A stretch of 35,117 nucleotides of DNA, from contig CANQFM010000032.1 of assembly GCA_947598825.1 (NCBI GenBank), forward strand, positions 1-35,117. The letters are read 5' to 3'. Made by a program: the position numbers and the translations under genes. Below the pieces are notes generated by a model. It was given only the letters and a program-made list of their open reading frames with translations. It was not told where the DNA came from and made no database searches. Shown here piece after piece: positions 1-35,117 of the stretch. The first letter of the stretch is position 1; the number at the start of each line of letters is the position of its first letter. The stretch comes from an uncultured Eisenbergiella sp. (GTDB lineage Bacteria > Bacillota > Clostridia > Lachnospirales > Lachnospiraceae).

Positions 1-98
1 CGGAGATCGAGAAGCAGGGGAAGGCAGGAAGGGAAGAAGAGGAAGAGATCCCTATGATCCGTGAGGAGGCAGATGTCCGGATGGAGGAAGAAGCATGA
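1..98 (+). CDS. C-terminal end of an unidentified acidic protein (partial)
   Basis: An open frame enters from the left edge (codons begin at position 3) and stops at TGA 96-98. The visible 31 residues are highly charged and Glu-rich (EEEEIPMIREEADVRMEEEA). The stop overlaps the next gene's start in an ATGA tetranucleotide, so the two are probably translationally coupled. A charged tail of this kind could be the cytoplasmic end of a membrane protein, but no domain can be recognised and no function is assigned. Confidence 0.6.
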   Translation, partial: EIEKQGKAGREEEEEIPMIREEADVRMEEEA

Positions 99-1117
99 AG
101 GGCGGAGGGCTCCTGGCAGGGATCTGTGCCCTGGATGTGGCCCTGATGGTAATAGCGGCAGTGCTGTATTTGGGGCAGGATCGGACAGCTCCGGTGATCT
201 CCTACGGGCCGGACAGCCTGACCTATGAGGAAGGGATGGAAGAGAGCCTGCTGCTGGCAGGGGTGACGGCGCAGGACGAACGGGACGGGGACGTGACGGA
301 AAGCCTGATGGTCGAGAAGATCTCGGAGACTTCCAACGGGAACGTCATCATCACCTATGTGGCGAAGGACCATTCGGACAACGTGGGAAAGGCCAGCCGG
401 ACGGTGCGGGCCGTACAGGGCAGCCAGGTTCTTTCCGATGGAACCAAAGCTGATCCCTCCGGAGAGAATGGCGGAAGCAGTGTAGAGTCTGGGGCAGTAG
501 CGGAAAACACAGAGGGAACGGCAGGAGAACCGGAACCTGGGACAGAAAATGGAACGGGGAACGGGACAGGCCCTACAGAGGGCCAGGATACAGGAACCCC
601 AGGTGGAGAAGAACCCGCCGGGGGTGAAGAAAACCGTGAGGATAATCAGGAAGTCAACCAACAGTCTTTAGAAGGAGATAACGGGAATGCCCAGGGCCAG
701 CCGGAAGGGAACGTCCAGCCTCCGGAGCAGGAAGGAGCGTTTCCCGAAGGACAGCCCCAGCCCCAGGGAGAGGACCAGCAGCTTGGGGATGGACAGGCTC
801 AGGACGGTCAGGGGCAGGGTATCCCAGAGGATAACGGTATAGAAGGTAACGGGGCGGAAGGCAACCAGCCGCCTACAATTGACCTTCGGACAAGCAGCCT
901 TTCGGTGCAGGCAGGATCCCAGAGCGTGGACTGGAACCAGTGCATCGGGGGCTTGAGCGACGACCAGGACAGCCAGGCGCAGCTCTTCTCCAACCTGGTG
1001 ATGGAAGGGTTTGTGGACTTGAACACGCCGGGGGAGTATCCGGTGATGCTCTATACGAGAGATTCGGAGGGGCTGGAGTCGGCAAGGCAGGTCGTAATGG
1101 TACGGGTGGAAGGATAA
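95..1117 (+). CDS. Membrane-anchored surface protein with two Ig-like modules and a long low-complexity linker
   Basis: This 340-aa protein begins with an N-terminal hydrophobic segment (about residues 5-27, LLAGICALDVALMVIAAVLY) that is probably a signal anchor. Residues about 32-108 read like a bacterial Ig-like/DUF5011-type module (TAPVISYGPDSLTYEEG, GVTAQDERDGDVTES, YVAKDHSDNVGKASRTV). Residues about 110-255 are a Gly/Glu/Gln/Pro/Asn-rich low-complexity stretch. The last 80 residues form a second module of the same style (PPTIDLRTSSLSVQAGS, GEYPVMLYTRDSEGLES). The shape suggests an extracellular stalk holding a terminal domain off the membrane. No LPXTG motif is visible. It overlaps the upstream gene by 4 nt, so it belongs to that operon rather than to the glycan locus. 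The specific role is unknown. Confidence 0.7.
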   Translation: MKGGGLLAGICALDVALMVIAAVLYLGQDRTAPVISYGPDSLTYEEGMEESLLLAGVTAQDERDGDVTESLMVEKISETSNGNVIITYVAKDHSDNVGKASRTVRAVQGSQVLSDGTKADPSGENGGSSVESGAVAENTEGTAGEPEPGTENGTGNGTGPTEGQDTGTPGGEEPAGGEENREDNQEVNQQSLEGDNGNAQGQPEGNVQPPEQEGAFPEGQPQPQGEDQQLGDGQAQDGQGQGIPEDNGIEGNGAEGNQPPTIDLRTSSLSVQAGSQSVDWNQCIGGLSDDQDSQAQLFSNLVMEGFVDLNTPGEYPVMLYTRDSEGLESARQVVMVRVEG

Positions 1118-1182
1118 GAAATTTAATAATTGAAAGAATAGGCAAGATACTTTCTACAGCCGTAAAAAGATGAGGAGAATGA

Positions 1183-2289
1183 ATGATGAGTGGCAAAAGA
1201 GTTAATGTGACGCGTTCATCTATGCCTGAGTTAAGTGAGTTTATAGAGGAATTAAAACCAGTATGGGATAGCAGATGGCTGTCCAACAGGGGAGCCGCCT
1301 CACTGAAATTTGAAGAAATGCTTAAACAGTTTTTGGAAGTAGAGCAGGTATATTGTTTTGCAAACGGACATTTGGCTTTGGAGGTCGCAATCAACGGTCT
1401 TTTCTTAGAGGGTGAGGTTATCACCACACCTTACACGCATGTTTCTACGACTCATTCTATCGTGAGAAATGGGCTTACACCAGTATTTGTGGATGTGGAA
1501 GAACAAACCTATACGATCAATCCGGATCTGATTGAAAAAGCCATTACAGAAAAGACAGTTGCGATCGTGGCCACGCATGTTTATGGTTTCCCCTGTGATG
1601 TGGATGCTATTGAAGAAATTGCGAAAAGACATGGCCTATATGTGATCTATGATGCTGCCCATGCTTTTGGGGTGAAATATAAAGGAATAGGGATTGGGAA
1701 TTATGGGGATCTTTCTATGTTCAGCACTCATGCCACAAAAGTATTTCATACGATAGAAGGCGGGCTTGTTACATATAAAAACAAAGATGATGATAAATTA
1801 AGCGCTATGAGAAAGATTGTGAATTTTGGCTTTTCTTCACCGGAGGATATAGATTATATCGGAACAAATGCGAGAATGAATGAATTTGAGGCTGTAATGG
1901 GAATCTGTAATCTGCGCCATATTGAAGAAGAGATTCAAAAACGCAGACTGGCAGGAGAGAGGTATTGGGAAAGACTGGAAGGAGTCCCCGGGATCAAACT
2001 TCCTAAACCGGGATTGGATACTGTATGGAACTATGCATACTTTCCAGTAATTTTTGATGGGTACAAAATGAACCGGGATCAGGTACAGGCGAAATTAGCC
2101 AAAGAAGATATTTATGCCAGAAAATATTTCTATCCAATTACAAATGAAGCAGCCTGTTATGCAGAGAAATATGGTGAAATAGATATGCCTGTGGCGAAGC
2201 ATGCATCGGAATGTGTATTGACCTTACCTATGTATGCGGATCTGACGATAGGAGATGTGGACAGAATTTGTGATATTGTTTTGCAGTAA
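1183..2289 (+). CDS. DegT/DnrJ/EryC1/StrS-family sugar aminotransferase
   Basis: This is a PLP-dependent aminotransferase of 368 aa, normal for the family, which converts a nucleotide-linked keto-sugar to an amino sugar. The PLP lysine is K186 in FSTHATKVFHTIEGG, and the cofactor aspartate is D157 in YDAAHAFG. The N-terminal SNRGAAS, the TTPYTHVST stretch and the WNYAYFPV segment near residue 283 resemble dTDP-4-oxo-6-deoxyglucose aminotransferases of the VioA/FdtB type, but the substrate is inferred only. A GAGGAG site at 1172-1177 serves either ATG 1183 or the adjacent ATG 1186. It is the first gene of the polysaccharide locus and is followed at once by the priming transferase. It is AT-richer than the gene to its left. 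Confidence 0.9.
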   Translation: MMSGKRVNVTRSSMPELSEFIEELKPVWDSRWLSNRGAASLKFEEMLKQFLEVEQVYCFANGHLALEVAINGLFLEGEVITTPYTHVSTTHSIVRNGLTPVFVDVEEQTYTINPDLIEKAITEKTVAIVATHVYGFPCDVDAIEEIAKRHGLYVIYDAAHAFGVKYKGIGIGNYGDLSMFSTHATKVFHTIEGGLVTYKNKDDDKLSAMRKIVNFGFSSPEDIDYIGTNARMNEFEAVMGICNLRHIEEEIQKRRLAGERYWERLEGVPGIKLPKPGLDTVWNYAYFPVIFDGYKMNRDQVQAKLAKEDIYARKYFYPITNEAACYAEKYGEIDMPVAKHASECVLTLPMYADLTIGDVDRICDIVLQ

Positions 2290-2327
2290 AATTGATATGG
2301 ATTTATCGAAGAAAAGAGGTGCCTCTG

Positions 2328-3233
2328 TTGAACGATGCAGCACGGCTGCCAGAAAACGAAATCAAAACCATTGGGGAGCTTAACAAAGAGTTTCACCTGG
2401 CACATGCAAATGCGATTGCGGTGCCGGTACATATACGGGATACTTTTTACACACGGTATGGAAAAAGGTGGCTGGATTTTTTTGTTTCCTTAATTGCGCT
2501 GATAATAACGGCACCCATTAACCTTGTGTTGGCGTTGGGGACCTATCTGGATGTGGGCACACCGATTCTGTTCCGACAGACGCGGACGGGGAAAGGGCAA
2601 AAAGAATTTGAATTAATCAAATTCCGCAACATGACTAACGCAACAGACAGTTATGGTTATCTGCTGCCACCAGAAGAGCGTGTGACTCGATTTGGCCGTT
2701 TTGTGCGCAGAACATCTTTGGATGAACTGCTGAATTTCTGGTCGATTTTAAAAGGCAATATGTCGATCATCGGCCCGCGTCCCCTGCATGCGTTTTATAC
2801 TCCATGGATGACAGACCGCCACGCTGCGCGTTTTGCTGTAAGGCCTGGTCTGGAATGTCCGACACTGGATACCCAGAAGGAAGTTGTCAGTTGGCAGGGG
2901 CGCTTTGAGAATGATGTGTGGTATGTAGAGAACTGTAGTTTGATGCTGGATATCCGCCTGCTGCTCCAGTTGTTCCGGTTGGTATTTTTCCCGAATCGGA
3001 AACATGAAAGAGAGGTTGGAGAAAGCGGTACCTTTATTGGCTATGATGTACTGGGCAAAGCTGTGAGCAGCCGAAATGTGCCAGACGATGTGCTGCAGTG
3101 CTTTTTACAGCAAAACCACTATGCATCGCTGGAAGAAGCGCGGAACCATCGATTTGCAGCAACGACTGCGGAAGTGGAAACGGAATCGGAAACAAGTACG
3201 GACCGGCAGGATGAGGATATCCTTGCTGTATAA
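2328..3233 (+). CDS. Priming phosphoglycosyl transferase (bacterial sugar transferase family)
   Basis: This is a monotopic phosphoglycosyl transferase of the PglC/WcaJ catalytic type. It moves a sugar-1-phosphate from a nucleotide sugar to undecaprenyl phosphate to start the repeat unit at the inner membrane face. A hydrophobic re-entrant helix (FFVSLIALIITAPINLVLAL) precedes PILFRQTRTGKGQKEFELIKF and the catalytic Asp-Glu pair D132-E133 in RRTSLDELLNFW, then MSIIGPRPL. I chose TTG 2328 (301 aa) because AAGAGGTG at 2314-2321 sits 6-7 nt upstream. The frame is open back to TTG 2292 (313 aa), but that start has no ribosome site. About 75 charged residues follow the conserved core (ending SETSTDRQDEDILAV), a tail that minimal PglC-type enzymes lack. 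Confidence 0.9.
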   Translation: MNDAARLPENEIKTIGELNKEFHLAHANAIAVPVHIRDTFYTRYGKRWLDFFVSLIALIITAPINLVLALGTYLDVGTPILFRQTRTGKGQKEFELIKFRNMTNATDSYGYLLPPEERVTRFGRFVRRTSLDELLNFWSILKGNMSIIGPRPLHAFYTPWMTDRHAARFAVRPGLECPTLDTQKEVVSWQGRFENDVWYVENCSLMLDIRLLLQLFRLVFFPNRKHEREVGESGTFIGYDVLGKAVSSRNVPDDVLQCFLQQNHYASLEEARNHRFAATTAEVETESETSTDRQDEDILAV

Positions 3234-3262
3234 ACATTAATGAAAGTGGTGTAAAGATCTGT

Positions 3263-4033
3263 ATGCAGAATTTTGCCGTAAATGTTTTGACAGCCCAGTT
3301 CGGGCAGACACATCTCTTTTTTCTCGGACAGGCGGGGTTTATTGTAAAGAGCGCGCAGGGGCAGCTTTTGGGAATTGACTTATATCTTTCTGAGTGTGTG
3401 CGCCGGGTGGAGGGACATATTGGCTTTAAGCGTCTATTGCCCAGAATTTTAGAACCCTTTGATTTGGAATTTGATGCCTTGATTACTACCCATCCGCATT
3501 TTGACCATTTTGATATGGATGCGATTCCACAGTTGATGGAAAATGCGCATACCCGGCTTTTTGCTTCGGAAAACTGCAAAGCCGAGGTCGACCGGCTGAT
3601 GATGGAACACAGCCGGATCACCTATGTACAGCCTGGCGATATCTGTCAGGAAGGCGATTTTGGAATGCATTTTATCGAATGTGATCATGGTACGCAAGCA
3701 CCAGATGCGGTGGGAGTGCTGATCACTGTGGACGGAAAGAGGATCTGTATCGTGGGTGATAGCTGCCTGCATTTGGAACGGGCGCCACTCTACTTTGCGG
3801 ATGGTCCTATTGATGTTCTGATCGCGCCGATCAATGGGTTGAATGGAAACTTGAGTGAGCAGGACTGCGCTGCGTTGAGCGGTGTGCTGCACCCGGGAAC
3901 GGTGATACCGTGTCATTATGGGATGTTTGTATCTCATGGTGGCGATCCGGGAAGATTCAAATCCATAATGGATGGACAATATCCGAAACAGGCATATCAG
4001 ATTATGGCAATGGGAGAAAGAATCACACTATAA
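3263..4033 (+). CDS. UlaG-like metallo-beta-lactamase-fold hydrolase
   Basis: This 256-aa protein has a metallo-beta-lactamase fold. The metal-binding motif is THPHFDHFD (H77, H79, D81, H82), followed by a metal-bridging Asp in RICIVGDSCLHLE and a late His in IPCHYGMF. The layout matches the UlaG (L-ascorbate-6-phosphate lactonase) and YtnP-like branch more than classical beta-lactamases. There is no signal peptide, so it acts in the cytoplasm. Lying between the priming transferase and an ATP-grasp ligase, it may hydrolyse a lactone, phosphoester or amide on a sugar intermediate; that is inference. The ribosome site before ATG 3263 is weak. Its end abuts the AAAGGAGG of the next gene, so they are co-transcribed. 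Confidence 0.8.
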   Translation: MQNFAVNVLTAQFGQTHLFFLGQAGFIVKSAQGQLLGIDLYLSECVRRVEGHIGFKRLLPRILEPFDLEFDALITTHPHFDHFDMDAIPQLMENAHTRLFASENCKAEVDRLMMEHSRITYVQPGDICQEGDFGMHFIECDHGTQAPDAVGVLITVDGKRICIVGDSCLHLERAPLYFADGPIDVLIAPINGLNGNLSEQDCAALSGVLHPGTVIPCHYGMFVSHGGDPGRFKSIMDGQYPKQAYQIMAMGERITL

Positions 4034-4049
4034 AGGAGGCCGAAAAGCA

Positions 4050-5330
4050 ATGCAGTCAGATTTAACAGGAAAAAAGCTGCTGATTTTGGGTGGCAACCCG
4101 GAAACAATTCCTTTGGTAGAAGTCGCCAACGAAATGGGTGTAAAGACGATTGTAACAAGCTTTCGCGAGAGCGACCCGGCAAAAAAGCATGCATGGAAAA
4201 GCTTTAACGTGGACGGGCTGGACGTTCCGGGGTTGATTGCGCTGGCCCGGCAGGAAAAAATTGACGGTGTGTTGGTAGGCGTGGCTGATATGTTGATCCC
4301 AGCATATTGCAAAGTCTGCGATGCGCTCAGCCTACCCTGCTATGCCACCCGAGAGATAGTGGAGGTATTTTCTTATAAGGATCGGTTCAAAGCTGCCTGT
4401 GAACGTTATGGTGTGCATGGGATACCGGAGTATTATCTTGACGAGGAGTTACGCCCGGAGGACGTTGCCAAGATCCGCTTTCCAGTCATGGTCAAGCCGG
4501 TCGACAGTTCCAGCGGCACCGGGATGACGGTCTGTTATCAGGAGAGCGACCTGCGCCCTGCCGTGGAGAAGGCGCTGGCGGCATCATGGCAGAAACGTTT
4601 TATCGTCGAACGGTATATGCAATGCGATGATGTAGGTATTTACTATACGTTTAAAGATGGGTATTGCAGTGTTTCCTGCATCTATGACCGCAACACCACC
4701 GACAAACAAAAGGGGTTGAGCCGGGTCAATCAGGGCAGTATTTACCCTTCCATTCATATCGATGAGTATTTTGAACGGATGCACAACAATTCCGTCCGCA
4801 TGTTCAAAAATATTGGTATTCGCAACGGTGTGCTGTTGATTTCGGCCTTTTATGAGGACGGCGAATTTTATGTGTATGATCCTGGTTTCCGGCTTCAAGG
4901 GGAAGCACCCCACCTGTTGATGAAAGCAATCAACGGATTTGATCAGCGTGAAATGCTGATACGCTTTGCGCTGACAGGCTCAGAAGGGGACTTTGATCTT
5001 GCAGTTTGTGACGACATCCGGTTCCACGGCAAATCGGCGGCGACACTGTGGATTCTTCTCAAGGCAGGGCATATTGAACGGATAGAAGGCCTTGCAGACG
5101 TATACGGTGATCCGCGTGTTGTCGCCAATGTGCAGCGGCTGCAACCAGGTGATGACGTTTTACCGGAATGGGTTGGGACGGAAAAGCAGGTCTTGACCCG
5201 GCTTTACTTCGTCTGTGATACTCGGCAGAGGCTTATGGATACTATCCGGGAATATCTTGCCAAAGTGCGGGTTTTGGATGCTGACGGGCAGGATCTGGTG
5301 ATTCCTGGATTCGGTACGCAGACGTTTTAA
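4050..5330 (+). CDS. ATP-grasp ligase (carbamoyl-phosphate-synthase-like)
   Basis: This 426-aa cytosolic protein has a Rossmann-like pre-ATP-grasp domain (KKLLILGGNPETIPLVEVAN) and an ATP-grasp fold. It contains MVKPVDSSSGTGM (K149, glycine-rich loop about 153-158), hinge residue E187 in FIVERYM, and the metal/phosphate segment YDPGFRLQGE (D277-E285). ATP-grasp enzymes activate a carboxylate as acyl phosphate and join it to an amine or thiol. In this locus the likely acceptor is the amino group installed by the DegT enzyme, or a carboxyl group of a sugar acid (inference). ATG 4050 is chosen because AAAGGAGG at 4032-4039 precedes it at good distance. Upstream in-frame codons lie inside the previous gene. 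Confidence 0.85.
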   Translation: MQSDLTGKKLLILGGNPETIPLVEVANEMGVKTIVTSFRESDPAKKHAWKSFNVDGLDVPGLIALARQEKIDGVLVGVADMLIPAYCKVCDALSLPCYATREIVEVFSYKDRFKAACERYGVHGIPEYYLDEELRPEDVAKIRFPVMVKPVDSSSGTGMTVCYQESDLRPAVEKALAASWQKRFIVERYMQCDDVGIYYTFKDGYCSVSCIYDRNTTDKQKGLSRVNQGSIYPSIHIDEYFERMHNNSVRMFKNIGIRNGVLLISAFYEDGEFYVYDPGFRLQGEAPHLLMKAINGFDQREMLIRFALTGSEGDFDLAVCDDIRFHGKSAATLWILLKAGHIERIEGLADVYGDPRVVANVQRLQPGDDVLPEWVGTEKQVLTRLYFVCDTRQRLMDTIREYLAKVRVLDADGQDLVIPGFGTQTF

Positions 5331-5351
5331 GAGGGAAAAGAGGTCTTGTTT

Positions 5352-6110
5352 ATGAGCATTTTGACTTTACATGGACGGACGGCCGTGATCACCGGCGGAA
5401 CGAGGGGGATTGGGTTTGCCATTGCCAGAGCGCTGGCACAGGGCGGCATGCAGGTGGCATTGGTTGGTCAAAGTCTGGAAAGTGCCCACGCTGCACAGGA
5501 AAAGGCGACCGGCTGGGACGTAAGATGTAAAGGGTATGTTTGTGATCTGGCGTATGTGGAGGATATCCTGCCGCTATTGGAGCGAATTTGCACTGATTTT
5601 GGCAGCATAGACGTTCTGGTGAATTGTGCCGGCGTGCTGGATACTTCCAAAATCGGGACACTGACAGAAGAACAGTGGGACAAGGTGTTGGATGTTAATC
5701 TGAAAGGCACCTATTTTATGATCCAGCAGACCGTCCCATATTTGGAAAAGAGTAACGCACCGCGCATCATCAACATTGCCTCCAACGCGGGTCGGATGGG
5801 AGGATTTGAAAACGGGCTCGCCTATACCGCTTCGAAGGGTGGTATGATCGCCCTTACCTATGGCGCGGCCCGCCGCCTGGCAGAAAAACAAATTACTGTG
5901 AACTGCGTGGCGCCAGGCACGATCCTGACTGAGATGGCCAGTCAAGGATATGATGAGCAGACCCGGCAGCGCCTGCTGGCGCGCTTCCCGCTAGGCAGAA
6001 TGGGACGCCCGGAAGATGTGGCGACGGCAGTATGCTATTTCGCAAGTGAAGAGGCCGGTTTTACGACCGGTGCCGTTTTGGATGTGAATGGCGGCTTATT
6101 CATGGGATGA
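5352..6110 (+). CDS. SDR-family oxidoreductase 1 (FabG-like)
   Basis: This is a classical short-chain dehydrogenase/reductase of 252 aa. The NAD(P)-binding TGGTRGIG lies at 14-21, NCAG in the middle, and the catalytic triad is S144, Y158 and K162 (YTASKGG). The C-terminal TTGAVLDVNGG is typical of FabG-like members. It interconverts an alcohol and a ketone on a small substrate, here presumably a sugar or polyol of the glycan pathway. ATG 5352 is preferred over TTG 5346 because AAGAGGT at 5338-5344 lies 7 nt before the ATG and only 1 nt before the TTG. First of three adjacent SDR genes. Confidence 0.88.
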   Translation: MSILTLHGRTAVITGGTRGIGFAIARALAQGGMQVALVGQSLESAHAAQEKATGWDVRCKGYVCDLAYVEDILPLLERICTDFGSIDVLVNCAGVLDTSKIGTLTEEQWDKVLDVNLKGTYFMIQQTVPYLEKSNAPRIINIASNAGRMGGFENGLAYTASKGGMIALTYGAARRLAEKQITVNCVAPGTILTEMASQGYDEQTRQRLLARFPLGRMGRPEDVATAVCYFASEEAGFTTGAVLDVNGGLFMG

Positions 6111-6145
6111 GCTGCCTGCAATAATAACAGAAAGGTAACAGAGAG

Positions 6146-6907
6146 ATGAATAATATGTTTGATCTGACCGGAAAAAAAGCGATCATTGTGGGCGGCGCAG
6201 GCGATCTTGGTTCCGGCATGATGCGCGCCCTGGCAGAAGCAGGCGCTGAGGTCGCGTGTATCGACTTGAGCGAAACGATGCCACAATTGATCAGTGCGTT
6301 GAACGACGACGGGTATAAAGCACACGCTGTCAAGGCGGATATTTCCAGGCGCGACGAGGTGCGGAGTTCCTACCAGACAGCCCTTGAACTGCTGGGCGGC
6401 AAGCTTGATATCCTGATCAATTCGGCAGGGATCCAGCGCCGATATCCCAGCGAGGAGTTTCCAGAGAAGGATTGGGACGAGGTGCTGGAAATTAATTTGA
6501 CTGCTTTATTTTTGTATTGCCAGTTGGCTGCCAATACGATGATCCCGAATGGCGGCGGTAAGATCATTAATATCGCTTCTATGCAAAGTTTTATCGGTGG
6601 CGTGACTATACCGGCCTATGCCGCTGCCAAAGGCGGCGTTGGGCAGTTAACTAAGACACTGGCCAATGATTGGGCAGCCAAAGGGATCAATGTGAACGCT
6701 ATCGCGCCAGGGTATATGGATACACGGCTGAATACCGGCTTGATAGCTAACAAGGTGCGTTCGGCGGAGATCCTGACGCGCATTCCGCAAAAGCGCTGGG
6801 GGAATGGAGATGACCTGAAAGGAATCGCTGTTTTCCTGGCCTCTCGGGCGAGCGATTATGTAAATGGTGCTGTGATTCCGGTTGATGGTGGTTTTTTGGG
6901 CCGGTAA
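6146..6907 (+). CDS. SDR-family oxidoreductase 2
   Basis: This 253-aa classical SDR has an N-terminal cofactor loop VGGAGDLGSG (the usual TGxxxGIG becomes VGGAGDLG), NSAG, a catalytic Ser near 145, Y158 and K162 (YAAAKGG), and ends in the family's VNGAVIPVDGGF. The sequence style resembles gluconate 5-dehydrogenase or 2-deoxy-gluconate 3-dehydrogenase (IdnO/KduD-like) enzymes, which act on sugar acids. It lies 35 nt after SDR 1 and differs clearly from it, so the three SDRs probably act on different steps rather than being a recent duplication. Confidence 0.87.
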   Translation: MNNMFDLTGKKAIIVGGAGDLGSGMMRALAEAGAEVACIDLSETMPQLISALNDDGYKAHAVKADISRRDEVRSSYQTALELLGGKLDILINSAGIQRRYPSEEFPEKDWDEVLEINLTALFLYCQLAANTMIPNGGGKIINIASMQSFIGGVTIPAYAAAKGGVGQLTKTLANDWAAKGINVNAIAPGYMDTRLNTGLIANKVRSAEILTRIPQKRWGNGDDLKGIAVFLASRASDYVNGAVIPVDGGFLGR

Positions 6908-6946
6908 CGCGTAAGAACTCGGTTCCAATAAGGGTGATGAGAAGGA

Positions 6947-7711
6947 ATGAATGAGTTAAAAGACAAAGTGATCGTCATTTCCGGCGGCACAAAGGGTGTT
7001 GGCAGGACGATGGCGGAAGAATGTGCGATCCGGGGCGCAAAAGTGGTGATTGGCGGCCGCGATGAAGCGGCCGCAAAAAGGAGCCTGCGGCTGATACGTT
7101 CTTATGGCAGTGAGGGTATCTTTGTACATACCGAGCTATCCCGCGTGGAGGACTGTCGCGCTCTTTTGGACTGCGCTTATGAGCGGTATGGAAAGGTGAA
7201 TGGCCTGTTCAATTACGCGGGAATTACCCCAATCTCCCCATTGGACAGTTGCGATGTCGATACATTTGACGCTGTAATGGATATCAATTTTCGGGCCGCG
7301 TTTTTCTGCTGCCAACAGGCCATCAAGTACATGCGCATGAGCGGCGGCGGTTCCATTGTCTTGACGGGATCCGCACATGCCTGGGGCGGCCAGAAGGACC
7401 GCGCTGCTTATGCCTGCTCCAAGGGTGTCTTGCGTACGTTGATGGAACACATTGCGCATAATTATGCAGAGGAAAATATCCGCTGCAATTATTTGACGCT
7501 TGGCTGGACGCCGACCGAAGGCGAAGTCGCTCTACGCAAAACACAGGGCGAGACTGAAAAGGAACTGCGGGAACGTGCGGCCGACATCCTGCCCATGCAC
7601 CGCATGTGTGAACGCACCGATTATGTGGAGGCTATTGTTTATCTGCTTTCAGATGCTTCCAGCATGATGACGGGCAGCACCTTTCGCATTACAGCGGGGG
7701 AGTACATTTGA
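6947..7711 (+). CDS. SDR-family oxidoreductase 3
   Basis: This 254-aa SDR has the cofactor loop SGGTKGVGRT near residues 13-22, FNYAGITP in place of the usual NNAG, and the YxxxK pair Y155/K159 (YACSKG). It is the most divergent of the three: Tyr replaces the second Asn of the NNAG motif, and GSAHAWGG replaces the usual serine strand while still supplying a Ser. It probably uses NAD(P)H on a sugar-derived substrate. A GAGAAGG-like site precedes ATG 6947. A 120-nt gap follows it, the largest within this part of the locus. Confidence 0.85.
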   Translation: MNELKDKVIVISGGTKGVGRTMAEECAIRGAKVVIGGRDEAAAKRSLRLIRSYGSEGIFVHTELSRVEDCRALLDCAYERYGKVNGLFNYAGITPISPLDSCDVDTFDAVMDINFRAAFFCCQQAIKYMRMSGGGSIVLTGSAHAWGGQKDRAAYACSKGVLRTLMEHIAHNYAEENIRCNYLTLGWTPTEGEVALRKTQGETEKELRERAADILPMHRMCERTDYVEAIVYLLSDASSMMTGSTFRITAGEYI

Positions 7712-7831
7712 ACGGGATGCAAAAAAAGCGTTGCCCTGATCAAAAGCAAAAACGTATGATGCAGTGTACCCAAGAGTTTTAAGGGCATTTTCGCTTTGCA
7801 GGAAATCATTTGGCAAGGAGTTGGCAAAACG

Positions 7832-9361
7832 ATGAATGTTGACTATATAATCGTACAGGCCGGTGGTAAAGGGACACGGTTGATGCCATTGACCAGAAAC
7901 CGTCCCAAGGCGCTGGTTCCGGTGGATAATCTTCCCATACTGTTCCACTTATTCCAAAAATTTCCTGATAAACGATTTGTAATTATAGCTGACTATCATT
8001 CAGATGTGATGCGCAAGTATCTGGCTGCCTTCGCAAATGTCAAGTTTTTGGTAACAGAAGAACACAGCGCACATGGAACCTGTGCGGGATTGCGCAAAGC
8101 CCTTGCAAAAATCCCGGATAACAAATCGTTTATGCTTATCTGGTCAGATCTGGTGCTGCCGTCCAATTTTAAAATGCCGGATCAAGGGGGAAATTATATC
8201 GGATTATCGAAGGGTTTTACTTGTCGTTGGCGTTATCAAGATGGCAGGTTTGAGGAGATTGCCTCGGCGGACACAGGCGTAGCAGGTTTGTTTGTATTTG
8301 AAAATAAGCACTTGCTGCATAATGTGCCTGAGGGGGGAGAATTTGTCGCATGGTTAGAACAACAGCGGATTACTTTTGATAAGATCCCACTGGAAAAAAC
8401 TCGTGAATATGGTTTAATCTCCATTCTCAGCAGTGAAGAGGACAAGAACGCGTCCTGCCGTTGCCGTGCCTTCAATCGAATCGAGATCAGTGCAGACGGC
8501 AAACGGTTGATAAAGACCGGCATAGATGAGCAGGGTAGGGCACTGGCAGTGCGTGAAAAACAATGGTATCGGTTTGTTGAGACAAAAGGCTTTTCCAATG
8601 TGCCGCGCATTTATAGCTACGATCCCTTTGTTATGCAAAAGATTGAGGGCGGAAACATCTTTACCTACCATCTGGATGGATCACAGCGATATATAATTTT
8701 GGAAAAGCTGATCCGATGTCTGCGTAAACTTCATAGTTTTGGGGAGATGCCGACCGATCAGTTCAGCATCTATAACGCCTATATAGATAAGACTTGGAAA
8801 CGGTTGGATAAAATACGTGATCTAGTGCCGTTTGCAGATCGGGAAAGCATTGTCATCAATGGGAAACAATGTCGAAATGTGTTTTATCATAAAGCAGAAA
8901 TAGAAAGGAGATTTGAAGATTACAAATGCGAGAAGTTCGTATTTCTACATGGTGACAACACCTTTTCAAATCTGCTGCTGGATGAAGCTATGAATCCTAT
9001 ATTGATCGACCCCAGAGGATATTTTGGATATACGGAATTATTTGGCGATCCCGCGTATGATTGGGCAAAGTTGTATTATTCTATCGTTGGCAATTATGAC
9101 CAATTCAATCAAAAACATTTCCAGTTGTCGATCCGGCAAGAGGAAGTGGAATTGTCTGTTCAATCCAACGGGTGGGAGGACATGGAGGAGTCTTTCTTTA
9201 CACTGATTGGCAAAGAAGCGGACAGAGAATATATCAAGCTAATCCACGCCATTATTTGGCTGTCTCTGACGACCTATGCGTGGGAGGATTACGATTCGAT
9301 CTGCGGTGCTTTTTACAATGGCCTGTATTACTTAGATGATGCTCTGTCGGGAGGTTTATGA
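7832..9361 (+). CDS. Bifunctional sugar nucleotidyltransferase / APH-fold kinase fusion
   Basis: This 509-aa protein has two catalytic domains. Residues 1-230 are a nucleotidyltransferase (VQAGGKGTRLMPLTRNRPK with signature K26, then LIWSDLVLP supplying the metal Asp), which makes an NDP-sugar from a sugar-1-phosphate. Residues about 235-509 are an aminoglycoside-phosphotransferase/choline-kinase-like domain with the Brenner motif HGDNTFSN (H373, D375, N380) and metal-binding D393 in LIDPRG. One polypeptide could therefore both phosphorylate and activate the sugar. ATG 7832 has AAGGAG upstream at 7815-7820 (11-nt spacing). The stop overlaps the start of the next gene (ATGATG at 9358), so translation is coupled to the isomerase-phosphatase fusion. 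The substrate is unknown; LicC/LicA-like choline activation is an alternative. Confidence 0.85.
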   Translation: MNVDYIIVQAGGKGTRLMPLTRNRPKALVPVDNLPILFHLFQKFPDKRFVIIADYHSDVMRKYLAAFANVKFLVTEEHSAHGTCAGLRKALAKIPDNKSFMLIWSDLVLPSNFKMPDQGGNYIGLSKGFTCRWRYQDGRFEEIASADTGVAGLFVFENKHLLHNVPEGGEFVAWLEQQRITFDKIPLEKTREYGLISILSSEEDKNASCRCRAFNRIEISADGKRLIKTGIDEQGRALAVREKQWYRFVETKGFSNVPRIYSYDPFVMQKIEGGNIFTYHLDGSQRYIILEKLIRCLRKLHSFGEMPTDQFSIYNAYIDKTWKRLDKIRDLVPFADRESIVINGKQCRNVFYHKAEIERRFEDYKCEKFVFLHGDNTFSNLLLDEAMNPILIDPRGYFGYTELFGDPAYDWAKLYYSIVGNYDQFNQKHFQLSIRQEEVELSVQSNGWEDMEESFFTLIGKEADREYIKLIHAIIWLSLTTYAWEDYDSICGAFYNGLYYLDDALSGGL

Positions 9362-10362
9362 TGAAAAGCTATTTTGAGGAGACGATTCGAATCGTGAGCG
9401 ATTCGATCCGAAGTATTGATCTAAAGGCTTTTGAGGAACTTGTGAGTGCATGCGAGCGGACCCTTCACGGGGGTGGGAAAATTATTGCTTCCGGTTTGGG
9501 GAAAAACGTACCGGTATGTGAAAAATTTGTTGGAGCAATGGTTTCTTTGGGGTTAGATGCCAATTTTATGCATACTAATTCCGCTGTCCATGGCGATTTG
9601 GGTATGGTACATGATAAAGATTTGGTCATTGTTTTGAGCAAAAGCGGGACTACTGTGGAAACAGTGTACCTTGTGGAACAGTTGGTGAAGCGGGGCTGTG
9701 AAATATGGCTGCTGACCTTTAGCCGAGATTGTGCGCTTGCGCAAGAACTGCACCATAGTATTGTACTTACGTTAGAACACGAGGGCGATCCGTGGAATAT
9801 CTTACCAAATCATTCGACAACGCTGAATCTCATTGTGTTGCAGGCGCTCGCTATGACTCTTGCTGAGCGGATGGGCATACGCTTGGAGGACTTCAAACCG
9901 AATCATCCGGGCGGAGCGATCGGTGATCAACTGAGGGGTAAGTGTTCAAAGAAGTTCCTCACGGATAAAGGCATTATCCTACCGCTGTCAGAACTGCCGC
10001 ATACATGGATATTAGATATGGATGGTACGCTTGTGAAGCATAACGGTTATAAGACGGATGGAACGGATTCCTTTTTGGAAGGAGCAAAGGAGTTTCTTCT
10101 TGGTATCGACGAAAAGGATATGATCATTCTGTTGACCTCACGCAAAGAGGAGGCCCGCGAGGAGACAGAAGCTTTTCTGCGAAAAGAAGGAATTCGATAC
10201 AACACGATTCTGTTCAATGTTCCGTATGGGGAACGCGTTTTGCTCAACGATGATAAGCCGTCCGGGTTGAAGACTGCAATTGCGATCCGTAAAAAGCGTG
10301 ATGTAGCGCTACGCATCGAAGTGCTTACGGATGAGGTGCGCACAATGCAAAAAACGGAGTAA
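9358..10362 (+). CDS. Bifunctional SIS-domain sugar-phosphate isomerase / HAD phosphatase fusion
   Basis: The protein has 334 aa. Residues 1-195 are a SIS domain of the KdsD/KpsF/GutQ type: ASGLGKN at 44-50, HGDLGMV at 78-84, SKSGTTVET at 94-102 and NHPGGAIG at 182-189. Such enzymes interconvert ketose and aldose phosphates, for example ribulose-5-P and arabinose-5-P. In KdsD the C-terminus is a CBS pair. Here it is replaced by a compact HAD domain: nucleophile D210 and acid/base D212 in LDMDGTL, LLTSR at 258-262 and LLNDDKPSG with D288/D289. The predicted activity is isomerisation plus removal of a phosphate, complementing the kinase-nucleotidyltransferase encoded just upstream with a 4-nt overlap. 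Confidence 0.87.
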   Translation: MMKSYFEETIRIVSDSIRSIDLKAFEELVSACERTLHGGGKIIASGLGKNVPVCEKFVGAMVSLGLDANFMHTNSAVHGDLGMVHDKDLVIVLSKSGTTVETVYLVEQLVKRGCEIWLLTFSRDCALAQELHHSIVLTLEHEGDPWNILPNHSTTLNLIVLQALAMTLAERMGIRLEDFKPNHPGGAIGDQLRGKCSKKFLTDKGIILPLSELPHTWILDMDGTLVKHNGYKTDGTDSFLEGAKEFLLGIDEKDMIILLTSRKEEAREETEAFLRKEGIRYNTILFNVPYGERVLLNDDKPSGLKTAIAIRKKRDVALRIEVLTDEVRTMQKTE

Positions 10363-10375
10363 GGGGGGCAATGTT

Positions 10376-11347
10376 ATGAGCAATTACTTGAAGTATCACA
10401 GTCCGCGATGGGTTGTAAAAAATAGCCTTAAGACAATAGTTGGTACAATATGGGGGGGCCTTTTTCATGCGAGGTTGTTCCGAAAAAATAAGTATACCCA
10501 CTATATTGTTGTGCCGTGGGGTATAGGGGATACGTTGTGCGCGCTGGCTTATCTCCGGGAATATAGAAGACAGCAGAACTTGCCGCATGTGACCATTGTT
10601 GTCTGCTCCTCTGCCGCAAAACAGATCTGTGCGTTTTATGCGGACGTAGTAGACGATGTGCTGTGCATCAGCAAATATGCCGGCAAAAGCCTGTTTTGCT
10701 TTGCACGTTCTTACTTCGGTCAGATTCTTTGCGCCTATTACCATAGGGAGAGGATTACCTATGCATATTATGATTGTGACGTTATGCAGAGAGCAGTATG
10801 GGATAATCCATACTTGAGCCTGCCGAATTTTATTAAAAATCTGTGCTATCAAATCGGCCCGGACGCGGAGATTGAGCCTCCACACATTTCACAAATGGAT
10901 CTTACGGCAAAAATAGAACGGTATGGTATTGAGAAGGGAAAGACTGTGCTTTTCAATCCATACGCAAACACTATAAAAGCGGAGCAAAACCGGTTCGAAC
11001 GGCTCCTGACACAGGCCGCCGATATGTTCCTCAGGAAAGGGTTTAAAGTCTTCACGGTCACGGCAAACGAAGAGCAGGCTCCAATTGCTGGGACGCAGGC
11101 GCTTCCTTGCAGCTTGAGCGAGGCCTTTCATTTGGCGGAGTATGGTGGCACCGTCATTGCTTTGCGCAGTGGGTTTCTTGACCTGATGGCCTTTGCAAAG
11201 TGCCGGATTATTGCTATTGATGATGATGACTATGGCCGAAAGGAATTCTTCAAACTGGAAAAATGGGGCGTCAACGATGACTGTCATACCATCTGTTACA
11301 AGGACGGGGAAACGACACTGCGGCAGATGGAAGAACTGTTTGCATGA
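10376..11347 (+). CDS. GT9/heptosyltransferase-like glycosyltransferase
   Basis: This 323-aa cytosolic protein has a GT-B-like layout. The N-terminal domain has VVPWGIGDTLCALAYL (compare the GDxxxxxP-type loop of heptosyltransferases), and the C-terminal domain has VLFNPYANTIKAEQNRF, GFKVFTVTANEEQAPI and a donor-site-like ALRSGFLDLMAF. The resemblance to the GT9 family is moderate. It is notable because the two preceding fusions look like a heptose-type activation route and GT9 enzymes use ADP/GDP-heptose-type donors. ATG 10376 is chosen with AAGGGGGG at 10361-10368; the frame extends upstream into the previous gene. Confidence 0.65.
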   Translation: MSNYLKYHSPRWVVKNSLKTIVGTIWGGLFHARLFRKNKYTHYIVVPWGIGDTLCALAYLREYRRQQNLPHVTIVVCSSAAKQICAFYADVVDDVLCISKYAGKSLFCFARSYFGQILCAYYHRERITYAYYDCDVMQRAVWDNPYLSLPNFIKNLCYQIGPDAEIEPPHISQMDLTAKIERYGIEKGKTVLFNPYANTIKAEQNRFERLLTQAADMFLRKGFKVFTVTANEEQAPIAGTQALPCSLSEAFHLAEYGGTVIALRSGFLDLMAFAKCRIIAIDDDDYGRKEFFKLEKWGVNDDCHTICYKDGETTLRQMEELFA

Positions 11348-11422
11348 AAATGCAGAGCGTTTTTTGACGAAAAGCGCATTCCGGAACCGGCAGACAAACA
11401 TGGCATTGGGGAGGAAATCGAC

Positions 11423-12667
11423 TTGAGGGACATAAGGCAGCACAGCGATGCACTCATAAAGCTGCAATATACGCTGATGACGTTTCTTTTTATGAAGACG
11501 GAGAGTGTTGCCTATTTGGCACCGCTGTTGGATCAGATACTGGATTGTCTTAGGATCGGGTTTACGGGGATTATTCTGTTCCTTTTTATCATAAAACGGA
11601 AAAAGCTCAATTCCCTGTTCCTCTGCACATTGTTTTATTGCGGGATGTTTTTTTTGTCTACTGTGGTGAACGAAAGCGATGTGTTTATGTGCATCGTTAC
11701 AATGTGTGACCTGTTCGGTTTTTTGATGTGGCTGGATATTTTGATGGGGAAAGGCCCCCTGTTCTGCTTTGACGTGTTGCTCTTGCCATACGAAATTATG
11801 ATCTTTGCCAATCTTTTGACGATTCTGCTTTACCCGGAGGGAATGTATGTAGTGATACACTATAATTGGCATAGCAATTTTGCCTGGCTTCTGGGATATG
11901 ATAACTCGCATCTCCCCTTTTTCCTGTCGGCGATAACGCTGTCTGTGCTGCGTTCTTATTTTCTGAATAATTCTCCGAAATTAACGGCGCGCAGCTTTTT
12001 TTTGATCCTTGTTTGTGTGATATCTCTGGCGATTTGCCGACAGGGCACAGCAATGGTGAGCGTATTTGTACTGCTGCTGTTCATCATCTTTCCGAAATTT
12101 TTTATCAATGTCAAGATGCTGAATATCGTGGCCTACATCTTTGTCGTTGCCGCAGTTTTCTTCCTAATTGTAATTTTCCGAAAGCAAGAGCTTTTTGCCC
12201 CCATCATTATTGGTATTTTGCATAAAGATCTGACTTTCTCAGGGAGGCTTCGCATTTGGGACAGATCCTTGAAGAGTATTGCCGAAAAGCCGTGGATAGG
12301 CTATGGAAAGGAAACGATGCAGCAAACCGTGGCGCGGCTGGGCCATAACCATGCGCATAACGGATATCTTCAGGCACTCTATGAAGGCGGCGTCATACGT
12401 TTTTCAGCGTTTATCGGCATCTTTTTTTTGGCTGCCGGGCGTTTGATAAAAGAAAAAAACAATTTTATGAGTGACTTCTTGTCAGTAGCGGTTTTTGCGG
12501 CGCTGGTCGCATTTATGGGAGATGGATTTGGCCTACGAGGCCTCTTCCTCATCTTTTACCTGGCGTACCGGATCGGGGACATCGCTGCCGCGCAGAGAGA
12601 GTATCTTGCGGTGAAAAACAGGAAATGCATAAAAAGGATACGCTTGGTTTGGGGCACCAAGTCGTAA
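11423..12667 (+). CDS. wzy: Wzy-type polysaccharide polymerase / O-antigen ligase family membrane protein
   Basis: This polytopic membrane protein of 414 aa has about ten hydrophobic segments. A large loop ends in FSGRLRIWDRSLKSIAEK and HNHAHNGYLQALYEGG, the hallmark of the O-antigen ligase/polymerase superfamily. It probably polymerises lipid-linked repeat units outside the membrane. A TTG start at 11423 is supported by GGGGAGG at 11408-11414; the first ATG (11477 region) would cut the N-terminal part. It is adjacent to the flippase, the classical Wzy-Wzx pairing. Sequence between Wzy proteins varies greatly, so the call rests on topology, this motif and context. Confidence 0.82.
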   Translation: MRDIRQHSDALIKLQYTLMTFLFMKTESVAYLAPLLDQILDCLRIGFTGIILFLFIIKRKKLNSLFLCTLFYCGMFFLSTVVNESDVFMCIVTMCDLFGFLMWLDILMGKGPLFCFDVLLLPYEIMIFANLLTILLYPEGMYVVIHYNWHSNFAWLLGYDNSHLPFFLSAITLSVLRSYFLNNSPKLTARSFFLILVCVISLAICRQGTAMVSVFVLLLFIIFPKFFINVKMLNIVAYIFVVAAVFFLIVIFRKQELFAPIIIGILHKDLTFSGRLRIWDRSLKSIAEKPWIGYGKETMQQTVARLGHNHAHNGYLQALYEGGVIRFSAFIGIFFLAAGRLIKEKNNFMSDFLSVAVFAALVAFMGDGFGLRGLFLIFYLAYRIGDIAAAQREYLAVKNRKCIKRIRLVWGTKS

Positions 12668-12683
12668 GCAGGAGAAAGCCACA

Positions 12684-14132
12684 ATGAAGACAGCATCTTT
12701 TCGCAAGGCGGCGCTGATCAATGCGGTTTCGCAATACGCCAATATATTGCTGTATATTGCATTCAATGCCATTATTTCAAGGCTTTTGACACCGGAGGAA
12801 TATGGGGTATTTGCCATTGTTTCCATTTTTACGACGTTTTTCAGTAAAATTTACGAAAGCGGCTTTGGTGCCGTTGTAATACAGCGCAAGGACCTGACCA
12901 TCAGTGATATCTCCTCTATATATACGTTTATGGGCCTTGCCGGGATAGTTTTGGCCTTGTTGTTTGCTGCACTGGGCGCCCCGGTATCTGCTGTCTACCA
13001 TGACAATGTATATGTCTTGGTCTTTGTAGTTTTGGCATTCGGTATTTTTTTCAATACGGCCGGCGTGGTGCCTAACGCTTTTTTGCTGCGCGAAAAGCGT
13101 TTTGAGCAGGTGGCGCTGTGGAATGTGATCGGCCATTTTGTAAGTTTCGGGCTGGCCATTGTACTGGCGTTGTTTGGCGGAAAATACTACGCACTTGTTT
13201 TTCAGGTCGTAGCTTTGGCAGTCATCAAGTTTTTGAGCAGCCGCTGGCTTTCCGGTGTCAGGAGAACAAAGAAGATCAACCGGAAGGTAATTCGGAGCGT
13301 TCTGCCATTCACACTGTTTGAGGTCGGCTCGATGATGCTAAATTTTCTTGAGCAAAATCTTGACAATATCCTCGTCAGTTTGACAATGGGCAGCACTCGG
13401 CTGGGGTATTACAGTAAGTCCTATACATTAACAAAGTACCCGATCGGTGCTATCAGCGGCGCGGTTACACCGGTATTGCATCCGATTCTATCCGACTATC
13501 AGGATGACAAAAAAGCGTTGCATGAAAAGTATCTGAAATATTTGGCGAGTGTGTCAACTATTGCGATTTTTGTTTCTTCTCTGTGCTTTTGTGCGGCACG
13601 TGAGATCATTCTCATCCTGTATGGGTCACAGTGGACAGACTGCATTGAGAGTTTTCGCCGTTTAAGCCTTTGCATCTATCCGTTGTTTATGATGTCCGGC
13701 AATATTGCAATCTATAAAAGTTTGAACCGGATGGATCTTTTGTTCCGCGCGGTAATCATCAACACTTCAATTACATGCCTGTCCATTGTGTTGGGCATAT
13801 GGATGGGTTCCATTGAAGCGGTAGCTCTGTGCGTATGCATTGCGAACTGGTCCAATATGTTTGTGACGCTATTTATTTTAAACCATATGGGGTTTGGGAT
13901 TTCCTATGGGCGCTTTTGGGCACATTTTCTGCCAGATATTGTGTTTCTGACAGTGGTGCAGGCGGCTGGTGCTTTTGGCTTGGAGGACTGGTTGTATACC
14001 TGGAACCTGTGGCTTGCTGCGATTGCCAAGGCGGCTTTCATGGGCGCTTCATATTTGTTGTATTTGTTACTGACCGGAAGATATAGGAGACTTCTTTTCA
14101 TTCTGCCGGGCAGGGCAAAGCGTAATATGTAG
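12684..14132 (+). CDS. wzx: Wzx-type oligosaccharide flippase (lipopolysaccharide biosynthesis/MOP family)
   Basis: This 482-aa protein has 12-14 hydrophobic segments and an N-terminus typical of polysaccharide exporters: FRKAALINAVSQYANILLY, then FNAIISRLLTPEEYGVFAIV. The middle motif TMGSTRLGYYSKSYTLTKYP is common in the MviN/MATE-like WzxC/TuaB branch. It is expected to move undecaprenyl-linked repeat units across the inner membrane for the adjacent polymerase. It starts 17 nt after the wzy stop with AGGAGA upstream. 141 nt follow before the LicD gene. Confidence 0.9.
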   Translation: MKTASFRKAALINAVSQYANILLYIAFNAIISRLLTPEEYGVFAIVSIFTTFFSKIYESGFGAVVIQRKDLTISDISSIYTFMGLAGIVLALLFAALGAPVSAVYHDNVYVLVFVVLAFGIFFNTAGVVPNAFLLREKRFEQVALWNVIGHFVSFGLAIVLALFGGKYYALVFQVVALAVIKFLSSRWLSGVRRTKKINRKVIRSVLPFTLFEVGSMMLNFLEQNLDNILVSLTMGSTRLGYYSKSYTLTKYPIGAISGAVTPVLHPILSDYQDDKKALHEKYLKYLASVSTIAIFVSSLCFCAAREIILILYGSQWTDCIESFRRLSLCIYPLFMMSGNIAIYKSLNRMDLLFRAVIINTSITCLSIVLGIWMGSIEAVALCVCIANWSNMFVTLFILNHMGFGISYGRFWAHFLPDIVFLTVVQAAGAFGLEDWLYTWNLWLAAIAKAAFMGASYLLYLLLTGRYRRLLFILPGRAKRNM

Positions 14133-14273
14133 ATTTGAAGAAGCGGCCGGGCTTGAAATGTTTCATTGCAGGTACCGCGGCATGCAGTATATAACGGTGT
14201 GACGGGCACACGGGTTTACACATTCGTAAAATTCGATCCCGTGAATGGGATCACGGTATGAGGTGAAAATCAA

Positions 14274-15131
14274 ATGGAGGATTTGCGAAAGCTTCAGCTC
14301 AAAGAGCTGGAAATACTGGAACAGTTCAAAAAGATCTGTGAGGAACATGCCTTGACTTATTATCTTACTTTTGGAACGCTGCTGGGGGCGGTAAGGCACA
14401 AGGGGTTTATTCCGTGGGATGATGATATTGATGTTATGATGCCAATCCGAGATATGGAAAAGCTGGAACGGATTTATCAGAAGGAAAAATGGTCAGGGCT
14501 TTTTTTGCAGACTCCCAATACGGAACCCGAGGCAGGACTTACTTATTACAAATTGCGCATGGATGGAACAACGCTGTTGGTAGATCGAATGATCAATAAA
14601 GACATTCATCATGGCATCGACATCGATATATATCCATTATATAACGTGCCTGAAAACCGTCTTTTGTGGACGATCCAATATGGAGTGGCGCTGCTCTATA
14701 TGCTCTTGCAAACGGAAGAATCTCCGATAAACCACGGAAAAGCAATACAGATGGCATCAAACATGGTTCTGTCGGTGTGCAAAGGCAAATTCCGCGAAAC
14801 GGTTCGGGACTTCTGCTATCGATATATGGCAAAATATGAGGGATGCCAAACCCTTTATAAAGCTATTCTCAGTTGTAATCCTATGATAGCCGGGCAGCGG
14901 TATCCGCAAAATGTTTTTCAAGAATCAGTTGAGATGTCCTTTGAAGACGGTGTTTTTCTTTTACCCGCCGGTTATGATGAGTGGCTCACGTTGCAATATG
15001 GAAACTACATGGAATTGCCCCCTGTCGAAGAACAAGGTTGTAAACTGGAACATATCATAAAAATGAATACGGATAAATCGTATCTTGAATATAAGGGAAA
15101 GTACTACCTTTGCGGTGGGACAGGACGGTAA
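14274..15131 (+). CDS. LicD-family phosphotransferase
   Basis: The protein has 285 aa. The LicD nucleotidyltransferase-fold core is GTLLGAVRHKGFIPWDDDID at residues 34-53, with catalytic and metal aspartates in WDDDID, followed by the characteristic IDIDIYPLYN. LicD proteins transfer phosphocholine or polyol phosphate from a CDP-linked donor to a glycan. The nearest candidate donor source is the aldolase/kinase/dehydrogenase/nucleotidyltransferase cassette at 15790-20014; no choline-specific LicA/LicB pair is visible. ATG 14274 is preceded by GAGGTGA with a 9-nt gap. It is the last gene of the mid-GC locus before a low-GC, gene-poor stretch. Confidence 0.9.
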   Translation: MEDLRKLQLKELEILEQFKKICEEHALTYYLTFGTLLGAVRHKGFIPWDDDIDVMMPIRDMEKLERIYQKEKWSGLFLQTPNTEPEAGLTYYKLRMDGTTLLVDRMINKDIHHGIDIDIYPLYNVPENRLLWTIQYGVALLYMLLQTEESPINHGKAIQMASNMVLSVCKGKFRETVRDFCYRYMAKYEGCQTLYKAILSCNPMIAGQRYPQNVFQESVEMSFEDGVFLLPAGYDEWLTLQYGNYMELPPVEEQGCKLEHIIKMNTDKSYLEYKGKYYLCGGTGR

Positions 15132-15789
15132 AAACTCTGAACGGAGATATGACCGATGTACGGAGAGTACGAAAAATTAGAACTGTAAAAGATTATGGCC
15201 GAGAGGCACTTCTTACCCAAATGCCAATGAGCGTATAAGGAAATCCTATATACCAAAGCCTTTTGAATCATGCTGACAGAAATTATGATCATCACAACGA
15301 ATATGAATGGTATTCTTATGAGACGTTCTTGAAATGATTCATACAGTTGTTTATTGAAAAGCCTAATTCTCAGTTATACTGGGGGAAATAGGGTAGTTGG
15401 AATGCAGTATTATAAAAAAGTAAAACAGGAAAGATTGCCTGACCAGATGTTCTGTGGTGATCTAATGGATGATCTTTCTTCCGCATGGTGCAAAGCGGAT
15501 GTTCCGGTCGAACCATCAATGGGCGACGGGGGATGCATACTTTAAAAACAGTTTTCTAAGAATTCGAGGCACTGAGTTATCAAAGTCCGTTTCTAAATCT
15601 GAGCCTGAGAAGTGCGGCCGCAAACCTAAGTCGAAGAACCAAGCTGATGTCAGACCCAAACAACCGTGCGGTCGTCTTGGAAAATTTTAAATAATGTGGA
15701 GAGTAAATTTATATATAAACAACGAAAAAACCCAGTAAAATCAATAGGTTATGGCATTTAACAAATGTATAAAATAGTAGGAGAAACTG
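15132..15789. other. Gene-poor AT-rich stretch between LicD and the aldolase cassette
   Basis: These 658 nt contain no gene I can support. Two short overlapping open frames (15354-15545 and 15469-15690) lack ribosome sites. The second encodes a basic tail with EKCGRKPKSK, which may be a relic of a DNA-binding protein or just chance. A -35/-10-like pair (TTGAAA 15354, TATACT 15375) has a 15-nt spacer, too short for a convincing promoter. No inverted repeats or target duplications typical of an intact insertion sequence were seen. The stretch may be a recombination scar or a leader for the downstream cassette. Confidence 0.45.
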
Positions 15790-16575
15790 ATGCTGAATAA
15801 TATTCAACATTTTGCTTTTAATATATGGGATTTTGAATCGGCCAGAGCGGTCATCGATGCGGCGGCATCAATCCAACATGACGTCATCCTGCAGACTTCC
15901 ACGGGGATTTTTAAAACGCTCCCCGCCCGTCCATTTTCAGATTTTGTAAAGTCATATGCGGCCCATCAAGGCATTCATTCATGGCTTAATTTAGACCACT
16001 GCAAGGAAAAGGAGACACTGTTCTATGCAGTGGATAATGGCTGGGACATGGTCATGGCGGATGGTTCATCCTTTCCTATTCAGCAGAATATCGCTTTTAC
16101 GAATGAGGTCATAGCGTATGCCCATGCCCGTGGTGTTTTAGTCGAAGCTGAGGTGGGGCAGGTAAAAGGAATTGAGGATGACGTAATTGTCCGCCAGGAT
16201 ACAATTGCCTCAAGAGGGGATATCGCAGATTTTTTGCATAGAACCGATGTGGATTTTATTGCGGTTGCGTTTGGCAATGCCCACGGGGAATATAAAGTGG
16301 AGCCAGATTTGCGTTATGACCTTGTGGAATATACCACGTCCGTAACGGACAAGCCGTTTGTCGTTCATGGGGGAAGCGGTCTGCCGGATGAGATTTTGAC
16401 TAAATTGATTCGTATTCCAGGGGTTAAAAAACTCAACATTTCCACCGACTTGAAAATGGCATACAAAAGGGGAATTGAAAAAGCCAGTAGATCCTGGTCA
16501 CAACCTATCAATGCATCGAAGATTATTCATGATGAGGTCATGTCCGTAGCTGTATCAAAGATGAGACTTCTTTAA
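15790..16575 (+). CDS. Class II (zinc-dependent) sugar-bisphosphate aldolase family protein
   Basis: This 261-aa protein belongs to the fructose/tagatose-bisphosphate aldolase class II family (KbaY/GatY/FbaA fold). Family residues are present: catalytic D69 and zinc ligand H70 in LNLDHC, VEAEVGQVKG near 118-127, zinc ligand H165 in FGNAHGEYK, zinc ligand H193 in FVVHGGSGLPDE, and the phosphate-binding LNISTDLK. It condenses or cleaves dihydroxyacetone phosphate and an aldehyde. It is shorter than glycolytic FbaA (about 280-360 aa) and heads a cassette with a kinase, a reductase and a nucleotidyltransferase, which points to anabolic use for a surface polymer rather than glycolysis (inference). 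AGGAG at 15779-15783 precedes ATG 15790. Confidence 0.87.
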   Translation: MLNNIQHFAFNIWDFESARAVIDAAASIQHDVILQTSTGIFKTLPARPFSDFVKSYAAHQGIHSWLNLDHCKEKETLFYAVDNGWDMVMADGSSFPIQQNIAFTNEVIAYAHARGVLVEAEVGQVKGIEDDVIVRQDTIASRGDIADFLHRTDVDFIAVAFGNAHGEYKVEPDLRYDLVEYTTSVTDKPFVVHGGSGLPDEILTKLIRIPGVKKLNISTDLKMAYKRGIEKASRSWSQPINASKIIHDEVMSVAVSKMRLL

Positions 16576-16619
16576 TAAGGACAATGAAATAGGGATAAAT
16601 AACGCTGGAGGCAAAAGGT

Positions 16620-18146
16620 ATGAACATATTGGTCCTTAATATGGGCATGAAGAGTATAAGGAGCATAATATTTGATGAAAATGGGAAGAAACTGTCCAGT
16701 GCGTCCAGAACCCTTACCTCTGCCATCGATGATATCCGTGTGGAGCAGTACCCAGGTGAGTGGTGGGATAAAGCCATAGAGGTAATGCGTTCATCTTTCC
16801 AGGATGCGAAAATCCGATCCGTGGATTATATCACGGCTACTACGTCAGCTTCTTGCCTGGTGTGTATGGATGAGGAAGGCAATCCTCTCGGGAACGCCAT
16901 TATGGTTTCTGACAAGAGGGCAATGGAAGAAGCCAGTGAAATAAGGGGCAGTGTTTTTACAGAAGATATAGAAAAGGATACAGGACTCCCTGTATCTGTC
17001 AGTTTAATGCTGCCCAAAATTCTGTGGGTGAAAAGACATGAGTGGGATGTGTTTAAAAAAACACGGTTTTTTTTATCCCCCAACGACTATCTCCTTTACC
17101 ACCTCAGCGGGACCGTTGCCACAGATGAATTAAATGCGGTTAAGTTCCACTATTCCTTCAGTACTTCGTCCTATCCCTCCAGGCTTCTTGAAGAACTTGG
17201 AATTCCGGAGGATAAACTGCCACCGGTTATGAAAACGGGGGAGTGTATGGGAACGATCATGCCAGATGTGGCAGGACAGATCGGATGTAATAATACGGCA
17301 AGGATCGTTGTTACCTCTTATGATGCCATTTGTTCCTTTATTGGCAGCGGTGTATCTGGCGAAGGGGAGGCAAGCGATGTAAGCGGAACGGTAACGGTTT
17401 TCCGCATGCTTAGTAAAAAAAATGAACTTCTTCCGAGTGACCGTATCTATTCGATACCGTTCTATCAGGGAGGTTTTAACATTATCGGGGGGTCCAATAA
17501 TCTTGGCGGAGGTTTGATCGAATGGGTTAAGCAATGTTACTACTCAAAAGAGGAATATCCGTATGAAGTAATGGAGAAAGAAGCTGAGGAGTCCGATATC
17601 GGCGCGAGGGGCATTGTTTTCCTGCCATATCTTCTTGGCGAACGAGCCCCCATTTGGAACGATAACGCGAGGGGCACATTCTTTGGCCTTGAGAGGATGC
17701 ATACGAGAAAGGACATGACAAGGGCGGTTTTTGAGGCTGCTGCGTTTATAGACCGTACAATGATGGAGGCGATAGGGGAAACTACTGCAGACGTAACTTC
17801 CGTTCGCCTTTCGGGAGGACTTGCAAGGGTTAACCTGATATCCCAGATCAAGGCAGATGTTACTGGGAAGGAAGTGATCGTCTTGTCGGAATTTGAAACC
17901 ACCGCGTCTGGTGCGGTGATGATGGTATTAAATGGCCAGGAAGGGATGGCATTTTCAGACCTTTCGAAGAAGTTCTCAAAAAGCAGAATGACGATCCATC
18001 CGGATATGGATAACCATGAGAAATATAATATCGTGTATCAGTTGTTTAAAGAGACGTATAAATCATTAATTCCAATGTTTGACAGGCGGATAGAACTCCT
18101 GGAGGCGGTCAGAAGTTTCAGGGAGACGCAGATTGAGAATTTGTAA
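16620..18146 (+). CDS. FGGY-family carbohydrate kinase
   Basis: The 508-aa length matches xylulokinase/glycerol kinase family members. Recognisable parts are the N-terminal ATPase strand pair (ILVLNMG, SIIFDENG), the catalytic-Asp segment TSYDAICSFIGSGV, FLPYLLGERAPIWN typical of xylulokinase-like FGGY enzymes, and VRLSGGLARVNLISQIKAD with the adenine-side glycines. The first phosphate loop, usually DxGTTS, reads NMGMKS at residues 7-12, an unusual change. The expected substrate is a ketose or polyol. In context it may phosphorylate the product of the aldolase or dehydrogenase. It lies 44 nt after the aldolase with GGAGG at 16605-16609, and 13 nt before the next gene. Confidence 0.87.
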   Translation: MNILVLNMGMKSIRSIIFDENGKKLSSASRTLTSAIDDIRVEQYPGEWWDKAIEVMRSSFQDAKIRSVDYITATTSASCLVCMDEEGNPLGNAIMVSDKRAMEEASEIRGSVFTEDIEKDTGLPVSVSLMLPKILWVKRHEWDVFKKTRFFLSPNDYLLYHLSGTVATDELNAVKFHYSFSTSSYPSRLLEELGIPEDKLPPVMKTGECMGTIMPDVAGQIGCNNTARIVVTSYDAICSFIGSGVSGEGEASDVSGTVTVFRMLSKKNELLPSDRIYSIPFYQGGFNIIGGSNNLGGGLIEWVKQCYYSKEEYPYEVMEKEAEESDIGARGIVFLPYLLGERAPIWNDNARGTFFGLERMHTRKDMTRAVFEAAAFIDRTMMEAIGETTADVTSVRLSGGLARVNLISQIKADVTGKEVIVLSEFETTASGAVMMVLNGQEGMAFSDLSKKFSKSRMTIHPDMDNHEKYNIVYQLFKETYKSLIPMFDRRIELLEAVRSFRETQIENL

Positions 18147-18159
18147 GGGAGAAACGGAT

Positions 18160-19272
18160 ATGAAATCATATCAGCTTTCGATGAATACAAGGACATATTT
18201 TGGCAACAGATGTGTTGAGGAAGCGGTTAAGAAAGAGAAAAATGTTATTGGTTCCAGAACCCTTTTAATAACTACGGGCAGTGTATTAAACGATTTAGGG
18301 TTTGTGGAGGAGTTGGCTGCATGGCTTGATGCAGAAGTATTTTTCTATAATAAGGTAACGGCAAATCCTGATGTTGCGGAAATCAGGGGGGCAATAAAGA
18401 TCGGCAAGGAGAATCATGTTGATTCTGTGATTGGTTTCGGTGGCGGCAGTGCCATAGATGCTGCCAAGGCAGCAGCAATTGGCATCGTTTCTGATATTGA
18501 TATTGAAGAATACCTGCTTAAGGGGCTTACACCTCCTGTTGATACCCTGCCCATCATAGCTGTTCCAACTACGGCAGGAACAGGGGCAGAACTCAGCAAA
18601 GGGGCCATCATATCAAGCCGGGAGAAAAAGATAAAATCCGGTATCCGGGGAGAGAAAGTGGCGCCGACAGTTGCAATAGTGGATCCAACTTATACGTTCA
18701 AGCTTCCTTTGACGGTGACTCTGGAAACTGGTTTTGATGTATTCGCACATGCAGCGGAGAGTTATTGTGCTGTCAAAGCCGATCCGTTTTCCGAAATGCT
18801 TTCTGAGAAATCAATAAAAATTGTCGGAGGGGCATTGCCAAGGCTCGCTAAAAATCTTGATGACCATGAGGCGCGGGAGATGATGAGCTTTGCAAGTCAT
18901 ATTATGGGCTACAATGTGAAAAACATTGGAAACTGCCTGCCGCATCGCTTACAGTATCCAATCGGCGTTGTCACTGAGACAAGCCATGGCGCTGGTCTGA
19001 TCGCACTTTATCCCACATGGATGAAGTACGAAAGCGCAGTGAATCCGACGAGAGTAAAACAGACATTGGACTGGCTCGGATGTGAAGAAGGGAAACCAGA
19101 GGAACGCATTAGAAAATGGCTGGATAGAATGAACCTTGTCCGGACTATTACAGATCTAGGAAATGAGATGAGTGCTGAAAAACTTGCGGATATGGTCAGC
19201 GGCAACCTAAAAAACGATAAATTGGCCGATATAGACAATATTATCGTAACTCTTTATAAGGAGTCCATGTAG
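18160..19272 (+). CDS. Iron-dependent alcohol dehydrogenase family protein
   Basis: This 370-aa group III metal-dependent alcohol dehydrogenase has the nucleotide-binding GFGGGSAIDAAK at 92-103 and VPTTAGTGAELSKGA at 135-149. The four metal ligands D183, H187 (GFDVFAHAAESY), H252 (CLPHRLQYPIG) and H266 (SHGAGL) are all present, so it should be active. It reduces an aldehyde or ketone to an alcohol with NAD(P)H. Relatives include phosphonoacetaldehyde reductases and glycerol-1-phosphate dehydrogenase, but no PEP mutase is nearby, so a phosphonate route is not supported here. ATG 18160 has AAGGGAGAAA just upstream; the frame also opens at 18133 inside the kinase gene. Confidence 0.88.
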   Translation: MKSYQLSMNTRTYFGNRCVEEAVKKEKNVIGSRTLLITTGSVLNDLGFVEELAAWLDAEVFFYNKVTANPDVAEIRGAIKIGKENHVDSVIGFGGGSAIDAAKAAAIGIVSDIDIEEYLLKGLTPPVDTLPIIAVPTTAGTGAELSKGAIISSREKKIKSGIRGEKVAPTVAIVDPTYTFKLPLTVTLETGFDVFAHAAESYCAVKADPFSEMLSEKSIKIVGGALPRLAKNLDDHEAREMMSFASHIMGYNVKNIGNCLPHRLQYPIGVVTETSHGAGLIALYPTWMKYESAVNPTRVKQTLDWLGCEEGKPEERIRKWLDRMNLVRTITDLGNEMSAEKLADMVSGNLKNDKLADIDNIIVTLYKESM

Positions 19273-19291
19273 GACATGGGAGGACGTTATT

Positions 19292-20014
19292 ATGCAGGCA
19301 ATTATTATGGCAGCAGGTAAGGGCAGCAGGCTTGGAAGTTTAACAGAGAATCTTCCAAAGAGTTTATTAAAGATCAAAGGAAAGCGTCTCCTTGATATCA
19401 ATCTTGCTATGCTTCATAGATATGGTATTTGGGATATCACTATTGTAACGGGGTTTCAGGATGAAAAGTTTATTGAAGCGACCAAGGGTATCCCCGGCAT
19501 CACGTTGATTTACAATCCATTCTATGAATTCACTAACGTGATTGGTTCTTTTTACATGGGAATGAAGCAGTTGCATGACAGCTTTATCTATCTCCATGCT
19601 GATACCATATGCGATACCAGTATTTTTGAAGAACTGCTGAGGGCGGATGGTGATATCGTGCTTCCGGTTGATACTAAACCCTGTGATGATGAAGCGATGA
19701 AGGTAAGGCTGGAAGAGGGAAGAATAGCGGAGATCACAAAACATATGCCGACAGAGGCAGCAGCCGGTGAGTTTATTGGTATTGCAAAAATAAAAAAGGA
19801 TGTCATTGATGATCTCAATGCGAGTACAATAGATGTTCTTCGGGATAAGATTTTCACATCCTATTTTGAGGGTGCCCTTCAAAGGGTACTTGATATGAAG
19901 AAGTACGATGCATGCATGATTGAGACGAAAGGCCGCTTCTGGGGCGAAGTTGACTTCTTAGAAGATTATCAGAGAGCGGAGGAGAACATTAGCAAAGAAC
20001 TGGTGGATTTTTGA
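19292..20014 (+). CDS. LicC/PntC-like sugar- or polyol-phosphate nucleotidyltransferase
   Basis: This 240-aa single-domain nucleotidyltransferase has MAAGKGSRLGSLTENLPKSL at residues 6-25, with the signature Arg and Lys, YLHADTICD as the metal-binding Asp segment, and RFWGEVDFLEDY near the C-terminus (second metal Asp). The compact size and VDFLEDYQRA ending resemble CTP-dependent phosphocholine or aminoethylphosphonate cytidylyltransferases. It likely turns the kinase product into a CDP-activated donor for LicD (inference from context). It lies 19 nt after the dehydrogenase, preceded by GGGAGGA at 19278-19284. Confidence 0.87.
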   Translation: MQAIIMAAGKGSRLGSLTENLPKSLLKIKGKRLLDINLAMLHRYGIWDITIVTGFQDEKFIEATKGIPGITLIYNPFYEFTNVIGSFYMGMKQLHDSFIYLHADTICDTSIFEELLRADGDIVLPVDTKPCDDEAMKVRLEEGRIAEITKHMPTEAAAGEFIGIAKIKKDVIDDLNASTIDVLRDKIFTSYFEGALQRVLDMKKYDACMIETKGRFWGEVDFLEDYQRAEENISKELVDF

Positions 20015-20060
20015 TTTTGTTAAATCTATATAATATCGTCTGCCTACGAAAGGGACAGCT

Positions 20061-20539
20061 ATGGGAAGGAATTTAATTGAGAGATGTCAAGGAACAGCAG
20101 GTGTTAAATTTTCCAATTATTGTATGACTATATATTGATACTTACGAAATATATGTGTTATATGTTAAACAAATATAGTTGTTTTTTAGGCTTCAAGTAT
20201 GTAAAAAAGATAGCAACAAATACCTATATTCGTTTTATGCTGTCTTATTTACCAAAATCATTGATTCCAGGAGTAAACTATCTATTCTTTATGGTTGACG
20301 GGGGCAAAGGAAATAAACCGGATCTCGTCAAATGCTTTTTGGCTCTTTTCAAAAAATATCGACAAATTTTTGCTTATTGTTTGAAAAACATCTGTCAATA
20401 CTATCCTAAGAGAAAAGCCCGCGATGAAGAAGCCAGAGCTGCATATCGCCGCGAGCTGGAACGCAGTGGGATCAGAGGCGTGTATATGATAAATCTGATT
20501 CGAGGGGAGGTCGATCCTGATGACCCACGCATACAGTGA
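20061..20539 (+). pseudogene. Decayed or chimeric gene of unknown function
   Basis: A ribosome site AAAGGGA at 20049-20055 precedes ATG 20061, but that frame stops after 25 codons. A different frame is open from TTG 20120 to a stop at 20537-20539 (139 aa) and has no ribosome site. A frameshift near 20120-20138 would join them. The first 90 residues of the longer frame are AT-rich and hydrophobic/basic (SYLPKSLIPGVNYLFFMVDG). The last 43 residues are GC-richer, charged and end in RGEVDPDDPRIQ. The tail overlaps the following DUF3791-like/XRE gene by 20 nt, as in linked small-gene operons where a DUF3990 protein often precedes. The tail may be a DUF3990-type remnant fused to foreign sequence; this is uncertain. 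Confidence 0.4.
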
Positions 20540-21188
20540 AGATTATTTATCTGATGCAATGAAAAATCTGGGCGAGGCAGTCGATTATGCAGTAAACCTC
20601 TGTCAGATCAAAATGGATGATTTCTTTGCACTTTTCATCTCAAGTGGCATAGCCGACCAGTTTGGCCGAGGTGTGCCGAAAATAGTTGCGGGATTATCCG
20701 GCACCGAACTGGTTTTGGAGGTGTTTCGGCAATCCGGCGTGCAGAGGGCCTTTCCGGGACCGCAGGACGACTATGATCTCTCTTCCGCTTATTGGTGCGG
20801 ATGGATCATTGCATATTATCAATGGTATTCTGGAATCCCCTTCAGAGATATCTTTCAGAGTGTATCGGCAGAGGCTCTTGAGCGCCTGTATCCGACGCTG
20901 CATGAGACGTCCGAAGAAAAATGCGTGGATACCCTGAACCGAATGATATTACGCGTTCGAGGAGACAGCAAGCTCAAAGTACAACGTATTGCCCGCAATT
21001 TTACCCAAAAGGAACTTGCTGACCGAACCGGGATCAGCGTGAGAACCATTCAGCATTACGAACAGCGCTCAAAGGATTTGAACAAAGCCTCCGGCGCAAC
21101 CTTATCTGTTCTTGCCCAAACGCTTGGATGCAGGATGGAAGATCTCCTGGAAATCGCTGTGAATGAGCCGGAGAACGGGGACGAATGA
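20520..21188 (+). CDS. DUF3791-like protein with C-terminal XRE helix-turn-helix
   Basis: The protein has 222 aa. The N-terminal half (DAMKNLGEAVDYAVNLCQI, LFISSGIADQFGRGVPKIVA) and middle (AYWCGWIIAYYQWYSG, LYPTLHETSEEKCVD) match a recurrent Lachnospiraceae protein often found beside DUF3990/DUF3791 small genes. Residues about 159-206 form an XRE/Cro-type helix-turn-helix (TQKELADRTGISVRTIQHYE). It probably represses its own operon or acts as the antitoxin-like partner of an upstream gene, which here is decayed. It overlaps the upstream frame by 20 nt. The start ATG 20520 lies in TGATG after GAGGGGAGG at 20503-20511. Confidence 0.75.
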   Translation: MTHAYSEDYLSDAMKNLGEAVDYAVNLCQIKMDDFFALFISSGIADQFGRGVPKIVAGLSGTELVLEVFRQSGVQRAFPGPQDDYDLSSAYWCGWIIAYYQWYSGIPFRDIFQSVSAEALERLYPTLHETSEEKCVDTLNRMILRVRGDSKLKVQRIARNFTQKELADRTGISVRTIQHYEQRSKDLNKASGATLSVLAQTLGCRMEDLLEIAVNEPENGDE

Positions 21189-21226
21189 TCAGTTAGTGCA
21201 TCCTGCGGTTTGGAAAACACTATCAG

Positions 21227-21274
21227 AACATCCGGGGCAAAAAGTGAAACAAACATCCAGGTCAAAAAGTGAAA
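21227..21274 (+). repeat. Two 23-nt imperfect direct repeats (25-nt period)
   Basis: Copies at 21227-21249 and 21252-21274 agree at 21 of 23 positions and share the core CAAAAAGTGAAA. They lie between the XRE gene and the tRNA promoter. Multiple short direct repeats of this size are a feature of IS21-family ends, so this could be an IS terminal remnant. An operator for the upstream regulator is the other simple explanation. No transposase gene is present in the window. Confidence 0.5.
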
Positions 21275-21281
21275 TTCCCCC

Positions 21282-21310
21282 TTGCGAAAAGCATTTGGGT
21301 ATGTTAGAAT
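21282..21310 (+). promoter_or_regulatory. Sigma-A promoter of the tRNA operon
   Basis: TTGCGA (21282-21287) and TAGAAT (21305-21310) are separated by 17 nt, with an extended -10 TGT at 21302-21304. Transcription would start near 21317, about 40 nt before tRNA-Glu. Confidence 0.8.
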
Positions 21311-21356
21311 AAATTGCGCTCGGGCGGGAGAATGGGTTGCCTGGGCGGTCTGTTCC

Positions 21357-21428
21357 GGCTCCGTGGTCAAGCGGTTAAGACATCGCCCTTTCACGGCGGT
21401 AACACGGGTTCGATTCCCGTCGGAGTCA
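21357..21428 (+). tRNA. tRNA-Glu (anticodon TTC)
   Basis: It folds as a full cloverleaf. Acceptor GGCTCCG pairs with CGGAGTC (one G-U), the anticodon loop is CTTTCAC, and the T arm is ACGGG-TTCGATT-CCCGT. Discriminator A is at 21428 and CCA is not encoded. First of four tRNAs. Confidence 0.95.
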
Positions 21429-21483
21429 TTTCACGGCAGGCTTTGCCGTGCGCCAGTTGGCAGCAGGTACCCGCAAGGGTTGC

Positions 21484-21557
21484 GGACCTTTAGCTCAGTT
21501 GGTTAGAGCAACCGGCTCATAACCGGTCGGTCCTGGGTTCGAGTCCCCGAAGGTCCA
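21484..21557 (+). tRNA. tRNA with CAT anticodon (Met, or Ile2 if lysidine-modified)
   Basis: Acceptor GGACCTT pairs with AAGGTCC. The D arm is AGCTCAGTTGGTTAGAGC, the anticodon arm CCGG-CTCATAA-CCGG and the T arm CTGGG-TTCGAGT-CCCCG. Elongator Met and Ile2 cannot be separated by anticodon alone. No encoded CCA. Confidence 0.93.
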
Positions 21558-21569
21558 TTTTGCAGTTCT

Positions 21570-21643
21570 GGCCCAGTGGCTCAGTTGGTTAGAGCGCCGC
21601 CCTGTCACGGCGGAGGTCACGGGTTCGAGTCCCGTCTGGGTCG
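21570..21643 (+). tRNA. tRNA-Asp (anticodon GTC)
   Basis: Acceptor GGCCCAG pairs with CTGGGTC (one G-U). The anticodon loop is CTGTCAC with stem CCGCC/GGCGG, the T arm is ACGGG-TTCGAGT-CCCGT, and the discriminator is G. Twelve nt separate it from the preceding tRNA. Confidence 0.95.
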
Positions 21644-21698
21644 TTTCCGAAAGCCGTCAGGCTGTTTGGAAGGGAAAACAACATATTTTATTGAATGC

Positions 21699-21782
21699 GC
21701 TGGTGTGGCGGAATAGGCAGACGCAAGGGACTTAAAATCCCTCGGTGGCAACACCGTGCCGGTTCAAGTCCGGCCACCAGCA
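21699..21782 (+). tRNA. tRNA-Leu (anticodon TAA)
   Basis: This is a class II tRNA of 84 nt. Acceptor GCTGGTG pairs with CACCAGC, the anticodon arm is AGGGA-CTTAAAA-TCCCT, and the long variable arm is CGGTGGCAACACCG. The T arm is GCCGG-TTCAAGT-CCGGC. It is followed by the terminator at 21797. Confidence 0.95.
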
Positions 21783-21796
21783 GTATCGGCCGGATG

Positions 21797-21848
21797 AAAG
21801 GATTCTTTGAGCGGATTGTTGCAGAGGATCCTTTTTCTTTATTTTTTT
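21797..21848 (+). terminator. Rho-independent terminator after the tRNA operon
   Basis: AAAGGATTC (21797-21805) pairs with GGATCCTTT (21826-21834) in a 9-bp stem with a 20-nt loop, followed by a T-rich run to 21848. It argues against starting the next gene at ATG 21794. Confidence 0.7.
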
Positions 21849-21862
21849 GTTGGGAAGGGACG

Positions 21863-22843
21863 ATGACGGAAAAAGAAGCGTATGCGGTCCTTGGGCTTAC
21901 CTTTGGAGCAAAAAAAGAGATCGTCAAAAAGAAGTACCGCCAACTGATGCTGTTGGTGCATCCGGATGTGGACGAGGCTTCCCGGGGCGAGTACGGCCAT
22001 ACGGTGCAGGAGATCAACGCCGCCTATGAGATCCTCATGAAAGGAAGCGCCTCCGGAGCGGAGAGGGAAGGGCGTCAGGAGCAGAACCGTGGGACGGACG
22101 GCAATTTTACGGGGGAAAAAGAATCGCCCTGGAATGCGCCCGTCAATGAGAATGCATACGCGATGAGGGAAATCCTGCATTATGTGGAAGATTATGACGG
22201 AAAAATTTTAGGAGACTTCTGCATCGCCAGGGGAAAGTACCTCTGGCAGCCGGAAGAGGATTTTCCCCTGTTTTTAAAAAGTATTTATCGGTGTGGGAAA
22301 GAACTGTTGGATGAGATTGACGACGCCCTGCAAAGAGGCGGGACGCTGGAGGGAAGGCAGGAGATCCAGGCGGAGCTTACCTACCTGCTGGCGCAGCAGT
22401 TCATCGACGTCACAGGGCTTCTGGGAGAGCTGGGGAAGGAACTGGAGCCGGATCAGGAAGGGAACCGGATCTTTTTTCTGCCTGCCATGCTGGAGCTGTC
22501 CGGGAAAGACCACGGGCTGCGGGAAGCAGATCCGCTTTTGCCCGCCGGGGTCCGCCGTCACAGGTTGTACCTGAAAAACCAGGACGGACAGGAGCTGGGC
22601 TATCTTTCCTTTCGGGACGACCGGCTGTATTATGCGGTGATCCCCCTTTTTGAGCAGCGCAGGGCACAGGTCAGGATCCGGGCTGGTGCGAAACGGCCGC
22701 AAAAGGGCAGGAAGGCCAGGTCAGAGTGCCGGAATTTAAAGCTGTGGCTGCGGCTGTGCGAAAAGGACGCGGGAGGGCTTCCGGAAAATCTGAACCTGCA
22801 GATCGAACGGCTTTTGGCCCGGTATCGGGGAGTTGAAAAGTAG
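21863..22843 (+). CDS. J-domain (DnaJ-like) protein
   Basis: This 326-aa protein starts with a J domain: EAYAVLGLTFGAKKEIVKKKYR, the HPD motif at 33-35 (LLVHPDVDEASRG) and INAAYEIL. J domains stimulate the ATPase of DnaK. There is no Gly/Phe region, zinc-binding CxxCxGxG repeats or DnaJ C-terminal domain, so it is a class III J protein with a private partner. The remainder (about residues 80-326) is an alpha-helical region and a small domain (HRLYLKNQDGQELGYLSFRDDRLYYAVIPLFEQ) that I do not recognise. AAGGGA at 21855-21860 precedes ATG 21863. The frame is open upstream through tRNA-Leu, but that part is not coding. Confidence 0.82.
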   Translation: MTEKEAYAVLGLTFGAKKEIVKKKYRQLMLLVHPDVDEASRGEYGHTVQEINAAYEILMKGSASGAEREGRQEQNRGTDGNFTGEKESPWNAPVNENAYAMREILHYVEDYDGKILGDFCIARGKYLWQPEEDFPLFLKSIYRCGKELLDEIDDALQRGGTLEGRQEIQAELTYLLAQQFIDVTGLLGELGKELEPDQEGNRIFFLPAMLELSGKDHGLREADPLLPAGVRRHRLYLKNQDGQELGYLSFRDDRLYYAVIPLFEQRRAQVRIRAGAKRPQKGRKARSECRNLKLWLRLCEKDAGGLPENLNLQIERLLARYRGVEK

Positions 22844-22918
22844 CAATGTATTTTTTGGCGTATTCGGCGATGTTTTTTGTTCTGCCGGCTTCTCTTTTTG
22901 AATATATTTTAGAATCTC

Positions 22919-22947
22919 TTGAATTATTCGGAAAGATGAGGTATGCT
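22919..22947 (+). promoter_or_regulatory. Candidate promoter for the ATPase gene
   Basis: TTGAAT (22919-22924) and TATGCT (22942-22947) are separated by 17 nt. The predicted start point near 22954 would exclude ATG 22953 as a normal start and fits ATG 23004. Confidence 0.45.
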
Positions 22948-23003
22948 ATGAGATGGAATATTATTTCGTAAAAAACGAAGAAATACGCATAGGAGAAAAA
23001 ACG

Positions 23004-24116
23004 ATGATCCTCATGGATATCAGGGCGGACAATCTGTATTCGTTCAAAAATTTTCATTTGAACATGTCTTATCCCAAAAAGATCGTGGATTCTTCCGTGG
23101 AGGAAGAGCATTTGCAGGGGTATCCCAATTTCCGGTATAAAAAAGTAAATATCATTATGGGAGGAAACGCAACGGGTAAAACTTCGCTTGGGAAAATGAT
23201 GATGCTTTTTGCTAATTATTTAAGAGACGGAAGTTTTAACCGTTTCCTTTCGGTGATCGATGAGAAAGGATTGGCGGCCAGGCTTACGATAGATTTTGTG
23301 GCGGATCCCATCGCGTTGTATCGTTTTGAGATTGTCATTCCCGCTTTTTTCGTGGATGAACCGGAAGGAAAACGGATAGAGAGCCGGATCCGTTACACGA
23401 AGATCGGGTTAAGGGATAACTATGAGACCTGCGCGGAGCGTCTTGACCTGCAGGAGTGTCCGGTTATCGACTGTCAGGAGATCGATGCGTTAGGCTGGTA
23501 TTTTTCCTATCCGCAGGATGCGTGGAAAAATAAAACGTATTATTCCCTGGAGGGCGATGACAGATATCTGCATATCCTGGAACGAATTTTAAAATCGTTG
23601 GATCCTTCGATCCGGGAAGTGATCCGGCTGCCGGAGCTGGATAATACATATGCGATCAAGCTGAAAAATCATTCTGTCGTGATCAAGGATGGGAAAATCA
23701 ACGATACGGATATTCTCTCCAGCGGCACAAAAGCGGGACTGGACATATCTTATATTATGGCATCCCTGGTATGCGGCCTGCACATGCTGTATTATTGCGA
23801 TGAACTGTTTTCGTATGTGAACAGTGATGTTGAAAAAGCGTGTCTTTCCATTATGATCGATAAGCTGACTGAGAAAAGGGAGAATAAGCAGCTTTTTTTC
23901 ACGACGCATAATACGGAGATCCTGGACATGCAGTTACCCAAACATGCATTTACTTTCCTGAGGAAAACCGTGGAAGATGAAAGAGAGCCGATCAAGTGTA
24001 TTTGCGCTGCGGAATATCTAAAACGGAACACGGACTCTCTGAAACATGCGGTGGAAAACGACCTGTTTGCCATATCGCCGCGATTGGACATGCTGTATGA
24101 GATTGCTGCGTTTTGA
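23004..24116 (+). CDS. OLD/AAA15-like ABC-type ATPase
   Basis: The protein has 370 aa. Features in order are an N-terminal DNA-repair-like strand start (MDIRADNLYSFKNFHLNM), Walker A GGNATGKTS at 53-61, an ABC-signature-like LSSGTKAGLDIS, Walker B-like MLYYCDELFS and an H-loop FFTTHNTEILD. This domain plan is that of the SMC-like ATPases found in OLD, RloC and PARIS-type phage-defence or repair modules, usually paired with a TOPRIM nuclease. Here only a 56-aa stub follows. ATG 23004 has AGGAG at 22991-22995; the frame opens at 22953, but that start would be at the transcript's very end. Function as part of a defence module is inference. Confidence 0.8.
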   Translation: MILMDIRADNLYSFKNFHLNMSYPKKIVDSSVEEEHLQGYPNFRYKKVNIIMGGNATGKTSLGKMMMLFANYLRDGSFNRFLSVIDEKGLAARLTIDFVADPIALYRFEIVIPAFFVDEPEGKRIESRIRYTKIGLRDNYETCAERLDLQECPVIDCQEIDALGWYFSYPQDAWKNKTYYSLEGDDRYLHILERILKSLDPSIREVIRLPELDNTYAIKLKNHSVVIKDGKINDTDILSSGTKAGLDISYIMASLVCGLHMLYYCDELFSYVNSDVEKACLSIMIDKLTEKRENKQLFFTTHNTEILDMQLPKHAFTFLRKTVEDEREPIKCICAAEYLKRNTDSLKHAVENDLFAISPRLDMLYEIAAF

Positions 24117-24137
24117 TCTGGGGGTTGACCGGTACTT

Positions 24138-24308
24138 ATGAGAAAACAGATCCTCTATCAGTACTATGTAGAAGGAGAAGATGAGAGTTGCAGCAATCTG
24201 AGTGCGAGATTGCTCCGTTGCGGTTTCGAGAAAACAAAGCTTTGGAGCCGTATGCCGGGAAATAGGTTTCTGGAATTTGGCAATGACGCGGCAAAGATAA
24301 AAAAATAA
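24138..24308 (+). pseudogene. 56-aa stub resembling the N-terminus of a TOPRIM-type partner
   Basis: A 56-codon frame begins 21 nt after the ATPase stop: MRKQILYQYYVEGEDESC followed by a basic tail ending FGNDAAKIKK. The strand plus VEGEDE is how TOPRIM nucleases (OLD-, RloB- and DUF4435-like) begin, with the first E as a catalytic residue. After residue 18 the similarity of style stops and none of the remaining TOPRIM motifs (DxD) appears before the next gene, so the gene looks truncated by deletion. No clear ribosome site precedes it. It could also be a genuine small protein. Confidence 0.45.
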
Positions 24309-24335
24309 ACGGTATCGGGAATGACGGAGGGAAAA

Positions 24336-24986
24336 ATGACAGAGGTAGAAGCGATTCGGGCAAGGCATTCGGTAAGGGCTTATCTGCCCAAGCCCATTGA
24401 ACCAAAGAAAGCGGAAAAACTGGAGGCTTTCCTGGAAACCTGCAACCGGGAAAGCGGGCTGCATCTTCAGCTTTTGAGGGATGCAGGCGGGACATTTGAC
24501 AGGCTGCTCAGTAAGGCTATGGGTTTGAACAGCGCGCCCAGCGTGATCGCCTGCGTCGGGCCGGACGGTGCCGATCTGGAGGAGCGGATCGGTTACTATG
24601 GGGAAAAGGCGGTGCTTTACGCGCAGCAGTTGGGGTTAAATACCTGCTGGGCAGGAACTTTTCAGGCCAGAAACGTGCCCGCCGTGATCCAAAGCGGGGA
24701 ACGTCTGGTGATCGTGATCGCCATCGGATATGGAGCCACCCAGGGGAAAGCGCACAGGTCGAAGACGATAGAGGAAGTGACAAACGTACAGGGAGAAATG
24801 CCCCAGTGGTTCCGAAAGGGAGTAGAGCTTGCGCTTCTGGCGCCGACGGCGATCAACCAGCAGAAATTCAGGTTCTGTCTGGATGCGGAGGGCAAGGTGA
24901 CGGTGCTGGATCAGAAAGGCCCCTTTTCAAAAGTGGATCTTGGCATTGTAAAATGTCATTTTGAGATTGGAAGAAGAGAAGTCTGA
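24336..24986 (+). CDS. Nitroreductase-like flavoprotein (TM1586 type)
   Basis: The protein has 216 aa. The N-terminal IRARHSVRAYLPKPIEPKKA is the FMN-phosphate-binding opening of the nitroreductase fold. YGEKAVLYAQQLGLNTCWAG is the conserved central helix, and LALLAPTAINQQKFRF is a second FMN/substrate strand in the C-terminal half. The twofold arrangement suggests the TM1586-like single-chain group. It would reduce nitro- or quinone-like compounds with NAD(P)H in the cytosol. ATG 24336 follows GGAGG at 24326-24330; ATG 24321 has no site. It ends 12 nt before the GH115 gene, so the two are probably co-transcribed although their functions do not obviously connect. Confidence 0.82.
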   Translation: MTEVEAIRARHSVRAYLPKPIEPKKAEKLEAFLETCNRESGLHLQLLRDAGGTFDRLLSKAMGLNSAPSVIACVGPDGADLEERIGYYGEKAVLYAQQLGLNTCWAGTFQARNVPAVIQSGERLVIVIAIGYGATQGKAHRSKTIEEVTNVQGEMPQWFRKGVELALLAPTAINQQKFRFCLDAEGKVTVLDQKGPFSKVDLGIVKCHFEIGRREV

Positions 24987-24998
24987 CGGAGGATACCC

Positions 24999-27900
24999 AT
25001 GGAAAAAATGATTCTGACAAAGCATGACGGCATTTGTATTCTGGCGGAAGAAGCCGCCGACAGCGGCATAAAAAAGATCGCCGGCACGCTGGCGGAGGAT
25101 TTGGAAATGGTATTGGGCGAAAGGCCGAGGGTCATTTCGTCCGTAGAGGAATGTAGGGAGCAGGACGCCCTGATCTGGGTGGCCGTCCCGGGCCATAGCC
25201 CGCTTTTGGAGAGTTGGGAAAAGGGGCAGGAACAGATGCAGGCGCTTTTTGGGAAAAAGCCGGATCTGTCCGCGCTCTGCGGCAGGAGGGAATGTTACCA
25301 GTTCGCTTTCGTAGAGCATCCCCGGGCGGCGGGCAAAAAGGCGCTGCTGATCGCCGGCAGTGATAAAAGGGGCGCGATCTACGGGATGTTCCGGCTTTCG
25401 GAAGAAAGCGGCGTTTCCCCGTTGGTCTATTGGGGCGACGCTGTGCCCTGTCCCTGTGAAAGCCTGGTGCTGATCTCCGAAGGAAGTCAGGAGGCAGCCA
25501 AAGAAGCAGAGACGGAAGGAATAAAAAACAGGGCGTCCCGCAGCGTCTGTCTGCCTGTAGATGGGCCTTCTAAGGAGCCTTCCGTGGAATACAGAGGCTT
25601 TTTTATCAACGATGAATGGCCCTGCTTTGGCAACTGGGCCTTCGATCATTTCGGCGGCTTTTGCGCCGATATGTACCGGCGGGTATTTGAACTGCTGCTG
25701 CGGTTAAAGGGCAACTATATCTGGCCGGCCATGTGGTCCTCCTGTTTCGCCCAGGATGGCCCGGGGCTTGCGAACGCAGAGCTGGCGGACGAACTGGGCG
25801 TGGTGGTAGGAAGCTCCCACCATGAACCCTGTATGCGGGCCGGAGAGGAATTTCAAAAGAGCGTCCGGGAGACGGCGGCCTATGGGACGGAGTGGAATTT
25901 TGCCAAAAACAGGGCGGGGATCCTGCGTTTCTGGGAGGACGGGCTGAAGCGGAGCCTGCGGTATGAGTCCCTTGTCACCGTCGGCATGCGGGGCGAGAAC
26001 GATACCCCCCTTCTTGGGCTGTTCACTCCATTGGCTGACAATATCGAACTGTTAAAGGAGATCATTTTAAATCAGAAGCGCATGATCGAGGCTTACAGCG
26101 GTGAAAGAAAGCCCCGGCAGCTTCTGGCGCTCTATAAGGAAGTGGAGCCTTATTTTTACGGGGATGAAAATACCCCCGGCTTGCAGGACTGGGACGGTCT
26201 GCAGGATGTGATCCTGATGCTCTGCGAGGACAATTTCGGGAATATGCGCACCCTGCCGCCGCGCAGACTGCGGGATCACCAGGGCGGCTGGGGGATGTAC
26301 TACCATTTTGACTATCACGGCGATCCGGTTTCCTACGAGTGGGTCAATTCTGCTTCCCTGGAAAAGACCTGGGAGCAGATGACCATGGCCTACGACTACG
26401 GCGTCAGGAGCGTATGGCTGGTCAACGTAGGGGATCTGAAATTCAATCTTTATCCGCTGCAGTATTTTATGGAAATGGCCTATGACTTTGACCGGTGGGG
26501 CAGCCGGAACCGCGATTCCGTGGCCCAGTTTGAAGAAAAATGGGCGAAGGAGACCTTCGGCAATTTTGTGTCGGAGGATATCTGCCGCCGGATTGGAAAG
26601 GTACAGAAGGAATATACCAGGCTCAACAGCTTAAGACGGCCGGAGTCGCTAAACGACAAGGTCTATCATCCCTGTCATTTTGGGGAGGGGGAGCGGATGC
26701 TTGCGCGGGCGGCCAGGCTGGAGCAGGAAAACGAAGCCCTCTATGAAGATCTGCCTGCAGCATGTAAGGACGCTTATTTCAGCATGATCTATTTCCAGGC
26801 GGCGGCCTCCGCCAATCTTTTGCAGATGCATCTGCTGGCGGGGCAGAACCACCTTTACGCCAGGCAGGGCAATATCGCCGCCAACAGGCTGGGGGACGAG
26901 GTTTTGCGCCGGATCCGGCAGGATGAAGAACTGGCTCGCCGGATGCGGGAATTTGGCGGTGGCAAGTGGGCGGGCATGGAACTGGCCAGCCACATCGGCT
27001 TTACCCACTGGAACGATCAGGACTGCCGGTATCCGGTCCGGATGCAGCTTTATCCCATGGCAAAACCCAGGATGATCCTTTCCCGGGCGGACATGGAGGA
27101 ATGGTATACCCACGGATACAACTGCGAGACGCTGCGGATCCGGGATTTCGCCGATTCCTTTGCAGAGCGGGTGCAGATCCGGCTGGGAAACAGCGGGAGG
27201 GGGACTTACCGTTTTACGATCAAAGGGGACGCCTGTCCCTGGCTGCGGTTTTCCTGTCTGGAGGGCGAAGTGGAAGAGCTTTTCTCCGTGGATATCAGCT
27301 TTGACCGGGCGCAGTTTATGGCCGGGCAAAAAGAACGGGCCACGGCCAGATACATGGTCTGCAGCGATCAGGGGGAGCGGATCGCGCTGGAGGTGGAAGC
27401 AGCGCCGATCCTTTTGCCTGCGCTGACGGATGACGTTTATGTGGAGGATGCCGGGCGCGTGGTGATGCCTGCGGTCGGCTTTGGCGAACAAAGGGCGGGC
27501 CTCTTTTTGGGAGAAAAGGCAGAGTATGCGCCGATCGCAGGACTGGGAAAATACGGCGGCGCCATGAAAGTGACCCCGTCCACCGGCCTCTTTTTAAAAC
27601 CGGAGGAAATGCCCTGTCTGACCTATCGCTTTTATTTGAAGGAAGCGCAGGAGTATGAAATCGCGCTGATCACGAACCCTGCAAACCCGGTGCAGCGCAC
27701 GGAGGGCGTCCGTCTGGGAATCAGGTTGGACGAAGGAGAACTGCAGATCCTGTCCACGGTAAAAGAGGGTTATCGCGCCGATGTGGGCGGGCTGTGTCAG
27801 GAGTGGGCCCAGGGCGTGCTGACAGAGGAACACCGGACGACCGCCCGGGCGTTGCTGGAGGCAGGCTGCCATACGCTTTCCGTGTTCTGTGTGGACGCGG

Positions 27901-28013
27901 CGGTGGCACTGGAACGGATAGAGATCGCGCCAAAGGAAAGACCGATCCCGGCGTCCTATCTGGGCGCGCCGGTCAGTCCCCGGTGCGCGGACCTGCAAAG
28001 CTATATGGCATAG
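24999..28013 (+). CDS. GH115-family alpha-glucuronidase
   Basis: The protein has 1004 aa, typical of GH115, which removes glucuronic or 4-O-methylglucuronic acid from xylan-type chains. Recognisable segments are LLIAGSDKRGAIYGMFRLSE, then SPLVYWGDAVP, VEYRGFFINDEWP, the catalytic-barrel stretch FELLLRLKGNYIWPAMWSS and GVVVGSSHHEPCMRAGEEF, GMRGENDTPL, and FDYHGDPVSYEWVNS. A C-terminal beta-rich GH115_C-like domain follows from about residue 720. There is no signal peptide, so it acts on imported oligosaccharides. GGAGGATACCC precedes ATG 24999. The later GH88 and DUF2264 genes also suggest uronic-acid processing. Confidence 0.92.
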   Translation: MEKMILTKHDGICILAEEAADSGIKKIAGTLAEDLEMVLGERPRVISSVEECREQDALIWVAVPGHSPLLESWEKGQEQMQALFGKKPDLSALCGRRECYQFAFVEHPRAAGKKALLIAGSDKRGAIYGMFRLSEESGVSPLVYWGDAVPCPCESLVLISEGSQEAAKEAETEGIKNRASRSVCLPVDGPSKEPSVEYRGFFINDEWPCFGNWAFDHFGGFCADMYRRVFELLLRLKGNYIWPAMWSSCFAQDGPGLANAELADELGVVVGSSHHEPCMRAGEEFQKSVRETAAYGTEWNFAKNRAGILRFWEDGLKRSLRYESLVTVGMRGENDTPLLGLFTPLADNIELLKEIILNQKRMIEAYSGERKPRQLLALYKEVEPYFYGDENTPGLQDWDGLQDVILMLCEDNFGNMRTLPPRRLRDHQGGWGMYYHFDYHGDPVSYEWVNSASLEKTWEQMTMAYDYGVRSVWLVNVGDLKFNLYPLQYFMEMAYDFDRWGSRNRDSVAQFEEKWAKETFGNFVSEDICRRIGKVQKEYTRLNSLRRPESLNDKVYHPCHFGEGERMLARAARLEQENEALYEDLPAACKDAYFSMIYFQAAASANLLQMHLLAGQNHLYARQGNIAANRLGDEVLRRIRQDEELARRMREFGGGKWAGMELASHIGFTHWNDQDCRYPVRMQLYPMAKPRMILSRADMEEWYTHGYNCETLRIRDFADSFAERVQIRLGNSGRGTYRFTIKGDACPWLRFSCLEGEVEELFSVDISFDRAQFMAGQKERATARYMVCSDQGERIALEVEAAPILLPALTDDVYVEDAGRVVMPAVGFGEQRAGLFLGEKAEYAPIAGLGKYGGAMKVTPSTGLFLKPEEMPCLTYRFYLKEAQEYEIALITNPANPVQRTEGVRLGIRLDEGELQILSTVKEGYRADVGGLCQEWAQGVLTEEHRTTARALLEAGCHTLSVFCVDAAVALERIEIAPKERPIPASYLGAPVSPRCADLQSYMA

Positions 28014-28045
28014 GGGCAGGAATCCCGTTTCTGCGGGCAAAAATA

Positions 28046-28073
28046 TTGAAGTTCGGATAAAGTGTGATATAAT
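28046..28073 (+). promoter_or_regulatory. Sigma-A promoter for the PlsY-like gene
   Basis: TTGAAG (28046-28051) and a consensus TATAAT (28068-28073) are 16 nt apart, with extended -10 TGA at 28065-28067. The predicted start is near 28080, leaving a leader of about 60 nt before ATG 28139. Confidence 0.8.
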
Positions 28074-28138
28074 AATGATGTTGGCGGCACAAAGGACGCA
28101 AAGACGGCAGCAGGCGGACAGGCAGTGGGGGGATTGCG

Positions 28139-28684
28139 ATGGACATTCTTGGAAGCTCGTTATTGGGATATTTTTTGGGCGGGATCAATCCGTCCTATCT
28201 TTTCGGAAGGCTCAAAGGGCTGGATATCCGCAGGATCGGGTCGGGCAATGCGGGAGCTTCCAACGCGATGATCATGTTGGGGAGGACCGTGGGCGTGATC
28301 AGCGCGGCCTTTGATATCTTCAAAGCGTACCTGGCCTATCGTCTGGCGGGCGTGGCGCTGGCCTATGATCCCAGGGTTTTTTTTGTGCTTCTGGCGATCG
28401 AGGCAGTATTGGCTTTTGCAGTCAATTATATCTGCGTGGTGCCGACCACCGCTTCGGTGATGTTTGCGATCGTTTACGGCGTGCAGACTAAAAGCCTGGC
28501 GGGGACGCTGATCTTTGGCCTGGCGGTAGCTGTGATCCTGTACCGGCACATGGAGAATTTCCGACGGATCCGCCAGGGGATAGAGGTTCATTTAAGCTGG
28601 CTGTGGGATCGCAAGAATGAGATCGAACGGGTGAAGGGCAACTACGACGGTTCCTATGGGGACCGGGGCGTGGAGCATAGCTGA
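28139..28684 (+). CDS. PlsY-like glycerol-3-phosphate acyltransferase homologue with internal deletion
   Basis: The protein has 181 aa, against roughly 200-220 in PlsY. The N-terminal membrane segment, RRIGSGNAGASNAM (motif 1, residues 31-44), the FDIFKAYLAY helix and the C-terminal RHMENFRRIRQGIEV (motif 3) are present. The central GHxxPxxxxFKGGKG motif expected after about residue 70 is absent: the chain runs from KAYLAYRLAGVAL straight to AYDPRVFFVLLA. PlsY transfers acyl groups from acyl phosphate to glycerol-3-phosphate in the membrane. Without the central motif this copy is probably inactive or altered. A good promoter and terminator frame it as a single-gene unit. Confidence 0.78.
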   Translation: MDILGSSLLGYFLGGINPSYLFGRLKGLDIRRIGSGNAGASNAMIMLGRTVGVISAAFDIFKAYLAYRLAGVALAYDPRVFFVLLAIEAVLAFAVNYICVVPTTASVMFAIVYGVQTKSLAGTLIFGLAVAVILYRHMENFRRIRQGIEVHLSWLWDRKNEIERVKGNYDGSYGDRGVEHS

Positions 28685-28729
28685 GCGCCTGTGGAGGCGT
28701 CCGGCGGGCGAAGATTTTGAGAGGATGAC

Positions 28730-28768
28730 AAAGGCTCATGGGTAGATTCCCGGGGCCTTTTTGTTTTT
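28730..28768 (+). terminator. Rho-independent terminator after the PlsY-like gene
   Basis: AAAGGCTC (28730-28737) pairs with GGGGCCTTT (28752-28760), with an inner GGG/CCC pair, followed by TTTTTGTTTTT. Confidence 0.8.
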
Positions 28769-28913
28769 GCATAAGACGCGGGAAAAGGCGGATAAAATAC
28801 GGAGATAAAAAGGATAAAATGAAAAAAACAGGGGATATTGTGTAACGAGAGGACAAGGGGCTGACCGGATACGGAAATTCACACTTTTTTCACACAAAAA
28901 AGCGGAACAGTCC

Positions 28914-28942
28914 TTGACAAAAGAGAAAACAACTGTTATATT
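28914..28942 (+). promoter_or_regulatory. Sigma-A promoter of the small heat-shock gene
   Basis: A consensus TTGACA (28914-28919), 17-nt spacer and TATATT (28937-28942) with extended -10 TGT form a strong promoter. The predicted start is near 28949. Confidence 0.85.
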
Positions 28943-28953
28943 ACAAATATAAC
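28935..28953 (+). promoter_or_regulatory. Perfect palindrome overlapping the hsp20 -10 box (candidate operator)
   Basis: GTTATATT at 28935-28942 and AATATAAC at 28946-28953 are exact inverse complements around ACA. The palindrome covers the -10 box and start point, where a bound repressor would block transcription. It is not a CIRCE element. The binding protein is unknown. Confidence 0.6.
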
Positions 28954-28996
28954 AAATAAAACAAATGTATCAATTAGGATAAAGGAGGAATGTGTT

Positions 28997-29434
28997 ATGT
29001 TGACACCAAGCATTTTTGGAAGAGATTTGTTCGATGACTTTTTCCGTTTCCCGTTCTGGGATGACAGGGATTTCAGAAGAGGGCAGAAGAACCTTATGAG
29101 AACCGATGTCCGCGAGACGGACGGCGCCTATGAGCTGGAGATGGAGCTGCCCGGCTTTCAGAAGGAGGATGTGCAGGTTTCCCTGGAGGACGGCTATCTG
29201 ACCGTTTCGGCGGCGCAGGAAAAGGCCGAGGAGGAGAAGGACGAAAAGACCGGCTCCTATATCCGCCGGGAGCGTTACACAGGTTCTTATCAGAGAAGCT
29301 TTTATGTCGGTAAGGATCTGACCGAAGAGGATATCAAGGGCGAGTTCAAGCAGGGCGTCCTGCATTTGACCGTTCCGAAGAAGGATGCGCAGCCTGCGGT
29401 CGCTCAAAAGAAGTATATCGCGATCGAGGGATAA
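28997..29434 (+). CDS. Hsp20/alpha-crystallin small heat-shock protein
   Basis: This 145-aa ATP-independent chaperone holds unfolded proteins. The N-terminal FGRDLFDDFFRFPFWDD is the usual aromatic-rich arm. The alpha-crystallin domain runs from about residue 34 (TDVRETDGAYELEMELPGF) through KEDVQVSLEDGYLTVSA to the signature GVLHLTVPK near residue 128, and the tail ends KKYIAIEG. GGAGG at 28984-28988 serves ATG 28997. The strong promoter with an overlapping palindrome suggests induction by stress through loss of a repressor. A terminator closes it as a monocistronic unit. Confidence 0.95.
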   Translation: MLTPSIFGRDLFDDFFRFPFWDDRDFRRGQKNLMRTDVRETDGAYELEMELPGFQKEDVQVSLEDGYLTVSAAQEKAEEEKDEKTGSYIRRERYTGSYQRSFYVGKDLTEEDIKGEFKQGVLHLTVPKKDAQPAVAQKKYIAIEG

Positions 29435-29449
29435 GGTTTTGACAGAACG

Positions 29450-29487
29450 AAAAGGGGCATTGGCAAAAAGGCCGTGCCCTTTTTTTC
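29450..29487 (+). terminator. Rho-independent terminator after hsp20
   Basis: AAAAGGGGCA (29450-29459) pairs with TGCCCTTTTT across a loop containing GGC/GCC, followed by a T run. Confidence 0.75.
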
Positions 29488-29554
29488 GTGTCTGCCGGCC
29501 AGGCAGCGCGCGTTTTTGGGTTTTCACTTTTATCTGGAAAGACGGCCGGATATA

Positions 29555-29563
29555 TGCTACAAT
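29555..29563 (+). promoter_or_regulatory. Extended -10 promoter element before the MATE gene
   Basis: TGC followed by TACAAT (29558-29563) is an extended -10 box; no clear -35 is visible. The start point would be about 29570, which is why ATG 29570 is unlikely as a start and ATG 29600 is preferred. Confidence 0.45.
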
Positions 29564-29599
29564 ATCCGCATGAAAGCCCGAAAAAGGTGCGGTGAAAGA

Positions 29600-30982
29600 A
29601 TGCGGAAGAGAAAGTATATCGGCGACCGGCATTTTTATAGAATGGTGCTGACGGTGGCGGTCCCGATCATGATCCAGAACGGGATCACGAATTTCGTCGG
29701 CCTGCTGGACAATATCATGGTCGGGCAGGTGGGGACGGCGCAGATGTCCGGCGTGGCCATCGCCAATAATCTGATCTTTGTATATAATATCTGCGTGTTC
29801 GGCATGATCTCCGGCGCAGGTATTTTTGGCGCGCAGTTTTTCGGGAAGGGCGATCATGAGGGCGTGCGCAATACCTTCCGGTTTAAGCTCGTGGTCTGTT
29901 CGCTGTTTCTGCTGGCCGCCGTCTGGATCTTTTTTTGCGCGGGCGGAAAGCTCTTTTCCCTGTATCTGCAGGGAGAGGGCGCGGCGTCGGACATTGCGGC
30001 CACTTTCCGTTACGGGAAGGAATACCTGAACATCATGCTCCTGGGGTTTGTTCCCTTTACCCTGGTGCAGATTTATTCCGGCACCCTGCGGGACTGCGGG
30101 GAGACCTTTGTCCCCATGCTGGCCGGAGTGCTGGCGGTTTTTGTGAATCTGCTCTTTAATTACATTCTGATCTTCGGGCATTTCGACGCGCCCTGCCTGG
30201 GTGTGGCGGGAGCGGCCTGGGCGACGGTGCTTTCCCGGTTCGTGGAATGTATTGTCACGGCGGTCTGGACCCACTGCCATCCGAAGAGGGCGCCGTTTAT
30301 CGTGGGCGCTTACCGTTCGTTTAAGATCCCGCGGGGCCTGTGCCGGCAGATCGTCCGTAAGGGGACGCCGCTGATGGCGAACGAAGCGCTGTGGTCCTGC
30401 GGCATGGCCGTGCTTTTGCAGTGCTATTCCTTCCGGGGGTTGGACGTGGTGGCGAGCCAGAACATCTCTTCCACGGTGTCCAATGTCTTTAATGTGGTCT
30501 TTCTGGCGTTGGGCAGTTCGGTGGCGATCATTGTGGGCCAGCTTCTGGGGGCGGGCCGGATGGAGGAAGCGGTGGACCAGGATCGGAAGCTGATCTTTTT
30601 TTCCGTGGTGGTCTGTTTCGGGATCGGCGCGGCCATGGCGTTGATGGCGCCGCTGTTTCCCCGGATCTACAATACGACGGAGAGCGTGCGTAGTCTGGCG
30701 GCCAGTTTTATCATTGTGGAGGCGCTGTTCATGCCGGCAAACGCTTTTATGCACGCTTCTTATTTCACCCTTCGTTCCGGCGGCAGGACGGTGGTGACTT
30801 TTTTCTTTGACAGCGTTTACGTCTGGGTCTTTTCCATCCCGGCGGCTTATCTGCTGGGACATTTTACGGCGGTGCCCATCGTGGCGCTGTATGTAGCGGT
30901 CAAGTGCCTGGACTTTATCAAGTGCGCCATCGGCGCGGTATTGCTGAAAAAACGGGTCTGGGTGCAAAACATCGTAGGATGA
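29600..30982 (+). CDS. MATE-family multidrug/Na+ efflux transporter
   Basis: This 460-aa protein with twelve hydrophobic segments is typical of MATE transporters. The N-terminal repeat starts FYRMVLTVAVPIMIQNGI and contains GLLDNIMVGQVGTAQMSGVA. The second half repeats the pattern (GLCRQIVRKGTPLMANEALW, then FLALGSSVAIIVGQLLGAG). It exports cationic or other small molecules with Na+ or H+. ATG 29600 is chosen with GGTGAAAG upstream; ATG 29570 is at the predicted transcript start. The GH88 gene follows after 18 nt, so the transporter may be co-transcribed with glycan genes, though MATE proteins are not known sugar importers. Confidence 0.88.
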   Translation: MRKRKYIGDRHFYRMVLTVAVPIMIQNGITNFVGLLDNIMVGQVGTAQMSGVAIANNLIFVYNICVFGMISGAGIFGAQFFGKGDHEGVRNTFRFKLVVCSLFLLAAVWIFFCAGGKLFSLYLQGEGAASDIAATFRYGKEYLNIMLLGFVPFTLVQIYSGTLRDCGETFVPMLAGVLAVFVNLLFNYILIFGHFDAPCLGVAGAAWATVLSRFVECIVTAVWTHCHPKRAPFIVGAYRSFKIPRGLCRQIVRKGTPLMANEALWSCGMAVLLQCYSFRGLDVVASQNISSTVSNVFNVVFLALGSSVAIIVGQLLGAGRMEEAVDQDRKLIFFSVVVCFGIGAAMALMAPLFPRIYNTTESVRSLAASFIIVEALFMPANAFMHASYFTLRSGGRTVVTFFFDSVYVWVFSIPAAYLLGHFTAVPIVALYVAVKCLDFIKCAIGAVLLKKRVWVQNIVG

Positions 30983-31000
30983 TAAAAACAGGAGGGCAAT

Positions 31001-32122
31001 ATGGACAGACAGGTTTGGGCAAACGAGGTTTCGGAGAAGATCAAAAAAAAGGTCAGGATCGTGGCGCAGCGCAGCCGGGACAAGATCCCCTATACCACGG
31101 TGGACGGGGTGTTCGACGACTGGCGCAAAAAGGATATCTGCTGGTGGACCAACGGCTTTTGGGGCGGCATGATGTGGCAGCTTTATCATTCCACAAAGGA
31201 TCCGCTTTACAGGCAGATCGCGGAGGACAATGAGGCGTGGCTGGATGAAAACCTGATGACCGCCCGGGGGATGGATCACGACAGCGGCTTTAAGTGGATG
31301 CCTACGGCGGTGGCCGATTACCGCATGACAGGCAGCGAAGCGTCCAAAAACAGGGCTCTTCTGGCGGCCGGCGACCTGGCGGGGCGGTTCAATCCCGCAG
31401 GGCGTTTCATCCGCGCCTGGAACGATGGCGGAGACGGCGGCAAGGCGGGTTGGGCCATTATCGACTGTATGATGAACCTGCCCCTTTTGTACTGGGCCTG
31501 GGAGGAGACGAACGATCCCAGATTTTATCATATCGCCACGATGCACGCGGACACGGCGGAAACCTATTTCCTGCGTCCCGACGGTTCTGTGAACCATATC
31601 GTGGAGTTCAATCCGCTGACGGGGGAATATGTGCAGTCCTTTGGCGGCCAGGGCTATGGGACGGGTTCCTCCTGGACGAGAGGCCAGGCCTGGGCGCTGT
31701 ACGGCTTTACGCTGAGCTATCTGCATACGAAGGAGAGGCGGTATCTGGAGGACGCCCTGCGGGTGGCCCACTATTTTATCGCCAACATCCCGGAAAGCGG
31801 CCTGATCCCTGTGGACTTTAGGCAGCCGGCGGACTGCGCCTGGGAGGATTCCACGGCGGCGGCCATCGCGGCCTGCGGCCTTCTGGAAATAGAAAAGTGC
31901 GTCCCGGAAAACGAAAAGCGGCTGTTCGGCGGCGCGGCCCTGCGGCTTTTGCGCGCGCTGGAGGAAAAGCGCTGCAACTGGGACGAAAACTGCGATAATA
32001 TCCTGGAAAAATGCACGGCGGCCTATCATCACAAGGAGCATGAATTTTCCATTATTTACGGGGACTATTACTTTATCGAGGCGATCTGGAAGCTGACGGG
32101 GCAGGAGTTATTTCTCTGGTGA
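31001..32122 (+). CDS. GH88-family unsaturated glucuronyl hydrolase
   Basis: The protein has 373 aa, normal for GH88 (alpha/alpha-barrel), which removes the 4,5-unsaturated uronic acid left by polysaccharide lyases by a hydration mechanism. Visible family segments are WWTNGFWGGMMWQLYH, DHDSGFKWMPTAVADYRMTG, a catalytic-Asp helix AIIDCMMNLPLLYWAWEE, GYGTGSSWTRGQAWALYGF and CAWEDSTAAAIAACGLLE. It has no signal peptide and is cytoplasmic. GH105 is the close alternative, but WTRGQAWALYG favours GH88. AGGAGGG before ATG 31001; followed after 34 nt by DUF2264. Confidence 0.9.
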   Translation: MDRQVWANEVSEKIKKKVRIVAQRSRDKIPYTTVDGVFDDWRKKDICWWTNGFWGGMMWQLYHSTKDPLYRQIAEDNEAWLDENLMTARGMDHDSGFKWMPTAVADYRMTGSEASKNRALLAAGDLAGRFNPAGRFIRAWNDGGDGGKAGWAIIDCMMNLPLLYWAWEETNDPRFYHIATMHADTAETYFLRPDGSVNHIVEFNPLTGEYVQSFGGQGYGTGSSWTRGQAWALYGFTLSYLHTKERRYLEDALRVAHYFIANIPESGLIPVDFRQPADCAWEDSTAAAIAACGLLEIEKCVPENEKRLFGGAALRLLRALEEKRCNWDENCDNILEKCTAAYHHKEHEFSIIYGDYYFIEAIWKLTGQELFLW

Positions 32123-32156
32123 CCGGAAGCGTGCGGCGGAAAGGGAGGAGGAGCGC

Positions 32157-34193
32157 ATGAAGTTTGAACCGAAAACGCTGGATTTTGAGAGAAGCCCATA
32201 TACGGGGATGACCTATGAGAGCTGGATCGAGGCGGGCAAATATCTGTTGGAGGGGATCTTTCAGCATATCGGATCCTTTTCGGATCCCGTGGTAGTGCCC
32301 CGCAAGGAGACGAAGGTTTCCTATCCCCATTCCGCCGATGCGGTGTGGGAGCAGAAAGCGGAATATTTTGAAGGGCTGGCCCGATCCTTTTTCGTGGCGG
32401 CGCCGCTGATTGGCGCCGATCCGGAGATCGCGGTCTGCGGATATAAGCTCCGGGAGTATTACAAATCCATGGTGCTGCGCTCCTGCACCAAAGACGATCC
32501 GGTGTCGGTGGGAAGCTATGAGCAGATGCAGGAGGTTTCCGGCGATCGGGAACGGGCGTTTCAGCAGACCGTGGAGACCTGCGCGCTGGTGATCTGTCTG
32601 TGGGTCTGCAAGCCTCAGATCTGGGATACCTATACAAAGGAAGAAAAGGACGTGATCGCTGCGTTTCTCACCGGATATGCCAACGGCAACACGGTGCCTC
32701 AGAACTGGCGGCTTTTCAATATGCTGGATATGGCCTTTCTGCATATGGAGGGCTATCCCATCGACGAGGAGATCATGGCGGAACACGCCCAGGCCATCGT
32801 CAACTATTATGCGGGGGACGGCTGGTACCGGGACGGCCATTCCTTCGACTACTATTCCTGCTGGGCTTTCAACGTATACGCGCCCCTCTGGAACCTCTGG
32901 TACGGCTATGAACACGCGCCCTATCTGGCGGCGAAGTTCGAGGAATATTCCAACCGTCTCATGGAGACGTATCCGGACTTTTTCGACCGGGACGGCTTTA
33001 CCAATATGTGGGGCCGGAGCAACATCTACCGCAACGCGGCCACCAGCGCCTTTGACGGCAATCTGTTTCTGAAGGATTCCAGGGCGGATCCGGGGCTGGC
33101 GCGGCGCATCTGTTCCGGGTCGCTTCTGCAGTTTTTATCCCGGGAGGACTTTTTATATCAGGGAGTGCCCACCCTGGGCTTTTACGGGCAGTTCACGCCG
33201 CTGGTGCAGGGCTATTCCTGCGCGGAATCCCCTTTCTGGCTGGGCAAAGCCTTCCTTTGCCTGCACCTGCCCAAAGACCATCCTTTCTGGACGGCAAAGG
33301 AGCATAACGGAACCTGGGAAAAGCTGGGGGAAAAGGAAGTAAAGGAGATAGCGTTAAACGGTCCAGCCCTGTGCTTTTCCAATCATCAGGCCAACGGCAG
33401 CACGATCCTGCGCACCGGGAAAGTGAAGAAAGCGCCGGGGGATCTGCACGGCATGTGGAACTATTCCAAGCTGGCCTATCATACCAAATATCCGTGGGAG
33501 TCGTCCCCTGCGCAGGATGTGGAGGCGCAGCAGTACGTCCTGTTCGATCAGACCAGCGGGCAGTATGAGCGCTGCAACGTGACCTTCTGGCGGGGAAAAA
33601 AGGACGGCGTGCTGTACCGGCGGCAGTATTTCCATTATTCGCCGGAAAAGGAAACCCATTGGAACCACGCGGTCAATCTGGCGGATTTTACGGTTCCCTA
33701 TGGGATCTTTCGGGCGGACAGGCTCAGGCTCTACAGGCGGCCCGTGTCGCTGACGCTGGGGGCTTTCGGCTTCCCGGACAACGGTACGGAGGTGATTCGC
33801 CTGGAGTGTAAAGGCGCGAAGGCGATCCTGTTAAAAGGGTATGATTTCACGGGAAAGGAAAAACAGCTTGCTATGACGGTGTACGGCGGCTGGCAGGAGC
33901 TTTCCCTGGTAAAGAGCGTCGGGACGAATCCGGATTCGGAACATTCCATCGTGATCTACGCCAAAGGAGAGTGGCACAAACGCTATAGCTATGCGCCGGG
34001 CCTTCTGCTTTCCCAGGTCATTACCAAAGAAAGCCTGGAGGACTTTTTGCCGGAGGAGATCTTTCCTGTGGAATCCGTCCGCTGTACCGATCCGCAGGGC
34101 TGCGGGATTTACGGGCCGGTGGAGATCGCGTTAAAGGACGGCACGGCGAAGCGGATCGATTTCGAGGGCATCGAAGGGGAACTGTCCCTTTGA
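32157..34193 (+). CDS. DUF2264 protein (probable GH154-type glycoside hydrolase)
   Basis: The protein has 678 aa. The N-terminal alpha/alpha-barrel region matches DUF2264 in style: WEQKAEYFEGLARSFFVAAP, NWRLFNMLDMAFL, GWYRDGHSFDYYSCWAFNVY and FTNMWGRSNIYRNAATSAFD. A beta-rich C-terminal part begins near residue 400. I recall this family being placed in CAZy GH154 with beta-glucuronidase activity, but I could not check that. No signal peptide. Position after GH88, and in the same region as GH115, fits breakdown of uronic-acid glycans. GGGAGGAGG precedes ATG 32157. Confidence 0.85.
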   Translation: MKFEPKTLDFERSPYTGMTYESWIEAGKYLLEGIFQHIGSFSDPVVVPRKETKVSYPHSADAVWEQKAEYFEGLARSFFVAAPLIGADPEIAVCGYKLREYYKSMVLRSCTKDDPVSVGSYEQMQEVSGDRERAFQQTVETCALVICLWVCKPQIWDTYTKEEKDVIAAFLTGYANGNTVPQNWRLFNMLDMAFLHMEGYPIDEEIMAEHAQAIVNYYAGDGWYRDGHSFDYYSCWAFNVYAPLWNLWYGYEHAPYLAAKFEEYSNRLMETYPDFFDRDGFTNMWGRSNIYRNAATSAFDGNLFLKDSRADPGLARRICSGSLLQFLSREDFLYQGVPTLGFYGQFTPLVQGYSCAESPFWLGKAFLCLHLPKDHPFWTAKEHNGTWEKLGEKEVKEIALNGPALCFSNHQANGSTILRTGKVKKAPGDLHGMWNYSKLAYHTKYPWESSPAQDVEAQQYVLFDQTSGQYERCNVTFWRGKKDGVLYRRQYFHYSPEKETHWNHAVNLADFTVPYGIFRADRLRLYRRPVSLTLGAFGFPDNGTEVIRLECKGAKAILLKGYDFTGKEKQLAMTVYGGWQELSLVKSVGTNPDSEHSIVIYAKGEWHKRYSYAPGLLLSQVITKESLEDFLPEEIFPVESVRCTDPQGCGIYGPVEIALKDGTAKRIDFEGIEGELSL

Positions 34194-34251
34194 TCCCCCA
34201 AAGGCGGGATAAGGATCGCATGTCTTACAGGCGCGCGGCAGGGAGGAGAAA

Positions 34252-35088
34252 ATGAGAAGGATTCTGGTGATCGAGGACGATCTCGCCATCGGAAATATGC
34301 TGGAGGAGGTGCTGCAAAAGGCCGGATATAGAGTGACCCACGCCTGGTCCGGCACGGAGGCGGCGCTGTTGCTTGCAAACTGGCGTCCGGATCTGATCCT
34401 GCTGGATCTGATGCTGCCGGGCATGTCCGGGGAAGAGGTGCTGAAGCGGATCAAAGGCGTTCCCGTTATCGTACTCAGCGCGAAAGCGGAGGTAGAGCAT
34501 AAGGTGGCCCTGCTGCTGGGCGGCGTATCGGACTATATGACTAAGCCTTTCGACACCAAGGAACTGCTGGCCCGGATCCAGGTCGCCCTGCGTAGCCATC
34601 CGATGGCAGAGGCAGAGATCCTGACGGCAGGGGATCTGCGTCTGGACGTACAAAGCGGGATGATCTGCCGGATTGGGGGAGACGCGGAGGAAGAAGCGTC
34701 GGCGGAGGGAGAAACGTTGGCGGTAGAAGAAACGTCGGCGGAGGAAAAAACGTTGGCGGAGGGAGACAGGCTGACGGATGCAGGCGACAGGCAGCGGCAG
34801 GCGCACCTGACGCGGACGGAATGTGCGGTTTTGAAGTTGTTTTTGCAGAATCCCTCGCAGGTGATCCCCCGTTCCCGGCTGCTTGACCGGATCAGTCAGG
34901 ATACGCCGGACTGCACCGAGGGCTCGCTGAAGATGCATATCAGCAACCTCCGCAAAAAACTCAAAGCGATTGGCTGCGAGGATCGCATCGAGGCGGTCTG
35001 GGGGATCGGTTTTTTATGGAACGACGGATTCAAAGATCAGAAAAAAAGTCTGCAAATAAAAAGTCAAGCAGAAATTTGTGAACTTTGA
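34252..35088 (+). CDS. OmpR/PhoB-type response regulator with repeat-expanded linker
   Basis: The protein has 278 aa, against about 225-240 usually. The receiver domain has the acidic pair D9/D10, phospho-acceptor D52 (LLDLMLPGMSG), S76 and K98 (YMTKPF). The C-terminal winged helix contains LTRTECAVLKLFLQNPSQ, EGSLKMHISNLRKKL and AVWGIGFLW. Between the first winged-helix strands (residues about 143-184) lies an acidic Glu/Ala/Thr insertion built from an 18-nt tandem repeat. It likely controls genes in response to a sensor kinase that may lie past the right edge. GGGAGGAG precedes ATG 34252. No kinase gene is within the window. Confidence 0.92.
   Translation: MRRILVIEDDLAIGNMLEEVLQKAGYRVTHAWSGTEAALLLANWRPDLILLDLMLPGMSGEEVLKRIKGVPVIVLSAKAEVEHKVALLLGGVSDYMTKPFDTKELLARIQVALRSHPMAEAEILTAGDLRLDVQSGMICRIGGDAEEEASAEGETLAVEETSAEEKTLAEGDRLTDAGDRQRQAHLTRTECAVLKLFLQNPSQVIPRSRLLDRISQDTPDCTEGSLKMHISNLRKKLKAIGCEDRIEAVWGIGFLWNDGFKDQKKSLQIKSQAEICEL
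34693..34764 (+). repeat. 18-nt tandem repeat, four copies, inside the response regulator
   Basis: Units at 34693, 34711, 34729 and 34747 follow the consensus GAAACGTYGGCGGAGGRA, with a degenerate fifth unit at 34765-34782. Each encodes a hexapeptide like ETLAEE or ETSAEE. The repeat stays in frame, so copy-number change would alter linker length without disrupting the gene. Confidence 0.85.
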
Positions 35089-35117
35089 AAATTTTACACA
35101 GGTTGAATGAAAAGCAC

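Follow-up and report, generated by a model that had tools for sequence, protein, structure and literature searches.

In this study, we investigated a window of 35,117 nucleotides from an uncultured Eisenbergiella sp. (contig CANQFM010000032.1, assembly GCA_947598825.1), in which four genes follow one another on the plus strand with intergenic gaps of 44, 13 and 19 bp. The ORF check recovered, in this order, a divergent class II (metal-dependent) aldolase of the KbaY/FBA-like type (15790..16575; PF01116, 223.5 bits, 5e-66), an FGGY kinase resembling XylB and gluconokinase (16620..18146; FGGY_N 9e-40, FGGY_C 2e-29), an iron-type alcohol dehydrogenase (18160..19272; Fe-ADH 2e-40 together with ADH_Fe_C of Pfam) and a LicC-like nucleotidyltransferase of a separate clade (19292..20014; NTP_transf_3 8e-14, best solved relatives 1jyk and 6pd1). 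The ATG at 18160 as the start of the dehydrogenase agrees with close relatives, and a TTG at 18133 is an in-frame start further upstream. A LicD-family phosphotransferase, the proposed user of the donor, lies upstream on the same strand (14274..15131; PF04991, 135.6 bits with a cut-off of 22.6, 4e-39), and no ORF in the 658 bp between its end and the aldolase start reaches 100 aa. Four tightly spaced genes of these families, with a LicD gene upstream, were also what an earlier sequence-only reading of this DNA had described, and both observations hold. The bounds of the module were placed at 15779..20025 (plus strand) by blastn, with the whole window as query and 12 related loci as subjects. 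The occurrence of the four-gene set in the window is not due to chance, because 48 further loci have the whole or a part of it, with the aldolase included in 42 cases.

These related loci were obtained with one kinase-profile scan, via two short peptide patterns, and derive from 46 assemblies, mostly metagenomic, two of which hold two loci each; with the window, 49 loci were compared (L062, L063 and L064 duplicate L096, L100 and L098, respectively, and are excluded from these counts). Carriers include the culturable strains Cohnella thailandensis DSM 25241 and Selenomonas ruminantium HD4. All four genes exceeded the set length limits in 35 of the 49 loci, the window included. The other 14 comprise six without the aldolase (one of them, L111, starts inside the kinase), five cut by contig ends, two with the kinase in two ORFs (L114 and L116), and L072, in which the nucleotidyltransferase ORF is masked, a longer antisense ORF having been picked in ORF calling. 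The nucleotidyltransferase belongs to the set at every locus whose contig extends far enough, with L072 counted on DNA similarity only. Protein distances among the four cassette proteins correlate at 0.90-0.95 (35 loci; none of 999 permutations as high), values that are uncorrected for host phylogeny and for which close clades account in part. Glycosyltransferases are the commonest families among the 213 neighbour proteins, and SBP_bac_5, with one member, is the sole transporter-type family when the 25 commonest families are taken from each of the two sets of neighbours, of 101 and 112 proteins. Our data support the view that the four genes co-evolve as a conserved unit in polysaccharide-type loci; a set found mainly in catabolic loci with transporters, which the sequence-only reading had named as the finding that would speak against it, was not what the survey showed.

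Searches with single members of the cassette were also conducted. The nucleotidyltransferase was matched in 51 of 299 genomes of the same family, its own included, the others being distant (25-47% identity), and tblastn of 29 of those loci (L009-L037, 1.5-kb flanks) disclosed no relative of the kinase, dehydrogenase or aldolase. Among 41 relatives, 23 matched the dehydrogenase, its own genome included, and beyond the window gene the matches stayed at or below 34% identity and 140 bits. With the aldolase as bait, four of 392 genomes of the order, its own included, matched at E <= 1e-45, and the other three carry the whole cassette. We noticed that the aldolase is a better bait than the nucleotidyltransferase for finding the cassette. 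The nucleotidyltransferase profile matched 82 of 398 genomes of the class of Cohnella, with Cohnella itself at 348 bits and the next at 174; 29 other loci of this class showed no kinase or aldolase relative, and L145, L155 and L160 gave a weak dehydrogenase match of 23-29% identity. Judged by eye, L138, L140 and L158 of the same class appear to contain CDP-alcohol phosphatidyltransferases. The 32 pattern matches from viral contigs include no relative, and seven plasmid records yielded distant nucleotidyltransferases only (28-31% identity). A literature search, covering few subscription papers, found no paper on this four-gene cassette.

The cassette aldolase matched 20 NCBIfam models, in every case under the cut-off, including TIGR01859 (192.8 bits, cut-off 343.05) and TIGR00167 (172.4 bits, cut-off 215.6). 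Its residues D69, H70, H165, H193, N216 and T219 are invariant in 21 cassette aldolases, and we take them to be the metal ligands and DHAP-binding motifs of class II fructose/tagatose-bisphosphate aldolases. The gene is present in 43 of the 49 loci, the window included, and absent from five loci that have upstream sequence, whose genomes carry generic aldolases only; because of these five, the aldolase may be a helper rather than a required opening step. The kinase reaches 252.7 bits against the XylB model, below the cut-off of 380.25, and glycerol kinases figure among its best solved relatives; D235, presumably the catalytic Asp of the FGGY family, is invariant in 22 cassette kinases. XylB-like kinases usually act on ketoses. 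As a separate observation, the product of a DHAP aldolase would already bear a phosphate, which leaves the reason for a kinase unexplained. In the dehydrogenase, D193, H197, H262 and H276, which we assume to be the metal ligands, are invariant in 22 cassette sequences.

The closest solved relatives of the nucleotidyltransferase are LicC (1jyk, 4e-16) and PntC (6pd1, 3e-15); against the IspD model it scores 21.4 bits, under the cut-off of 27. In a tree with 88 other LicC-like sequences, the cassette nucleotidyltransferases form one clade (43/43, support 99). Their substrate pocket departs from that of LicC: the D105 position is His in 43/43, the W136 position Ala in 42/43 and the Y215 position Gly or Ala in 33/43, compared with D in 29/29, W in 29/29 and Y in 27/29 of an inferred streptococcal LicC-like set. 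The pocket His was also seen in 4 of the 88 other LicC-like sequences, and the Glu that all 43 cassette members have at the D192 position in 54 of them. The acids E216 and D218 of LicC, which correspond to E219 and D221 of the cassette enzyme, are retained in 42/43, with one gap each. We take Asp218 to be metal-binding and W136 and Y215 to be box residues of the substrate pocket. In the work on PntC, D105 and D192 are assigned to the amine of the substrate, and Glu216 is the metal-binding residue (PMC6697681).

With respect to partner phosphotransferases, LicD was detected in 15 of the 49 loci, PF04464 (CDP-glycerol-phosphotransferase-like) in 30, and either of them in 42. The backgrounds are about 0.05 per 20 kb for LicD (7 matches in the 3.05-Mb own genome) and about 0.01 per 20 kb for PF04464 (22 matches in ten carrier genomes, about 43.5 Mb). 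Both families are chiefly associated with alcohol phosphates. On the kinase tree, built without L114 and L116, the partner family has switched at least three times (37 rows, single-partner loci only); L111 was left out of the count of aldolase changes on this tree. In eight of 12 close relatives, LicD lies directly upstream of the aldolase with gaps of -12 to 262 bp; of the remaining four, L076 carries an intervening gene, L069 is truncated, and L078 and L079 have no LicD there. Across ten loci of the window clade, the median identity drops from 84-87% in the cassette proteins to 27% in LicD. DNA similarity in blastn begins at the aldolase and ends at the nucleotidyltransferase, save for short LicD stretches. 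Such similarity limited to the cassette, next to a divergent LicD, would fit a constant donor with varying acceptors in this clade. A TagD-GFO fusion profile matched in 20 of the 49 loci, and of the 17 carrier genomes checked, 13 gave a TagD-like match of at least 100 bits. These TagD-like genes are possible makers of CDP-glycerol, and since they are frequent in carriers, the donor of the PF04464 partner may be CDP-glycerol. The genome of L096 has no PF04464 match and a best TagD match of 31 bits, and there a LicD gene neighbours the cassette.

The same Eisenbergiella genome holds other potential sources of a donor. A nucleotidyltransferase fused to an APH kinase lies in the window at 7796-9361, so that the window LicD may have a different donor; the nucleotidyltransferase part of the fusion matches best with sugar-1-phosphate enzymes and weakly with LicC (5e-5). 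The sequence-only reading had found neither a choline kinase nor a PEP mutase. Among the window proteins scanned neither family was matched, but the APH domain of the fusion qualifies the first statement, and the second is limited to the window by three matches to PEP mutase elsewhere in the genome (contigs C7, C16 and C24). Each of these three has its own LicC-like nucleotidyltransferase, either close by or within the same ORF.

A route to a CDP-polyol donor had been proposed for the cassette, and this claim stands in part. That the product is a CDP-activated alcohol is well supported, because of the conservation of the unit in polysaccharide-type loci, its co-evolution, the partners from CDP-alcohol-using phosphotransferase families in 42 of 49 loci, the separate nucleotidyltransferase clade and the few transporter neighbours. 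The conservation, the co-evolution, the module bounds, the partner families and the change of the LicC pocket are computational results, while we infer CTP as the nucleotide, the polyol nature of the alcohol, the order of the steps and the link to the window LicD. It is probable, to a reasonable degree, that the cassette is a self-contained module for donor supply, making a CDP-alcohol that a LicD or PF04464-type phosphotransferase uses for a surface polymer. Kinase, dehydrogenase and nucleotidyltransferase would together convert a small carbonyl compound to an alcohol phosphate and then to a CDP-activated alcohol; the aldolase would most likely provide or lengthen the carbon skeleton, using DHAP; and LicD in the window, or a PF04464-type enzyme in other genomes, would put the alcohol phosphate into the surface polymer. 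With confidence somewhat short of even, we further suggest that the polyol may be new as a CDP donor, built by aldol addition to DHAP and interchangeable between the two phosphotransferase families, for the surface polymers of Clostridia, Negativicutes, Treponema and Paenibacillaceae.

The product may instead be a known CDP-polyol, likeliest a CDP-glycerol isomer such as CDP-2-glycerol, which we consider rather unlikely though deserving of attention. Dihydroxyacetone would then be reduced by the dehydrogenase, the glycerol phosphorylated by the kinase and activated by the nucleotidyltransferase, with the aldolase only providing the triose. The three-gene core agrees with pneumococcal gtp1-3, which is reported to run through a reductase, a kinase and a cytidylyltransferase, and the glycerol kinases among the kinase relatives and the five loci without aldolase point the same way; a dedicated aldolase in 43 of 49 loci, however, has no obvious need in a triose-only route, and the TagD-like genes around the cassette point to a separate supply of ordinary CDP-glycerol in many cases. 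We give low probability to a module that activates a ketose or deoxy-sugar phosphate and no polyol, the dehydrogenase trimming an aldehyde substrate of the aldolase. The mostly ketose-specific XylB-like kinases and the residues for DHAP use retained in the aldolase are in its favour, but LicD or PF04464, both mainly linked with alcohol phosphates, accompany the cassette in 42 of 49 loci.

Similarly doubtful is the reading that the cassette makes a CDP-alcohol which the window LicD does not use, its donor coming from the APH-fused nucleotidyltransferase or from the phosphonate loci on other contigs. The fusion, the three PEP mutase matches and the 658-bp gap would allow this, but in 8 of 12 close relatives LicD stands immediately before the aldolase, and it neighbours the cassette in L096, whose genome has neither a PF04464 match nor a strong TagD match. 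An ordinary phosphocholine, phosphoethanolamine or aminoethylphosphonate nucleotidyltransferase with three passenger genes is very unlikely: LicC and PntC are indeed its nearest solved relatives, and the genome has PEP mutase matches with LicC-like nucleotidyltransferases as well as an APH-type kinase domain within the window, but the four genes co-evolve, the LicC pocket residues are altered, the window proteins gave no PEP mutase or choline-kinase family match, and each PEP mutase match is already served by its own nucleotidyltransferase. Finally, aldolases, kinases and dehydrogenases are classic catabolic enzymes, as would be expected of a catabolic sugar or polyol operon taken over by a polysaccharide locus; the near absence of transporter families among the 25 commonest of each neighbour set, the prevailing glycosyltransferases and a nucleotidyltransferase always in the set where the contig reaches make this highly improbable.

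If the donor-module reading is true, it would disclose a new synthesis of the activated alcohols that go into capsular and teichoic-acid-like polymers and predict that many gut bacteria use a building block so far overlooked, with the nucleotidyltransferase clade as a marker for finding the module. The pattern of a constant donor and a variable LicD would offer a means of telling apart the specificity of LicD enzymes for the donor and for the acceptor. The LicD domain is also present in FKTN and FKRP, two human proteins linked to dystroglycanopathy.

Comparatively, the pneumococcal CDP-2-glycerol pathway gtp1-gtp3, said to have been described in J Bacteriol in 2010, reportedly comprises a reductase, a kinase and a cytidylyltransferase in a capsule locus; it would share these three kinds of step with the cassette and is not known to include a dedicated aldolase. 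In 247 genomes of a genus inferred to be Streptococcus, the nucleotidyltransferase profile matched 100 (best 101 bits) and the dehydrogenase profile 227 (best 222 bits), the gtp genes not being located among these matches. The LicABC-LicD phosphocholine system has in common with the cassette a LicC-like fold, judged by sequence, the catalytic acids and a LicD partner, whereas the cassette has a replaced LicC pocket and, instead of a choline-kinase family match in the window, an FGGY kinase, a dehydrogenase and an aldolase. The PntC phosphonate cytidylyltransferases are likewise of the LicC-like family, and surface decoration is proposed in the paper on them (PMC6697681), but the window has no PEP mutase and, of the LicC-like sequences sampled, the cassette members group apart as one clade. 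In TarI/TarJ and the mammalian ISPD/FKTN/FKRP system, according to one article (PMC4873967), an alcohol phosphate is likewise activated with CTP and transferred by LicD-domain enzymes; the same article states, as unpublished data, that human FGGY has weak kinase activity on ribitol, and reports that its knock-down lowers CDP-ribitol when ribitol is supplied. The nucleotidyltransferase of those systems is of the IspD type, whereas the cassette enzyme stays under the IspD cut-off (21.4 against 27 bits).

The polysaccharide locus of the window spans about 1.2 to 15.1 kb and harbors a DegT aminotransferase, a bacterial sugar transferase, three SDRs, a nucleotidyltransferase-APH fusion, a SIS-domain protein, a Wzy-like ligase/polymerase, a flippase and the phosphotransferase LicD (14274-15131). 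The cassette comes next, and the four tightly spaced genes that the sequence-only reading had placed behind LicD were recovered as open reading frames of an aldolase (15790-16575), an FGGY kinase (16620-18146), an iron-type alcohol dehydrogenase (18160-19272) and a LicC-like nucleotidyltransferase (19292-20014), with intergenic gaps of 44, 13 and 19 bp. The residues expected to be catalytic in these enzyme families are intact: D69, H70, H165 and H193 in the aldolase (21 sequences compared), and D193, H197, H262 and H276 in the dehydrogenase and D235 in the kinase (22 sequences compared each). The 658-bp gap between LicD and the aldolase (15132-15789) holds no ORF of at least 100 aa and is contained in the lowest-GC 1-kb bin of the window (39.7%). 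A second sugar-activation module may exist at 5346-10362, with the three SDR genes, the nucleotidyltransferase-APH kinase fusion and a KpsF/GutQ-like SIS protein.

Within the order, the aldolase was detected at E <= 1e-45 in four of 392 genomes, our own included, and the other three display the identical order aldolase-kinase-dehydrogenase-nucleotidyltransferase. A scan of genome contigs with a four-sequence kinase profile, based on two short peptide patterns that divergent members could escape, disclosed 48 loci, or 49 with the window, all of which carry the kinase by selection. The carriers include many Lachnospiraceae and other Clostridia, Selenomonas ruminantium HD4 and other Negativicutes, three Treponema assemblies, one Paenibacillaceae assembly and Cohnella thailandensis; two assemblies have two loci each (L071 and L074; L077 and L097). 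All four genes exceeded the set length limits in 35 of the 49 loci. Among the 14 incomplete ones, the aldolase is missing in six (L080, L084, L099, L102, L113 and L111, the last beginning within the kinase), five are truncated at a contig edge (L071, L078, L079, L093, L105), the kinase is split over two ORFs in L114 and L116, and the nucleotidyltransferase ORF is masked in L072. The gene order is fixed, with three exceptions: in L089 and L114 the kinase is followed by the nucleotidyltransferase, then the aldolase and the dehydrogenase, and in L110 the aldolase comes last, preceded by one extra gene.

The four proteins gave pairwise distance correlations of 0.90-0.95 (35 loci), against 0.68-0.75 with the PF04464 gene of the locus (20 loci); none of 999 permutations reached any of these values, to which close clades contribute in part and in which host phylogeny is left in. 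When the whole window was compared with 12 close relatives by blastn, DNA similarity of 65-83% started at 15779-15809 and stopped at 19977-20025 in nine relatives and at the contig end in three; beyond the cassette, in flanks of varying and sometimes short length, the only matches were LicD stretches of 56-110 bp in three loci. In the window's clade, median identity was 84% for the aldolase (10 loci), 86% for the kinase (10), 87% for the dehydrogenase (9) and 85% for the nucleotidyltransferase (8), and 27% for LicD (range 23-88%; ten loci, 45 pairs). This divergent LicD beside a conserved cassette is read as a putatively constant donor chemistry serving varying acceptors.

LicD and PF04464 proteins are generally known to have in common that they use CDP-activated alcohol phosphates as substrates. 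With profiles seeded from the loci, 15 of 49 were found to contain LicD and 30 a PF04464-like protein; three contain both and 42 at least one, counted anywhere in the available DNA up to 10 kb per side, adjacent or not. Six of the seven partner-less loci are contigs of 3.2-6.2 kb (L069, L078, L095, L105, L106, L108), and the seventh is the Cohnella locus L110. Pfam recognized PF04464 in 25 of 30 neighbour proteins chosen for checking. The background is about 0.01 per 20 kb for PF04464 (22 matches in ten carrier genomes, about 43.5 Mb) and about 0.05 for LicD (7 matches in our own 3.05-Mb genome). On a quick kinase tree (47 rows, 37 used), at least three switches between LicD-only and PF04464-only loci were counted.

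The own assembly (3.05 Mb, 110 contigs) has LicD matches on contigs C7 (two), C24, C54 and C32, the window. A LicC-like nucleotidyltransferase with PEP mutase lies about 8-10 kb from LicD on C7 and C24, and on C54 a TagD-like match sits roughly 100 bp away from LicD; C16 has PEP mutase and a nucleotidyltransferase with no LicD match. On C16 and C24 these two enzymes form one ORF (670-674 aa). Since every contig with a LicD match also carries a cytidylyltransferase of its own, on C32 that of the cassette, the cassette is suggested to supply the window's LicD.

The neighbour set comprised 213 proteins of 180 aa or more, encoded no further than five genes from the cassette, with partner-profile matches removed; glycosyltransferases were its commonest families. 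The 25 commonest families in each half of this set, out of 90 and 124 matched, included one solute-binding protein and no PTS. Judged from the families listed, the context is not catabolic, and the cassette does not occur mainly in catabolic loci with sugar transporters, the setting that would have refuted the sequence-only reading. A xylose-isomerase-like TIM barrel (PF01261) was noticed in 4 of 101 neighbour proteins. Flagellin domains occur in 3 of 112, one by reading of locus L098 (2689-3510), and L110 has a Maf-type gene (5786-8655), so in some cases the cassette may contribute to flagellar glycans.

The 43 cassette nucleotidyltransferases fell into one clade (support 99) when placed in a quick tree alongside 88 other LicC-like sequences; long-branch warnings arose, one of them for a branch relevant to this group. 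We take W136 and Y215 of LicC to belong to its aromatic box, and D218 to bind metal. The D105 position is His in 43/43 cassette members and 4/88 others, W136 is Ala in 42/43 and 3/88, and 33/43 have Gly or Ala in place of Y215; D192 is Glu in 43/43 and also in 54/88 others, and E216 and D218 are retained in 42/43, with one gap. An aromatic box is described in PMC6697681, which assigns D105 and D192 to contact with the substrate's amine and Glu216 to the metal. With D105, W136 and mostly also Y215 replaced, phosphocholine is an unlikely substrate. Other LicC-like nucleotidyltransferases, in three cassette-free loci (L138, L140, L158), adjoin apparent CDP-alcohol phosphatidyltransferases by eye.

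Most likely, the dehydrogenase and kinase would produce an alcohol phosphate, the nucleotidyltransferase would convert it to a CDP-alcohol, and LicD would move the alcohol phosphate from there; the aldolase probably assembles the carbon skeleton, with DHAP as source. Two facts argue against the aldolase as an essential step. Five loci lack it, and their host genomes carry generic aldolases only (best 175-241 bits, against 324-426 for three cassette aldolases), and its presence changed at least five times on the kinase tree, L111 left out. Products of DHAP aldolases also carry phosphate at C1 already; therefore the kinase would need another substrate, or a phosphatase from outside the cassette. 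Of the CDP-alcohol route proposed by the sequence-only reading, the conserved unit with CDP-alcohol-type partners (42/49) stands, but the aldolase may not be a required step.

A second cytidylyltransferase also has to be weighed. Matches to a TagD-GFO/IDH fusion profile were obtained in 20 of the 49 loci, and to a GDPD profile in 13; Pfam confirmed the fusion of a TagD-like cytidylyltransferase with a GFO/IDH oxidoreductase in both proteins checked (L085:6781-8115, L089:6676-8043), and the L080 match is a GFO-GDPD fusion with TagD absent. All 17 carrier genomes had a TagD-model match, 13 at 100 bits or more and two over the cut-off, and the PF04464 protein of carriers with TagD-like genes may use CDP-glycerol. 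The four lower scores were our own genome (86 bits), L100 (66, a 760-aa protein 32 kb off on the same contig), L082 (42) and L096 (31); PF04464 still adjoins the cassette in L100 and L082 (cut by the contig end in L082), and our own and the L096 genome have LicD, with no PF04464 found in either. As TagD-like genes occur in 13 of 17 genomes and the APH fusion is a possible kinase, our best explanation is lowered to one that we hold as fairly probable, and two rivals are slightly raised, one to a very slim chance and the other to a somewhat larger one, though still improbable. In 10 loci out of 49 (e.g. L085:4214-6781), a conserved protein about 855 aa long is encoded beside the TagD-GFO-like gene; one member scanned gave no Pfam or NCBIfam match, and by eye its consensus RPHP and SDAYIGDSGTSVT stretches seem to resemble TagF-type phosphotransferases.

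No description of this four-gene cassette was found in the literature searched. Similar pathway logic is known for CDP-2-glycerol. It is likewise known from the CDP-ribitol system (PMC4873967). What we regard as new here is the enzyme combination and the separate nucleotidyltransferase clade, with a predicted CDP-alcohol as product.
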